A DNA stretch of 64,000 nt from Quadrisphaera granulorum (GTDB taxonomy: Bacteria > Actinomycetota > Actinomycetes > Actinomycetales > Quadrisphaeraceae): positions 1 through 64,000 of the forward strand of contig NZ_QGDQ01000022.1 in assembly GCF_003149145.1 (NCBI RefSeq), given 5' to 3'. The notes beneath the pieces were generated by a model. That model was not told the DNA's origin, searched no databases, and saw only the letters and a program-made list of their open reading frames with translations. Shown here piece after piece: positions 1 through 64,000 of the stretch. The position numbers were made by a program, and so were the translations under genes. Positions within the stretch are counted from its first letter, which is position 1. Every line of letters begins with the position of its first letter.

Positions 1-20
1 CAGAGCGTTAGCAACTCCAT
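1..20 (-). CDS. possible start of a branched-chain amino acid ABC permease (partial)
   Basis: Directly downstream of the binding-protein gene on the minus strand an ATG (positions 20-18) opens a frame that runs off the window edge, giving MELLTL. A LivH-type permease commonly follows the substrate-binding gene and begins with a short hydrophobic stretch. No good Shine-Dalgarno sequence precedes it and only six codons are visible, so this rests on context. Confidence 0.2.
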
Positions 21-109
21 GATGTGGAGGGCCCCGTGCCCGCTCGCAACTCCAGCGGGTCACTCGCCAAGATCGCACCTACTGGCGGACGCTCTTAGTG
101 ACCGGGAGG

Positions 110-1381
110 TCAGCCCTCGACGGACTGGGCCTTGGCGAAGGTCTCCTTGCCGCCCGTCACGAGCTCGATGGTGACGTCGCGCGCGTCCGTGTCACCGGTC
201 TTCGGGTCGATCTTGATCTCCTTGCCGGTGACCGAGTCGGCGGCCGGGATGGTGACGCCCTCACCGCTGAAGATCGCGTCGTTGACGCCCTTGCGGGTGC
301 CGTCAGACTTCTCGATGGCGGCGAGGATCACCTGGGTCGCCGCGACGCCGTACAGCGGGTAGGAGCCGCTGGGCGCCTGGCCGTACTTCTGTGTGAAGGC
401 GTCGATGAGCTTGGCGGCCGGGCCTCCGGCGGCGGTCAGCTGGTCGGTGGTCAGACCCGCGAAGCTGAGGTACATGCCCTCGGACTCCGGCAGGGCGAGC
501 AGGTCGGCGTAGCCCGTGAAGCCGTCCGGCGCCATGAGCTTGACCCCGGCGTTGTCACCGAGGACGGCCACCTTGTCCTTGATGAGCTGGCCACCGTTGT
601 TGTCGTAGATACCGCCGAGGTAGACGCAGTCGGCGCCGGAAGCCTTCACCGTCTGGAACAGCGCGGTGTAGTTCGGCTGCTTGGCGTCCCAGGCCGCCTC
701 GCCGACGACCTCGATGCCTTCCTTGGCGGCGGCGGTCGCGAAGGCCTTCGCGACACCCAGGCCGTAGGTCTGGTTGTCGTTCAGCACGTAGCACTTGGTG
801 ACCTGGAGGTCGCCCTTGGCGTAGGCCGCGGCGGCGTTGCCCTGGTAGTCGTCCGTGGTCACGACGCGGGCGAAGTTGCGGTTGCCGGTGGGGTAGTACT
901 TCGCCGGCTCGCCGGTCTCCCACTCCTTCGTCAGGCCCGGGTTGGTGGCGGCGTGCGACACCATGAGCAGGGGGCCGGTGCTGTCCTGGTTGAGCGTCGG
1001 CACCTCGATCTTGGCGCAGCCCGAGTTGAAGGTGCCCATCACCGCGACCTCGGCGGCGTCGGCCACGTGGTCGGTCGCGTTCTTCGCGCAGGCGGCGTCG
1101 TCCCAGGCGCCCTTGGCCGCGGTCGAGTTGTCGTACGTCTTCAGCTTGACGGTGTAGTCGCCGACCTTGCCGCCAATCTGGTCCAGGTACAGCTGGATCA
1201 GCTTGTTGGTGTCACCGCTCTGCGTGGCCGACGAGCCCTGCAGGGGCAGGTCGGTGGAGATGATCAGCTCCTTGCTGCCGGAGCTGGAGGAGCTGCTGTC
1301 GGTGTTGCTTGCGCAGGCGCTCAGAGCCAGCGCCGCCACCGCCCCGAGGGCGACGAGGCGTGACATGGAAGTTGCGGACAA
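110..1381 (-). CDS. branched-chain amino acid-type ABC transporter substrate-binding lipoprotein
   Basis: This is a 423-residue extracytoplasmic binding protein of the LivJ/periplasmic-binding type 1 fold, which captures an amino acid or similar ligand for an ABC importer. A signal peptide ends in a lipobox (LALSAC, lipidated Cys at about residue 23), followed by a Ser-rich linker. The core has the family layout, with ELIISTDLPLQG near the start and YGVAATQVILAAIEKS near the end. The start is taken as TTG at 1381 because GAGGAGG lies six bases upstream; the in-frame ATG at 1366 is too far from it. Its transporter partners would lie beyond the left edge. An AT-rich palindrome lies about 55 bp upstream. 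The ligand cannot be told from sequence. Confidence 0.93.
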   Translation of the reverse strand: MSATSMSRLVALGAVAALALSACASNTDSSSSSSGSKELIISTDLPLQGSSATQSGDTNKLIQLYLDQIGGKVGDYTVKLKTYDNSTAAKGAWDDAACAKNATDHVADAAEVAVMGTFNSGCAKIEVPTLNQDSTGPLLMVSHAATNPGLTKEWETGEPAKYYPTGNRNFARVVTTDDYQGNAAAAYAKGDLQVTKCYVLNDNQTYGLGVAKAFATAAAKEGIEVVGEAAWDAKQPNYTALFQTVKASGADCVYLGGIYDNNGGQLIKDKVAVLGDNAGVKLMAPDGFTGYADLLALPESEGMYLSFAGLTTDQLTAAGGPAAKLIDAFTQKYGQAPSGSYPLYGVAATQVILAAIEKSDGTRKGVNDAIFSGEGVTIPAADSVTGKEIKIDPKTGDTDARDVTIELVTGGKETFAKAQSVEG

Positions 1382-1387
1382 GGGTTT

Positions 1388-1394
1388 CCTCCTC
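1388..1394 (-). promoter_or_regulatory. strong ribosome binding site deciding a TTG start
   Basis: GAGGAGG on the minus strand sits six bases before the TTG codon at 1381 and 21 bases before the next in-frame ATG, so it fixes the start of the binding protein at TTG. Confidence 0.8.
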
Positions 1395-1435
1395 GTGGCG
1401 GACCTCCGGCGAGTCGAGGTGCCGGACGTTCGGCG

Positions 1436-1451
1436 CTGAGATATATCTCAG
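1436..1451. promoter_or_regulatory. AT-rich perfect palindrome upstream of the binding-protein gene
   Basis: CTGAGATATATCTCAG is a perfect 16-bp palindrome in an otherwise very GC-rich region, 55 bp upstream of the binding-protein start. Its position and symmetry suit a dimeric regulator's operator. It could also supply the AT-rich part of the promoter. The regulator is unknown. Confidence 0.5.
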
Positions 1452-1640
1452 AAGCTGGCCCCCTGGGCCTTGCGGCCGATGAATGTTGCGCAGCTGTGAG
1501 GAAAGGCCGGTCGTCCACCTGCCACGGGCGGGGCTCGGCGCGACCCAGGCGATCCCGCTACCCTCCGCCCTGGTGCGGCCCGGACGGGGCGCCTGAGGAC
1601 AACGGCGGCCACCTTGGCCGACTCGCGGCGAGGAGGTGCT

Positions 1641-2288
1641 GTGGCGGTCATGGCATTCCATGTGCGTCGTGCCACACCGCACGACAGCGCGCTCGTCGAC
1701 GACGTGCTGCGGGCGGCCGTGGACCCGGACGCCCCGCGATCGCGCGAGCCGCGACCCGAGGCGCTGCGGGCACTGCTGGAGGACCCCCGCGCCGAGCTCC
1801 ACCTGGCACTCTCACCGCGAGAGCCGGGACGGGACGACGAAGGCACCGAGGAGGCTGTCGGCGTCGTCGTCCTCCGGCACGGCATGTCGCTGCTACCGGC
1901 GGTGGCGCCGGTGCTGCACGTCGAGCAGCTGTGGGTCGCCCCTGCCTGGCGCCGCCGAGGAGTGGGCCACCAGCTGCTGGCCGCGGCGGCGGCCTCCGCG
2001 ACCGCGGCCGGAGCCGAGGAGGTATGGGCGGTCGCGGCGCCCGGTGAGCGTGACGCCCAGCGGTTCCTCGCGCGCCTCGGCTTCGCCCACCCCGTGGTGC
2101 ACCGGGTGGCACCGCTGGCGCTGCTGAGGGCCCGGCTGGCCGCGGCCACCGCGAGCGCGCCGGCCCTCGGAGCCCGCCGGCGGGCGGCGCTGGAGCAGCT
2201 CTTGGCCCGCCGCCGGCGCCAGCTCAGCGGTGGCGCTCGGATCCCTTCGCAGGTCAGCCCGTCGGAGCGTCCCGCAGCTGGCACGTGA
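1641..2288 (+). CDS. GNAT family N-acetyltransferase
   Basis: This is a GNAT-fold acetyltransferase of about 215 residues. The acetyl-CoA-binding motif A is visible as LWVAPAWRRRGVGHQLL, with the RRRGVG pyrophosphate loop near residue 108, followed by a helix and a motif-B-like AQRFLARLGF segment. AGGAGG at 1631-1636 lies four bases before GTG 1641 and 13 before ATG 1650, so GTG 1641 is preferred, though ATG is possible. The C-terminal 60 residues are Arg/Ala-rich and carry no recognised domain. Its 3' end overlaps the convergent thioesterase gene by 35 bp. The acceptor substrate is unknown. Confidence 0.85.
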   Translation: MAVMAFHVRRATPHDSALVDDVLRAAVDPDAPRSREPRPEALRALLEDPRAELHLALSPREPGRDDEGTEEAVGVVVLRHGMSLLPAVAPVLHVEQLWVAPAWRRRGVGHQLLAAAAASATAAGAEEVWAVAAPGERDAQRFLARLGFAHPVVHRVAPLALLRARLAAATASAPALGARRRAALEQLLARRRRQLSGGARIPSQVSPSERPAAGT

Positions 2289-2742
2289 TGCGCGAGGTGC
2301 AGACGCGGCGGCCGCGCTCGTCGGTGACGACCACCTCGTAGCTGGCGACCGTCCGCCCCACGTGCAGCGGCTCGGCGCGTCCGGTGACGACCCCACCGGG
2401 CACCGCGCGGTGGTGGGTGGCGTTGATGTCGACGCCGAGCGCGATCCGTCCCGGCCCCGCCGCCAGCGCTGCCGCCACCGACCCCAGGGTCTCGGCGAGC
2501 ACCACGGACGCGCCCCCGTGCAGGAGTCCGTAGGGCTGGGTGTTGCCGTCGACGGGCATCGTCCCGGAGGGGCGGGCGGGGTCGCTGAGGTCGAGCTCGA
2601 TGCCCATCCGCTCGATGAGCGTGCCCGCGGTGCGGAGCACGGGGTTGTCGGTGCGGAGCACGGGGTTCGCGGCGAGTTCGGTGCTGGGGTCGCCGTGGGG
2701 GCGGTCGGGGAGGTCAGCGGGGATGGTCGGGCTGTCACTCAC
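2254..2742 (-). CDS. PaaI-type hotdog-fold thioesterase
   Basis: This is a hotdog-fold acyl-CoA thioesterase-like protein of about 162 residues. The conserved segment QPYGLLHGGASVVLAETLGS carries the HGG signature and catalytic acidic region of the PaaI/YbgC-like family, and ALGVDINATHHRAV follows the usual pattern. GTG at 2742 (VSDSPTIP) is chosen; an upstream extension in the same frame would run through the divergent polA promoter. The N-terminal part contains the hexapeptide NPVLRT twice, from a 21-bp-period DNA duplication. The substrate is unknown. Such proteins hydrolyse acyl- or aryl-CoA esters in the cytoplasm. Confidence 0.85.
   Translation of the reverse strand: MSDSPTIPADLPDRPHGDPSTELAANPVLRTDNPVLRTAGTLIERMGIELDLSDPARPSGTMPVDGNTQPYGLLHGGASVVLAETLGSVAAALAAGPGRIALGVDINATHHRAVPGGVVTGRAEPLHVGRTVASYEVVVTDERGRRVCTSRITCQLRDAPTG
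2628..2667. repeat. in-frame 21-bp-period tandem duplication in the thioesterase gene
   Basis: A 19-bp sequence at 2628-2646 recurs exactly at 2649-2667. The period of 21 bp keeps frame and duplicates NPVLRT in the N-terminal part of the thioesterase. Confidence 0.85.
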
Positions 2743-2748
2743 CCCGCC

Positions 2749-2754
2749 TAGGCT
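2749..2754 (+). promoter_or_regulatory. -10 element of polA, leaderless configuration
   Basis: TAGGCT ends seven bases before the GTG start of polA, so transcription should begin at or next to the start codon. No Shine-Dalgarno sequence and no clear -35 box are present. Confidence 0.6.
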
Positions 2755-2761
2755 GGCAGAC

Positions 2762-5518
2762 GTGACGACGACGAGCAGCGCCACCAGCGACGACACCGTG
2801 CTGGAGGGCCCCCGCCCCCGCCTGCTCCTGGTCGACGGCCACTCCCTCGCCTACCGCGCGTTCTTCGCGCTCCCGGCGGAGAACTTCTCCACCTCCACCG
2901 GCCAGGTGACCAACGCCGTCTACGGCTTCACCTCCATGCTCATCAACCTCCTGCGGGACGAGGCGCCCACGCACATCGGCGTCGCGTTCGACGTCTCCAA
3001 GCGCACCTTCCGCACCGAGGAGTACCCGGAGTACAAGGCCGGCCGGGCCTCCACACCGACGGAGTTCCTCGGCCAGGTCGACCTCGTCAAGGAGGTGCTG
3101 GCCGCGCTGCGCATCACGGTGGTCACCAAGGAGGGCTACGAGGCGGACGACGTCATCGCCACCCTCACCGGCGCCGCCCGCGCGCAGGGCGCCGAGGTGC
3201 TCGTGGTCACCGGAGACCGTGACGCGTTCCAGCTCGTCGACGAGGCCACCACCGTCCTCTACCCCCGCAAGGGCGTCTCCGACCTCGCCCGGATGACGCC
3301 GGAGGCGGTGGAGGAGAAGTACGGGGTGCGCCCGGAGCTGTACGGAGACCTCGCGGCGCTCGTGGGGGAGTCCAGCGACAACCTGCCCGGCGTCCCGGGT
3401 GTCGGTCCCAAGACCGCCGCCAAGTGGCTCACCGCCCACGGTGACCTGGAGGGCCTCGTCGCCGGCGTCGGGTCGCTCACGGGCAAGGCGGGACAGTCGC
3501 TGCGCGACCACCTCGACCAGGTGCTTCGCAACAAGCGCCTCAACGCCCCCGTGCGTGACCTGGAGCTGCCGGTCGTCGTCGACGACCTGGCCGTCCGGCC
3601 CTGGGACCGCGAGGAGGTGCACCGGGTCTTCGACGGCCTGGAGTTCCGCGTCCTACGCGACCGGCTGTTCGCCACCCTGTCCGCCGACGAGCCCGAGGTG
3701 GACGGCGGCTTCGCCGTCACTGCCGAGCGTCCCGCGGGGGACGACGCCGCCGCCTGGCTGGCCGCCCACGCCGCACCGGGCGGACCCGCCTCCGGCGTGG
3801 CGGTGCTGGGCCGCTGGAGCGGCGGGTCCGGAGACGCCTGGGGCCTGGCCGTGGCGGGTGCCGATGGCACCACGGCCTGGTTCGACCTGCGCGAGCTCTC
3901 CCCGGAGGCCGAGAGCGCGCTCGCGGCGTGGTTGGCCGACGAGAGCGCGCCGAAGGTCCTGCACGACGCGAAGACCGGCATCCACGCCCTCGCCGAGCGC
4001 GGCCTCCCGCTGGCCGGGCTCGCGGCCGACACGGCGCTGGCCGCCTACCTGTGCCAGCCCGACCAGCGCAGCTACGACCTCGCCGACCTCGCGGTGAGGT
4101 TCCTGCAGCGCGAGCTCCGCGTCGACGACACCACCCCCGAGGCAGGGGAGGAGCAGGGGGTGCTCGACCTCGACGGCGACGCGTCCGGCCCCGATGAGGG
4201 GCAGCTCGCGTGCGTGCGCGCGGCCGCCGCCCTGGAGCTGTCGGGGGTCCTGGCGCAGCAGGTGGAGCAGCGTGGGGGGACGGCGCTCCTGCGCGACCTC
4301 GAGCTGCCACTGGTCCCACTGCTCGCGCAGATGGAGTCCGACGGCATCGCCGTCGACACCTCCGCCCTCGAGCGCCTCGAAGGTGAGTTCGCGGAGGTCG
4401 TGGCGGACGCCGCCGAGGAGGCCTACGCGGCGATCGGTGGCCAGAAGATCAACCTCGGGTCGCCCAAGCAGCTGCAGGTGGTGCTCTTCGAGCAGCTGGG
4501 CATGCCCAAGACCAAGCGGACCAAGACCGGCTACACCACCGACGCCGAGGCCCTCGCCGACCTCAACGTCCGCCAGCCACACCCCTTCCTCGACCACCTC
4601 CTGCGCCACCGCGACGCCTCGCGGCTGCGGCAGACGGTGGAGGGACTGCTGAAGTCCGTCGCCGACGACGGCCGCATCCACACGACCTTCCAGCAGACCA
4701 TCGCGGCCACCGGACGCCTGTCCTCCACGGACCCGAACCTGCAGAACATCCCGATCCGCACCGCGGAGGGCCGCCGGATCCGCGAGGCGTTCGTCGTCGG
4801 GCGCGACGCGGAAATCCTCCTTACCGCCGACTACAGCCAGATCGAGATGCGGATCATGGCCCACCTCTCCGGCGACGAGGGCCTCATCGAGGCGTTCCGC
4901 TCCGGGGAGGACCTCCACCGCTTCGTCGGCGCCCGGGTCTTCGGCGTGCAGCCCGCCGACGTCACCGGTGAGATGCGCGCCAAGATCAAGGCGATGTCCT
5001 ACGGGCTGGCCTACGGCCTGTCGGCGTTCGGGCTGTCCCGCCAGCTCACCATTCCCGTCGACGAGGCCCGCGGCCTCATGGAGGACTACTTCGCCAGGTT
5101 CGGCGGCGTGCGCGACTACCTGCGCGGTGTCGTCGAGGAGGCGCGCGCCACCGGATTCACCGAGACCGTGCTCGGTCGCCGCCGCTACCTGCCCGACCTG
5201 ACCAGCGACAACCGCCAGCGCCGCGAGATCGCCGAGCGGATGGCGCTCAACGCGCCTATCCAGGGGTCGGCCGCCGACGTCATCAAGCTCGCCATGCTCG
5301 GCGTCGAGCGCGCCCTGCGCGGCCAGGGCCTGCGCTCGCGGCTGCTGCTCCAGGTGCACGACGAGCTCGTCGTCGACGTCGCCGCGGGAGAGCGCGAGGC
5401 CGTAGAGGCGCTGCTGCGGGAGGAGATGGGCACCCGCGTGCAGGAGCGCACGCAGCTGAGCGTTCCGCTCGACGTGTCCGTCGGTGCCGGCGCTTCGTGG
5501 CACGAGGCCGGTCACTGA
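2762..5518 (+). CDS. polA: DNA polymerase I
   Basis: DNA polymerase I fills repair and Okazaki gaps and removes RNA primers. The product from GTG 2762 has about 918 residues. The N-terminal 5'-3' exonuclease domain (about residues 15-300) begins LLLVDGHSLAYRAF and contains the helix-hairpin-helix segment around GVPGVGPKTAA. The middle domain lacks the acidic residues of an active 3'-5' proofreading exonuclease, as in most actinobacterial PolA. The polymerase domain carries motif A (TADYSQIEMR, about 690), motif B (KIKAMSYGLAYG, about 740) and motif C (LLQVHDELVVD, about 862). The start is supported by a -10 box seven bases upstream. Longer in-frame starts further up would overlap the thioesterase gene. 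Confidence 0.97.
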   Translation: MTTTSSATSDDTVLEGPRPRLLLVDGHSLAYRAFFALPAENFSTSTGQVTNAVYGFTSMLINLLRDEAPTHIGVAFDVSKRTFRTEEYPEYKAGRASTPTEFLGQVDLVKEVLAALRITVVTKEGYEADDVIATLTGAARAQGAEVLVVTGDRDAFQLVDEATTVLYPRKGVSDLARMTPEAVEEKYGVRPELYGDLAALVGESSDNLPGVPGVGPKTAAKWLTAHGDLEGLVAGVGSLTGKAGQSLRDHLDQVLRNKRLNAPVRDLELPVVVDDLAVRPWDREEVHRVFDGLEFRVLRDRLFATLSADEPEVDGGFAVTAERPAGDDAAAWLAAHAAPGGPASGVAVLGRWSGGSGDAWGLAVAGADGTTAWFDLRELSPEAESALAAWLADESAPKVLHDAKTGIHALAERGLPLAGLAADTALAAYLCQPDQRSYDLADLAVRFLQRELRVDDTTPEAGEEQGVLDLDGDASGPDEGQLACVRAAAALELSGVLAQQVEQRGGTALLRDLELPLVPLLAQMESDGIAVDTSALERLEGEFAEVVADAAEEAYAAIGGQKINLGSPKQLQVVLFEQLGMPKTKRTKTGYTTDAEALADLNVRQPHPFLDHLLRHRDASRLRQTVEGLLKSVADDGRIHTTFQQTIAATGRLSSTDPNLQNIPIRTAEGRRIREAFVVGRDAEILLTADYSQIEMRIMAHLSGDEGLIEAFRSGEDLHRFVGARVFGVQPADVTGEMRAKIKAMSYGLAYGLSAFGLSRQLTIPVDEARGLMEDYFARFGGVRDYLRGVVEEARATGFTETVLGRRRYLPDLTSDNRQRREIAERMALNAPIQGSAADVIKLAMLGVERALRGQGLRSRLLLQVHDELVVDVAAGEREAVEALLREEMGTRVQERTQLSVPLDVSVGAGASWHEAGH

Positions 5519-5533
5519 CAGGCTCCTCTGACG

Positions 5534-5552
5534 GTTGATCTGGTGGTTGATC
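5534..5552 (+). repeat. copy 1 of a GTTGATCTGGTG-type element (upstream of the GGDEF gene)
   Basis: GTTGATCTGGTGGTTGATC here is nearly identical to GTTGATCTGGTGTTGATC at 7803-7820 upstream of rpsA. Each copy also contains an internal direct repeat of GTTGATC. The role is unknown. Confidence 0.5.
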
Positions 5553-6868
5553 GTCCGGCCGATCGGGTGACTGCCGCTTCGTCGGCCTGCGCGGGAGTCC
5601 GATGGACGGACGTGGAGTCCCGTGCGCACCCCGGGGCCGGCTCCGCGACGAGCGCCGGTCGGACGGTGGTCTCGCGCTGGACCGGCGTCCTGGTCGACCC
5701 TGCGCAGGAGCAGCGGTTCCGCGCCACCGGGCAACCGATCCTGCGGCGCGACGTGCAGGTCGTCTCGGCGGCGGTGCTCCTCTACAACGTCTGGTCGGTC
5801 GCCGACCAGGTGCACCGGGCGGGCGGCGTGGGAGCGGCCCTCCACGGAATGATCACGAATGCGGTGCTGCTCGTGGCGGCTGTGGCTGCCATCACGATCG
5901 CCCGCACCACCCGTACCTACAGGGCCGCGGTCTGGGTGCTCGTGGCCGGCGTGGTCCTCTATACCGGGGCGACGGTGGCGGCGGTCCTGGCCCACACCCT
6001 CCCTCCGCTGAACGCCGTGCTCATCGCCGTGATGACGGTGGCCGTTCTCTACCTGCACGCGCAGCTACCGCTGGTGGTCACCGCGTCCCTGACCCTGTTC
6101 TGGACGGTCGCGAGCACGGGCGCTGTCGCCGTCGTCATCTCCCAGGGGCCGCCGGGTGGCCAGGTGAGCTGGGGTGTGCTCTTCCAGGGCATCGTCCTCA
6201 TGGTGCTCATCAACGCCATCGGGCTGGTCTCCACGCACCGGTCAGCCGTCCGGGAGCGGCTGCTCTTCGCCGAGCAGGAGCTGGTCCGCCACCTGTCGGG
6301 CACCGATCCGCTCACCGAGCTGGCCAACCGCCGGCGCTGGGAGCAGGAACTGGGTGGCGAGTGGGAGCGGTGCGCTCGCGAAGGCCGACCGCTGAGCCTG
6401 CTGCTCGTCGACGTCGACGACTTCAAGGCCGTGAACGACCGATTCGGGCACCCCGGTGGTGACGCAGTGCTGCGTGAGCTGGCCGGGCTCCTCGGTGCCC
6501 TGGCGCGACGCCCCGGTGACCTGGTGGCACGCCTCGGCGGCGACGAGTTCGCGCTCGTGCTGCCCGGGACGGACGCCGACGGTGCCGCCGACGTGGCCAA
6601 CGACCTGGTGGAGCAGGCGCGCCGGTTGCGCCGGGAGGCCGCACCGACCGACCCCGTCAGCGCCCTCACCCTGAGCGTCGGCGCGGGTACGGCACGCCCC
6701 ACCCCGCGCGAGTCCTGGACGGCGGCGTTCCACCACGTCGACGCCCTGCTGTACCGCGCCAAGGCGGAGGGGCGGGACAGGGCGGTGGCCGGCGATGTCG
6801 ACGTCGACCCGCTGCCCGCTCCATCGACGACGACGGCGACGCCCGAGCACCCGCTGATCAGCCCCTGA
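5543..6868 (+). CDS. membrane-bound GGDEF diguanylate cyclase
   Basis: This predicted diguanylate cyclase makes c-di-GMP from two GTP. After about 70 hydrophilic residues come five to six hydrophobic segments (about residues 75-230), which anchor the protein in the membrane, as in proteins with uncharacterised membrane sensors. The C-terminal GGDEF domain begins at [12 protein letters not shown] (about 255) and has an intact GGDEF active loop at about 331-335. RPGD lies exactly five residues before the loop, matching the RxxD inhibitory I-site, so product feedback is likely. The GTG start at 5543 has no ribosome site; GTG 5612 is an alternative. The stop codon abuts that of the convergent methyltransferase inside a hairpin. 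Confidence 0.9.
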
Positions 6869-6876
6869 TCAGCGGG
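6850..6876. terminator. bidirectional hairpin terminator between convergent genes
   Basis: A perfect 12-bp stem (6850-6861 with 6865-6876) closes a 3-nt loop. The stop codons of the GGDEF gene (6866-6868) and the methyltransferase gene (6871-6869) abut inside its right arm. There is no U-tract, as is usual for actinobacterial terminators. Confidence 0.75.
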
Positions 6877-7684
6877 ATCGCTCGCACACGAAGATGGCCG
6901 TGCCGGGAAGGTGCGCGCCTCGCAGCGCGCTCCACCCGCCCCATGTCGGCTGGTCGGGCTTCTCCCACTCGGGTTCCACGAGGTCGAGCAGGCGGAAGCC
7001 GGCCGAGCGCAGGAGGCGCACCCAGTCTCCGAGGGTCCGGTGGTGCTCGGCGTAGAGCAACGCCCCCCGCTCGTCGCGTTCCACGTACGGCGCCCTGTCG
7101 AAGTAGGACCGCTCGGCGACCAGGCCCTGCGGGCCGGGATCGTCGGGGAAGGCCCAGCGCACGGGGTGGCTGACGGAGAACGTCCAGCGCCCGCCAGGTC
7201 GCAGCACGCGGTGCACCTCGGTGAGCACCCCGCCCGCGTCGGCGGTGAACGGCAGCGCCCCGTAGGCGGAGAAGGCGACGGCGGCGCACCCGTCGGCCAG
7301 TGGCAGCGCGCCGGCGTCGGCCTGGAGCACGGGGACGGCGGAGCCGGAGGCGGCGTCGAGGGCCCGGCTGCGGGCGAGCATGCCGGCGGACAGGTCGACG
7401 CCGACGGCGAGCGCCCCGCGCGCCGCAGCCCACCGCGCGCCCTGCGCGGCGCCGCAGCCGACCTCGACGACGATCTGGCCGACGAGGTCGGCCGGTGCGC
7501 CCAGCAGATGGGCCTCGTCCTCGGTGAGGCCCTCGGGTCCCCACACGAGATCGTCGGTGCCGAGCGTGGCGCCGTGCTCCTCGAGGTAGCTGTGGGAGGC
7601 GCCGTCCCAGTGGGTGCGGCTGGCGCGCGCGCTCTCGTCGGCACCGGCGGGTCCGTAGCCCGCGCTGGAAAGCGATCCGGTCAT
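6869..7684 (-). CDS. class I SAM-dependent methyltransferase
   Basis: This 271-residue protein has a Rossmann-like class I methyltransferase fold. Motif I, which binds S-adenosylmethionine, is VVEVGCGAAQGARW (about residues 71-84), followed by the acidic VGVDLSAGML strand end and the motif-III-like VLRPGGRWTFSVSHPVRW. The SHP(V)RW stretch and the C-terminal PTWGGWSALRG segment recur in a methyltransferase subgroup of actinobacteria, but the substrate is not known. It is a single gene, convergent with the GGDEF gene and divergent from rpsA. Confidence 0.9.
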   Translation of the reverse strand: MTGSLSSAGYGPAGADESARASRTHWDGASHSYLEEHGATLGTDDLVWGPEGLTEDEAHLLGAPADLVGQIVVEVGCGAAQGARWAAARGALAVGVDLSAGMLARSRALDAASGSAVPVLQADAGALPLADGCAAVAFSAYGALPFTADAGGVLTEVHRVLRPGGRWTFSVSHPVRWAFPDDPGPQGLVAERSYFDRAPYVERDERGALLYAEHHRTLGDWVRLLRSAGFRLLDLVEPEWEKPDQPTWGGWSALRGAHLPGTAIFVCERSR

Positions 7685-7802
7685 TCCGGTAGTCTCTCCA
7701 CTGGGTGTGTCGTGTGCTGTCGGAGGTCTCGCTGAGCGAGGTCGAGGTCGGCGGCGCCGGTCGCCGCGGTCACAGGCTGTGCTGTCCCGATGCTGATCCG
7801 CA

Positions 7803-7820
7803 GTTGATCTGGTGTTGATC
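7803..7820 (+). repeat. copy 2 of the GTTGATCTGGTG-type element (rpsA leader)
   Basis: GTTGATCTGGTGTTGATC lies 90 bp upstream of the rpsA start and nearly repeats the sequence at 5534-5552. The 225 bp between the methyltransferase and rpsA (7685-7909) show no other recognisable element. Confidence 0.5.
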
Positions 7821-7909
7821 CGGTGCGTCCTCCGTGGTGGTCGAGCGTCTGACGCTCCCGCTCAACCGTCCACCACTCATTCCCTGTCCGCATCGGAGCC
7901 CACCCCTTC

Positions 7910-9412
7910 ATGACCGCCACCCTCCCGACGTCGAGCGCTCCCCAGGTCGCCTTCAACGACATCGGCACCGCCGAAGAGCTGCTCGCCGCGATCGACGAGA
8001 CGATCAAGTACTTCAACGACGGAGACATCGTCTCCGGCACCATCGTCAAGGTCGACCGCGACGAGGTCCTCCTCGACATCGGCTACAAGACCGAGGGCGT
8101 CATCCCCTCGCGCGAGCTGTCCATCAAGCACGACGTCGACCCCAGCGAGGTCGTCGGCGTCGGTGACGAGGTCGAGGCCCTCGTTCTCCAGAAGGAGGAC
8201 AAGGAAGGCCGCCTCATCCTGTCCAAGAAGCGGGCTCAGTACGAGCGCGCCTGGGGCACGATCGAGAAGCTGAAGGAGGAGGACGGCGTCGTCACCGGCA
8301 CCGTCATCGAGGTCGTCAAGGGCGGCCTCATCCTCGACATCGGCCTGCGCGGCTTCCTGCCCGCTTCCCTCGTCGAGATGCGCCGCGTGCGCGACCTGGC
8401 CCCCTACGTGGGCCAGCAGCTCGAGGCGAAGATCATCGAGCTCGACAAGAACCGCAACAACGTGGTGCTGTCGCGCCGTGCCTGGCTGGAGGAGACCCAG
8501 TCGGCCGTCCGCCAGAACTTCCTGCAGACCCTGCAGCGCGGCCAGGTCCGCCCGGGCGTCGTGTCCTCGATCGTCAACTTCGGCGCCTTCGTCGACCTCG
8601 GCGGCGTGGACGGCCTGGTGCACGTCTCGGAGCTGTCCTGGAAGCACATCGACCACCCCTCCGAGGTGGTCGAGGTCGGCCAGGAGGTCAAGGTCGAGGT
8701 CCTCGACGTCGACATGGACCGCGAGCGCGTGTCCCTGTCGCTGAAGGCCACCCAGGAAGACCCGTGGCAGCAGTTCGCTCGCACCCACGCCATCGGGCAG
8801 GTCGTGCCGGGCAAGGTCACCAAGCTCGTCCCGTTCGGTGCGTTCGTGCGCGTCGAGGAGGGCATCGAGGGCCTGGTCCACATCTCCGAGCTGGCCGAGC
8901 GTCACGTGGAGCTGCCGGAGCAGGTCGTCAACGTCGGTGACGACATCTTCGTCAAGGTCATCGACATCGACCTCGAGCGTCGCCGCATCTCGCTGTCGCT
9001 GAAGCAGGCCAACCAGGGCGTCGACACGGAGTCCGAGGACTTCGACCCGTCGCTGTACGGCATGGCCGCGGAGTACGACGAGGCCGGCAACTACAAGTAC
9101 CCCGAGGGCTTCGACCCCGAGACCAACGACTGGCTCGAGGGCTTCGAGGCGCAGCGCGAGGAGTGGGAGCGGCAGTACGCCGAGGCCCACGCCCGTTGGG
9201 AGGCGCACCGCAAGCAGGTCGCCGAGGCGCGCACCCGCGACGCCGAGGCCGCGACCTCCGGCGAGGCCGCCCCGACGAGCTACTCCAGCTCGGCCCCGGT
9301 CGAGTCCAGCTCCAGCTCGAGCTCGAGCCGTTCCTCCGGCCCCGCGGTCGAGGGCACCCTGGCCTCCGACGAGGCGCTGGCCGCTCTGCGCGAGAAGCTC
9401 ACCGGCGGCTGA
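7910..9412 (+). CDS. rpsA: 30S ribosomal protein S1
   Basis: Ribosomal protein S1 binds mRNA and helps translation initiation. The 500-residue product has four S1 RNA-binding repeats (about residues 37-109, 124-192, 209-280 and 295-368), as in other actinobacteria, against six in E. coli. Each has the GxV...G(A/F)FV...GLVH.SEL pattern, clearest in the last two. The C-terminal tail (about 440-500) is acidic and then Ser-rich, with a run of eight Ser residues. The gene stands alone and is closed by a strong hairpin at 9468-9502. ATG 7910 is the only sensible start. Confidence 0.97.
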   Translation: MTATLPTSSAPQVAFNDIGTAEELLAAIDETIKYFNDGDIVSGTIVKVDRDEVLLDIGYKTEGVIPSRELSIKHDVDPSEVVGVGDEVEALVLQKEDKEGRLILSKKRAQYERAWGTIEKLKEEDGVVTGTVIEVVKGGLILDIGLRGFLPASLVEMRRVRDLAPYVGQQLEAKIIELDKNRNNVVLSRRAWLEETQSAVRQNFLQTLQRGQVRPGVVSSIVNFGAFVDLGGVDGLVHVSELSWKHIDHPSEVVEVGQEVKVEVLDVDMDRERVSLSLKATQEDPWQQFARTHAIGQVVPGKVTKLVPFGAFVRVEEGIEGLVHISELAERHVELPEQVVNVGDDIFVKVIDIDLERRRISLSLKQANQGVDTESEDFDPSLYGMAAEYDEAGNYKYPEGFDPETNDWLEGFEAQREEWERQYAEAHARWEAHRKQVAEARTRDAEAATSGEAAPTSYSSSAPVESSSSSSSSRSSGPAVEGTLASDEALAALREKLTGG

Positions 9413-9467
9413 CCAGCAGGTCGAGCGGTCGCTGAGCTCTTCGCTCGGTGACGACCTCGGTCACGAC

Positions 9468-9502
9468 GAGGCCCCGCACCCCTTCCGGGGGTGCGGGGCC
9501 TC
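9468..9502 (+). terminator. rpsA terminator hairpin
   Basis: A perfect 14-bp GC-rich stem (9468-9481 with 9489-9502) with a 7-nt loop lies 56 bp after the rpsA stop and just before the coaE promoter. Confidence 0.85.
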
Positions 9503-9507
9503 GCCCG

Positions 9508-9513
9508 TAGGGT
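9508..9513 (+). promoter_or_regulatory. -10 element of coaE, leaderless configuration
   Basis: TAGGGT ends six bases before the GTG start of coaE and lies six bases after the rpsA terminator hairpin, leaving no room for a leader. Confidence 0.65.
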
Positions 9514-9519
9514 CGGCGG

Positions 9520-10701
9520 GTGCTGTTCGTGGGGCTGACCGGTGGTGTGGGGGCTGGCAAGAGCACGGCGGCGTCCGCTCTGCGTGATCTGGGGGCGGTG
9601 GTGGTCGACGCCGACGCCATCGCCCGTGAGGTGGTCGCTCCGGGCACGCCGGGGCTGGCTGCCGTCGTCGCCGAGTTCGGCGGGGGTGTGCTGCGGCCCG
9701 ACGGCTCCCTCGACCGGCCGGCGCTCGGGCGCGTGGTGTTCGCAGACCCGCAGCGCCGGCGCGTGTTGGAGGCCATCACCCACCCCCGCGTCCTGGAGCG
9801 CACCGAGCAGCTCGTGGCCGACGCCGTGCGGGACGACCCGGCCGCCGTCGTCGTCCACGACATCCCCCTGCTGGTCGAGCTGGGTCGCACGGACCGGTAC
9901 CACCTCGTGCTGGCCGTGCTGGCCGACGAGGAGGTGCGGCTGCGCCGGCTCGTGGAGGGACGGGTGATGGACGACGACGACGCACGCGCCCGCGTCGCCG
10001 CGCAGTGCGGCGACGACGCCCGCCGCGCCGCCGCCGACGTGCTGCTCGACGGCTCCGGCACGCCGGAGGAGCTGGCGGAGCAGGTACGGGAGCTGTGGGT
10101 GGGGCGGCTCCGGCCGTACGAGGAGAACCTGCGCCGCGGCGTGCGGGCCGCTCGCCCGGACCACCCGGTGCTCGTGCCGCCGGACCCGGCGTGGGCGGCG
10201 GCGGGGGAGCGGCTGGTGGCGCGGGTGTCCCGCGCCGCGGGGGAGCGGGCCCTCGACGTCCAGCACATCGGGTCGACCGCTGTGCCGGGGCTGCTGGCGA
10301 AGGACTGCATCGACCTCCAGGTGGTCTGCCCGGACCTGGCGACGGCGCGGGAGGTGGCCGTCGACCTGCGCGCCGCCGGACTGGTCGCCGGGGAGGGGGA
10401 GTGGTGGGACGAGCCGCTGTCCCGGCGGGGGCAGGGGAGCGCCGACTACCGGCGGGTACCCAAGGCGATGGCGTTCGACGCGGACCCGGGGCGCCGCGTG
10501 AACTGCCACGTGCGCGACGCCACCAACCCCGAGGCCCGCGAGGTGCTGGCCTTCCGGGACACGCTGCGCGCGGACCCTCACGCCCGCGAGGCGTACGCGC
10601 TGCTCAAACGCGGCCTGGCGGCCAAGCACCGCGACCTCGAGGCCTACGCCGCCGCCAAGACGGAGTTCATCGCGGAGGTGCTGGAGCGGTCCCGCCACTG
10701 A
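9520..10701 (+). CDS. coaE: dephospho-CoA kinase fused to a GrpB-like domain
   Basis: CoaE phosphorylates dephospho-CoA, the last step of coenzyme A synthesis. The 393-residue product starts with the kinase: P-loop [12 protein letters not shown] at residues 5-16, then [12 protein letters not shown] and HDIPLLVE. From about residue 215 it carries a GrpB/UPF0157 domain of the nucleotidyltransferase-like fold ([20 protein letters not shown]). This fusion is known in actinobacterial CoaE, including that of M. tuberculosis, and explains why the protein is about twice the usual 200 residues. GTG 9520 is supported by the -10 box six bases upstream. The function of the added domain is unclear. Confidence 0.95.
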
Positions 10702-10789
10702 GCTCACCGGCGGTGCTACCGACGTTCCGGCTGCTGCCGGACCCGCGCTCGGGAGGAGCGATGTCGGTGGTGGCGCCCATGATGTCTTC

Positions 10790-12892
10790 ATGCGCCCGGT
10801 CACCGATCTCCAGCGTCGCGTCGCGCCCTTCACCGTCGAGTCCGAGTTCTCGCCCGCCGGTGACCAGCCGACGGCCATCGCCGACATCGCCCGCCGCATC
10901 CGTGCGGGCGAGAAGGACGTCGTGCTGCTCGGCGCCACCGGCACCGGCAAGTCCGCGACCACGGCGTGGACCATCGAGCAGCTGCAGCGGCCCACGCTCG
11001 TGCTGGCGCCCAACAAGACCCTCGCTGCGCAGCTCGCCAACGAGTTCCGGGAGCTGCTGCCCAACAACGCCGTCGAGTACTTCGTCTCCTACTACGACTA
11101 CTACCAGCCCGAGGCGTACGTCCCGCAGTCCGACACCTACATCGAGAAGGACTCCTCCATCAACGAGGAAGTCGAGCGGCTGCGGCACTCCGCCACCAAC
11201 TCGCTGCTGACCCGGCGCGACGTCGTTGTCGTCGCCTCGGTGTCCTGCATCTACGGCCTGGGCACGCCGCAGGAGTACGTCGACAGGATGGTGACGCTCA
11301 CGGTCGGCGACACCGTGGAGCGAGACGACCTGCTCCGTCAGTTCGTCACCATGCAGTACACCCGTAACGACCTCGCCTTCACCCGTGGAACGTTTCGGGT
11401 GCGCGGAGACACCATCGAGATCATCCCGGTGTACGAGGAGCACGCGATCCGCATCGAGATGTTCGGTGACGAGATCGAGAAGCTTTACCTCCTGCACCCG
11501 CTCACCGGCGAGGTGCTGCGCGACGAGTCGACGATGCACCTGTTCCCGGCCACGCACTATGTCGCAGGCCCGGAGCGCATGGAGCGCGCCATCGGCACCA
11601 TCGAGATCGAGCTTGCCTCGCGGCTGGCGGAGCTCGAGGCGCAGGGCAAGCTCCTCGAGGCGCAGCGCCTGCGTATGAGGACCACGTACGACATCGAGAT
11701 GATGCGACAGGTCGGAACGTGCGCCGGCATCGAGAACTACTCCCGCCACATCGACGGCCGCGAGCCCGGCACGGCGCCGAACACCCTGCTCGACTACTTC
11801 CCGGAAGACTTCCTCCTCGTCATCGACGAGTCCCACGTCACCGTCCCGCAGATCGGCGCGATGTACGAGGGCGACATGAGCCGCAAGCGCACCCTGGTCG
11901 ACCACGGCTTCCGCTTGCCGTCGGCGATGGACAACCGCCCCCTGACCTGGGAAGAGTTCCTGGAGCGCATCGGGCAGACGCTCTACCTGTCGGCCACCCC
12001 GGGTGACTACGAGATGTCGCGCGTCAAGGGCGACGTCGTCGAGCAGGTGATCCGCCCCACCGGCCTGGTCGACCCGCAGGTGGTCCTGCGCCCCACCAAG
12101 GGCCAGATCGACGACCTGCTCGCCCAGATCCGCGAGCGAGCCGCCAAGGACGAGCGCGTGCTCGTCACCACGCTCACCAAGAAGATGGCCGAGGACCTCA
12201 CCGACTACCTGCTCGACCAGGGCGTGCGGGTGCGCTACCTGCACTCCGAGGTCGACACGCTGCGCCGCGTGGAGCTGCTGCGCGAGCTGCGCCAGGGCGA
12301 CTACGACGTCCTCGTCGGCATCAACCTGCTCCGCGAGGGTCTCGACCTGCCGGAGGTGAGCCTCGTGAGCATCCTCGACGCCGACAAGGAGGGCTTCCTG
12401 CGCTCGGCGCGCTCGCTCATCCAGACCATCGGCCGTGCGGCGCGCAACGTCTCCGGTCAGGTGCACATGTACGCCGACAGGGTCACGCCGTCGATGGAGC
12501 AGGCCATCGACGAGACCAACCGCCGACGCGAGAAGCAGATCGCCTACAACCGTGAGCGCGGGGTCGACCCGATGCCGCTGCGCAAGAAGATCGCGGACAT
12601 CACCGACCTCATCGCCCGCGAGGATGCCGACACCGCGGCCCTGCTCGGTGGTGGCGGGCGCCAGCAGTCGCGGGGCAAGGCGCCGGTCCCCGGGATGGCC
12701 TCGAAGGGGGCAGAGGGGCGGGCGTCGGCTGGCCTCGCGGGCGCGGAGCTCTCCGATCTCATCCAGCAGCTGTCCGACCAGATGCACGCGGCGGCCGCGG
12801 AGCTGCAGTTCGAGCTGGCGGCCCGGCTGCGCGACGAGATCGGCGACCTCAAGAAGGAGCTGCGGGGGATGCAGCGGGCCACCACCGTCTGA
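10790..12892 (+). CDS. uvrB: UvrABC system protein B (excision nuclease subunit)
   Basis: UvrB is the damage-verifying helicase-like subunit of nucleotide excision repair. The 700-residue product has Walker [11 protein letters not shown] (about residue 44), the beta-hairpin that probes the helix ([15 protein letters not shown]), the DESH Walker B motif, helicase motif VI in [10 protein letters not shown], and a C-terminal UVR coiled-coil domain that contacts UvrC (about 650-690). ATG 10790 fits the family N-terminus. CATGAT ends six bases upstream and may be a weak -10 box of a leaderless start. The stop codon lies inside a 13-bp tandem repeat. Confidence 0.97.
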
Positions 12893-12922
12893 CACGACCA
12901 GCTGACACGACCAGCTGACACG
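12889..12922. repeat. 13-bp tandem repeat spanning the uvrB stop codon
   Basis: CTGACACGACCAG occurs at 12889-12901 and 12902-12914 and in part at 12915-12922. The first TGA of the array is the uvrB stop codon (12890-12892). Confidence 0.9.
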
Positions 12923-12957
12923 TCGGCTGTCGGGGTGCCGACGGGAGATGTTCAAGG

Positions 12958-12963
12958 TATGGT
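12958..12963 (+). promoter_or_regulatory. -10 element of the terC operon
   Basis: TATGGT lies 12 bases before the first conserved stem of the candidate riboswitch, placing the transcript start near 12970, so the aptamer would be at the very 5' end of the mRNA. No clear -35 box is seen. Confidence 0.55.
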
Positions 12964-12974
12964 CAAGAGAACGT

Positions 12975-13079
12975 GAGGGGAGTATCCCTGCGCGCAGGCT
13001 CGTCATCACGGATCTCTGTCTCGACGGAGACCCGGGCCTGCGGCCGACCGGTGTCTGTTCCGGCGGTGGGAGAGACCTC
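12975..13079 (+). promoter_or_regulatory. candidate yybP-ykoY (Mn2+) riboswitch
   Basis: The leader of the first terC gene carries the conserved parts of the yybP-ykoY aptamer in order: GGGGAGTA at 12977-12984, CGTCATCACG near 13001-13010, ACCCGGGC near 13030, and GAGACC at 13072-13077. The terminal stem GAGG (12975-12978) can pair with CCTC (13076-13079). This RNA class binds Mn2+ and is known to precede TerC-family genes. The ribosome site GGAGG at 13107-13111 lies 28 bases past the aptamer, so control could act on translation or termination. I could not fold the RNA. Confidence 0.75.
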
Positions 13080-13117
13080 CGGTCGATTCGTGTCAGATCG
13101 AAACCCGGAGGCCCAGC

Positions 13118-14167
13118 ATGGACGTCCCTCTTTGGCTATGGGGAGTCACCCTCGCCGCCATCCTCGGCATGATCGTGTACGACTTCGTCGGGCACGTGCG
13201 CACGCCGCACGCCCCCTCGATCCGAGAGGCGGCCATCTGGTCGGCCGCCTACGTCGGCATCGCCGTCGTCTTCGGTCTGCTGATCCTGGTCTTCTACGGC
13301 GGTCAGTACGGCGGTGAGTACTTCGCCGGGTACATCACCGAGAAGGCGCTCAGCGTCGACAACCTCTTCGTCTTCGTGCTGATCCTGTCCAGCTTCGCGG
13401 TGCCGCGTGAATACCAGCAGAAGGTGCTGCTCATCGGCATCGCCATCGCCATCGTGCTGCGCGGCATCTTCATCGCCATCGGGGCGGCAGCCATCGAGAA
13501 CTTCTCGTGGGTCTTCTGGCTCTTCGGCGCGATCCTCATCTACACCGCGATCGCCCAGGTGAGGGCCCAGAACGACCACGACGAGGAGTTCAAGGAGAAC
13601 GCGGTCCTGCGCTTCACCAAGCGCATCCTGCCGACCACCGACGACTACCACGGCGACAAGTTCACGACGAAGATCGACGGCAAGCGGTTCGTCACGCCGA
13701 TGCTCGTCGTCATCATCGCCATCGGCACCGCCGACCTCATCTTCGCCGTCGACTCGATCCCGGCGATCTTCGGCCTGACGCAGGAGCCGTACCTCGTCTT
13801 CGCGGCCAACGCGTTCTCGCTGCTCGGCCTGCGCCAGCTGTACTTCCTCATCGACGGTCTGCTCGACCGCCTCGTGTACCTGCACTACGGCCTCGCCGCG
13901 ATCCTCGCGTTCATCGGCGCCAAGCTGATCATCCACGCGATGCACAAGAACGAGCTGCCGTTCCTCAACGGTGGCGAGCCCATCACCGCCATCCCGGAGA
14001 TCCCGACCCCGCTGTCGCTAGGGTTCATCGTCGTCGCGCTGGCTGTCACCACGGTGCTGAGCCTGCGCAAGTCCTCCAAGGACGCTGACAAGAACTCCGA
14101 CCGCGAGGGGAAGAACGTGAGCACCACCACCGGAGCCGGATCGGGCTCCACCCGCCAGGACGGCTGA
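13118..14167 (+). CDS. TerC family integral membrane protein (first copy)
   Basis: This 349-residue polytopic TerC-family protein is related to exporters that protect against excess Mn2+ and is named after tellurite resistance genes. Hydrophobic helices span the chain, with the hallmark acidic membrane motifs SVDNLFVF (about residue 82) and FAVDSIPAIFG (about 209). The C-terminal 45 residues are a polar Ser/Thr/Gly tail. GGAGG six bases before ATG 13118 supports the start. The second terC follows after two bases. The candidate Mn riboswitch upstream points to manganese homeostasis. Confidence 0.92.
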   Translation: MDVPLWLWGVTLAAILGMIVYDFVGHVRTPHAPSIREAAIWSAAYVGIAVVFGLLILVFYGGQYGGEYFAGYITEKALSVDNLFVFVLILSSFAVPREYQQKVLLIGIAIAIVLRGIFIAIGAAAIENFSWVFWLFGAILIYTAIAQVRAQNDHDEEFKENAVLRFTKRILPTTDDYHGDKFTTKIDGKRFVTPMLVVIIAIGTADLIFAVDSIPAIFGLTQEPYLVFAANAFSLLGLRQLYFLIDGLLDRLVYLHYGLAAILAFIGAKLIIHAMHKNELPFLNGGEPITAIPEIPTPLSLGFIVVALAVTTVLSLRKSSKDADKNSDREGKNVSTTTGAGSGSTRQDG

Positions 14168-14169
14168 CG

Positions 14170-15162
14170 GTGCAGGAGCTGCCGACCTGGTTCGAGGTCG
14201 GCACCCTCATCGCGCTCGTGGGGCTGCTGCTCGCCGACCTTCTGGTCGTCGGGCGGCGGCCCCATGTGCCGTCCACCAAGGAGAGTGCCCTCTGGGTCTC
14301 CTTCTACGTGGCCCTCGCCATTGCCTTCGGCGTGGTCATGCTGCTCATCCCGGGCGGAGGCACCGAACCCGCCTCCGAGTTCTTCGCCGGGTGGATCACG
14401 GAGTACTCGCTCAGCGTCGACAACCTCTTCGTCTTCGTGATCATCATGTCGAGGTTCGCGGTGCCCGCGGAGGACCAGCAGAAGGTCCTCATGGTGGGCA
14501 TCCTCATCGCGCTCGTGCTGCGAGGGATCTTCATCCTGCTCGGCGCCGCGGTCATCGAGCAGTTCAGCTGGGTCTTCTACATCTTCGGCGCGTTCCTCAT
14601 CTACACCGCTGTCAAGCTGGTGCTCGACAGGAACGAGGACGAGGAGTACGAGGACAACGCCCTCATCCGCAGGATGCGGAAGATCCTCCCCCTCACCGAG
14701 CACTACGACGGCGCGAAGGTCCGGACCGTGGTGGACGGCAAGATGCTGTTCACCCCGATGATCATCGTGTTCTTCGCCATCGGCAGCACCGACCTGCTGT
14801 TCGCACTCGACTCGATCCCGGCGATCTTCGGCCTCACCGAGGACCCGTTCATCGTGTTCACCGCCAACCTCTTCGCGCTCATGGGGCTGCGCCAGCTGTA
14901 CTTCCTGCTGGGGGGCCTGCTGGACCGGCTCGTCTACCTGTCCATCGGGCTGGCGGTGGTGCTCGGTGGCATCGGCATCAAGCTCGTGCTCGAGGCGCTG
15001 CACACCAACGAGCTGCCGTTCCTCAACGGCGGCGAGCCCTTCCCGTGGGCGCCCGAGGTGCCGATCTGGGTCTCGCTGGTGTTCATCGTCTCGGTGCTGG
15101 CGATCACCACGGTCGCCAGCCTGCTGCGCAGTCGCCAGCTGGAGCGCCGCGACCACGCCTGA
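14170..15162 (+). CDS. TerC family integral membrane protein (second copy)
   Basis: This 330-residue TerC-family membrane protein is clearly paralogous to the preceding gene. It shares SVDNLFVF, QQKVL, FALDSIPAIFGL and NELPFLNGGEP in the same order. It starts at GTG two bases after the upstream stop, so it is probably translationally coupled in one operon. It lacks the long polar tail of the first copy. The pair probably arose by tandem duplication. A strong hairpin at 15211-15244 ends the operon. Metal export, possibly of Mn2+, is inferred from the family and the leader. Confidence 0.92.
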   Translation: MQELPTWFEVGTLIALVGLLLADLLVVGRRPHVPSTKESALWVSFYVALAIAFGVVMLLIPGGGTEPASEFFAGWITEYSLSVDNLFVFVIIMSRFAVPAEDQQKVLMVGILIALVLRGIFILLGAAVIEQFSWVFYIFGAFLIYTAVKLVLDRNEDEEYEDNALIRRMRKILPLTEHYDGAKVRTVVDGKMLFTPMIIVFFAIGSTDLLFALDSIPAIFGLTEDPFIVFTANLFALMGLRQLYFLLGGLLDRLVYLSIGLAVVLGGIGIKLVLEALHTNELPFLNGGEPFPWAPEVPIWVSLVFIVSVLAITTVASLLRSRQLERRDHA

Positions 15163-15210
15163 CCCAGGCAGGCGTGACGCCGGCGCGACGCACGGGTGAG
15201 CTGGACTTCG

Positions 15211-15244
15211 GGGTCGGGACCCACCGCACGGTGGGTCCCGACCC
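15211..15244. terminator. hairpin terminator of the terC operon and the convergent MBL gene
   Basis: A perfect 15-bp stem (15211-15225 with 15230-15244) closed by a 4-nt loop lies between convergent genes and can act on both strands. Confidence 0.85.
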
Positions 15245-15275
15245 TGCTGTTTGTCCCGCTGTCAGATCCGGGACG

Positions 15276-15917
15276 TCACCAGCCGCGTGCGCGGTACTCG
15301 CCCAGGCGCGGTCGCTCCGCGCCGATCGTCGTCGTCTCCCCATGACCGGGATGGACGACGGTGCTGTCGGGCAGGACGGCGAACACCCGCTCCTCGAGGT
15401 CGTCCATGAGCGAGGTGAAGTCCTCCGGCGACCACGTCTTCCCCGGTCCGCCCGGAAAGAGCGAGTCGCCCGTGAAGAGGTGCCCCACCTCACCGTCGGG
15501 GCCGGGCAGCGCTCCGGGCGGCAGCAGCAGCGCGACCGACCCCGGGGTGTGCCCGCGCAGAGCCGTCACGCCCAGCTCGTGCGCGCCGACGGTGACGACG
15601 TCGCCGTGCTTCAGGCGGCGGTCGGGCGCCAGCGGGATCGCGTCGGCGTCGTCGTCGCCGGCTGCCGTCGTGGCGCCGGTAGCCGCGGCCACCTGGGCCA
15701 GCGCCCCCGTGTGGTCGTCGTGGCGGTGGGTGGTCACCACGAGGCCCTCGCCCCGCTGCGCCGTCGGGAGCGCCTCCTCGAGCAGCGCCAGCAGCCGCTC
15801 CGGTTCAGCGGCGGCGTCCACGAGCAGCCACGCGCCGCTGGCTCCGTCACGTCCGTCCGTGAGCAGGTAGCAACGGTTGTCCATCGGTCCCACCGAGACC
15901 GTCCGTAGGTCGAGCAT
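15276..15917 (-). CDS. metallo-beta-lactamase fold hydrolase
   Basis: This 213-residue glyoxalase II-like member of the metallo-beta-lactamase superfamily has the metal site visible as THRHDDHTG (HxHxDH), HTPGS, FTGDSLF and HPGHGETT. Proteins of this subgroup hydrolyse thioesters such as S-lactoylglutathione or related thiol adducts, but the substrate here is not known. The ATG at 15917 overlaps the stop codon of the upstream GH15 gene (TGATG), so the two are translationally coupled. The frame extends upstream without a stop, but that extension lies within the GH15 gene and is Arg-rich shadow sequence. Confidence 0.92.
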   Translation of the reverse strand: MLDLRTVSVGPMDNRCYLLTDGRDGASGAWLLVDAAAEPERLLALLEEALPTAQRGEGLVVTTHRHDDHTGALAQVAAATGATTAAGDDDADAIPLAPDRRLKHGDVVTVGAHELGVTALRGHTPGSVALLLPPGALPGPDGEVGHLFTGDSLFPGGPGKTWSPEDFTSLMDDLEERVFAVLPDSTVVHPGHGETTTIGAERPRLGEYRARGW

Positions 15918-17854
15918 CAGCGTTCCAGCTCCTGTCCGTCGGGTCCTCCTGCGCGCCGGTCGGCCGCGGCCAGGGCGTCGGCGGCCCTGACCAGCGCGAG
16001 GTGCGACAGCGCCTGGGGAGTGTTGCCCAGCTGGTGCCCGTCGTGCACGTCGTACTCCTCGGAGAGCAGGCCGACGTCGTTGCGCAGGCCCAGCAGTCGC
16101 CGCATGAGGGCGTGCCCGTCCTCGAGGCGTCCGCTGCGGGCGTACTGCTCCACCAGCCAGAACGAGCACGCGAGGAACGGGTGCTCACCCGGCGGCAGCC
16201 CGTCGGAGGACGCCTCGGTCCGGTACCGGAGCACCAGCCCGTCCGGCATGAGGTCGGACTCGATGGCCGCCACCGTGGCGAGCATCGCCGGGTGGTCGGG
16301 CGCCACGAAACCCACCTGGGGCAGCTGCAGCAGCGAGGCGTCGACCTCGCGGGTGCCGTAGTGCTGCACGAAGCACCCGCGGCCGGGACGGTCCGGCGTG
16401 CCGGTGTCGACACCGTGCTCGAGCACCTCGGCGCGCACCTGGTCGCGCAGGGCCTCCCACTGCTCGACGGGGCCGTCGAGGTCGTGCTCGCGGACGGCGC
16501 GCACGCCGCGGTCCAGCGCCGCCCAGATCATGACCCGCGAGTGCACGTAGTACTGCTCGGCGCCCCGCATCTCCCAGATGCCCGAGTCCTTGCGGGCGGT
16601 GTGGGAGACCACGAAGTCGAGCAGGGCCCGCTGCATCGGCCAGGAGAACGCGTCCTCCACGAGCCCCGCGCGCCGGGCGGCGTCCAGCGCGACCATCACC
16701 TCGCCGAGCACGTCGGCCTGGTACTGCTCCACGGCACCGTTGCCGATCCGCACCGGCTTCGCGCCGCCGAACCCGGGCAGGTGGGCGAGCTCGCGCTCGG
16801 GCAGGTCTCGGGCGCCGTCGACGGCGTACATGATCTGCAGGTCCTCGGGGTCGCCCGCGATGGCTCGCAGCAGCCACCCGCGCCACTCGCTGGCCTCCTC
16901 GGTGTACCCGTGCGCCAGGAGGGCCTCGAGCGTGAGTGCCGCATCACGCAGCCAGCAGTAGCGGTAGTCCCAGTTGCGCGTGCCGCCGGGCATCTCCGGC
17001 AGGGATGTGGTGGCCGCCGCGACGATGCCGCCGGTGTCCTCGTGGGTCAGGGCGCGCAGCACCAGCAGAGACCGCACCACCGCACCCGCGTATGGCCCCT
17101 CCGCCGCCGGCCCGTCGCCGCGGGCGGCCCAGTCCTGCCACCAGCGCCGGGTGCTCTCCAGACGCTTCTCGACCTCCATGGGCACCGGGGGCTCGCGGTG
17201 GGAGGGATACCAGGTCAGCACCGTGTCGACCACGTCCCCCGGCGACACCCGGATCATGCCGACGTGCGTGCGCCCCTTCGCCTTCGGCAGCGTGCCGGTG
17301 GTCCGCAGCAGCACCGCGTCGGGGCCGGCGCTCGCCAGCAGACCGCGGGCGTCGTCGCCCTTGCCCCCGATGCGTCGCACCCACGGCACGACGGCGCCGT
17401 ACCCGAAGCGGATCACCAGCTCCTGCCGCAGCACCACGCGGCCGGCCACCCCGACCACGCGGCGCACCAGGTCGGCGCGGCGGTCTCCCATGGGCATGGC
17501 GTCGAGGACGTCGACGACCCCGCCGTCCTCCAGCGTCCACCGCGTGCGCAGCACGAAGGAGTCGCCCACGTACTCCCGGTCCACCGACACCACGGCCGGT
17601 CCGCCGTCGGGCGGCGCGATGGTCCAGTGGCCGTGCTCGGGACCACCCAGCAGCGCGGCGAACGCGGCGGGGGAGTCGAAGCGGGGCAGGCACATCCAGT
17701 CGATCGACCCGCGGTCGCTCACCAGCGCCGCGGTGTGGCAGTCACCGACGAGGGCGTAGTCCTCGATGTGGTGACCTTGCTGCTGGTCTGGCTGCTGGTC
17801 CGGTTGCTGGTCCGGTTGCTGGCCGACCTGGGGGATGGGTGAAGCTGATGGCAC
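15917..17854 (-). CDS. glycoside hydrolase family 15 protein (glucoamylase/trehalase-like)
   Basis: This protein of about 645 residues follows the GH15 pattern: HIEDYALVGDCHTAALV near the N-terminus, then a beta-sandwich region, then an (alpha/alpha)6 barrel containing GTRNWDYRYCWLRDAALT, a GH15 catalytic-domain hallmark. Actinobacterial members include trehalases and alpha-glucosidases. There is no signal peptide, so an intracellular role in trehalose or glycan turnover is likely but unproven. GTG 17854 is chosen; GTG 17869 is possible. The N-terminus has a Gln/Pro/Asp repeat from a 12-bp DNA repeat. It is divergent from the G6PD-like gene with overlapping start regions. Confidence 0.9.
   Translation of the reverse strand: MPSASPIPQVGQQPDQQPDQQPDQQQGHHIEDYALVGDCHTAALVSDRGSIDWMCLPRFDSPAAFAALLGGPEHGHWTIAPPDGGPAVVSVDREYVGDSFVLRTRWTLEDGGVVDVLDAMPMGDRRADLVRRVVGVAGRVVLRQELVIRFGYGAVVPWVRRIGGKGDDARGLLASAGPDAVLLRTTGTLPKAKGRTHVGMIRVSPGDVVDTVLTWYPSHREPPVPMEVEKRLESTRRWWQDWAARGDGPAAEGPYAGAVVRSLLVLRALTHEDTGGIVAAATTSLPEMPGGTRNWDYRYCWLRDAALTLEALLAHGYTEEASEWRGWLLRAIAGDPEDLQIMYAVDGARDLPERELAHLPGFGGAKPVRIGNGAVEQYQADVLGEVMVALDAARRAGLVEDAFSWPMQRALLDFVVSHTARKDSGIWEMRGAEQYYVHSRVMIWAALDRGVRAVREHDLDGPVEQWEALRDQVRAEVLEHGVDTGTPDRPGRGCFVQHYGTREVDASLLQLPQVGFVAPDHPAMLATVAAIESDLMPDGLVLRYRTEASSDGLPPGEHPFLACSFWLVEQYARSGRLEDGHALMRRLLGLRNDVGLLSEEYDVHDGHQLGNTPQALSHLALVRAADALAAADRRAGGPDGQELER
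17780..17823. repeat. 12-bp tandem repeat in the GH15 N-terminal coding region
   Basis: About 3.6 copies of a 12-bp unit (CTGCTGGTCCGG type) encode an in-frame repeat of Gln-Gln-Pro-Asp just before the GH15 domain. Copy number may vary between strains. Confidence 0.85.
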
Positions 17855-17899
17855 CGCGACATCGTGCACCTGACCGCGATCTTCGGCAGGCTGAAGGCC

Positions 17900-19450
17900 G
17901 TGAGCGAGCAGCAGCAGGTCGACGGCCAGGCGACCGGGGGCACGGAGAGCGGTCGTGCAGGTAGCTCCGGGCCGGAGCAGCCCGGCGGAGGCGGTCACGG
18001 CGCGTCCGGCGAACGGGGGCACAGCGGCGGTGACCCGGTGGCCACGCTCCTCGTCCTGGGCGCCAGCGGCGATCTCGCTTCCCGGCTGCTCCTACCGGGG
18101 CTGGCGCGCCTGCTGGTGTCCGATCGCAACGAGGGTCCCGGCCGTCATGAGCACAGCCGCGATGGCCTTCGCCTCGTGGGTGCGGGAGCGGAGGACTGGG
18201 ACGACGACCGGTGGCGCGAGGTCGTCACGAAGGCCTTCGCCGGTGCCCAGGAGCACGGCGACGACAAGGGCTGGGCCGCGGCGTGCGCCGTCCGCGACAC
18301 CAGCCGGTACGCGAAGGTCGACGTCACCGACCCGGACGCCCTCACCGCCCTGATGGCTTCCTGCGAGGCGCCGGTCGCCGTCTACTTCGCGCTGCCGCCG
18401 GGCATCACGGCGAAGGCCTGCGAGAAGCTCGTCGGCCAGCAGCTGCCGGAGAGCACCCGCCTGGTGATGGAGAAGCCGTTCGGCTCCGACGAGGCCTCCG
18501 CCCACCAGCTCAACGAGGTGGTCGCGCAGCTCGTCCCCGAGGAGCACGTGCACCGGGTCGACCACTTCCTCGGCACGTCGACCGTGCTCAACATCTTCGG
18601 GGTGCGGTTCGCCAACCGCCTCTTCGAGCCGACGTGGAACGCCAGCCACGTCGAGCGGGTCGACGTCCTCTACGACGAGGACCTCGGTCTGGAGGGGCGG
18701 GCCCGGTACTACGACAAGGCCGGGGCCCTCAAGGACATGATCCAGAGCCACCTCCTGCAGGTGCTCGCGGTGCTGGCCATGGACGCCCCCGCAGCCCTGG
18801 ACGAGCGCGAGTTCCGCGACCGCAAGGCCCAGGTGCTGCGCGCCACCCGCCTCGCGGGCACGCCCGCCCAGGCCAGCCGCCGCGCGGTCTACACCGCCGG
18901 GCGCATGGGAGACCGCGACCTGCCCGACTACCAGGCCGAGGACGGCGTGGACCCGTCCCGCCAGACCGAGACGCTCGCCGAGGTGGTGCTCCACATCGAC
19001 ACCTGGCGGTGGGCGGGCGTTCCGTTCCGGCTCCGCTCTGGCAAGGGGCTGGGCCGGGCCCGCAAGGAGGCCGTCATCACCTTCAAGCCGGTGCCGCACC
19101 TCGTCGCGGGACTGCACGGCGAGGCTCGCCCGACGCGGCTGCGGCTGTCCTTCAAACCGGGGGTCATCAACCTCGACCTCATGGTGAACGCCGAGGGCGA
19201 CCCGTTCGACCTCGAGGAGACCACCCTGACGGCACAGCTGGGCGACTCCGAGCTGCCCGCTTACGGCGAGGTGCTCGCGGGCGTCCTCGACGGAGACCCG
19301 CTGCTGTCCGTGCGTGGCGACACCGCCGAGGACTGCTGGCGCATCCTCGCGCCGGTCATCGCCGCGTGGGAGGCCGACGAGGTGCCGCTGGAGACCTACC
19401 CCGCCGGCAGCGACGGACCGGAGCCGACCGAGGCCTTCCCCGCGGTGTGA
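17900..19450 (+). CDS. glucose-6-phosphate dehydrogenase-like protein (divergent paralog)
   Basis: This is a G6PD-family oxidoreductase paralogous to the zwf at 41.2 kb. The NADP-binding loop is [19 protein letters not shown] and the active-site region reads [13 protein letters not shown], followed by [13 protein letters not shown]. Compared with the family motifs GDLAKxK and R(I/V)DHYLGKE, the lysine of the dinucleotide loop and the phosphate-binding lysine of GKE are both replaced (S and T). The Asp-His pair and the catalytic-type His in MIQSHLLQ remain. The substrate may differ from glucose 6-phosphate. The start is uncertain: GTG 17864, 17900 or 18038; the first 45 residues are low-complexity. 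It is divergent from the GH15-MBL pair. Confidence 0.88.
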
Positions 19451-19484
19451 CGTCGCGCTCGGTCGCGCTGTCGGTGGTGCGACC

Positions 19485-19490
19485 TACAGT
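19485..19490 (+). promoter_or_regulatory. -10 element of uvrA, leaderless configuration
   Basis: TACAGT ends eight bases before GTG 19499. No Shine-Dalgarno sequence is present. Confidence 0.55.
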
Positions 19491-19498
19491 TGACGACC

Positions 19499-22434
<2,936 letters not shown>

Positions 22435-22438
<4 letters not shown>

Positions 22439-23016
22439 CGACGGAACTGCAGACAGCCGAGTCCCGCTCCGCCATGACTGATCGTGCCGACGCCACCGTG
22501 CCAAGTGCTTCTGCGCCGAGTGCTTCGGCGACCGACTCACGGATGCTCCCCTGTTCCCGCCGCGCGCTGCTGCAGCGCGCTGGAGTGGGTGGGGCTGCAC
22601 TCGGCGCGGTCGGCCTGCTCGCGGCGTGCGGTGGCACGGGCGAGCCCGCGGCCCCGGGGGGCGACACTGCGTCCGGTGGTACCGGCGAGGCGAGTAGTGC
22701 CGCCGGGTCGGGCGGGGGCTCGGGGGCCTCGGTCGCCGCGTCGGAGGTGCCCGAGGGCACGGCCGTCGTCGTCGATGCGGGCGGTGAGAAGGTCGTCCTG
22801 GCCCAGCCGAGCGCCGGGCAGTACGTCGCGTTCTCCGCGGTGTGCACCCACGCCGGCGGCATCGTCCAGGCCGACAGCGGCACCGAGGTCCGCTGCCCCC
22901 TGCACGGCAGCGTCTTCGACGCCGGCGACGGCGGCGCGGTAACGCAGGGTCCGGCTACCGCTCCGCTGCCGTCGCTGACGGTGACCCCGAACGGCGACCA
23001 GCTCGTCATCGGCTGA
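22435..23016 (+). CDS. Tat-type secreted Rieske [2Fe-2S] lipoprotein
   Basis: This 193-residue protein has a twin-arginine-like signal ([11 protein letters not shown], about residues 40-50), a hydrophobic stretch and a lipobox ending LLAAC, then a Gly/Ser/Ala linker. The C-terminal domain has the Rieske ligands CTH and CPLH in AVCTHAGG and [11 protein letters not shown] folded Fe-S protein would need Tat export, matching the RR motif. It would sit on the outer face of the membrane as an electron carrier; partners are not visible nearby. The ATG overlaps the uvrA stop (ATGA). Confidence 0.93.
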
Positions 23017-23021
23017 CAGGA

Positions 23022-23053
23022 CGCCCTGGCGCCTCGGGCGGCGCCTCAGGGCG
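23022..23053. terminator. hairpin between convergent genes
   Basis: A 12-bp stem with a 2-nt bulge (arms 23022-23033 and 23040-23053) lies between the stop codons of the Rieske gene and the beta-propeller gene, suiting bidirectional termination. Confidence 0.6.
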
Positions 23054-23057
23054 CGCG

Positions 23058-24698
23058 TCAGGTGGTGCCGGGGTCCCGTCCGGTGCTCGACCCGTTGCTC
23101 GCCCGGCTGCTCGACGCGCGCAGCCGGGCGGCTGCGCTTCGACCTGCGGCGGCAGCTGCGGCCACGGCCAGTGCCACACCGCCCGCCAGCGCCGCCACGG
23201 CGGCGATGCGGAGCGCGAGGTCGCCGCGCCCGTGGTCCCACGCCGTCGTTGGCGCCGCCCCCGGCCGCTGGAGGGACCCTGCCAGCACCGCCGAGGGCAC
23301 CTGAAGGCGCGACACCGCGAAGTTGCCCGACGTCGGGATCGCCGAGAGCCGGGTGCGCTCGCCGGTGTCCACGTTCACGGCGATGATCGGCACGGGGTCG
23401 GTCTCGGTCCCTTCGGTGTCGGCGCTCACCGCAACGACGACGGTCCGCGCTCCGGCCCACCCCAGGAACGCCATGTACCCTCGGCCGTCGGGAAGGCAGT
23501 GCGGCGCTGGCGACGCCGCGCCGCCGGTGGGAACCAGGACCAGGCCGGTCGCCGGCACAGTGATTCCCTCTCCTGGCGCGCGGGGAGGGATGACGTCGGA
23601 GCCGCGGTAGGGGCAGGTCCCCGACGTCGCCAGGAGGGCTCCATCGGGTGACCAGGCGTTCGGCCCGGCGGGGAACGGGAGCGTCCACGGGGCGGCAGCC
23701 GGTGCGCCGGCCGAACCGTCCTCCGGCGCGGCGGCGCCGAGCTTCGTCACCACCCCGGCTTCGTCCGTGAGGAGCAGCGAGCGGCCGTCGGGCGTCCACT
23801 CCGCTGCCTCGACGAGCTCCGGGGCGCCGGCGAGCGCGGGTCCTGCCGAGCCGTCGGCGTTCAGGACCACCGGGGTGCCTGCGGGCGGGCCGCCGTCGCC
23901 GCCGTAGGGATTGAACCCGGCCGCCAGCACCAGGGCGACCAGCTGCCGCCCGTCCGGCGACCACGCTACGGGGAGCACCGCGCCGCTGCCGAGCACCCGG
24001 CTGCGGACGACCTCACCGGTACGCAGGTCCTGGATCGCGACGTCGGCTCGCTCGGCGTCGTAACGACCGACCGCCACGCGCGTGCCGTCGGGTGACAGGA
24101 GCATCGCGCCCGGGTCTCCCTGGGCACCCTCGCCTCGCCCCTCGGCGAGGTCGAGACGGCGGACCGAGCCTCCGGCACCCACCACGACCGCCTGGGGGAA
24201 GTCGGCGAACTCGACGCCGTACCCCTGCTGGTAGAGGGCCAGCGCCGTGCCCGGCGGCGACGAGGAGACGGACTCCGTCGCGTAGGAGTATCCGGGCAGC
24301 TGCCGGGGCAGCCCGGCGGCCAGCGCCTCCGGCCCCACCGTGCTTGCCGTCGTTGCGGGCAGGAGCGCCAGTGTTGTCCCGACGACGAGCACCACCAGCC
24401 CGGCGGTCCTCCCCGGAGCGCGGCGAGCTGCCCGCGCGCCAGCGGTCGCCCGCGCTCCCGCGGCGGCTCGGAGCAGGTCGGCGCGCTCGGCGGACGTGGC
24501 GCGCTGCTGACCTTCCGCAGCGGCGTCGAGGAGGACGGCCAGGACCTCCTCCTCGCGCCGGCGGCGCCAGTCGCGGGGGAAGAGGCGCAGCCACCGGCGG
24601 TAGGACGTCTCCAGCGGCTCCTGCGGCGACGCCTGCTGCGGCTCCGAGGGGGAGGAAGGTGAGGAGGACGACGACGAGCGGGCGCCGCGGCGGTTCAC
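23058..24698 (-). CDS. membrane-anchored beta-propeller (WD40/PD40-like) protein
   Basis: This protein of about 546 residues starts with a cytoplasmic Arg-rich segment (RRWLRLFPRDWRRRREEEVL), similar to the short helical domain found in proteins next to PadR regulators. A membrane helix follows (about residues 95-117), then an extracytoplasmic region with repeated propeller-like turns: MLLSPDGTRVAVG, AWSPDGRQLVAL, EWTPDGRSLLLT, AWSPDGALLATSG. A second helix lies near the C-terminus. The GTG start overlaps the upstream padR stop by four bases, so the two are co-translated. The function is unknown; sensing or protein binding at the cell surface is possible. Confidence 0.8.
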   Translation of the reverse strand: MNRRGARSSSSSSPSSPSEPQQASPQEPLETSYRRWLRLFPRDWRRRREEEVLAVLLDAAAEGQQRATSAERADLLRAAAGARATAGARAARRAPGRTAGLVVLVVGTTLALLPATTASTVGPEALAAGLPRQLPGYSYATESVSSSPPGTALALYQQGYGVEFADFPQAVVVGAGGSVRRLDLAEGRGEGAQGDPGAMLLSPDGTRVAVGRYDAERADVAIQDLRTGEVVRSRVLGSGAVLPVAWSPDGRQLVALVLAAGFNPYGGDGGPPAGTPVVLNADGSAGPALAGAPELVEAAEWTPDGRSLLLTDEAGVVTKLGAAAPEDGSAGAPAAAPWTLPFPAGPNAWSPDGALLATSGTCPYRGSDVIPPRAPGEGITVPATGLVLVPTGGAASPAPHCLPDGRGYMAFLGWAGARTVVVAVSADTEGTETDPVPIIAVNVDTGERTRLSAIPTSGNFAVSRLQVPSAVLAGSLQRPGAAPTTAWDHGRGDLALRIAAVAALAGGVALAVAAAAAAGRSAAARLRASSSRASNGSSTGRDPGTT

Positions 24699-25036
24699 GA
24701 GGTCCACCCCAGGGCGCCGCGACGGCCCAGCCGGGCCAGCGCGGCGGCGCTCTGCTGCTGGCGGCGACTCGCCTCGGCGGCGAGCACTCCGGCGCCGTCC
24801 TCGGTGAGCCGGTAGCTGCGCCGCAGCCGTGAGTCGACCACCTCCTCGGAGGCCACCTCCACCAGACCGCGCTCGGCCAGCCGCTCGAGCGCCCCGTAGA
24901 GGGTTCCGACCCCGAGGCGTACGGAGCCGCAGGACGTGGTCTCGACGTCCTTGAGGATCGCGTACCCGTGCAGCGGTCCCGCGGCGAGCGCGGTGAGGAC
25001 GAGGAAGGAGGGCTCCTGGAGCCCGGTCCGTGGCAC
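24695..25036 (-). CDS. PadR family transcriptional regulator
   Basis: This 113-residue PadR-type winged-helix repressor reads EPSFLVLTALAAGPLHGYAI, then LGVGTLYGALERLAERGLVE and SRLRRSYRLTEDGAGVL, the complete family pattern. It probably controls its own operon with the overlapping beta-propeller gene. GTG 25036 is the first start that gives a normal-length PadR. ATACT-N11-AGTAT lies directly upstream and is a candidate operator. The effector is unknown. Confidence 0.92.
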   Translation of the reverse strand: MPRTGLQEPSFLVLTALAAGPLHGYAILKDVETTSCGSVRLGVGTLYGALERLAERGLVEVASEEVVDSRLRRSYRLTEDGAGVLAAEASRRQQQSAAALARLGRRGALGWTS

Positions 25037-25046
25037 GATCGCGAAG

Positions 25047-25067
25047 ATACTCCTGTTGCCGAAGTAT
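25047..25067. promoter_or_regulatory. candidate PadR operator in a divergent promoter
   Basis: ATACT and AGTAT form an inverted repeat with 11 bases between them, in an AT-rich patch between padR (minus) and the large glucosidase gene (plus). PadR proteins bind short inverted repeats near their own promoters. One dimer here could control both directions. Confidence 0.5.
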
Positions 25068-25090
25068 GAACGCGCGCGGGTCGTGGGCCG

Positions 25091-28063
25091 ATGACCACGC
25101 GCTCGGCGTGCAGGTGGCAGGGTGTCTCCGTGCCCCCCGCTTCCTCCGGTGGTCCTGCCGCCGGCGCCGCTCGCGACGCCGCCGCGACCGCAGCGACCGG
25201 TCTGCCAGACCTCCCGCCCGCTGACGCGACGCCCGCCGCGACCCCAGGTGTGACGCCAGGCCCGATTGCGGGTGCCGTCCCCGCCGCGACTCCAGGTGCG
25301 GCCTCGGCTGCCGGCGCGGACGCGCCGGCGGGTCTTCCCGTCGACGAGACGGCGGCGCCCATCGGCCACCACGCCGAGCCCGCCTCGCCCCCACCGACCG
25401 CGGAGCACGCCCGCCTGGCCGAGTGCACCGGGTCGGCTGGCCCGTGGCGCCTGTGGGGTCCCTACCTGGCCGGTCGCCAGTGGGGGACCGTCCGCGAGGA
25501 CTACTCCCAGGACGGCGACGCCTGGCGCTTCTTCCCCTTCGACCACGCGCGGTCGCGCGCCTACCGCTGGGGCGAGGACGGCCTGGGCGGCTTCTGCGAC
25601 AGGTTCGGCTTCCTCAACCTCGCCGTCGCCCTGTGGAACGGCAAGGACCCGTTCCTCAAGGAGCGCCTGTTCGGCCTCACCAACGAGGAGGGCAACCACG
25701 GCGAGGACGCCAAGGAGCACTGGTGGGCCGTCGACGGCACCCCCACCCACTCCTGGGCGCAGTGGCTCTACCGCTACCCGCAGGCGGAGTTCCCCTACGC
25801 GCGGCTGCGTGAGGAGAACGCGCGCCGGGGCCGCCACGAGCGGGAGTTCGAGCTCGCCGACACCGGCGTGCTCGACGAGAGCCGGTTCTTCGACGTCACG
25901 GTGACCTATGCCAAGGCGGCCCCGGACGACGTGTGCGTCGTCATCGAGGCCACCAACCACGGCCCCGAGGCCGCGCCGCTGCACCTGCTCCCGCAGCTGT
26001 GGTTCCGCAACACCTGGTCGTGGGGGCGCGACATGCGCCGCGGCGTGATCACGCAGCTCCTCGCCCCGACGCTGACGGTGCCGGGCCTGGAGGCCGTCGA
26101 GGCCGAGCACGGCTACCTGGGCCGCTACGTGCTGGCCGCCGAGGGGTCACCGGCGGTGCTCTTCTGCGACAACGAGACCAACGCCGGGCTGCTCTTCGAC
26201 GACAAGCGCGCCAGTGCGCGCTACCCCAAGGACGGCATCGACAGGGCCGTGGTGCAGGGAGACTCCTCCGGCATCAACCCCGCCGACACCGGGACCAAGG
26301 CCGCGTTCTGGTACCACTGGAAGAGCGTCGCCCCCGGTGAGACCGTCACCGTGCGCCTGCGCCTGACCCCGTCCGACCCGACAGCGAGCACGTTCGGTCG
26401 CAGCTTCGACGACGTCGTCGCCAATCGTCGCGCCGAGGCCGACGAGTTCTACACCACCGTCATCGACCCGTCCCTGCCCGCCGCCGACCGGCACATCGCG
26501 CGCCGCGCCTACGCCGGTCTGCTCTGGACCAAGCAGCTGTACCGCTTCGACGTGGCGCAGTGGCTCGACGGAGACCCGGTCGCGCCCGCACCCGCCGAGC
26601 GGGAGGCCACGGGGCGGCGCAACACCACCTGGCGCCACGTCGCCCTGGCCGACGTCATCTCCATGCCCGACGAGTGGGAGTACCCCTGGTTCGCGGCCTG
26701 GGACACCGCCTTCCACACCATCCCCCTGGCGCACGTCGACCCCGACTTCGCCAAGGAGCAGCTGGTGCTCATGTGCCGCGAGTGGGCGATGCACCCCAAC
26801 GGCCAGCTCCCCGCCTACGAGTGGGAGTTCGGCGACGTCAACCCGCCCGTGCACGCCTGGGCCGCCTGGCACGTCTACCGGATCGACGGCTACCGCGACC
26901 GCGACTTCCTCATCCGCGTCTTCACCAAGCTCCTGCTGAACTTCTCGTGGTGGGTCAACCGCAAGGACGCCTCCGGCTCGAACCTCTTCGAGGGCGGCTT
27001 CCTGGGGATGGACAACATCGCCCTGTTCGACAGGTCCGCGCCGCTGCCGCCCGGGTACCGGCTGGAGCAGTCCGACGCCACCAGCTGGATGGCGTTCTAC
27101 TGCCAGCAGATGTTCAAGATCGCTCTCGAGCTCAGCCGGCACGACAAGGCCTGGGACGACACCGCCACGAAGTTCCTCGAGCACTTCCTGTCCATCGCCG
27201 AGGCGATGAACAGCTTCGGTACGCGGGGCGCGAAGCTCTGGCACGACGACGACGGCTTCTTCTACGACGTCCTCGTCGACCCCTCCGGTCACGCCGAGCC
27301 GCTGCGCGTGCGTTCCATGGTCGGCCTGCTGCCGATCCTCGGGGCCACCGAGGTGCCCTCGTGGATCTCCACCGAGTGCCCCGACGTCACCACCCGGCTG
27401 CGGTGGCTCCAGCGACGCCGGCCCGAGGTCATGGGTCCGCTGCGCTCGCGGTCCGGACCCGACGGACGGCGGATGCTCCTGTCGCTGGTGGGCCCCGAGC
27501 GGCTGCGCCGGATCCTCCAGCGGATGTTCGACACCGAGGAGTTCTGGAGCCCGTACGGCATCCGCTCGCTGTCGCGCTCGACGGGGCAGGTGTACGCCAA
27601 TGTGGGCGGCCGTGACGTGTCGCTGGAGTACGAGCCGGGGGAGAGCCGCACCGGGCTCTTCGGCGGCAACTCCAACTGGCGCGGCCCGATCTGGTTCCCG
27701 GTGAACGTGCTGCTGGCCGACAAGCTGCGGACCATGGGCCGCCACTACGGCGACACCTTCACCATCGAGGTGCCCACAGGCTCCGGCAACGTGGTGACCC
27801 TCGACCAGGCCGCTGACCTCATCGACGGTGGCCTCACGGCCCTGTTCCGCCCCGACCCCGGCAAGGGCGGGCGGCGCCCCGCCGACGGAGACCGCATCGA
27901 GGCCAGCGACTCCCCGCTGTGGCGTGACCAGGTGACCTTCAGCGAGTTCTTCGACGGCGACACCGGCGAGGGCCTCGGCGCCACGCACCAGACAGGGTGG
28001 ACGGCGCTCGTCGCGCACCTGCTCAACCCGCGCCTGCCCGCGGACCCGCGCCGCATGGGCTGA
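25091..28063 (+). CDS. large GH63/MGH1-type glycoside hydrolase (glucosidase-like)
   Basis: This protein of up to 990 residues has a C-terminal (alpha/alpha)6-barrel glucosidase domain of the GH63/mannosylglycerate-hydrolase-like clan: WEYPWFAAWDTAFH near residue 530, NGQLPAYEWEFGDVNPPVHAWA, and GGNSNWRGPIWFPVN. The first 110 residues are Ala/Pro/Gly low-complexity with no clear signal peptide. ATG 25091 and GTG 25130 are both possible; the latter has GGCAGGG seven bases upstream. Its natural substrate is unknown; hydrolysis of an alpha-glucoside or compatible-solute glycoside is plausible. The promoter region is shared with padR. Confidence 0.88.
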   Translation: MTTRSACRWQGVSVPPASSGGPAAGAARDAAATAATGLPDLPPADATPAATPGVTPGPIAGAVPAATPGAASAAGADAPAGLPVDETAAPIGHHAEPASPPPTAEHARLAECTGSAGPWRLWGPYLAGRQWGTVREDYSQDGDAWRFFPFDHARSRAYRWGEDGLGGFCDRFGFLNLAVALWNGKDPFLKERLFGLTNEEGNHGEDAKEHWWAVDGTPTHSWAQWLYRYPQAEFPYARLREENARRGRHEREFELADTGVLDESRFFDVTVTYAKAAPDDVCVVIEATNHGPEAAPLHLLPQLWFRNTWSWGRDMRRGVITQLLAPTLTVPGLEAVEAEHGYLGRYVLAAEGSPAVLFCDNETNAGLLFDDKRASARYPKDGIDRAVVQGDSSGINPADTGTKAAFWYHWKSVAPGETVTVRLRLTPSDPTASTFGRSFDDVVANRRAEADEFYTTVIDPSLPAADRHIARRAYAGLLWTKQLYRFDVAQWLDGDPVAPAPAEREATGRRNTTWRHVALADVISMPDEWEYPWFAAWDTAFHTIPLAHVDPDFAKEQLVLMCREWAMHPNGQLPAYEWEFGDVNPPVHAWAAWHVYRIDGYRDRDFLIRVFTKLLLNFSWWVNRKDASGSNLFEGGFLGMDNIALFDRSAPLPPGYRLEQSDATSWMAFYCQQMFKIALELSRHDKAWDDTATKFLEHFLSIAEAMNSFGTRGAKLWHDDDGFFYDVLVDPSGHAEPLRVRSMVGLLPILGATEVPSWISTECPDVTTRLRWLQRRRPEVMGPLRSRSGPDGRRMLLSLVGPERLRRILQRMFDTEEFWSPYGIRSLSRSTGQVYANVGGRDVSLEYEPGESRTGLFGGNSNWRGPIWFPVNVLLADKLRTMGRHYGDTFTIEVPTGSGNVVTLDQAADLIDGGLTALFRPDPGKGGRRPADGDRIEASDSPLWRDQVTFSEFFDGDTGEGLGATHQTGWTALVAHLLNPRLPADPRRMG

Positions 28064-28098
28064 CCGGCGGCAGGGGGTGGCGGCGGAGGAGTCGGAGC

Positions 28099-28125
28099 TG
28101 TCAGCGTTGTCAGCGTTGTCAGCGG
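28099..28125. repeat. 9-bp triplicate in the uvrC promoter region
   Basis: TGTCAGCGT occurs three times in a row (last copy TGTCAGCGG), just upstream of the uvrC -10 box. The TTGTCA within it at 28107 and 28116 resembles a -35 hexamer, at 20 and 11 bp spacing. Confidence 0.7.
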
Positions 28126-28132
28126 CGCTGCT

Positions 28133-28138
28133 TACGCT
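28133..28138 (+). promoter_or_regulatory. -10 element of uvrC, leaderless configuration
   Basis: TACGCT ends six bases before GTG 28145, with no Shine-Dalgarno sequence, so a leaderless mRNA is predicted. Confidence 0.6.
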
Positions 28139-28144
28139 GGACGG

Positions 28145-30175
28145 GTGACGAATCCCGCCTCCTACCGACCGAAGCCGGGGGAGGTGCCCGACTCCCCGGG
28201 CGTGTACCGGTTCCGCGACCCGCAGGGCCGCGTGGTGTACGTCGGCAAGGCGAAGAGCCTGCGGCAGCGGCTGGCCAACTACTTCCAGCCGCTGCACCAG
28301 CTGCACTCCCGCACCGCCACGATGGTCACCACCGCCGCGAGCGTCGAGTGGACCGTGGTGAGCACCGAGGTCGAGGCCCTTCAGCTGGAGTACTCCTGGA
28401 TCAAGGAGTTCGACCCGCGCTTCAACGTCAAGTACCGCGACGACAAGTCCTACCCCTACCTCGCGGTGACGATGGGTGAGGAGTTCCCGCGGGTGCAGGT
28501 GATGCGCGGCGCCAAGCGCAAGGGCACCCGCTACTTCGGGCCCTACGCCCACGCCTGGGCCATCCGCGAGACGGTCGACCTGCTCCTGCGCGTCTTCCCG
28601 GTGCGCACCTGCTCGCCCGGCGTCTTCAAGCGCGCCGGCCAGGTGGGCAGGCCATGTCTGCTCGGGTACATCGACAAGTGCTCCGCACCGTGCGTGGGCA
28701 AGGTGACCCCCGAGGAGCACCGCGCGCTCGCGCAGGAGTTCGCCGACTTCATGGGCGGGTCCACGTCCAAGTACGTCAAGCGCGTCGAGGCGGCCATGCG
28801 CGAGGCGGCCGCCGAGATGGACTTCGAGCGTGCCGCCCGGCTCCGTGACGACGCCGGCGCCCTGCGCAAGGCGCTCGAGAAGAGCGCCGTTGTGCTGCCC
28901 GACGCCACCGACGCCGACGTCTTCGCCCTCGCCGAGGACGAGCTCGAGGCTGCCGTCCAGGTCTTCCACGTGCGCGGCGGCCGCGTCCGCGGGCAGCGCG
29001 GCTGGGTGGTGGAGAAGGTCGAGGACCTCACCACGGCCGACCTGGTCCACCACCTGCTGCAGCAGGTCTACGGAGACTCGGCTGATCAGGACGACGACGG
29101 CGGGGGTGCTGCTGGCGGATCGGAGCAGGTTCCCCGCGAGGTGCTCGTCCCGGTCGAGCCCACCGACCCCGAGCAGACCGCTGCCTGGCTGTCGCGGCTG
29201 CGGGGATCCCGGGTGGAGGTGCGCGTGCCGCAGCGCGGCGACAAGCGCGCGCTGCTGGAGACCGTCGAGCGCAACGCCGTCGGCGCCCTGAACCTCCACA
29301 AGACCCGCCGCGGCGGCGACCTGACCTCGCGCTCCCTGGCACTCCAGGAGCTGCAGGAGGCCCTCGGTCTGGACGAGGCGCCGCTGCGCATCGAGTGCTA
29401 CGACGTCTCCCACCTGCAGGGATCCGAAGTGGTCGCCTCGATGGTCGTCTTCGAGGACGGCCTGCCGCGCAAGAGCGAGTACCGCAAGTTCAACGTCCGC
29501 GGGGAGGGGCCCGACGGCAGGACGGATGACCTCGCGTCGATGAACGAGGTCCTGAGGCGCCGGTTCCGTCGGCACCTCGAGCAGCAGGCCGCCGAGGGTG
29601 GGGGCGGTGAGCGCGTCGAGCAGGTCAGCGGGCCGGTGAGCGCCGAGGTCCAGCCGGGCATCGACCCCACCACGGGGCGGGCGCGCCGCTTCGCCTACGC
29701 GCCGCAGCTCGTCGTCGTCGACGGCGGCCAGCCGCAGGTCGAGGCTGCCGCGGCAGCGCTCGCGGACCTCGGCGTCACCGACGTCGCCCTCTGCGGCCTG
29801 GCCAAGCGCCTGGAGGAGGTGTGGCTGCCGGGGGAGGACCACCCCGTCGTCCTGCCCCGCACCAGCGAGGGCCTCTACCTGCTGCAGCGCCTGCGCGACG
29901 AAGCCCACCGCTTTGCCATCAGCGCCCACCGTGCCAAGCGCAGCAAGAGCATGACCACGAGTGCCCTCGACGGCGTGCCCGGCCTCGGGCCCGCGCGCAA
30001 GCAGGCGCTCATGGCGCGCTTCGGCACGCTGAAGGCGCTGCGCGCGGCCACCCCCGAGCAGGTCGCCGAAGTCCCGGGCGTGGGCCCCGCCACGGCGGCC
30101 GCTGTCCTCGCCGCGCTCGCGGGTGACGCTCCGGCTCCCGCCGTCGACACCGCCACCGGGGAGCTCGTGGACTGA
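28145..30175 (+). CDS. uvrC: UvrABC system protein C (excinuclease subunit)
   Basis: UvrC makes both incisions around the lesion marked by UvrB. The 676-residue product has the GIY-YIG nuclease domain ([20 protein letters not shown], residues about 18-37), the Cys-containing linker, a UVR domain that contacts UvrB (about 205-245), the RNase H-like nuclease domain ([18 protein letters not shown], about 418), and tandem helix-hairpin-helix motifs at the C-terminus ([14 protein letters not shown] and [13 protein letters not shown]). GTG 28145 is supported by the -10 box six bases upstream. rapZ follows closely, so uvrC-rapZ-yvcK-whiA may form one unit. Confidence 0.97.
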
Positions 30176-30198
30176 CGCCCATGGGCCAGGATGAGTGC

Positions 30199-31209
30199 GT
30201 GAGCGCGCCGCCGCAGCACCCGCAGCCCCAGGACGACGATCAGGCCGAGAGCAGCCATTCCGAAAGCAGCCGGGCCGACGGCAACCAGAGCCCACCCGAG
30301 GGCGAGCACGACCTGCTCGTCATCACCGGCCTGTCGGGTGCCGGCCGGTCGACCACCGCCCACGTCCTGGAGGACCTGGGCTGGTACGTCGTCGACAACC
30401 TGCCCCCGCAGATGCTGGGCCCCTTGGCGCAGCTGGCCGCCCAGGCCTCCGACCCGGTCCCCAAGGTCGCGGTCGTACTCGACGTCCGCGGCCGCGGCTT
30501 TTCCGCCGACCTGGCCGCCGCGCTCGCCGCGGTCCGGGTGCGGCGCAGCATCCTCTTCCTCGAGGCCAGCGACGCCGCCCTCGTGCGCCGCTTCGAGTCC
30601 GTGCGCCGCCCCCACCCGCTGCAGGAGGAGGGGCGCATCCTCGACGGCATCGAGACCGAGCGGGAGCTCCTGCGCGACCTGCGCGCCGCCGCCGACGTCG
30701 TCATCGACACCTCCGACCTCAACGTCCACCAGCTGGCCGCGTCGATCACCCGGGCGTTCGGGGAGGCCGAGGCCACCCGCCTGCGCCTGACGCTGCTGTC
30801 CTTCGGCTTCAAGTACGGGCTGCCCACCGACGCGGACCACGTTGTCGACGTGAGGTTCCTGCCCAACCCCCACTGGATCCCCGAGCTACGGCCCCTCACC
30901 GGCCGCGACGAGCCGGTGAGCAGCTTCGTGCTCGGCCAGGACGGCGCCGAGGACTTCCTCACCCGCTACGCCGCCGCCCTGCAGCCCGTCATCGACGGCT
31001 ATCAGCGCGAGCACCGCCGCTACGCCACCGTCGCCATCGGCTGCACCGGCGGCAAGCACCGCTCGGTAGCCATGACCGAGGCGCTCGCAGCCCGGCTGGA
31101 GGCACTCGCCGAGGAGCGCACGTCGTCGTCCTCGTCCTCGTCGTCGGGGGGCGAAGAGCACCACCGGCCCGTGCTGCGCGTCGCCCACCGCGACCTGGGC
31201 CGGGAATGA
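30199..31209 (+). CDS. rapZ: RapZ/YvcJ family nucleotide-binding protein
   Basis: This is a RapZ/YvcJ homologue of about 336 residues, an RNA-binding P-loop protein that in enterobacteria guides RNase E to GlmZ. Its role in actinobacteria is unclear. The P-loop reads [20 protein letters not shown], with Arg where most bacteria have Lys, which is usual in actinobacterial members. Further conserved parts are [38 protein letters not shown] and [15 protein letters not shown] seven bases before GTG 30199 favours that start; ATG 30181 is possible. It is followed by yvcK and whiA, the classic conserved trio. Confidence 0.94.
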
Positions 31210-31228
31210 GGCCGAGAGTGAGGGTGGC

Positions 31229-32239
31229 GTGAGGCCAGGCGTCGCACCCGGCGCCGGGCTGAGTGCCGGGCTGCAACCCGGCACCGGCCCCGCGGTCGTG
31301 GCGTGCGGAGGCGGCCACGGCCTGTCCGCCTCCCTGCAGGCCCTGCGTCACCTCTCCGACCGCATCACCGCCGTGGTGACCGTCGCCGACGACGGCGGCT
31401 CCAGCGGACGTCTGCGCGAGGAGCTCGGCATCATGCCGCCCGGTGACCTGCGGATGGCGCTCGCGGCGCTGTGCGACGACACCGAGTGGGGTCGCACCTG
31501 GCGTGACGTGCTGCAGCACCGCTTCACGAGCGAGGGCCCGCTGGCCGGGCACGCGGTCGGCAACCTGCTCATCGCCGCGCTGTGGCAGCGCCTGGGCGAC
31601 AGCGTGGAGGGCCTCGACCTCGTCGGGCGCCTCCTGGGGGCCCGCGGGCGCGTGCTGCCGATGTCGTCGGTGCCGCTGGACATCGAGGCGGACGTGCGGG
31701 TCAGCGGAGGTCGCTCGTCGCCGCCGCGGGTGGAGCTGGTGCGGGGCCAGGCGGCTGTCGCCACCACGCGCGGCACGGTGGAGGAGGTGCGGCTGCTGCC
31801 CGCCGACCCGCCCGCACGCCCCGAGGTGGTCGAAGCGGTGCGCGCCGCGGACTGGGTGGTGCTCGGTCCGGGCAGCTGGTTCACCAGCGTCATGCCGCAC
31901 CTGCTGGTGCCTGACCTGGCGGCGGCGCTGCGAGAGACGCCCGCCCGCCGCTGCCTCGTGCTCAACCTCGTCAGCGAGCGCAACGAGACCCGGGGCCTGA
32001 GCCCGGCCGCGCACGTGCGGGCACTCACCGCGCACGCGCGGGGGCTGCGCTTCGACGTCGTCCTGGCCGACCCGAGCGCCGTGGAGGACGTCGAGGAGCT
32101 CGCGGCGGCCGCCGAGGAGGCCGGGGCGCGCCTGGTGCTGCGGCAGGTGCGGCGCGGGCGGACGGCCGTCCACGACCCGCTGCGGCTCGCCGCAGCCATG
32201 CGGGACGTGCTGGAGGGCTCCTGGGGCGACGTCGCGTGA
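31229..32239 (+). CDS. yvcK: YvcK family UDP-sugar-binding protein (gluconeogenesis factor)
   Basis: YvcK-type proteins bind UDP-GlcNAc and support cell-wall precursor supply and growth on gluconeogenic carbon sources. CuvA is the mycobacterial counterpart. The 336-residue product has VVACGGGHGLSASLQALR at the nucleotide-binding loop, then TVADDGGSSGRLREELG, PPGDLRMAL, GHAVGNLL and VLGPGSWFTSVMPHLLV, all family signatures. The start at GTG 31229 follows a GGGTGG purine stretch; the first 20 residues are low-complexity. It lies between rapZ and whiA. Confidence 0.95.
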   Translation: MRPGVAPGAGLSAGLQPGTGPAVVACGGGHGLSASLQALRHLSDRITAVVTVADDGGSSGRLREELGIMPPGDLRMALAALCDDTEWGRTWRDVLQHRFTSEGPLAGHAVGNLLIAALWQRLGDSVEGLDLVGRLLGARGRVLPMSSVPLDIEADVRVSGGRSSPPRVELVRGQAAVATTRGTVEEVRLLPADPPARPEVVEAVRAADWVVLGPGSWFTSVMPHLLVPDLAAALRETPARRCLVLNLVSERNETRGLSPAAHVRALTAHARGLRFDVVLADPSAVEDVEELAAAAEEAGARLVLRQVRRGRTAVHDPLRLAAAMRDVLEGSWGDVA

Positions 32240-32397
32240 CGATCGCTCGAGGGGCGTTCGACGGTCGCTCAGCGGTCAGATGAACCAGGTCTGACCAGGG
32301 CTCCGGGGCCGTCCTTCCTGATCGCGTCGACCTAGTCACAACGGTGGAATTCGGCGAGTCGCCTCCCCGGGCGTGTCGCAATGGCACCATGTCTGAC

Positions 32398-33378
32398 ATG
32401 GCACTGACGGCACAGGTGAAGGACGAGCTCAGCCGTCTTCCGGTCCAGCGTTCCTGCTGCCGCAAGGCCGAGGTCTCGGCCCTGCTGCGTTTCGCGGGGG
32501 GTCTGCACATCATCGCGGGCCGCGTGGTCGTGGAGGCCGAGCTCGACACCGGTGCCGCTGCGCGGCGGCTCCGGCGTGATCTCGCAGACGTGTACCGCGC
32601 CCCAAGCGAGGTGCTCGTGGTCGCCGGTGGCGGTCTGCGGCGGGGTTCGCGCTACGTCGTGCGGGTGGTGCACAACGCCGAGTCGCTGGCCCACCAGACG
32701 GGCCTGCTCGACCAGCGCGGTCGCCCCGTGCGCGGTCTGCCGCCGCAGGTGGTGGCCGGTGCGGTCTGCGACGCCGAGGCCGCGTGGCGTGGGGCGTTCC
32801 TCGCGCACGGCTCCCTCACCGAGCCCGGGCGCTCCTCGGCGCTGGAGATCACCTGTCCCGGGCCGGAGGCCGCGCTCGCGCTCGTGGGCGCCGCCCGCCG
32901 CCTGGACATCCAGGCCAAGGCCCGCGACGTGCGCGGCACCGACCGCGTGGTCATCCGCGACGGCGAGGCCATCGGTGACCTCCTGACCCACCTGGGCGCC
33001 CATGGCGCCAAGCTCGTGTGGGAGGAGCGGCGCATGCGCCGGGAGGTGCGCGCCACCGCCAACCGCCTGGCCAACTTCGACGACGCCAACCTGCGCCGCT
33101 CGGCCCGGGCCGCCGTGGCCGCCGGGTCCCGCGTGGAGCGGGCGCTGGAGATCCTCGGCGAGGACGTCCCGGAGCACCTGCGCATCGCCGGCACGTTGCG
33201 CCTGGAGCACAAGCAGGCCTCCCTGGAGGAGCTGGGCGCCCTGGCCGACCCTCCGATGAGCAAGGACGCCGTCGCGGGCCGCATCCGCCGGCTGCTGGCC
33301 ATGGCCGACCGCAAGGCCCAGGAGCTGGGCATCCCCGGCACCGAGGCCAACCTGACCCCGGACATGCTCGACGCCTGA
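32398..33378 (+). CDS. whiA: sporulation/cell-division regulator WhiA
   Basis: WhiA is a DNA-binding protein with a LAGLIDADG-like N-terminal domain and a C-terminal helix-turn-helix. In Streptomyces it works with WhiB at sporulation septation. The product of about 326 residues starts [16 protein letters not shown], as in other family members, which is why ATG 32398 is preferred over ATG 32389 or GTG 32344. [20 protein letters not shown] and [16 protein letters not shown] are hallmark segments. It is last in the rapZ-yvcK-whiA group, 158 bp after yvcK. That gap has no clear promoter. Confidence 0.95.
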
Positions 33379-34425
<1,047 letters not shown>

Positions 34426-34443
34426 GCCTCCTTCCTCACGAAG

Positions 34444-35676
34444 ATGGCTCTGACCTCTCTCGACGACCTGGTGGCCGCGCAGGGTGATCTGCGCGGCCGC
34501 CGGGTGCTGGTCCGCTCCGACCTCAACGTGCCGCTCTCCGGCACGACCATCACCGACGACGGCCGCGTCCGTGCCTCCGTGCCGACGTGGCAGCGCCTGC
34601 TCGACGCGGGCGCCCGCGTCGTCGTCGTCGCGCACCTGGGCCGCCCCAAGGGGGCCCCGGAGGCGAAGTACTCCCTGGCCCCCGTCGCCGAGCGGGTACG
34701 CGAGCTGCTGCCCTCCACCACGGTCCACTTCGCGGACGTGACGGTGGGCGGCTCCGCGCAGGAGGCCGCCGACGCCCTCGGCGACGGCGAGCTGCTGCTC
34801 GTGGAGAACCTCCGCTTCAACGCCGGTGAGACCAGCAAGGACGACGCCGCGCGTGCCGCCTTCGCCGGAGAGCTCGCCGCGCTGGTCGGTGGGCCTGACG
34901 AGGGGCTCTTCGTCTCGGACGGCTTCGGCGTGGTGCACCGCAAGCAGGCCAGCGTCTACGACGTCGCCCAGCTGCTCCCGCACGCCGCCGGCGGCCTCGT
35001 CGAGGCCGAGACCGCGGTGCTGCAGCGCCTCACCACCGACCCGGCCCGCCCCTACGCCGTGGTGCTGGGCGGGGCGAAGGTCTCCGACAAGCTCGCCGTC
35101 ATCGAGAACCTCCTCGGCACCGCCGACCGGCTCCTCGTCGGCGGCGGCATGGTCTTCACCTTCCTCGCGGCCCAGGGCCACGAGGTCGGGAAGTCCCTGC
35201 TCGAGGCCGACCAGATCGAGATCGTCAAGGGCTACCTCGCCACCGCCGCCGAGCGCGGCGTCGAGGTCGTCCTCCCGGTCGACGTCATCGCCGCCACCGC
35301 GTTCTCCGCCGACGCCGACCACGAGGTCGTCGCCGCAGACGCGATCCCGGCGGACCGGATGGGCCTGGACATCGGCCCGGCCAGCTCGGCGCTGTTCGCC
35401 GAGAAGCTCGCCGACACCCGCACGGTGTTCTGGAACGGGCCCATGGGCGCGTTCGAGATGGCGCCGTACGCGGAGGGCACCCGCGAGCTCGCGAAGGCCC
35501 TCGTCGAGGTCACCCGCGCTGGTGGCCTCACCGTGGTGGGCGGCGGAGACTCCGCCGCGGCCGTGCGCTCGCTCGGCTTCGCCGACAGCGACTTCGGCCA
35601 CATCTCCACCGGCGGCGGCGCCAGCCTGGAGTACCTCGAGGGCAAGACCCTCCCGGGGCTGTCCGTCCTCTCCTGA
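34444..35676 (+). CDS. pgk: phosphoglycerate kinase
   Basis: Pgk transfers the acyl-phosphate of 1,3-bisphosphoglycerate to ADP. The 410-residue product has [11 protein letters not shown] near the N-terminus, [11 protein letters not shown], the nucleotide-site segment [14 protein letters not shown], and [12 protein letters not shown] and [12 protein letters not shown] near the end. ATG 34444 lies 18 bases after gap with no strong ribosome site, so it probably relies on read-through from gap. A strong hairpin at 35689-35730 follows. Confidence 0.98.
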
Positions 35677-35688
35677 CGGCAGTCCCGC

Positions 35689-35730
35689 GGCTCCCCGCCC
35701 GCACCCCTCGATGCGTGCGGGCGGGGAGCC
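35689..35730 (+). terminator. hairpin terminator after pgk
   Basis: A perfect 16-bp stem (35689-35704 with 35715-35730) and a 10-nt loop lie 13 bp after the pgk stop, separating gap-pgk from tpiA at least in part. Confidence 0.85.
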
Positions 35731-35802
35731 CACCTACGCGCTGATACCGACTCACTCACGTACAGACCCACGACACCGACGTCCCAGCACAGGAGGACCC
35801 CC

Positions 35803-36585
<783 letters not shown>

Positions 36586-36668
36586 TCGGCGTCCCGAGCA
36601 CGCTCCCCGGGACCACATCGGGCACCGCCACCTGCGTGATGGCGGTCACCGTGGGGCTCACCAGCAAG

Positions 36669-36674
36669 TACCCT
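36669..36674 (+). promoter_or_regulatory. -10 element of secG, leaderless configuration
   Basis: TACCCT ends eight bases before GTG 36683, and there is no Shine-Dalgarno sequence. Confidence 0.5.
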
Positions 36675-36682
36675 GGTCGGCT

Positions 36683-36937
36683 GTGACTGTCCTGCGGATC
36701 GTGCTCCAGGTTCTCCTGGCGCTGACGAGCCTCTTCCTGACCCTGCTGATCCTCCTGCACAAGGGCAAGGGCGGCGGTCTGTCGGACATGTTCGGCGGCG
36801 GGATGTCGGCCAGCGTGGGCGGTTCCGGGGTGGCCGAGCGCAACCTCAACCGCATCACCGTGGCCAACGCCGTGCTCTGGGCGGCCGTCGTCGTCGCGCT
36901 GGGCCTGGTCGAGCGCTTCGACCCCAGCGGTTCCTGA
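36683..36937 (+). CDS. secG: preprotein translocase subunit SecG
   Basis: This is the small accessory subunit of the SecYEG protein-conducting channel. The 84-residue product has two membrane helices (about residues 2-24 and 58-77). Between them is the conserved cytoplasmic loop LLHKGKGGGLSDMFGGGM, the family signature. GTG 36683 gives the usual length; the frame is open further upstream but overlaps tpiA. Its place after tpiA and before rbpA is common in actinobacteria. Confidence 0.95.
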   Translation: MTVLRIVLQVLLALTSLFLTLLILLHKGKGGGLSDMFGGGMSASVGGSGVAERNLNRITVANAVLWAAVVVALGLVERFDPSGS

Positions 36938-36967
36938 CCCTCCACTCCTGCAGACGAAGGGATCACC

Positions 36968-37315
36968 GTGGCAGGTGGCAACGCGATCCGAGGCAGCCGT
37001 GTCGGCGCCGGTCCCATGGGCGAGGCCGAGCGCGGTGACGCCGCCCCGCGGCGCCGTGTCTCGTACTGGTGCGCCAACTCGCACGAGACGCAGCCGAGCT
37101 TCGCGTACGACTCCGGCTCCGAGGTCCCCGAGACCTGGGACTGCCCGCGCTGCGGGCTGCCGGCCGGGCAGGACCGGGCGAACCCGCCCCAGCCGCCCAA
37201 GACCGAGCCGTACAAGACGCACCTCGCGTACGTGAAGGAGCGCCGCTCCGAGAGCGACGGCAAGGCCATCCTCGAGGCGGCCCTCGCCAAGCACCGCGCC
37301 AAGCGCGGTCTCTGA
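36968..37315 (+). CDS. rbpA: RNA polymerase-binding protein RbpA
   Basis: RbpA is an actinobacterial transcription factor that binds the principal sigma factor and RNA polymerase and stabilises the open promoter complex. The 115-residue product has a basic N-terminal tail, a zinc-binding core (WCANSHE and WDCPRCGLPAG) and the C-terminal sigma-interacting helix region (PYKTHLAYVKERRS). GAAGGG six bases before GTG 36968 supports the start. The stop codon lies in a 16-bp tandem repeat and is followed by a long palindromic terminator. Confidence 0.96.
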   Translation: MAGGNAIRGSRVGAGPMGEAERGDAAPRRRVSYWCANSHETQPSFAYDSGSEVPETWDCPRCGLPAGQDRANPPQPPKTEPYKTHLAYVKERRSESDGKAILEAALAKHRAKRGL

Positions 37316-37352
37316 CACCAGCGGTCTCTGACACCAGCGAACTCTCACACCA
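37305..37352. repeat. 16-bp tandem repeat spanning the rbpA stop codon
   Basis: GCGGTCTCTGACACCA occurs at 37305-37320 and 37321-37336, with a degenerate third copy at 37337-37352. The TGA in the first copy is the rbpA stop codon (37313-37315). Confidence 0.9.
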
Positions 37353-37356
37353 GCGC

Positions 37357-37404
37357 AGCACGCAGAGGGCCCCGGGACGATCGTCCCGGGGCCCTCTGCG
37401 TGCT
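37357..37404. terminator. 48-bp perfect palindrome, bidirectional terminator
   Basis: Two 24-base arms (37357-37380 and 37381-37404) are exact reverse complements with no spacer. The palindrome lies between the convergent rbpA and pgi genes. As RNA it would form a long GC-rich hairpin on either strand. Confidence 0.88.
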
Positions 37405-37425
37405 CTGCTGCTACAGCCCGAGCAA

Positions 37426-39111
37426 CTAGACCGTGCGCTGCGCCAGGTAGTACTCGATGAGCTCCCGCGTGGACGGGTCCTGCGACTCCAGCGCCGCGGA
37501 GTCTCCGGTGAGGGCAGGAGCGATCTCCAGGGCCAGCTTCTTGCCCAGCTCGACGCCCCACTGGTCGAAGCTGTCGATGCCCCACACGACACCCTCGACG
37601 AACGTGATGTGCTCGTACAGCGCGATGAGCTGACCCAGCACCGACGGGGTCAGCGACGCCGCGAGGATGGAGGTGGTGGGGCGGTTCCCGCTGAAGACCC
37701 GAGCGGACACCACGTCCTCCGCGGTGCCCTCGGCGCGCACCTCCTCGGCGGTCTTGCCGAACGCCAGCGCCTTGGTCTGGGCGAAGAAGTTCGCCATGAA
37801 CAGGGCGTGGACGTCGACGTCGCCGTCCTGCAGCGGGTGCGCCGGGTTGGCGAACGCGATGAAGTCGGCCGGGATGATGCGCGTGCCCTGGTGGATCAGC
37901 TGGTAGAAGGCGTGCTGCCCGTTGGTGCCGGGCTCGCCCCAGAAGACCTCACCGGTCTCGGTGGTCACCGGGGTGCCGTCCCAGCGCACCGACTTGCCGT
38001 TGGACTCCATCGTCAGCTGCTGCAGGTACGCGGCGAAGCGGTGCAGGTACTGGCTGTACGGCAGCACCGCGTGCGTGTGGGCACCGACGAAGTTGACGTA
38101 CCAGACGTTGATCAGGCCCATGAGCACCGGCACGTTCGTGGCGAGCGGCTCGGTGCGGACGTGCTCGTCGATGGCGTGGAACCCGGCGAGGAACTCCCGG
38201 AACGCGTCCGGACCGATGGCCACCGCCAGTGAGGTGCCGATCGCGGAGTCGACGGAGTAGCGGCCACCGACCCAGTCCCAGAAGCCGAAGGCGTTCTGCG
38301 GGTCGATGCCGAAGTCGGCGACCTTGTCCAGCGCGGTGGAGACGGCCACGAAGTGCTTCGCGACGGCCGCGCGGCGGGCGTCGTCGTCGTCCTTCAGCGC
38401 ACCGGCAGCGATGAGCTGCTCCCACAGCCAGGCGCGGGCCAGACGGGCGTTGGTCAGCGTCTCCAGGGTCCCGAAGGTCTTGGAGGCGACGATGAACAGC
38501 GTCGAGGTGGCGTCGAGGCCGACCAGGGTCTCGGCCAGGTCGGTCGGGTCGATGTTCGAGATGAACCGCAGCTCGATCTCGGGGTGCTTGTAGGCCTTCA
38601 GCGCCTCGTACGCCATCACCGGTCCCAGGTCGGACCCGCCGATGCCGATGTTGACGACGGTGCGGATCCGCTCGCCCGTGACGCCCGTCCAGGCGCCCGA
38701 GCGGACGTCGTCCGCGAACGCCGACACCTTCGCCAGGACTTCCTGGACGTCGGTGTCGACGTCCTGGCCGTCGACGACCAGCGCCGGCGTCGCGTGCGGC
38801 GGACGGCGCAGCGCCGTGTGCAGCACGGCACGGTCTTCGGTGACGTTGATGTGCTCCCCGGCGAACATCGCCGCCAGCCGCTCCGGAAGGCGGACCTCCT
38901 CGGCCAGCTTCACCAGCAGCGACAGCGTCGCGTCGGTGATGAGGTTCTTGGAGAGGTCGACGTGGAGGTCGGCAGCGTCGAAGGTCAGCCTGCGGGCCCG
39001 CTCGGGGTCCTTGGCGAACCAGGCGCGCAGGTCAGGGGTGACAGCCGCGTGGTGGGCCGTGAGGCCGGCCCAGGCGGAAGTGGTGGTCGGATCCACAGGA
39101 GGAGTGCTCAC
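37426..39111 (-). CDS. pgi: glucose-6-phosphate isomerase
   Basis: Pgi interconverts glucose 6-phosphate and fructose 6-phosphate. The 561-residue product has the family signatures [15 protein letters not shown] (phosphate site, about residue 215), [16 protein letters not shown], and a C-terminal [11 protein letters not shown] with the active-site region. GTG 39111 is supported by TAGCGT ending six bases upstream, a leaderless arrangement, so pgi probably has its own promoter although it lies downstream of tkt-tal-zwf-opcA-pgl. Confidence 0.98.
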
Positions 39112-39117
39112 GAGGAG

Positions 39118-39123
39118 ACGCTA
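39118..39123 (-). promoter_or_regulatory. -10 element of pgi, leaderless configuration
   Basis: TAGCGT on the minus strand ends six bases before GTG 39111, with no ribosome binding site. Confidence 0.6.
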
Positions 39124-39187
39124 GGGCAGGTGGGTGACGGAGATCCCCAGAACGTGTCAGTCCCGTTGCCGAGCGTGCGAAGCGCCC

Positions 39188-39979
39188 TCACAGCTGGCTC
39201 GCCGCGTCGCGATCGAGCAGCCACAGCGTGCGCCGCGTGCCGCTGACCAGGCTCGCCGGCAGCCGGCCGGGGCCAGCGAGGGCCTCGGCCACCGCGTCAG
39301 CTTTGTCGGCGCCGCCCACCACGAGCCACACCTCCTCGGCAGAGGTGATCACGGGCAGCGTCAGCGACAGGCGGGTGGGCGGAGGCTTGGGGGAGTCACG
39401 CACGGCGATGACCTCCCGCCCGGCCTCCTGCCCCTCCTTCAGCGACGGGTGCTCCGGGAAGAGGCTCGCCACGTGCCCGTCGGGGCCGACACCGAGCATG
39501 AGCACGTCGAAGACGGGCACCGAGCCACCGACGCCCTCGGCGCGAGCGGCCTCGGCGAGCTCGGCCGCGTAGCGGGCGGCTGCCGCGTCGGGATCGGCGG
39601 GGTTGTCGACGTCAGCATCGTCGGTGGCAGGCATCACGTGGACGGCGTCCTCGCGCAGCCCCTGCGTCGCGAGGGTGTCGAGCAGCGCCTCGCGGGCCTG
39701 GACGGCGTTGCGGTCGCCGTCGTCGGAGGTCACGAACCGCTCGTCGCCCCACCACAGGTCCACCCGTGACCAGTCCACCGCGTGCGATGCGGGGGAGGAG
39801 GCCACCTCGCGCAGCAGCTGGATGCCGACCGTGCCGCCGGTGAGCACCACGGACGCGCGTCCACGCCGGACCTGCGCGTCGAGGACGCGCACGACGAGCC
39901 GGGCGGCCACGGCCGCCGCCAACGAGTTCTTGTCAGGGTGGACGACGACCTCGGCCGCCGAGCGGGACCCGAAGGTCAT
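39188..39979 (-). CDS. pgl: 6-phosphogluconolactonase
   Basis: Pgl hydrolyses 6-phosphogluconolactone, the second step of the oxidative pentose phosphate pathway. The 263-residue protein is of the DevB/glucosamine-isomerase-like type: VLTGGTVGIQLLREV, VDLWWGDERFV and LMLGVGPDGHVASLFPEHP are the expected signatures. Its ATG overlaps the opcA stop (ATGA), so it is co-translated with opcA directly after zwf. Confidence 0.97.
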   Translation of the reverse strand: MTFGSRSAAEVVVHPDKNSLAAAVAARLVVRVLDAQVRRGRASVVLTGGTVGIQLLREVASSPASHAVDWSRVDLWWGDERFVTSDDGDRNAVQAREALLDTLATQGLREDAVHVMPATDDADVDNPADPDAAAARYAAELAEAARAEGVGGSVPVFDVLMLGVGPDGHVASLFPEHPSLKEGQEAGREVIAVRDSPKPPPTRLSLTLPVITSAEEVWLVVGGADKADAVAEALAGPGRLPASLVSGTRRTLWLLDRDAASQL

Positions 39980-41115
39980 GACGCGTCCTTTCCGACGGTG
40001 GCCTTCTGCGAGACCTTCTCCGGCGTCCTGTCCGGCGCAGTCGCCGGAGCCTTGTCCGTGACGGACGGTGTGGCCTGGATGGCCGCGGCACGGACGTGCG
40101 CGGCGGCGTCGAGCTCAGCACCGTGGCGCAGCTGTTCGGCGACGTCGGGCCCACGGCCCGTTGCATGGGCCTCCGCCAGGCCGACGTGGCTGTCGGCCTC
40201 GGCGTCCAGCACCGCGAGGCCGTGGGTGAGCACCTCGCCGTAGATGTCGTCGGGGTCGAGGCGGCGCAGCTCCTCGGCGAGGCAGTCGCGGTTGGACCGC
40301 CGCGGCAGCGCCAGCCGCCGCTCGGGCTGCCCCGGCTGGGTGAGGGTGGCCACGCGGCTGTCGGGGCGGGCCAGCTCGATGACGCCCGAGGGCCGCTCGA
40401 GCCGGACCCCGACGATGCCGCCCCCGGCGGGCCCGCTGACTCGCGTCACCGGGCACTGCAGCGCGAGCGCCAGCCACGCCGCCAACAGCTCCGTGCTGGG
40501 GCTGTTGCTGGCGCCGGTGACCGTCGCGGAGGTCACGACGTCGGCCGGGACCTGGTCGAACGCGGCGGCGAGCAGACCCCGCCACAGCGTCAGGCGCGAC
40601 CACGCGAAGTCGGTGTCGCCCGGCACGTGGTGGGCCGCGAGCCGGTGCAGCGCAGCCACCGGGTCGGGGCTGGCCGCCGCGTCGGTGATGCGCCGCTGCG
40701 CCATCGAGCCGATGGGATCGGTGGCGGGGTGCTCGGGCGCCTCGCCGGGCCACCACACCACGACGGGCGCGTCGGGCAGCAGCAGCGGGATGACCATCGA
40801 CGCGCCGTGACCGGTGAGCGGCCCGTAGCTGCGCAGCACGATCACCTCGCTGGCGCCCGCGTCACCGCCCACCCGGATCTGACCGTCCAGGCGGGAGGTT
40901 CCACGCTCGTCGGCGGCTGCCAGTACGAGGATCCGGCACGGGTGCTCCCGGCTGGCGTCGTTGGCGGCCTCGATGGCGGCCTCGGCGTGCTCGTCGTCGG
41001 TGGGGACCACGAGCGTCAGCACCCGGCCGAGCGCCACGGCACCGCCGCTGTCACGCAGGTGCACGAGCCGCTTGGCGATGGCGGCGGTCGAGGTGCGGGG
41101 CATGTCGACGATCAA
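39976..41115 (-). CDS. opcA: glucose-6-phosphate dehydrogenase assembly protein OpcA
   Basis: OpcA is needed for assembly and redox control of glucose-6-phosphate dehydrogenase in cyanobacteria and actinobacteria. The 379-residue product begins MIVDMPRTSTAAIAKRLVHL, matching the family start, and contains GGAVALGRVLTLVV and VVWWPGEAPEHPATD. The start is TTG 41115, with AGGAGGG six bases upstream. It lies directly after zwf and overlaps pgl. Confidence 0.95.
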   Translation of the reverse strand: MIVDMPRTSTAAIAKRLVHLRDSGGAVALGRVLTLVVPTDDEHAEAAIEAANDASREHPCRILVLAAADERGTSRLDGQIRVGGDAGASEVIVLRSYGPLTGHGASMVIPLLLPDAPVVVWWPGEAPEHPATDPIGSMAQRRITDAAASPDPVAALHRLAAHHVPGDTDFAWSRLTLWRGLLAAAFDQVPADVVTSATVTGASNSPSTELLAAWLALALQCPVTRVSGPAGGGIVGVRLERPSGVIELARPDSRVATLTQPGQPERRLALPRRSNRDCLAEELRRLDPDDIYGEVLTHGLAVLDAEADSHVGLAEAHATGRGPDVAEQLRHGAELDAAAHVRAAAIQATPSVTDKAPATAPDRTPEKVSQKATVGKDAS

Positions 41116-41121
41116 CGGACG

Positions 41122-41128
41122 CCCTCCT
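41122..41128 (-). promoter_or_regulatory. strong ribosome binding site deciding the opcA TTG start
   Basis: AGGAGGG on the minus strand is six bases before TTG 41115. The translation then begins MIVDMP, the usual OpcA N-terminus. Confidence 0.8.
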
Positions 41129-41164
41129 CGGACGAGTGGTCGGTGCAGGAGGCCCCGCTGGCGT

Positions 41165-42718
<1,554 letters not shown>

Positions 42719-42773
42719 CAGTGGTTCACCTGACCGGACATGCGACGAGCGGTAACGATCTGCAGCGAAACAA

Positions 42774-43913
42774 TCACTCGTGGCTGCTACCGCCGGCCAG
42801 GGCAGCCGCGCGCTCGAGCTCGTCGCGGACGGAGTCGCCGAGCTCGGTCCAGGACTTCTCGAACTTGTCGACGGCCTCGGTCTCGAGGTCCTCGACGACC
42901 TTCGTGTAGGAGATGCCCAGGCGCTCCAGACCGTCCATGACCTGCTCGGCCTCGGCGTAGGATCCCTTGATCGTGTCACCGGTGACCGTGCCGTGGTCGG
43001 CGAAGGCCTCCATGGTGGAGCCCGGCATGGTGTTCACGACGCCGTCGGTGACGAGCTCGCTGACGTACAGGGTGTCCGGGTAGGCCGGGTCCTTGACGCC
43101 GGTGGAGGCCCACAGCGGGCGCTGCACCTGAGCGCCGGCCTCGGCGAGCACCTGCCAGCGCGGGGAGGAGAAGACCTCCTCGTACGCCTGGAAGGCCAGG
43201 CGGGCGTTGGCCAGGGCGGCCTTGCCGCGCAGCGCCTTCGCCTCGTCGGTCCCGATCTTGTCGAGCTGCGGGTCGATCGCGGTGTCGACGCGGGAGACGA
43301 AGAAGCTCGCCACCGACGCGATGGGGGCCAGGTCGATGCCCTTCTCGCGGGCCTGCTCGAGGCCGGTGAGGAAGGCGTTCATCACGGCGCGGTAGCGGTC
43401 GAGGGAGAAGATCAGCGTGACGTTGACGCTGATGCCCTCGGAGATCGCCGCGGTGATGGCCGGCAGGCCCTCCACGGTCGCGGGGATCTTGATGTAGAGG
43501 TTCTCGCGGTCGACGGCGGACCACAGCACGCGGGCCGACTCGATGGTCGCGGCGGTGTCGCGCGCCAGGCGCGGGTCGACCTCGAGGGAGACGCGGCCGT
43601 CGCCCTTGCCACCGGTCTTGTCGTGGATCGGGCGCAGCACGTCGCACGCCTCGCGCACGTCGCGCGTGGTGATCTGGAAGACGGCCTCGTCGATGTCGAC
43701 GCCGGCCGTCGCGAGCTCGCGGACCTGGTCCTCGTAGCGGTCGCCCTTCTTGAGGGCGGTCGCGAAGATCGTGGGGTTGCTCGTGACGCCCGCGACGCTG
43801 TACTCGGCGACGAGGCTGGCGAGGCGCCCGGTCTGCACGAGCTCGCGGGACAGGTCGTCGAGCCAGACGGCGACGCCGGCCTCGGAGAGGGCGGCGAGGT
43901 TCGCGTTGGTCAT
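42774..43913 (-). CDS. tal: transaldolase
   Basis: Transaldolase moves a three-carbon unit between sugar phosphates in the non-oxidative pentose phosphate pathway. The 379-residue product is of the longer actinobacterial/cyanobacterial type. [15 protein letters not shown] and the Schiff-base Lys region [13 protein letters not shown] (about residue 140) are present, as is [24 protein letters not shown] a few bases before ATG 43913 supports the start. A terminator hairpin separates it from tkt upstream. Confidence 0.97.
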
Positions 43914-44036
43914 GTGATCGCTCCAGGTGAGGTCAAGGTCAGTCGGATCGGGACGTCTGACGTCTCTGCTTGCCGATCGGCGCGGCGGACCGGAATGTGA
44001 GCGATCTCGCAGGTGAGAGGCCGATCGGGAGAAATC

Positions 44037-44075
44037 GTGCGCCGGCGGCGGGCCACCGGACCGCCGCCGGCGCAC
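44037..44075 (-). terminator. hairpin after tkt
   Basis: A perfect 15-bp stem (44037-44051 with 44061-44075) and a 9-nt loop lie just downstream of the tkt stop on the minus strand. It probably reduces read-through into tal. Confidence 0.8.
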
Positions 44076-44083
44076 GAGGTGGG

Positions 44084-46282
44084 TCAGCGGTCGCCGGTGC
44101 CGCCGGTCGGCGACGAAGAGCCCGCGACCGAACCGGGGCTGTCGCCGCCGGCCACGGCCTGCAGCGACTCGTGCGCCTTGGCGACGACGTTCTCGGCGGT
44201 GAAGCCGAACTCCTTCATGAGGCGGGCACCGTCGGCGGAGGCGCCGAAGTGCTCGATGGAGACCGTGCGGCCGGCGTCGCCGACGATGTCGCGCCAACCG
44301 GCGGCGACACCCGCCTCGACGGACACGCGCGCCTTCACGGTCGGGGGCAGCACGGACGCGCGGTAGGCGTCGTCCTGCTCGGCGAACCACTCGCGGCACG
44401 GCATGGACACCACGCGGGTGCCGATGCCCTCGGCCTGGAGCTGCTCGCGGGCCGCGACGGCGATCTCCACCTCGGAGCCCGTGGCCACGATGATGACCTG
44501 GAGGTCACCCTCGGCGTCGGCCAGCACATAGCCGCCCTTGAGCGTGCCCTCGGCAGCGCCGAAGACCTCGCGGTCGTAGACCGGCAGGTTCTGGCGCGAG
44601 AGCACCACACCCGTCGGGCTGTCGGTGTGCTCGAGCGCACCGCGCCACGCGTACGCCGTCTCGTTGGCGTCGGCCGGGCGGACCACGGCCAGACCCGGGA
44701 TGAGACGCAGCGCGGCGACGTGCTCGATCGGCTGGTGGGTCGGGCCGTCTTCACCCAGACCGATGGAGTCGTGGGTCCAGACGAAGATCGACGGGATCTC
44801 CATCAGCGCAGCCAGACGCACCGAGGCGCGCATGTAGTCGCTGAACTGCAGGAACGTGCCGCCGTAGGCACGCGTGCCGCCGTGCAGGACGATGCCGTTG
44901 ATGGCGGCGCCCATGGCGTGCTCGCGGATGCCGAAGTGCAGCGTGCGGCCGTAGGGTCCGCCGCTCCACGAGCGGGTCTGGCGCGAGACCGGGAGGAAGG
45001 AGGGCTCGCCCTCCATCGTCGTGTTGTTGGACTCGGCGAGGTCGGCCGAGCCGCCCCACAGCTCCGGCAGCACGCTGGCGAGGCCGGTGAGGACCTCGCC
45101 CGAGGCCTTGCGGGTGGACACGGCCTTGCCGGCCGGGAAGGACTTCAGGGACTCGGTCCAGCCCTCGGGCAGGGTGCGGGTCTTGAGGCGGTCCAGCAGC
45201 GCGGCACGCTCGGGGTTCGCGGTGCGCCACGCGGCGAAGCGGGCGTCCCACCCGTCGGCGCCGCCGCGGACGGCCTGGGTGCGAGCGGCCAGGCCGCGGG
45301 TGCGCTCGAGCACCTCGTCGTCGACGGCGAAGGTCTTCTCCGGGTCCAGCCCGGTGATGGCCTTGAGGGCCTTGATGGCCTCGTCGCCGAGGGCGGCGCC
45401 GTGCGACTTGCCGGTGTTCTGCAGCTTCGGCGTGGGCCACGCGATGATCGTGCGCAGCACGATGAAGCTCGGACGGCCGGTCTCGGCCTTGGCCGCCTGC
45501 AGCGCGTCCCACAGTGCCTGGACGTCTTCCTTGTAGCCCTCGCCGTCGCCGTGGTCACCACCGCGGGTCCAGTCGACCGTCTGCACGTGCCAGCCGTACG
45601 CCTCGTACCGCTTGGCGACGTCCTCGGTGAACGCGATGTCGGTGACGTCCTCGATGGAGATCGAGTTCGAGTCGTAGATGACCGTGAGGTTGCCCAGCTC
45701 CTGCGTGCCCGCGAGCGAGCTCGCCTCGCCGGAGATGCCCTCCTCGAGGTCACCATCGGAGGCGATGGCGTACACGTGGTGGTCGAACACGGACTCGCCA
45801 GGGGCGGCGTCCGGGTCGAGCAGGCCACGCTCGCGGCGAGCGGCCATGGCCATGCCCACCGCGTTGGCAACTCCCTGGCCCAGCGGGCCGGTGGTCACCT
45901 CGACGCCCTTGGTGTGCTTGTACTCGGGGTGGCCCGGGGTCTTCGAGCCCCAGGTGCGCAGCGCCTTGAGGTCGTCGAGCTCGAGCCCGAAGCCACCCAG
46001 GTACAGCTGGATGTACTGCGTCAGCGCCGAGTGGCCGGCCGACAGGACGAAGCGGTCACGCCCGTCCCACGTGGTGTCGGTCGGGTCGTGCTGCATGAGC
46101 TTCTGGTAGAGCAGGTACGCCAGCGGCGCGAGGCTGATCGCGGTGCCGGGGTGGCCGTTGCCGACCTTCTGCACGGCGTCGGCGGCAAGCGCGCGCACCG
46201 TGTCGACGGCGCGCTGGTCGACGTCGTCCCATGTGAGGGTGCTCTTCGAGGTACTCGGAGCGATGGCCTGGGTCTGGGTCAC
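44084..46282 (-). CDS. tkt: transketolase
   Basis: Transketolase moves two-carbon units with thiamine diphosphate as cofactor. The 732-residue product has [20 protein letters not shown] at the N-terminus, the ThDP motif region [20 protein letters not shown] (about residue 165), [20 protein letters not shown] and [20 protein letters not shown] 46282 has GAAGGA about seven bases upstream. It is divergent from ctaB across a 266-bp region with an imperfect direct repeat. Confidence 0.98.
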
Positions 46283-46334
46283 TGAGCTGTCCTTCTCTCC
46301 GCGCGGCGCGGGAAAGGCTGCCGCGCGCGCATCT

Positions 46335-46396
46335 CGTCCAGTGGTGCGGCTCTGTCGCTGTTGTGTCGTCCAGGAGTGCGGCTCGCTGTTGCTGTG
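46335..46396. repeat. imperfect ~32-bp direct repeat in the tkt/ctaB intergenic region
   Basis: CGTCCAGTGGTGCGGCTC at 46335 and CGTCCAGGAGTGCGGCTC at 46367 head two similar blocks of about 30 bp. The role is unknown. They lie in the divergent promoter region. Confidence 0.6.
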
Positions 46397-46548
46397 AGCC
46401 TACTCACCGCCGACACGTCACCCGAATGGCGGTCTGCCACTTTCTGAGACCGCTGGGCCGTACAGTTGCTTCGTCCGTGCCCTGGGGGTGCCGCGCCCAC
46501 TGGCGCGCCCCCGCCAGGCCCCTGCTTCAGCGAGGACCGCGACCACCC

Positions 46549-47493
46549 GTGACCGCCGTCGAGGACGCCCGTGGCGCCCGCACCCGCTGGACCCGGCGCC
46601 AACGCGTGGCCGGTTTCGTCGCGCTCACCAAGCCGCGCATCATCGAGCTGCTCCTCATGACCACGGTGCCGACGATGATGCTCGCCCAGCGCGGTCTTCC
46701 GCCCCTGTGGCTGCTCGGCGCGACGCTCGTGGGCGGCACCCTGGCGGCGGGCAGCGCCAACGCGCTGAACTGCTACATCGACCGCGATATCGATATGCGG
46801 ATGCACCGCACGGGCAAGCGCCCGCTCGTGACGGGCGTGGTCACGCCGCCGGAGGCGCTCGTCTTCGGCCTCGCGCTCGGCGTGCTGTCGGTGGCGTGGC
46901 TCGGGCTCGTCGTCAACGGACTCTCGGCGCTCCTCGCGGCGCTGGCCATCGCGTTCTACGTGGTCGTCTACACGCTCGGGCTCAAGCGACGCACGAGCCA
47001 GAACATCGTCTGGGGCGGCGCCGCCGGGTGCATGCCCGTGCTCATCGGCTGGTCGGCGGTCACCGGGTCGCTGAGCTGGGCGCCGTGGGTGCTCTTCGCC
47101 GTCATCTTCCTGTGGACCCCGCCGCACTACTGGCCGCTGTCCATCAAGTACCGCGCCGACTACGCCGAGGTCGGCGTCCCCATGCTGCCGGTGGTGGCGT
47201 CGCCGCTGACCGTCGGCCGCCAGGTCGTCGCCTACGCGTGGGCGATGGTCGCGGCCACCCTGGTGCTCGTGCCGATCGCCCCCACCGGCCCGGTGTACGC
47301 CATCGCCGCGGTGCTGCTCGGCGGCTGGTTCCTTGTCGAGTCGCACGGCCTGCTGCGCCGCGCCCGCAAGGTGACCTCTGCCGACGAGGTCGGCGCCATG
47401 CGCCTCTTCCACACCTCGATCAGCTACCTCACGCTGCTGTTCCTGGCGCTCGCCGTCGACGCCGTCCTCCCGCTGCAGCCGCTCTTCTCCTGA
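46549..47493 (+). CDS. ctaB: heme o synthase (protoheme IX farnesyltransferase)
   Basis: CtaB adds a farnesyl group to heme b to make heme o, the precursor of heme a for cytochrome oxidase. The UbiA-type membrane prenyltransferase of about 314 residues has [14 protein letters not shown], the first Asp-rich motif in [20 protein letters not shown], the second region [16 protein letters not shown], and about nine hydrophobic helices. GTG 46549 gives normal length; the frame is open upstream, and GTG 46477 lies ten bases after TACAGT, so a longer form is possible. It is convergent with ctaA. Confidence 0.95.
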
Positions 47494-47710
47494 CGCGCTC
47501 GGGCTTCGGCTCTCCGCGGCGCCATCCCGTGCCAGTGAGGGAATGGTGCGGATCCCCCCCGGCGCGGTCGTTCTGGGTCGCGGCAGTGCTGCAGCCGTGG
47601 GTGATGAGGACGACGACGGGCGCCGTCGGCTCGGCGGCAGCCGTCCGTAGGGCGTGCGTGACCGCGCGCTGGGCCACGTCCCTGCCCGCGCTGGCGCAGT
47701 CCAGGGGCAC
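47429..47710 (-). CDS. small hypothetical ORF in the ctaB-ctaA gap
   Basis: The 346-bp gap 47494-47839 between convergent ctaB and ctaA holds this GTG-started frame of 93 residues. Its first 70 codons show the G/C third-position bias of real genes, and [18 protein letters not shown] is not low-complexity. The C-terminal 20 residues are Arg/Ala-rich and overlap the 3' end of ctaB on the other strand. The frame stays open about 25 codons upstream of the GTG without another start codon, so it could be a gene remnant. I do not recognise it. Confidence 0.3.
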
Positions 47711-47797
47711 GCGGAGGCCGTTCCTGCCCCTGGACTCCGCCAGCGCGAAGCCACCAAGCAGCCACGACGAAACCCTCGCGTGGAGCTACCCGGCCGT

Positions 47798-47842
47798 GCC
47801 GGGCATCAGTCGGGCATCACTCGGGCCATCACCCGGGCTTCA
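47798..47842 (-). repeat. four tandem 11-12-bp repeats beginning at the ctaA stop codon
   Basis: On the minus strand the array reads TGAAGCCCGGG, TGATGGCCCGAG, TGATGCCCGAC, TGATGCCCGGC. Each unit begins with TGA, and the first TGA is the ctaA stop codon. Confidence 0.85.
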
Positions 47843-48898
47843 GCGACTGGGGACGACGACGCCCGCGTCCGTACGCTCGCGCAGCGAGGTCCACAACGCC
47901 GTCACCGCAACCACCAGCAGGCATGCGCCGAGCATGTGCAGCGCCACGAGCACCACCGGCAGGTCGGTGGCGTACTGGACGTACCCGATGAGCCCCTGGA
48001 CGAGGACGACGCCGAGCACCCACCAGGCCCGGCGCCGGGCGGTGGGCGTTGACGGGGCGACGTGCAGCGCCACGAGCAGACCCACGAGCAGACCTACGAG
48101 CAGCAGCACGAGGTCGGCGTGGAGCCAGCTGACGGTGCGCGGGTCGAAGCCGTAGCGGGCGGGCTGGTCGGCGTCGCCGGAGTGCGGACCCGACCCCGTG
48201 ACGACGGTGCCGACGACGAGCACTGCTGCTGTCGTCGCCGAAAGGGCCACCGCGAGCGTGCGCACTGCCGGTGGCACGACGGGTCGCGGGTCGCCGTCGC
48301 CCTCACCGGCGCGCAGGTACAGCAGCGTGGAGACCGCGATCAGCGCCATCGAGATGAGGAAGTGCGCCGACACGGTGATCGGCGAGAGGTCGGTGTGCAC
48401 CGTGATGCCACCGACCACGGCCTGCACGAGCACGCCGAGCACCGGCAGCAGCGCCACCACCCGCAGCCGCGGACGCGGCGGCCGCAGGAGCACCACGGCG
48501 AGCAGCGCGGCGACGGCGAGCAGCCCGACGGGGCCGGTGAGCAGCCGGTTGCCGAACTCGATGTACTTGTGGAAGCCCTCGGCCTGGTGGACGACCGGGG
48601 TCACGGAGCCGTCGGCGCAGGTCGGCCAGTCGGGGCAGCCGAGGCCCGAGCCGGTGAGCCGCACCACACCGCCGGTGATGACGATGACGACCTCGGCGAC
48701 GAGGTTCGCTAGCAGCACCGGCCGCAGCCAGCGACCGCTGCGGACGCCGGCGAGGAACCGCTCCCGCGCGCCGGTCCCGTCCGGGGCGCCCGTAGCGGCC
48801 GGGACCGCTGGGGACGACGGAGACGCGGAGGCGTGCGACGTCGTCGGGGTGGCGCCGGGGTCCTGGGCGCGGCGGCGGGGCTCGGTGCTCGACGACAC
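47840..48898 (-). CDS. ctaA: heme A synthase (COX15/CtaA family)
   Basis: CtaA oxidises the C8 methyl of heme o to make heme a. The membrane protein of about 352 residues has eight predicted helices. The conserved Cys pair is in the first outer loop (GLGCPDWPTC), and the heme-ligand His residues are in GFHKYIEFGNRL, TVSAHFLISM, WLHADLVLL and ALHMLGACLL. GTG 48898 is supported by TACCCT ending six bases upstream. The first 45 residues are a polar low-complexity tail. It is convergent with ctaB. Confidence 0.95.
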   Translation of the reverse strand: MSSSTEPRRRAQDPGATPTTSHASASPSSPAVPAATGAPDGTGARERFLAGVRSGRWLRPVLLANLVAEVVIVITGGVVRLTGSGLGCPDWPTCADGSVTPVVHQAEGFHKYIEFGNRLLTGPVGLLAVAALLAVVLLRPPRPRLRVVALLPVLGVLVQAVVGGITVHTDLSPITVSAHFLISMALIAVSTLLYLRAGEGDGDPRPVVPPAVRTLAVALSATTAAVLVVGTVVTGSGPHSGDADQPARYGFDPRTVSWLHADLVLLLVGLLVGLLVALHVAPSTPTARRRAWWVLGVVLVQGLIGYVQYATDLPVVLVALHMLGACLLVVAVTALWTSLRERTDAGVVVPSR

Positions 48899-48904
48899 CT
48901 CAGA

Positions 48905-48910
48905 AGGGTA
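48905..48910 (-). promoter_or_regulatory. -10 element of ctaA, leaderless configuration
   Basis: TACCCT on the minus strand ends six bases before GTG 48898. No ribosome site is present. Confidence 0.6.
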
Positions 48911-48999
48911 GGCGCCCGTTGGATGCCGTCCGTGCGCCGCGCGGTTTGCTGGGGCGAACGTCACCGCCTCCGCCGTGGCGGCCGCCCGACCCGTGAGCG

Positions 49000-49033
49000 C
49001 GGCGTCAGCTCCACGTGGCGGCGTCAGCTCCAC
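49000..49033. repeat. 19-bp-period duplication spanning the ABC permease stop codon
   Basis: CGGCGTCAGCTCCAC occurs at 49000-49014 and 49019-49033. On the minus strand each copy contains GAGCTGACG, and the TGA in the higher-numbered copy is the permease stop codon (49026-49024). Confidence 0.85.
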
Positions 49034-49830
49034 TTGAAGGTGCGGACCACCAGCGCCGCCGCCCCGGCCGCCCACGCGAGCAGCACGGCGCACGGCCCGA
49101 GCGCCAGCGTGCCGTCCAGGGTGGCGGCCCTCACGGCGTCCCCCAGGGCCGATGACGGCAGCACGGCCAGCAGCGGTGCGGCGGCTCCGGCCGCCTCTCG
49201 CGGCACGAGCAGCCCCGCCCCCGCGAGCAGCACCCAGGCGAGGTTGGCCACCGCCAGCACGGCCTCGGCCCTCAGCGTGCCTGCCAGCAGCAGTGCCAGC
49301 GCCGCGAACGCCGCCGTGCCGAGCAGGAGGGTGAGCAGGAGCAGGGGGACGGCGGCGCCTCCGGCGGCGAGCGGCCGCCACCCCAGCGCCAGCGCCAGCG
49401 CGCTCAGGACCACCACCTGCAGTGCCTCGACGACGAGGACCGCCACCAGCCGGCCCAGCAGCAACCCGGAGCGCCCCAGCGGTGTCGTGGCGAGCAGCCG
49501 TAGCACGCCGTAGCGGCGGTCGAAGCCGAGCGCGATCGCCTGGCCGGTGAACGCGGTGGACAGCACCGCCAGCCCCAGGACCCCGGGGGTGACGACGTCG
49601 ATCCGCGGCAGCCCGCCCAGCGACGCCGGCACGACGGCCGCCCCCACCGGCGTCCGCGCGAGCACCAGCAGGGCCAGCGCCGGCAGCACCAGGCTCACGA
49701 GCACCTGCTCGCCGTTGCGCAGCAGCACGCCCACCTCGAACCGCGACTGCGCCGCCACCCGTTGCGCCGCCGGGGCGGCCCCGCCCGCGGGAGCCAGCTC
49801 CAGCACAGCGGGGCCTGCCTGCGAACTCAC
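49024..49830 (-). CDS. ABC-2 type transporter permease
   Basis: This 268-residue membrane protein has six hydrophobic helices and the ABC-2 permease pattern, including the segment GFDRRYGVLRLLATTPLGRSGLLLGRL before the second helix group. It forms an exporter with the ATPase encoded just upstream. Its GTG start overlaps the ATPase stop by four bases (GTGA). The substrate is unknown. The next gene in the same direction is ctaA, which in actinobacteria often has such an exporter nearby. Confidence 0.88.
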   Translation of the reverse strand: MSSQAGPAVLELAPAGGAAPAAQRVAAQSRFEVGVLLRNGEQVLVSLVLPALALLVLARTPVGAAVVPASLGGLPRIDVVTPGVLGLAVLSTAFTGQAIALGFDRRYGVLRLLATTPLGRSGLLLGRLVAVLVVEALQVVVLSALALALGWRPLAAGGAAVPLLLLTLLLGTAAFAALALLLAGTLRAEAVLAVANLAWVLLAGAGLLVPREAAGAAAPLLAVLPSSALGDAVRAATLDGTLALGPCAVLLAWAAGAAALVVRTFKWS

Positions 49831-50783
49831 GCTGCCCACTGCGAGGGACCTCCCGTCAGTTCCAGCACGACCTCCTCCAGGGAGCGTCGTCCCACCACGA
49901 GTCCTTCGGGGAGCACGCCCTGGGCCGCGCACCACGAGGCGGCGGTGGCCACGACCTGCGGGTCGACAGCGCCCGGGCGCAGCGCCGTGACCTCGTACCG
50001 TCCGGGGGCCGTCTCGTCGGTGGTCACGGTGGTCGGCAGGGCCGCGCGCAACCCGTCGAGCGGCAGGTGGGCCGGCGCGCCGAACCTCAGGACCTCCGGG
50101 CCGGACGAGGTGAGTTGCGTCACGGTGCCCGAGGCCACCGCACGGCCCTCGCGGACGACGACGACGGCGTCGGCGAGGCGCTCGGCCTCCGCCATGGAGT
50201 GCGTGGTGAGCAGGACGGCGACGCCCGCGGCGCGCAGCTGCTCCAGGAGGTCCCACACGACGGCGCGGGCGTGCGGGTCCAGCCCCGTGCTGGGTTCGTC
50301 GAGGAAGGCCAGCTCAGGACGGCCGACGACGGCGCACGCCAGCGCCAGCCGCTGCCGCTGCCCGCCGGAGAGGCGCCGCACCGAGGTACGCCCGAAGCCG
50401 TCGATTCCCAGCAGGGCCGCCAGGGCGTCGACGTCCATTGGCCGGGCGTGCTGCGCTGCCACCAGCCGGAGCACGGCCAGGGCCGGGGCGCCACCTGGCA
50501 GTCCGCCGTCCTGCAGGAGCACGCCCGTGCGCGAGGACAGGGCGCGGCCGTCGCGGCGAGGGTCCAGGCCGAGTACCGACAGATGGCCGGAGTCGGCGCG
50601 GCGCAGCCCCGTGCAGCACTCCACCAGGGTGGTCTTGCCGGCGCCGTTGGGACCGAGGACGGCGGTCACCTCGCCCCGCCGGGCCACGAGGTCGAGCCCG
50701 TCCAGTGCGGTGAGCCGCCCGTACCGCTTGACCAGTCCGCGCACCTCCAGCGCGGCGGCTTCCTCACCGCGGGGGTTCTGCAC
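49827..50783 (-). CDS. ABC transporter ATP-binding protein
   Basis: This 318-residue ATPase of the daunorubicin-resistance/CcmA-like export type has Walker A GPNGAGKTT (about residue 48), signature RLSGGQRQRLALA, Walker B LAFLDEPSTGLD and the switch His in TTHSMAEAERL. The C-terminal 100 residues form the usual extra domain of this subgroup. GTG 50783 is chosen because TAGACT ends seven bases upstream. It is coupled to the ABC-2 permease. Confidence 0.92.
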   Translation of the reverse strand: MQNPRGEEAAALEVRGLVKRYGRLTALDGLDLVARRGEVTAVLGPNGAGKTTLVECCTGLRRADSGHLSVLGLDPRRDGRALSSRTGVLLQDGGLPGGAPALAVLRLVAAQHARPMDVDALAALLGIDGFGRTSVRRLSGGQRQRLALACAVVGRPELAFLDEPSTGLDPHARAVVWDLLEQLRAAGVAVLLTTHSMAEAERLADAVVVVREGRAVASGTVTQLTSSGPEVLRFGAPAHLPLDGLRAALPTTVTTDETAPGRYEVTALRPGAVDPQVVATAASWCAAQGVLPEGLVVGRRSLEEVVLELTGGPSQWAA

Positions 50784-50790
50784 GCCCGGG

Positions 50791-50796
50791 AGTCTA
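50791..50796 (-). promoter_or_regulatory. -10 element of the ABC exporter operon, leaderless configuration
   Basis: TAGACT on the minus strand ends seven bases before GTG 50783. Confidence 0.6.
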
Positions 50797-50895
50797 GGTC
50801 GGGCCACCGACACCACCCGGGACCCAGCCCGCCCCGGACGTGCGTCTGATCACGCCCGGGCGATCGTCGGACGGCGGGGGAAGGGGATTAGGGCA

Positions 50896-50918
50896 CCATG
50901 GTGTTGTGCAAACCATGG
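50896..50918. promoter_or_regulatory. dyad at the sufR start, candidate SufR operator
   Basis: CCATGGT and ACCATGG form a 7-bp inverted repeat with a 9-bp spacer that covers the sufR start codons. SufR proteins repress their own suf operon from such sites. The exact match to a known SufR site could not be tested. Confidence 0.4.
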
Positions 50919-51811
50919 ACCCCCGAGACCCCGCAGGCGCCGCGCACGCCTCCGCGGCTCCGGAGCTGTCTGCGGCGAGCACCCGTGAGCGCGTCTCGCG
51001 CACCGTTCTCTCCCGCGGTCCCGTGACGGCAGCCCAGCTCGCGGTCGACCTCGGGATTACCCCCGCCGCGGTGCGCCGCCACCTCGATTCGCTCGCCGCC
51101 GAGGGACTGGTGCGCCAGGCGCCCCTGCTCACCGGACCCGCGGGCCGCCGTCCCGGTCGCCCCGCCCGCGGGTGGGTCGCCACCGACGCCGGCCACGCCG
51201 CCGCACCGGGCAGCTACGACGACCTCGCCACCGCCGCCCTCGCGGCGCTGGAGCGCGAGGCGGGGCGTCCGGCCCTGGAGCGGTTCGCCCGGGAGCGCGC
51301 CGACGAGCTGGTCGACCGCCACCGCGAGTCCGTGGAGGCCGCGGGCAGCACCCCCGCCGCCCGTGCGCTGGCGCTGGCGGAGGCCCTCTCGGGCGACGGC
51401 TACGCCGCTCGGACCGCCGTCCTGGGGCACCCCGCTCCGCGCGGGCACGGCTCGGCGGCCACCGCCGTGCCGGCGTCGGTGCAGCTGTGCCAGGGTCACT
51501 GCCCGGTGCAGGCCGTGGCCACGCGCTACCCGGAGCTGTGCGAGGCCGAGACCGAGGCGTTCGCCCGCCTCATCGGGGCGCCCGTGCGGCGCCTGGCCAC
51601 CCTGGCCGCCGGCCACCACGCCTGCACGACCCACGTCACGACCACGCCCATCGGCCCGACCAGCTCGACCAGCCCGACAAGCCAGGTCGGCACGGGCGGC
51701 CGACCTCGAGCCACCCGCGGCCCAGCAGCCGTGGTCCCGCCATCAGGCCCTTCGGGGCGCACCTCGCAGACCACCCAGACGTCGCACGCCACCCAGGGAC
51801 GGAGCGCATGA
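50906..51811 (+). CDS. sufR: Fe-S cluster-sensing transcriptional regulator SufR
   Basis: SufR is a DeoR/ArsR-like winged-helix repressor that senses Fe-S status and controls the suf operon. The product of about 301 residues has the DNA-binding domain [20 protein letters not shown] at about residues 42-61. Cys residues likely to hold the cluster lie in [11 protein letters not shown] and PELCEAE, with CTTHV near residue 236. A Thr/Ser-rich tail of about 60 residues extends beyond the usual end. GTG 50906 and ATG 50915 are both possible starts. The stop overlaps the sufB ATG (ATGA), so repressor and operon are coupled. Confidence 0.9.
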
Positions 51812-53262
51812 GCACAGACACCAGCCCCCAGACCCCCGCCGAGCTCAACGACATCGAGGCTCGCAACCCCGAGCTCGTCGGGCTCGGCACCTACCAGTAC
51901 GGGTGGGCCGACCCCGACGCCGCGGGCGAGACCGCCCGCCGCGGGCTGTCGGAGGACGTCGTCCGCGACATCTCCGCGCGCAAGAGCGAGCCCGAGTGGA
52001 TGCTGCGCATGCGGCTCAAGGCGCTGAAGATGTTCGGCCGCAAGCCGATGCCCGACTGGGGCAGCGACTTGTCCGAGATCGACTTCGAGAACATCAAGTA
52101 CTTCGTGAAGTCGACGGAGAAGCAGGCGACCAGCTGGGACGAGCTGCCCGCCGACATCAAAAACACCTACGACCGGCTCGGCATCCCCGAGGCCGAGAAG
52201 CAGCGCCTGGTGGCCGGTGTGGCCGCGCAGTACGAGTCCGAGGTGGTCTACCACCAGATCAACGAGGAGCTCGAGCGCCAGGGCGTCATCTTCCTCGACA
52301 CCGACTCGGGCCTGCGTGAGCACCCGGAGCTGTTCCAGGAGTACTTCGGCTCGGTGATCCCCCCGGGCGACAACAAGTTCGCCGCGCTGAACACGGCCGT
52401 GTGGTCGGGCGGGTCGTTCATCTACGTGCCGCCAGGCGTGCACGTGGAGATCCCGCTGCAGGCCTACTTCCGGATCAACACCGAGAACATGGGCCAGTTC
52501 GAGCGGACCCTGATCATCGCCGACGAGGGCTCCTACGTGCACTACGTCGAGGGCTGCACCGCGCCGATCTACAAGTCCGACTCGCTGCACTCCGCGGTGG
52601 TCGAGATCGTCGTGAAGAAGAACGCCCGCGTGCGCTACACGACCATCCAGAACTGGTCGAACAACGTCTACAACCTCGTCACCAAGCGGGCCACCGCCGC
52701 CGAGGGCGCCACCATGGAGTGGATCGACGGCAACATCGGCTCCAAGGTGACGATGAAGTACCCGGCGATCTTCCTCATGGGCGAGCACGCCAAGGGCGAG
52801 ACACTGTCCATCGCCTTCGCGGGCGAGGGCCAGCACCAGGACGCCGGCGCCAAGATGGTGCACGCCGCGCCCCACACGTCCAGCTCGATCATCTCCAAGT
52901 CGGTGGCCCGCGGCGGCGGTCGCAGCTCCTACCGCGGGCTGGTGCAGGTGCTCGAGGGCGCCGGGCACTCGGCCTCGACGGTGCGCTGCGACGCGCTCCT
53001 GGTCGACTCGATCAGCCGCTCGGACACCTACCCGTACGTCGACGTCCGCGAGGACGACGTCTCCATGGGCCACGAGGCGACCGTCTCGAAGGTCTCCGAG
53101 GACCAGCTCTTCTACCTCATGAGCCGCGGCATGGCCGAGGACGAGGCAATGGCGATGATCGTGCGCGGCTTCATCGAGCCCATCGCGCGGGAGCTGCCGA
53201 TGGAGTACGCCCTCGAGCTCAACCGGCTCATCGAGCTGCAGATGGAAGGAGCGGTCGGCTGA
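51808..53262 (+). CDS. sufB: Fe-S cluster assembly scaffold protein SufB
   Basis: SufB, with SufC and SufD, forms the SufBC2D scaffold on which [Fe-S] clusters are built. The 484-residue product contains YVKSTEKQ-like and [11 protein letters not shown]-type segments of the family (here [17 protein letters not shown] and [17 protein letters not shown]) and the beta-helix core ending [14 protein letters not shown]. No intein is present, unlike the mycobacterial homologue. The ATG overlaps the sufR stop, with GGAG just upstream. sufD follows after two bases. Confidence 0.97.
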
Positions 53263-53264
53263 GC

Positions 53265-54680
53265 ATGGCTGACACGTCCAACAGCACCACCACCAGCATC
53301 CCGACCGACGAGGCCCTCGGCCTGGACGGTCTCGACGCTGGACGCGAGGACCTCGCGCTCGACCTGCCCGGCGGCGCCCCGGCGACCCTCACGGCACCGC
53401 TCTCCGGCGCCTCCGTGCCCGACGGCGGCTCGCCCGTGGGCTCGGCGCCTGCGCAGCACGGCTTGAACGCCCACAGCCACGGCGCGGGTGTGCCGGCCAC
53501 CAACCGTGCGGAGCGGCGCACGTCGTTCGACGTCGCCGACTTCCCGGTGCCGAGCGGGCGCGAGGAGGACTGGCGGTTCACCCCCATCGAGCGCGCCCGT
53601 GACCTCTTCGAGCCCGCCGGCGCCAGCGTCAGCGGCCTGCGGGTCGAGGTCTCCACCGCGGACGGTGTGACCCACCGTCGCGGCAGCTCCGACGCGAGCG
53701 CCGGCAAGGGCTTCGTGCCCGGTGACCGGGCCGCTGCCGTGGCCTGGGCCGACGCCGCCTCGGCCGGCGCCGTCGACGTCGTCGACATCGCCGCCGAGGC
53801 CGACCTGGCCGAGCCGGTGCTCGTGCGCGTCGCCAGCGACGCCCCCCGCTCGGCGGGCCACCTCGTGGTCCGGGCCGGCGCCTACAGCCGCGCCACCGTG
53901 GTGCTCGACCACTCCGGCTCCGGCCACGTCGGCAGCGGCGTGGAGGCCGTGGTCGGCGAGGGCGCGCACCTCGTGGTGGTCAGCGTGCACCAGTGGGAGG
54001 ACGACGCCGTGCACCTCGCGCAGCACGACCTCCTCGTCGGGCGCGACGCCACCGTCAAGCACGTCGTGGTGACGCTCGGCGGCTCGCTCGTGCGCGTCGG
54101 GTCCACCGTCCGCTACGCGGGCCCCGGAGGCGACGCGACGCTGCTCGGCGTCTATTTCTCCGACGCTGGCCAGCACCTGGAGCACCGCTCCTTCGTTGAC
54201 CACGAGGCGGCCAACTGCCGCTCCAACGTCACGTACAAGGGGGCCCTGCAGGGCGAGACCGCGCGAGCGGTCTGGGTCGGTGACGTGCTCATCCGCGCGA
54301 GCGCGCTAGGCACCGACACCTACGAGCTCAACCGCAACCTCGTGCTCACCGACGGCGCCCGCGCCGACTCGGTGCCGAACCTCGAGATCGAGACCGGCGA
54401 GATCGTCGGGGCCGGCCACGCCAGCGCCACCGGGCGCTTCGACGACGAGCAGCTCTTCTACCTGCAGAGCCGCGGTATCCCGGAGGACCAGGCCCGCCGC
54501 ATGGTGGTCCGCGCCTTCTTCGCCGACGTGCTGCAGCAGATCGGCGTCCGCTCGATCACCGACCAGCTGATGGCCGCCATCGAGGCGGAGCTGGAGCTTG
54601 CTGACGGCTCCGGCGACGAAGGAGACCTGCCCGTGGTGGCCGACGGCGTCGAGGCGGAGCTCGCCGGCGCCCGCCTGTGA
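53265..54680 (+). CDS. sufD: Fe-S cluster assembly protein SufD
   Basis: SufD is the partner of SufB in the SufBC2D complex and helps iron entry. The 471-residue product shares the SufB-like beta-helix fold, with REEDWRFTPIERARDLFEP near the N-terminus, then SNVTYKGALQGETARAVWVG and DEQLFYLQSRGIPEDQARRM. The first 80 residues are low-complexity. It starts two bases after sufB and overlaps the following Rieske gene by four bases. Confidence 0.96.
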   Translation: MADTSNSTTTSIPTDEALGLDGLDAGREDLALDLPGGAPATLTAPLSGASVPDGGSPVGSAPAQHGLNAHSHGAGVPATNRAERRTSFDVADFPVPSGREEDWRFTPIERARDLFEPAGASVSGLRVEVSTADGVTHRRGSSDASAGKGFVPGDRAAAVAWADAASAGAVDVVDIAAEADLAEPVLVRVASDAPRSAGHLVVRAGAYSRATVVLDHSGSGHVGSGVEAVVGEGAHLVVVSVHQWEDDAVHLAQHDLLVGRDATVKHVVVTLGGSLVRVGSTVRYAGPGGDATLLGVYFSDAGQHLEHRSFVDHEAANCRSNVTYKGALQGETARAVWVGDVLIRASALGTDTYELNRNLVLTDGARADSVPNLEIETGEIVGAGHASATGRFDDEQLFYLQSRGIPEDQARRMVVRAFFADVLQQIGVRSITDQLMAAIEAELELADGSGDEGDLPVVADGVEAELAGARL

Positions 54681-55072
54681 GCACGAGCGAGACGGCGGAC
54701 AAGGCAGCTGACAGGACAGTGAGCATGGTGCGCGTGTGCTCGGTGCACGACGTCCCCGACCCGGGGGCGCTGCGTGTCGAGGTGCCGACCCCGTCGGGGA
54801 CGGTGGCCGTCGCCGTCGTCCGCGACGAGGACGGCGGCCTGCACGCCATCTCGGACACCTGCAGCCACCAGGCCGTCTCCCTGTCCGAGGGTGACGTCGA
54901 GGGCTGCATGATCGAGTGCTGGCTGCACGGGTCGGCGTTCGACCTGCGCACCGGCCGCCCGAGCGCGCTGCCCGCCGTCCACCCCGTGCCCGTGTACGCC
55001 CTGGCCGTGGACGGCGACGACGTCCTCGTCGACGCTACCGCCGACATCGGCCCCGCCGCCGAAGCGCGCTGA
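54677..55072 (+). CDS. Rieske [2Fe-2S] ferredoxin-like protein of the suf operon
   Basis: This 131-residue small Rieske ferredoxin of the non-heme-iron-oxygenase type has the ligand motifs CSHQ (DTCSHQAVSL) and CWLH (IECWLHGSAFDL). Such a gene is commonly inserted between sufD and sufC in actinobacteria. It may serve as electron donor or as a target of the Suf system. GTG overlaps the sufD stop (GTGA), so it is translated with sufD. It has no signal peptide and is cytoplasmic. Confidence 0.93.
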   Translation: MSTSETADKAADRTVSMVRVCSVHDVPDPGALRVEVPTPSGTVAVAVVRDEDGGLHAISDTCSHQAVSLSEGDVEGCMIECWLHGSAFDLRTGRPSALPAVHPVPVYALAVDGDDVLVDATADIGPAAEAR

Positions 55073-55121
55073 CCAGCGCTGCTGAAGACCTGATCTGACC
55101 TGTTGACCTGAGGAGCACCGC

Positions 55122-55895
55122 ATGGCCACCCTGGAGATCCGAGACCTCCACGTCTCCGTGGAGACCCCCGACGCCGGCCCGAAGCAGATCCTGCGCGGCG
55201 TCGACCTGACCGTCCGCGCGGGCGAGACCCACGCGATCATGGGCCCGAACGGCTCCGGCAAGTCGACGCTGGCGTACTCGATCGCCGGGCACCCCCGCTA
55301 CACCGTCACTGGCGGCACCGTCACCCTCGACGGCGAGGACGTGCTGGCCATGAGCGTGGACGAGCGCGCCCGCGCCGGCCTGTTCCTGGCGATGCAGTAC
55401 CCCGTCGAGGTGCCGGGCGTCACGGTGTCGAACTTCCTGCGCACCGCCAAGACGGCTGTCTCCGGTGAGGCGCCGTCGCTGCGCCACTGGACCAAGGACG
55501 TCAAGGCCGCCATGGACGCGCTGCGCATGGACCCGGCGTTCGCCGAGCGCAACGTCAACGAGGGCTTCTCCGGCGGTGAGAAGAAGCGCCACGAGATCCT
55601 TCAGATGGAGCTGCTCAAGCCGAAGGTCGCCGTCCTCGACGAGACTGACTCCGGCCTCGACGTCGACGCGCTGCGCATCGTCTCCGAGGGCGTCAACCGC
55701 GTCCGCGAGACCGGCGAGACGGGCCTGCTGCTCATCACGCACTACACGCGCATCCTGCGGTACGTGAAGCCCGACTTCGTCCACGTCTTCGTGGCCGGCC
55801 GGGTGGCCGAGGAGGGTGGCCCCGAGCTCGCCGACGACCTCGAGGAGAACGGCTACGACCGCTTCCTCGACAGCTCGGCGCCGGTGACCGCCTGA
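55122..55895 (+). CDS. sufC: Fe-S cluster assembly ATPase SufC
   Basis: SufC is the ABC-type ATPase that drives conformational change in SufBC2D. The 257-residue product has Walker A GPNGSGKST (about residue 40), signature GFSGGEKKRHEILQ and Walker B VLDETDSGLDVDAL, all with the SufC-specific wording. AGGAG six bases before ATG 55122 fixes the start. It is followed by sufT with a 1-nt overlap (TGATG). sufS and sufU, which usually lie in between, are absent here. Confidence 0.97.
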   Translation: MATLEIRDLHVSVETPDAGPKQILRGVDLTVRAGETHAIMGPNGSGKSTLAYSIAGHPRYTVTGGTVTLDGEDVLAMSVDERARAGLFLAMQYPVEVPGVTVSNFLRTAKTAVSGEAPSLRHWTKDVKAAMDALRMDPAFAERNVNEGFSGGEKKRHEILQMELLKPKVAVLDETDSGLDVDALRIVSEGVNRVRETGETGLLLITHYTRILRYVKPDFVHVFVAGRVAEEGGPELADDLEENGYDRFLDSSAPVTA

Positions 55896-56209
55896 TGTCT
55901 GACGTCGACGTCGCCGACGTCGAGGAGGCCCTCAAGGACGTCGTCGACCCGGAGCTCGGCATCAACGTGGTCGACCTCGGCCTCGTCTACGGCCTGACCG
56001 TGGAGGAGCCCCGCACGGCCGTCATCGACATGACCCTCACCTCGGCGGCGTGCCCGCTGACCGAGGAGATCGAGGCGCAGGTCGCCGACGTCCTCTCCGG
56101 CGTCGTCGACGACCACCGGATCAACTGGGTGTGGATGCCACCGTGGGACATGCAGAAGATCACCCCGGACGGCCGCGACCAGCTGCGGGCGCTCGGCTTC
56201 AACGTCTGA
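55895..56209 (+). CDS. sufT: MIP18/PaaD-family metal-sulfur cluster assembly factor (SufT)
   Basis: This 104-residue DUF59/MIP18-fold protein helps mature Fe-S proteins. DPELGINVVDLGLVYGL and the conserved Cys in TLTSAACPLTEEI (about residue 53) are the family signature, and WMPPWDMQKITPDGRDQL closes the domain. It is the last gene of the suf operon, overlaps the sufC stop by one base, and is followed by a very strong terminator. Confidence 0.93.
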   Translation: MSDVDVADVEEALKDVVDPELGINVVDLGLVYGLTVEEPRTAVIDMTLTSAACPLTEEIEAQVADVLSGVVDDHRINWVWMPPWDMQKITPDGRDQLRALGFNV

Positions 56210-56228
56210 CCACCACCGGTGGTCACAG

Positions 56229-56289
56229 CGGCGTGCAGAACCCCGCGGGAAGGCTCGTTGAGGGCCTTCCCGCGGGGTTCTGCACGCCG
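56229..56289 (+). terminator. strong terminator of the suf operon
   Basis: A perfect 25-bp stem (56229-56253 with 56265-56289) and an 11-nt loop lie 19 bp after the sufT stop. It is among the longest perfect stems in the window. Confidence 0.9.
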
Positions 56290-56315
56290 GTAGTACCACC
56301 GCTCGGCGTCACGCG

Positions 56316-56993
56316 GTGAGCAGCCGCCTGGTCGAGGTGGAACCGGAGCGTCTGACCGGGTGGGTGCAGCGCTTCACCGCGTCTCACGGGGCGGCGCAGC
56401 TGGCGGAGTCGCCGGAGCGGCTGGTCCTGCGCGCCGCGGACGGCGAGACGGCGGACCTGGAGGTGCCCTGGCCCGCGCTGCGTGCGCCGTTGTCCTCCTC
56501 GGCGGTCGCTGAGGATGACGACGACGTCGGCGCGAGCGTCGCCGCGCTCGCCGCTCACGCCGCCGCCGACCGGACGGCGGTGCTGCTGCTCCTGCGCCGC
56601 GGCGGGTGGGCCGTGGGCCTGGCGCGCGGCGGTGAGCTCCTCGACGGGACGCATGGCACGCGCTACGTGCAGTCCCGCACCGCGGCCGGCGGGTGGAGCC
56701 AGCAGCGGTACGCCCGTCGGCGAGCCAACCAGGCCGACGGCCTGGTCGGCGCCGCCGCGGAGGGGTTGGTGCGGCTGCTCGCGCAGGGACCGCCGCCGGA
56801 GGTCGTCGTCCCCGGTGGAGACCGCCAGCTCGTGGCCGACGTCCTCGCGGCCGTGCCCGCGGTGGTGCGTGACCGGCTGGACCAGCTGCCGCGGGGGCCG
56901 CTGCTCGACGTACCCGACCCGCGCCGCCGGGTGCTCGAGGAGGTCGCCGCGCGCGCCCGCTGCGTCCGCGTGCGGGTCGCCACCAACAGCTGA
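56316..56993 (+). CDS. acVLRF1 family peptidyl-tRNA hydrolase/release factor
   Basis: This 225-residue member of the VLRF1/acVLRF1 family is related to eRF1 and Vms1. Vms1 releases stalled nascent chains from 60S ribosomal subunits in ribosome-associated quality control. The hallmark loop TAAGGWSQQRYARRRANQ (about residues 128-145) corresponds to the catalytic GSQ-type motif, with Gln as the key residue. The N-terminal 25 residues (RLVEVEPERLTGWVQRF) are also typical. GTG 56316 lies 26 bp after the suf terminator. The role in bacteria is inferred from the family. Confidence 0.85.
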   Translation: MSSRLVEVEPERLTGWVQRFTASHGAAQLAESPERLVLRAADGETADLEVPWPALRAPLSSSAVAEDDDDVGASVAALAAHAAADRTAVLLLLRRGGWAVGLARGGELLDGTHGTRYVQSRTAAGGWSQQRYARRRANQADGLVGAAAEGLVRLLAQGPPPEVVVPGGDRQLVADVLAAVPAVVRDRLDQLPRGPLLDVPDPRRRVLEEVAARARCVRVRVATNS

Positions 56994-57223
56994 GTTCACC
57001 AGCCCGTGAGCTCATGAGCCTCGGCGCGCGAAGGCCCCCGTCAGGAGGGGCTCGACCACGGCGATGCGTACCCGCGCAGTGTGCCCCGACGCGTGCCCTG
57101 GGCGGTCACCCGCCTGCGCCCGGTGGCTGCGGCCCCGGGTGTACCGATGCTCAGGTGCGTGCTCCGGTGCGGTGATCGCCACACCCGCAGCGGCGTCCGG
57201 CGTGCGCCGCGCCCCACGCGTGC

Positions 57224-57229
57224 CACCCT
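57224..57229 (+). promoter_or_regulatory. possible -10 of the small lipoprotein gene, leaderless spacing
   Basis: CACCCT ends six bases before GTG 57236. It deviates from TANNNT in the first base but has the same spacing as the other leaderless starts. The 242 bp before it (56994-57235) hold no gene that I can support. Confidence 0.35.
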
Positions 57230-57235
57230 GGTCAG

Positions 57236-57613
57236 GTGATCACCACACGACGCAGCGTGATGACCATTCTCGCCGGCGCAGGGTTCGCCCTCGCGCTCAC
57301 CGGCTGCTCCGCCGTCGGCGACGTCGCCTCGGCCGCGGGGGAGGGGGCGAGCTCGGCAGAGGTGGGTGCCGCACGGGCGGCGGCGCTCGAGCAGGTCTGC
57401 GGCCTCGTCGAGGACGGCCAGCTCAGCGAGGCCGACCTGAACGCGCTGCGCACCGCCGTGCGCGCCGCCGAGGCCGCCGGCGTCGAGGGCGACGTCATCG
57501 CCCAGGCCGACCAGCTGCTAGGCGACGGCGGTCCCGACCAGGGCCAGGTGCAGCAGCTTCAGGCGGCCTGCGCCCAGGCCGGAGAGCAGACGGGCACCAC
57601 CGCCGACCAGTAG
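57236..57613 (+). CDS. small hypothetical lipoprotein
   Basis: This 125-residue protein has a signal peptide and lipobox (LALTGC, lipidated Cys at about residue 24). An Ala/Glu/Asp/Gln-rich helical region follows (about 42-118) with only two further Cys residues, in QVCGLVEDG and QAACAQAG, which could form a disulfide. No known domain is recognised. It would be anchored on the outer face of the membrane. The stop codon lies in a 12-bp tandem repeat that gives a second in-frame TAG. Confidence 0.75.
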   Translation: MITTRRSVMTILAGAGFALALTGCSAVGDVASAAGEGASSAEVGAARAAALEQVCGLVEDGQLSEADLNALRTAVRAAEAAGVEGDVIAQADQLLGDGGPDQGQVQQLQAACAQAGEQTGTTADQ

Positions 57614-57638
57614 TCCGACCAGTAGTCCGACCAGCAGG
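57603..57638. repeat. 12-bp tandem repeat spanning the lipoprotein stop codon
   Basis: CCGACCAGTAGT occurs at 57603-57614 and 57615-57626, with a degenerate third copy to 57638. The TAG in copy 1 is the stop codon; the TAG in copy 2 is in the same frame. Confidence 0.9.
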
Positions 57639-57689
57639 GTGAGGACCAGGACGACGACGGCGACTCCTGAGCCGGCTGGCTCGTGACGC

Positions 57690-57727
57690 ACGAGGGCCCC
57701 TCCACCGCGCGGTGGAGGGGCCCTCGT
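57690..57727. terminator. bidirectional palindromic terminator (lipoprotein / bioY)
   Basis: Two 19-base arms (57690-57708 and 57709-57727) are perfect reverse complements without a spacer. They lie between the convergent lipoprotein and bioY genes. Confidence 0.85.
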
Positions 57728-57755
57728 CGTGCAGGCGGCTGCGCGCCGCGGCGGA

Positions 57756-58373
57756 TCAGCCGCGCAGGCGGGCGCTGAGCTTCCAGGCGCCCGGCAGGGC
57801 CACACCGGCGATGACGGCCTTCACGAGCCCGCCGAGCAGGAACGGTGTGAAGCCGGCGGCGATGGCCTGCTCGGCGGTCATGCCGGTGGTCACGGCCAGC
57901 CACGGCACGCCGACGGCGAACACGACGAGCTGGCCGGCGGCGAACAGGGGCACCGCCAGCCACCAGCGGCGGTCGGCGCCGTAGCGGGCAGCCAGGCCGA
58001 TGAGGAACGCGGCGGGCAGGAATCCGACGATGTAGCCGCCGGTGGCGCCGGCCACGACGTCCCAGCCGCTGGAGGCCTCGGAGTAGAACGGCAGCCCGAT
58101 GCCGCCGAGCACGGCGTACAGGCCCATCGAGGACAGGCCTCGCACCGGGCCGAGCGAGGCGGCCACGAGGACGAGCGCCAGCGTCTGGCCGGTGATCGGC
58201 ACCGGCGTGAACCCCAGCGGCACGACTATCTGCGCGAGCAGTGCCGTGAACAGGGCGCCCCCGGTCACGAGCAGCGCGTCGCGCACGCGGGTGGACGAAC
58301 TGACGGCGGGAACGAGGTCGGCGAGGACGGCGCGCCGGGGCAGCCGTCCGGGCAGAGGAGCGGTGATGGCCAC
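57756..58373 (-). CDS. bioY: biotin transporter BioY
   Basis: BioY is the substrate-binding membrane component of the energy-coupling-factor biotin importer. The protein of about 205 residues has six hydrophobic helices and the family motifs VPITGQTLALVLVAASLG, GGIGLPFYSE and GATGGYIVGFLPAAF. No bioM or bioN genes are adjacent, so it must work alone or share an ECF module encoded elsewhere. GTG 58373 has AGGG about seven bases upstream. It is divergent from the ABC-F gene. Confidence 0.95.
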   Translation of the reverse strand: MAITAPLPGRLPRRAVLADLVPAVSSSTRVRDALLVTGGALFTALLAQIVVPLGFTPVPITGQTLALVLVAASLGPVRGLSSMGLYAVLGGIGLPFYSEASSGWDVVAGATGGYIVGFLPAAFLIGLAARYGADRRWWLAVPLFAAGQLVVFAVGVPWLAVTTGMTAEQAIAAGFTPFLLGGLVKAVIAGVALPGAWKLSARLRG

Positions 58374-58428
58374 GGGGACACCCTGGCAGACCGGTGCCGC
58401 GCGGCCCAAGGGGGAGCGTTTCGGCGAC

Positions 58429-58434
58429 TAGACT
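58429..58434 (+). promoter_or_regulatory. -10 element of the ABC-F gene
   Basis: TAGACT ends nine bases before ATG 58444, leaving at most a two- or three-base leader. GGCAGG lies between, but too close to the start of the RNA to act fully as a ribosome site. Confidence 0.45.
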
Positions 58435-58443
58435 GGGCAGGAC

Positions 58444-60042
<1,599 letters not shown>

Positions 60043-60065
60043 GGGGTACGAGCCCCTCGAGACGC

Positions 60066-60079
60066 GGGACTTTGGTCCC
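60066..60079. promoter_or_regulatory. DosR/DevR-like box
   Basis: GGGACTTTGGTCCC closely matches the core of the mycobacterial DosR/DevR consensus (GGGACTNNNGNCCC). It lies about 155 bp before the small HTH gene, in a 190-bp intergenic stretch. It could also form a weak 5-bp hairpin after the ABC-F gene. No dosR/dosS genes are in the window. Confidence 0.5.
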
Positions 60080-60232
60080 CATATCGACCGACAAGATCAG
60101 TGCCGGTGGCACCGGGTGTGACGAGGCCGCACCATGGAGGCACCATGGTCGTTCCGGACACCGCCGAGAACCTGTGGTGGATGGACGCGGCCAGCAGGGG
60201 ACTGGTCGAGGATGACTCAGGAGGGCACTATC

Positions 60233-60457
60233 GTGAGCGACAACCCAGTGATCAAGAAGGGCGCCCGCATCACCGGCGGCGAGCGCACCACCCTCGCCGA
60301 CGACCTCAAGGCGAAGTACGCCCAGGGCGCCAGCATCAGGGCCCTGGCGGCCGAGACCGGCCGTTCCTACGGATTCGTGCACCGGATCCTCACCGAGAGC
60401 GATGTCTCGCTGCGCAGTCGCGGCGGGGCTACGCGAGGTTCGCGCAAGGCGAGCTGA
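60233..60457 (+). CDS. small helix-turn-helix DNA-binding protein
   Basis: This 74-residue basic protein has one helix-turn-helix: YAQGASIRALAAETGRSYGF then VHRILTESDVSLRSRGG. It belongs to a family of very short HTH proteins widespread in actinobacteria. Its target genes are not known to me. AGGAGGG about eight bases before GTG 60233 fixes the start; longer in-frame starts (60134, 60212) lack such a site. The upstream region holds a DosR-like box, so it may respond to hypoxia or redox state. Confidence 0.85.
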   Translation: MSDNPVIKKGARITGGERTTLADDLKAKYAQGASIRALAAETGRSYGFVHRILTESDVSLRSRGGATRGSRKAS

Positions 60458-60542
60458 CCCCGGATCCGGGGCGGGCCCGCTCGAGCAGCGTGGCGGCCCG
60501 CGTCCGGGAAGTACCGGCGTCCGCCGGTGGTTGGGCAGCACG

Positions 60543-62558
60543 ATGAGCAGTTCCAGCGGCTGGGCCGCCATGCGGTCGTTCAGCCGCGACGGGTCGGTGC
60601 GCGAGCACCGCCTCGCCCCGGGGACCCTCCGGCGCGTGGCGGCGCTTGCGCGTCCGCACCGGCGGCCCCTGGCCGTCTTCACGGCCCTCGTCGTCGTCGA
60701 CGGCGCACTCGTGGCCGTGCCGCCTCTTCTGCTGCGCCACCTCATCGACGACGGCGTCCGCACCGGTGACCGCTCCGTGGTCGTCGTGCTGGCGCTGTTC
60801 GTGGCGGTGGTGGCGCTGGCTGAGGCGGCGCTCTCGCTGGTGCAGCGCTGGCTCTCGGCGCGCATCGGCGAGGGTCTGATCTACGACCTGCGCAGCGCCG
60901 TCTTCGAGCACGTGCAGCGCCAGTCGATCGGCTTCTTCACCCGCAGCCAGACCGGGGCGCTCGTCTCGCGTCTCAACAGCGACGTGGTGGGCGCTCAACA
61001 GGCCTTCACGTCGACCGCGGCGGGCGTCCTGTCCAACGCCGTGACCTTGGCCGCGGTGCTCACCGCGATGCTCTTCCTGAGCTGGCAGGTGACGCTGCTG
61101 GCCCTCGTCGTCGTGCCGGCGTTCCTGCTGCCCGCCCGCCGCGTGGGACGGCGCCTCGCGGCCCTGCGGCGCGAGGCGATGCAGCGCAACGCCGATCTCG
61201 GCGAGCGGATGACCGAGCGGTTCGGCGTGGCCGGGGCCCTGCTCGTCAAGACCTACGGCGACGACGCCGAGGAGTCCTCCCAGTTCCGCGCTCGCGTCGC
61301 AGCGGTGCGTGACGTCGGAGTGCGCACGGCGCTGAGCAGCCGTGTCTTCTTCGCCGGGCTCACCGCCCTGGCAGCCCTGGCGACGGCCATGGTCTACGGC
61401 GTCGGGGGATGGCTGGCCATCAGCGGCGCGGTCACCACCGGCTCGCTCGTGGCGCTGGCGGCGCTACTGGGCCGCCTCTACGGTCCGATCACGGGCCTGG
61501 CCAACGTCCAGATCGACGTCATGACGGCGCTGGTCTCCTTCGAGCGCGTCTTCGAGGTGCTCGACCTGCGACCCGCCGTGCGCGACCCCGAGCACCCCGT
61601 ACCGCTGCCCGAGGGGCCCCTCGACGTCGAGCTCGACGACGTGGTGTTCACCTACCCCGTGACTCCGTCACTCGTTTCTCTGGGCGCCGCCGAGAGCCCC
61701 AAGGACGGGGACGACGACGGCGAGCAAGCTGACACGCCCGACCAGCCGGACCGGCCGGTGCTGCGTGGGGTGAGCCTGCACGCCGGGGCGGGTGAGGTGG
61801 TGGCTCTCGTGGGGCGCAGCGGTGCCGGCAAGACCACGCTGGCCTCGCTCGTGGCGCGGCTCTACGACGTCGACTCCGGCGCGGTGCGCGTCGGCGGCGT
61901 GGACGTGCGCGACGTCACCCAGGCCGAGCTGCGCCGCCGCGTCGGCGTGGTCAGCCAGGACGCGCACCTCTTCCACGACACGGTCCGCGCCAACCTCCGC
62001 TACGGCTCGCCGGGGGCAGGCGAGGAGGAGCTCTGGACGGCGTTGGCCGCTGCCCGCGCCGACGCCGTCGTGCGTGCCCTGCCGCAGGGGCTCGACACCG
62101 TCGTGGGGGAGCGTGGCCACCGGCTCTCCGGTGGGGAGAAGCAGCGTGTGGCGCTGGCGCGGCTGCTGCTGCGCGCGCCCAGCGTCGTCATCCTCGACGA
62201 GGCGACGGCCCACCTCGACAGCGAGTCCGAGCGCGCGGTCCAGGAGGCGCTGGACGCCGCGCTGGTGGGCCGGACCAGCATCGTCATCGCCCACCGGCTC
62301 TCGACGGTGCGCAGCGCCGACCTCATCTGCGTGGTCGACGACGGGCAGGTGGTCGAGCGCGGCACCCACGCCGAGCTCATCGCCCGCGCCGGTCTGTACG
62401 CGGACCTGTACCGCACGCAGTTCGCCGATGGCGCCGATGGCACAGACGACGCTGACGGCAGGGACGGTGTCGTACCAGCGTCGACTCCGCACAACTGCAG
62501 CCTGGGCCCAGGCACGTGCCGACTGAGTCCGGTCGTGTCACCCGGACGGCCCAGCTGA
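60543..62558 (+). CDS. ABC transporter, fused permease and ATPase (exporter half-transporter)
   Basis: This 671-residue half-transporter of the multidrug/lipid exporter type has six membrane helices (about residues 40-320) followed by an ATPase domain: Walker A GRSGAGKTT (about 425), signature RLSGGEKQRVALAR, Walker B VVILDEATAHLD and switch VIAHRLSTV. It probably works as a homodimer. The C-terminal 45 residues beyond the ATPase domain are Asp/Gly- then Ser/Pro-rich with two Cys and are not typical. No Shine-Dalgarno is clear before ATG 60543. The stop codon lies in a 16-bp tandem repeat shared with the convergent SURF1 gene. Confidence 0.92.
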   Translation: MSSSSGWAAMRSFSRDGSVREHRLAPGTLRRVAALARPHRRPLAVFTALVVVDGALVAVPPLLLRHLIDDGVRTGDRSVVVVLALFVAVVALAEAALSLVQRWLSARIGEGLIYDLRSAVFEHVQRQSIGFFTRSQTGALVSRLNSDVVGAQQAFTSTAAGVLSNAVTLAAVLTAMLFLSWQVTLLALVVVPAFLLPARRVGRRLAALRREAMQRNADLGERMTERFGVAGALLVKTYGDDAEESSQFRARVAAVRDVGVRTALSSRVFFAGLTALAALATAMVYGVGGWLAISGAVTTGSLVALAALLGRLYGPITGLANVQIDVMTALVSFERVFEVLDLRPAVRDPEHPVPLPEGPLDVELDDVVFTYPVTPSLVSLGAAESPKDGDDDGEQADTPDQPDRPVLRGVSLHAGAGEVVALVGRSGAGKTTLASLVARLYDVDSGAVRVGGVDVRDVTQAELRRRVGVVSQDAHLFHDTVRANLRYGSPGAGEEELWTALAAARADAVVRALPQGLDTVVGERGHRLSGGEKQRVALARLLLRAPSVVILDEATAHLDSESERAVQEALDAALVGRTSIVIAHRLSTVRSADLICVVDDGQVVERGTHAELIARAGLYADLYRTQFADGADGTDDADGRDGVVPASTPHNCSLGPGTCRLSPVVSPGRPS

Positions 62559-62590
62559 TCAACGGCCGAGCTGATCAACGGCCGAGCTGG
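62553..62590. repeat. 16-bp tandem repeat carrying the stop codons of two convergent genes
   Basis: AGCTGATCAACGGCCG occurs at 62553-62568 and 62569-62584, with a partial third copy. The palindromic TGATCA gives the ABC transporter stop in copy 1 (62556-62558) and the SURF1 stop in copy 2 (62577-62575). Confidence 0.9.
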
Positions 62591-63495
62591 CGCTCGCTCT
62601 CGCGCCGCGCGGCGGCCAGCATCGCCTCGACGGCGGCGTCCTCGACCTCTTCATCGGTGGGGGCGCGGTTCGGGTCGTACACGACCACCTCCGCGCGCCG
62701 CTCGCGGCGTCCCGCGGCGACGTCGGCCTCGTAGGCGGCACGGCGCATGTGGACGACGAGGAACACCCACGCACCGATCGCGAACAGCAGCCACTGCACG
62801 GTGTAGCCGAGGTGCGGCCCCTCGTCGAGGCTCGGGGCGTCGGCAGCACGGGGGGCGGCGGTAGGCGCCGGCGTCTCGCCGTCCTTCTCGAGTTCCCCGT
62901 AGGCGGCGGTGATGACCTCCGGGGAGACCGTGGCGGCGGTGGCGCCGATGGCCGCAGCGATACCGGAGGCCACGGATCCGGCCAGGTCGATGGCCTGTAC
63001 CTGCCCGGGGGGCGCGTCGCGGCCGTCGACGGGCTCTGAGGGGCGCAGCCGCACGACGACGTCGACGCGGCCGGCCGGGGGAGCCGGGACGACGCTGGGG
63101 CCGTCCAGCGATGTCGGGTCGGGCGGGAGCCAGCCTCTGTCGACGACGAGGAGGTGGCCGTCGTCCAGCCTCAGGGGAACGAGCACCTCGTAGCCGTAGC
63201 CCTGACCCTCGTGCGGGCGATGCCGCACGAGGAGGGTGGCCTGCGCGAGGTAGGTACCGCTCACCGCGACGGGGGTCCAGGTGCGGTCCCGGGGCAACGG
63301 TGAGGTGAAGTCGGGGAGCGCGGTCGCCAAGGGGACCGGTGAGCGGTGGTAGTTCGCCTCGACGAGGTCGATGGCAGCCACGCGCTCCACGCGCCGGTCC
63401 CATTGCCAGCGCGCCAGCGCGAGGCATGCCAGGGAGAACAGCAGAGCGAGGGCGATCGCCCTCAGCCATCGCCGCTGCAGCAGCAGCCGGTGCAC
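62575..63495 (-). CDS. SURF1 family cytochrome oxidase biogenesis protein
   Basis: SURF1 proteins help insert heme a into cytochrome c oxidase. The 306-residue product has an N-terminal membrane helix (WLRAIALALLFSLACLALARWQWDR) and a C-terminal one (HLGYTVQWLLFAIGAWVFLVV), with the extracytoplasmic domain between them including VLVPLRLDDGHLLVVDRGWLP. A charged tail follows. GTG 63495 is supported by TACCGT ending six bases upstream. It fits with ctaA and ctaB in this window. Confidence 0.93.
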   Translation of the reverse strand: MHRLLLQRRWLRAIALALLFSLACLALARWQWDRRVERVAAIDLVEANYHRSPVPLATALPDFTSPLPRDRTWTPVAVSGTYLAQATLLVRHRPHEGQGYGYEVLVPLRLDDGHLLVVDRGWLPPDPTSLDGPSVVPAPPAGRVDVVVRLRPSEPVDGRDAPPGQVQAIDLAGSVASGIAAAIGATAATVSPEVITAAYGELEKDGETPAPTAAPRAADAPSLDEGPHLGYTVQWLLFAIGAWVFLVVHMRRAAYEADVAAGRRERRAEVVVYDPNRAPTDEEVEDAAVEAMLAAARRESERQLGR

Positions 63496-63501
63496 CCCAC
63501 C

Positions 63502-63507
63502 ACGGTA
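63502..63507 (-). promoter_or_regulatory. -10 element of SURF1, leaderless configuration
   Basis: TACCGT on the minus strand ends six bases before GTG 63495. No ribosome site is present. Confidence 0.6.
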
Positions 63508-63577
63508 CGGCGACCGTCTGGGTGAACCCCGACAGCGTCAGGTGCTGACGAGCGGCGTCAGGCAGTGAGAAGCAGTG

Positions 63578-63823
63578 TCAGCCGGTGTGCTGCGCGGCCA
63601 GCGAGGGCCGCGCCGAGACGGCCTCCACCTCCCGCAGGAACCCACGCACCTGCAGGTGCGCGGAGAGGTGCTCGCGGTGGTCGCCGCAGGCGAGCCACGT
63701 CTTTCGCCGCTCAGGGGTGTGCAGGCGGGGGTTGTTCCACAGCAGCGCGTAGTCAGCGACACCCCGGCACCCCCGTGCGCTGCAAACCAGATCCGGTGCG
63801 GGCTCGTGCAGCTCGAAGGCCAT
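63578..63823 (-). CDS. small conserved actinobacterial protein with a Cys/His site
   Basis: This 81-residue protein contains CSARGCRG, then WNNPRLHTPERRKTWLACGDHREHL, with Cys and His spaced as in a zinc-binding module, and a C-terminal helix. Similar short proteins occur near SURF1 in actinobacteria and are sometimes labelled acetone carboxylase, a name with no support in the sequence. The function is unknown. ATG 63823 has a GGGAG stretch upstream. It lies directly upstream of SURF1 on the same strand. Confidence 0.75.
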   Translation of the reverse strand: MAFELHEPAPDLVCSARGCRGVADYALLWNNPRLHTPERRKTWLACGDHREHLSAHLQVRGFLREVEAVSARPSLAAQHTG

Positions 63824-63926
63824 GACCCCCACTCTCCCACCCGCGCGCCCCATGAGGGAACCCCGCGAGTCCTGTGGGTTACCTGCCGATGAACCGCGCT
63901 CGTCCCGAACGGTGGACGGGAAGAGC

Positions 63927-63959
63927 GACGCCGGGCGGTGGGGGGGACCGCCCGGCGTC
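63927..63959. terminator. hairpin terminator near the right edge
   Basis: A perfect 13-bp stem (63927-63939 with 63947-63959) with a 7-nt all-G loop on the plus strand. It probably ends a minus-strand gene that lies mostly beyond the window, because a minus-strand frame reaching the edge ends with TGA at 63960-63958. Confidence 0.65.
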
Positions 63960-64000
63960 AGCGCGAGCCGACGGGGGGACGAGTCGCGCTGCTCAGATGG

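What the first reader, a model, noticed from the sequence alone, without database searches (positions are those of the whole stretch)
17900..19450. G6PD paralog lacking two conserved active-site lysines, beside GH15 and MBL genes
The true zwf at 41-42.7 kb has GDLARKK and RIDHYLGKE. The paralog has GDLASRL and RVDHFLGTS. The lysine of GKE binds the substrate phosphate in characterised G6PDs. The paralog keeps the Asp-His pair and the rest of the fold, and is divergent from a GH15 glucosidase/trehalase. Inference: it may act on another, perhaps non-phosphorylated, sugar released by the GH15 enzyme.
Basis: partly seen in the sequence, partly recalled or inferred. Interest (0 to 1): 0.55.

Follow-up and report, generated by a model that had tools for sequence, protein, structure and literature searches.

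The report
G6PD relative with dismantled phosphate pocket
A bacterial relative of the well-known enzyme glucose-6-phosphate dehydrogenase keeps the catalytic machinery but has lost residues that grip the sugar's phosphate, and it travels with a sugar-releasing enzyme, which suggests that it oxidises a plain sugar to make reducing power without spending ATP.

Summary
Window 17864-19450 (+) encodes a G6PD-fold protein with GDLASRL and RVDHFLGTS, divergent from a GH15 gene. It belongs to a distinct actinobacterial subfamily (NCBIfam NF009492) annotated as ordinary G6PD. In 92 non-redundant members the catalytic residues show no substitution, but the substrate-phosphate pocket has come apart: K25 (E. 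coli numbers) in 0 of 92, K181 (the 'GKE' lysine) in 38 of 92, K/R344 in 18 of 92. K181 is K in all 54 canonical rows aligned. GH15 is the only neighbour that recurs across families (47 of 106 loci, always upstream) and occurs in 99 of 99 and 34 of 35 subfamily-positive genomes. On two plasmids the pair lies in mercury-resistance clusters. Best reading: an NAD(P)-dependent dehydrogenase for a non-phosphorylated sugar, probably GH15-released glucose. The substrate is inferred, not shown. A gained Arg, a Thermus sister beside gnd, and GH15 near K-retaining G6PDs keep 'still G6PD' alive.

The parts
17864..19450 (+). G6PD-like dehydrogenase of subfamily NF009492 (start GTG 17864, 17900 or later; residues 1-55 predicted disordered)
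18068..18088 (+). GDLASRL: E. coli K25 / L. mesenteroides K21 position is Leu
18554..18580 (+). [10 protein letters not shown]233 and H234 kept; E. coli K181 (human K205) position is Thr
18749..18751 (+). Catalytic base His296 (E. coli H239, human H263), kept
19040..19066 (+). [10 protein letters not shown]394 (E. coli K339) kept; next phosphate residue (E. coli K344, human R365) is Ala399, followed by Arg400
15917..17854 (-). GH15 enzyme (trehalase/oligosaccharidase-like; start 17854 or 17869; conserved domain begins near 17773); no signal peptide seen by eye, so probably cytosolic; specificity unknown
   Evidence: archaeal TreH1 profile 362.6 bits, below its cut-off of 820
17855..17899 (.). 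Short divergent stretch between the likely starts of GH15 and the G6PD-like gene (shared control region is an inference)
15276..15917 (-).
41168..42724 (-). Canonical zwf ([16 protein letters not shown]), used as the internal comparison

Best explanation
The gene encodes an active NAD(P)-dependent sugar dehydrogenase with the G6PD fold, in which the 6-phosphate site has been dismantled. Shown by sequence: fold, kept catalytic residues, lost phosphate-site residues, purifying selection, coupling to GH15. Inferred: a cytosolic GH15 releases glucose (inverting mechanism, so at least half of it beta-D-glucose, the anomer that G6PDs oxidise; anomer preference recalled) from trehalose or an alpha-gluco-oligosaccharide. 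The G6PD-like enzyme then oxidises this sugar at C1, without phosphorylation, with H239/D176 as base and relay, giving the lactone and NAD(P)H. Proteins matching gluconolactonase and gluconokinase profiles, both present in the genome, could return gluconate to 6-phosphogluconate. The pair would thus be a short route from stored sugar to reducing power that skips ATP at the first step.
For: Subfamily is one clade apart from canonical zwf (SH-aLRT 100). Of 50 positions conserved in 97% or more of 39 canonical representatives, 34 stay at 90% or more in 93 subfamily representatives, including the catalytic ones, while K181 falls to 42%. Of four pocket positions (25 K/R, 181 K, 344 K/R, 377 Q/K/R), subfamily members keep 0 (36), 1 (44) or 2 (12) of 92; canonical ones keep 3-4 in 33 of 39. 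17 of 92 carry two or three acidic residues at 181/344/377 against 0 of 39. K181 changes state at least 29 times, K to non-K or back at least 11 times, on the tree. Human H201, Y202, K205 and R365 bind the substrate phosphate (PMC11448927, passages). GH15 upstream in 47 of 106 loci, 24 same strand, 23 divergent, in 17 of 26 coded families; the other recurrent immediate neighbours are confined to one family or a few loci. GH15 in 99 of 99 subfamily genomes of the order against 91 of 297 others. In a different G6PD clade, 2 of 4 GH15-linked genes lost the same lysine (E and Y) against 0 of 41 without GH15 in their flanks. The Pantoea GH15-linked zwf that keeps GKE comes with gnd and a ROK-family (sugar kinase type) gene. 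Gluconokinase and gluconolactonase profiles match the own genome.
Against: No member is known to me to have a tested substrate. 38 of 92 keep K181. An Arg is gained at 345 in 79 of 92 and may take over phosphate binding. H177, a phosphate ligand in canonical enzymes, is invariant. K-loss does not follow GH15 adjacency inside the subfamily (p=0.83). GH15 lies beside a K-retaining G6PD in G783 and one gene from one in Pantoea. The Thermus sister sequence shows L/K/D/V/K at 25/181/344/345/377 and sits beside gnd, so loss of two of these residues need not end G6P use. Glucokinase of ROK type is also present, so a phosphorylated route is open. Co-occurrence counts are not corrected for ancestry, and in the wider class all 16 subfamily-negative genomes tested have GH15 as well.
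Confidence: 0.47

Rival explanations
1. It is still a glucose-6-phosphate dehydrogenase. The phosphate is held by other residues (H177, K339, the gained Arg345/Lys346), and the GH15 link only means that released glucose is phosphorylated by a housekeeping kinase and burnt in the pentose phosphate route.
For: Profile annotation NF009492 'equivalog' 641 bits; Arg345 in 79 of 92, H177 and K339 without substitution; GH15-gnd-zwf-ROK operon in Pantoea with GKE kept; Thermus sister beside gnd; ROK glucokinase in the own genome.
Against: K181 is K in 54 of 54 canonical rows but M, R, L, V, E, T, W or Q in 54 of 92 subfamily representatives, with two or three acids at 181/344/377 in 17 of 92. No homologue of the Pantoea gnd or ROK gene was found in the other 187 loci searched (kinases of other types not tested). 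The genome already has two GKE-keeping G6PDs.
Confidence: 0.38
2. It oxidises another sugar phosphate or an acidic sugar bound in a shifted pose, or a disaccharide that GH15 also uses, rather than free glucose.
For: R345 and often K346 add positive charge beside the lost site; S311 to R, A318 to E and K389 to N are further common changes in the subfamily.
Against: 181 and 377 vary freely or turn acidic, which does not suggest one new charged ligand. Apart from GH15 no neighbour that recurs across families was seen.
Confidence: 0.1
3. It is a non-catalytic relative, for instance a regulator of the canonical enzyme.
For: All 18 subfamily-bearing genomes show at least one further G6PD match; OpcA is a known G6PD partner (recalled; structure 9emm listed).
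Against: Catalytic Asp, His and Lys show no substitution in the 92 representatives.
Confidence: 0.05

Closest known systems
Canonical glucose-6-phosphate dehydrogenase (Zwf, TIGR00871; E. coli, L. mesenteroides, human)
   Same: Full-length fold (AlphaFold model vs 1dpg Z 39.8, rmsd 2.5, 455 residues), catalytic Asp-His dyad, H177, K339, K147, E215
   Different: Pocket residues K25, K181, K/R344, Q377 mostly lost; F for Y178; often S for N238; R gained at 345; scores under the Zwf equivalog cut-off (340.8 vs 400.6)
NCBIfam NF009492 (PRK12853) 'glucose-6-phosphate dehydrogenase'
   Same: 641 bits, cut-off 428: the window protein is a plain member
   Different: The model name says G6PD; nothing seen here shows that any member was assayed
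Hexose-6-phosphate dehydrogenase (GDH/6PGL, 8em2)
   Same: G6PD-fold enzyme known to accept free glucose at high concentration (recalled); structural match Z 30.9
   Different: Eukaryotic ER enzyme fused to lactonase; not specially close (26% identity)
GH15-gnd-zwf-ROK operon of a Pantoea plasmid
   Same: GH15 linked to a G6PD homologue
   Different: Different GH15 (annotated glucan 1,4-alpha-glucosidase; no match to it in the other loci at 1e-12) and a GKE-keeping zwf, with gnd and a ROK-family gene in the operon

Membership tests
G6PD superfamily (Pfam PF02781, fold) | Profile score over the cut-off and full-length G6PD fold | tested here: met
   247.4 bits, cut-off 27; model pLDDT 79.4, Z about 40 against G6PDs
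G6PD superfamily (Pfam PF02781, fold) | Catalytic Asp-His dyad and general-base His | tested here: met
   D176 and H177 in 92 of 92, H239 in 91 of 91 readable representatives; present in the window protein
NF009492 subfamily | Score over the curated cut-off; placement in its clade | tested here: met
   641.2 vs 428 bits; clade SH-aLRT 100
Canonical Zwf equivalog TIGR00871 | Score over the curated cut-off | tested here: not met
   340.8 vs 400.6 bits; note that the GKE-keeping third copy also misses it, 362.2
Functional glucose-6-phosphate dehydrogenase | Phosphate-binding Lys (E. coli K181) and its partners K25, K/R344, Q377 | tested here: not met
   L, T, A and K at 25/181/344/377 in the window protein; only the Lys at 377 is positive and it replaces a Gln
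Functional glucose-6-phosphate dehydrogenase | Turnover of glucose 6-phosphate | not testable with these tools
   No assay; no docking, as model coordinates were not on hand
Archaeal GH15 trehalase TreH1 (NF041084), for the neighbour | Score over the curated cut-off | tested here: not met
   362.6 vs 820 bits; plasmid homologues are annotated as glycoside hydrolase family 15

The most novel reading that the evidence does not exclude
GH15 plus a phosphate-blind G6PD-fold enzyme form a portable, kinase-free NAD(P)H generator that turns stored trehalose or oligosaccharide into reducing power. It has arisen more than once: besides this subfamily, GH15-linked Zwf genes of another clade (G779: GKE to GEE; G775: GKE to GYM) lost the same lysine. 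It has been taken up into mercury-resistance plasmids, where it would feed NADPH-dependent mercuric reductase (merA, merB, oxidoreductase, GH15, G6PD-like on pCP2; the same order with three further genes interposed on pACHL02).
Probability: 0.33. Interest if true: 0.75.

Novelty: new variant of a known kind. Interest (0 to 1): 0.58.

Why it matters
The gene is common (99 of 396 sampled genomes of the order) and carries the NCBI model name 'glucose-6-phosphate dehydrogenase'. If the phosphate is not used, those annotations and the flux models built on them are wrong. There would then be an unrecognised ATP-free route from trehalose or oligosaccharide to NAD(P)H, with a natural series of enzymes in which a textbook binding site was taken apart while the chemistry stayed. 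The mercury-plasmid setting gives a concrete physiological test.

Tried and rejected
Rejected: a decaying copy (core omega 0.12-0.19 in six comparisons; GH15 0.136 and 0.195 in two). A private oddity of one strain (all six own-genus genomes have GTS). The idea that GH15 adjacency drives the lysine loss inside the subfamily (p=0.83; 8 of 106 loci with an unreadable motif left out). A recurrent gnd or ROK neighbour (no homologue of the Pantoea genes in the other 187 loci). A clean charge-for-charge swap for K181: among 42 representatives without K or R at 181, 9 have two, 30 have one and 3 have no Lys/Arg at 25/344/345/377.

Other recurrent neighbours were looked at: three clusters close to the gene in 8-9 loci each, all in one family (f6), one (uvrA-like) in 5 loci of the own family plus one other, one in 3 loci; these read as regional gene order.

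Led nowhere: paper searches for the GH15 link, for extra zwf copies, for unphosphorylated substrates, for mer plus G6PD and for K205T. Judged by titles and abstract starts only, none of the papers listed describes this subfamily; the long listings were capped at 12 or 20 of 56-529 papers, and only the open-access library was searched. No solved structure matched the GH15 at E 1e-10. Docking was not possible. The first neighbour scan timed out and was redone with a GC-frame filter; a script failed on a division and was redone.

Limits: the tree is a quick search, the 181 column was left in it, and row L164 inside the clade was not counted for state changes. The 100 genome regions were picked by me for spread from three searches, not at random, and two come from one genome. 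The 2-of-4 against 0-of-41 contrast was found after the fact (Fisher p 0.006), with flanks of about 1.5-2 kb for the 41. Subfamily-negative genomes are those without a match at the E limit used, so distant members may hide among them.

Full report
What is there. The window lies in an actinomycete that I take to be Quadrisphaera-like: the closest named orthologues come from Quadrisphaera sp. INWT6 and from genomes filed as Streptomyces sp. NP160 and Kineococcus rubinsiae. At 17864-19450 (+) there is a 528-aa G6PD homologue with GDLASRL and RVDHFLGTS. The canonical zwf at 41168-42724 (-) reads GDLARKK and RIDHYLGKE. The genome holds three G6PDs; the third is on another contig and keeps GKE. The paralog and a GH15 gene (15917 to about 17854, -) are transcribed away from each other across some tens of bases (starts not settled), and an MBL-type ORF follows GH15.

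Which family. The paralog scores 641 bits against NCBIfam NF009492 (cut-off 428) and 340.8 against the Zwf equivalog TIGR00871 (cut-off 400.6); for the canonical copy these are 421 and 646.8. In a tree of 108 rows the subfamily is one clade apart from E. coli and actinobacterial zwf (SH-aLRT 100). It is sporadic but wide: 13 of 13 genomes of the family at E 1e-100, 99 of 396 of the order at E 1e-100, 26 of 394 of the class at E 1e-110 and 28 of 296 of the phylum at E 1e-80. An AlphaFold model (mean pLDDT 79.4; residues 1-55 and 90-98 under 50) matches G6PDs over nearly the whole length, for example 1dpg Z 39.8 over 455 residues.

The pocket. In human G6PD, Asp200 works in catalysis with the base His263; His201, Tyr202, Lys205 and Arg365 bind the substrate phosphate, and Gln395 and Lys360 are also named (PMC11448927, passages read). 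I mapped these by motif onto E. coli numbers: D176, H239, H177, Y178, K181, K344, Q377, K339 (the matches for Gln395 and Lys360 are my own reading). That L. mesenteroides K21 (here K25) takes part in substrate binding is recalled; in E. coli simulations K25 adds to NADP+ binding (PMC4807051, passage), so it may belong to the coenzyme side. One search compares 92 subfamily representatives (75% identity clusters, Thermus sister left out) with 39 canonical ones. Kept without substitution: K147, D176, H177, E215, R222, D234, H239, K339 (one gap in several columns). Changed: K25 (32 of 39 K in canonical; 0 of 92 in the subfamily: L 64, Y 24, F 1, gap 3); K181 (39 of 39 against 38 of 92, the rest M 18, R 12, L 11, V 4, E 4, T 3, W 1, Q 1); K or R at 344 (31 of 39 against 18 of 92, the rest mainly P 23 and D 22); Q377 (28 of 39 Q against G 38, D 19, K 9 and others); Y178 to F in 89 of 92 (also F in 7 of 39 canonical); N238 to S in 64 of 92. 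Position 345 is Arg in 79 of 92. The window protein has L, T, A, R, K at 25/181/344/345/377.

Is this more than drift? Of 50 positions conserved in at least 97% of the canonical set, 34 stay at 90% or more in the subfamily; K181 is one of ten that fall below 50%, the others having no phosphate role known to me (93 representatives, Thermus included). All 54 canonical rows have K181. On the tree the site changes state at least 29 times and crosses between K and non-K at least 11 times. A site that wanders through M, L, V, E and W while the base, the relay and H177 stay fixed is what one expects if the ligand no longer has a phosphate there. It is not proof.

The partner. In 101 regions (window plus 100 genome regions) GH15 was by far the most frequent immediate neighbour (41 loci). 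The other clusters close to the gene lie in one family (three clusters, 8-9 loci, f6), mainly in the own family (uvrA-like, 6 loci) or in three loci. With five plasmid loci added, 47 of 106 have GH15, always upstream of the G6PD-like gene, 24 on the same strand and 23 divergent, in 17 of the 26 coded families. Aligned gaps are mostly under 300 bp; the two largest are 837 bp (L237) and 646 bp (L303, a DUF3231 gene between). The script's 'down' label for 11 pairs reflects start/stop overlaps and one partial alignment (L213; one search places its GH15 six bases upstream). In the order sample every one of 99 subfamily genomes has a close GH15 (E 1e-100) against 91 of 297 others. Outside the order it is 34 of 35 (E 1e-50; miss G864) against 30 of 45, of which 16 of 16 in the class and 14 of 29 beyond it. 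None of these counts is corrected for shared ancestry. Both genes are under purifying selection. The GH15 has no evident signal peptide (by eye). GH15 trehalases are given as inverting (PMC10969515, passages).

Mercury plasmids. In Rhodococcus qingshengii pCP2 the order is merA, merB, NAD(P)/FAD oxidoreductase, GH15, G6PD-like, FAD oxidoreductase. In Pseudarthrobacter chlorophenolicus pACHL02 it is merA, merB, hypothetical, oxidoreductase, hypothetical, GH15, DUF3231, G6PD-like. Mercuric reductase uses NADPH (recalled), so a sugar-fed NAD(P)H source would make sense there. The pCP2 copy has GTS, the pACHL02 copy GKS. merB was found in 2 of the 188 loci searched: these two. A third plasmid pair in Streptomyces sp. 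NBC_00055 overlaps by 4 bases.

A second clade. Outside the subfamily, GH15 is linked to Zwf-type genes in four cases seen. G783 (RMDHFLGKE, adjacent) and Pantoea (RIDHFLGKE; GH15, gnd, zwf, ROK-family gene in a row) keep the lysine. G779 (RIDHFVGEE) and G775 (RIDHFLGYM), both adjacent, have lost it. Of 41 such genes without GH15 in the flanks held, all keep it (p 0.006, noticed after the fact). This points the same way as the subfamily, and also shows that a GH15 link alone does not require the loss.

Against. K-loss and adjacency are unrelated inside the subfamily (14 of 31 against 32 of 67, p 0.83). Arg345 may replace the lost charges. The Thermus sister, beside gnd, already lacks K25 and K344. 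Own-genome matches to ROK glucokinase, gluconokinase and gluconolactonase profiles are all present, so both routes are open. No biochemical study of the subfamily appeared in the listings of the paper searches named under Tried and rejected.

Coenzyme. E. coli R50, important for NADP+ preference (PMC4807051, passages and section 14), is R in 45 of 93 subfamily representatives and A in the window protein. NAD+ use by this copy is possible; I do not commit.

Verdict. Observation confirmed; interpretation partly supported and sharpened: a subfamily-wide loss of phosphate-site residues in a G6PD-fold enzyme tied to GH15, most likely a dehydrogenase for a non-phosphorylated sugar (0.47), with a re-tooled G6PD as the main rival (0.38). 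On checking I lowered the first figure by 0.01 because GH15 proved as common in the class-level negatives and because K25 may serve the coenzyme.

Noticed in passing
L304 2347-10762 and L303 400-9404: GH15 plus G6PD-like pair inside merA-merB mercury-resistance clusters on two actinobacterial plasmids; in pACHL02 a DUF3231 gene sits between the pair.
   Followed up: partly
L321 5901-7259, L322 about 7751-9103: GH15-adjacent G6PDs of a different clade have lost the same lysine (GEE, GYM); G783 (L320) next to GH15 keeps GKE.
   Followed up: yes
L135-L139 (genomes of another family, f14, in the order): Copies 81-83% identical to the window protein, with GTS, in a different family and without GH15 in the flanks held; looks like horizontal transfer.
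   Followed up: no
L042: A record titled Vibrio cholerae strain 35D carries an Arthrobacter-type locus (60% identity to the window protein, like the Arthrobacter copies); mislabelled or contaminated assembly.
   Followed up: no
L312: Thermus plasmid zwf falls at the base of the subfamily clade in a FastTree run, lacks K25 and K344 but keeps K181, and is followed by gnd.
   Followed up: partly
window 13118-15162: Two tandem ORFs that look like TerC/Alx-family membrane proteins (named from memory, no profile search).
   Followed up: no
window 19490-22438: A uvrA-like gene (named by sequence look) follows directly. In 9 of 13 genomes of the family the paralog and a canonical-type zwf lie within about 25 kb of each other; in the other 4 (G005, G007, G010, G012) they are on different contigs or the second was not found.
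   Followed up: no
L260 and L261 (genome G485): One genome carries two subfamily copies (52% and 60% identical to the window protein), one with M and one with K at position 181.
   Followed up: no
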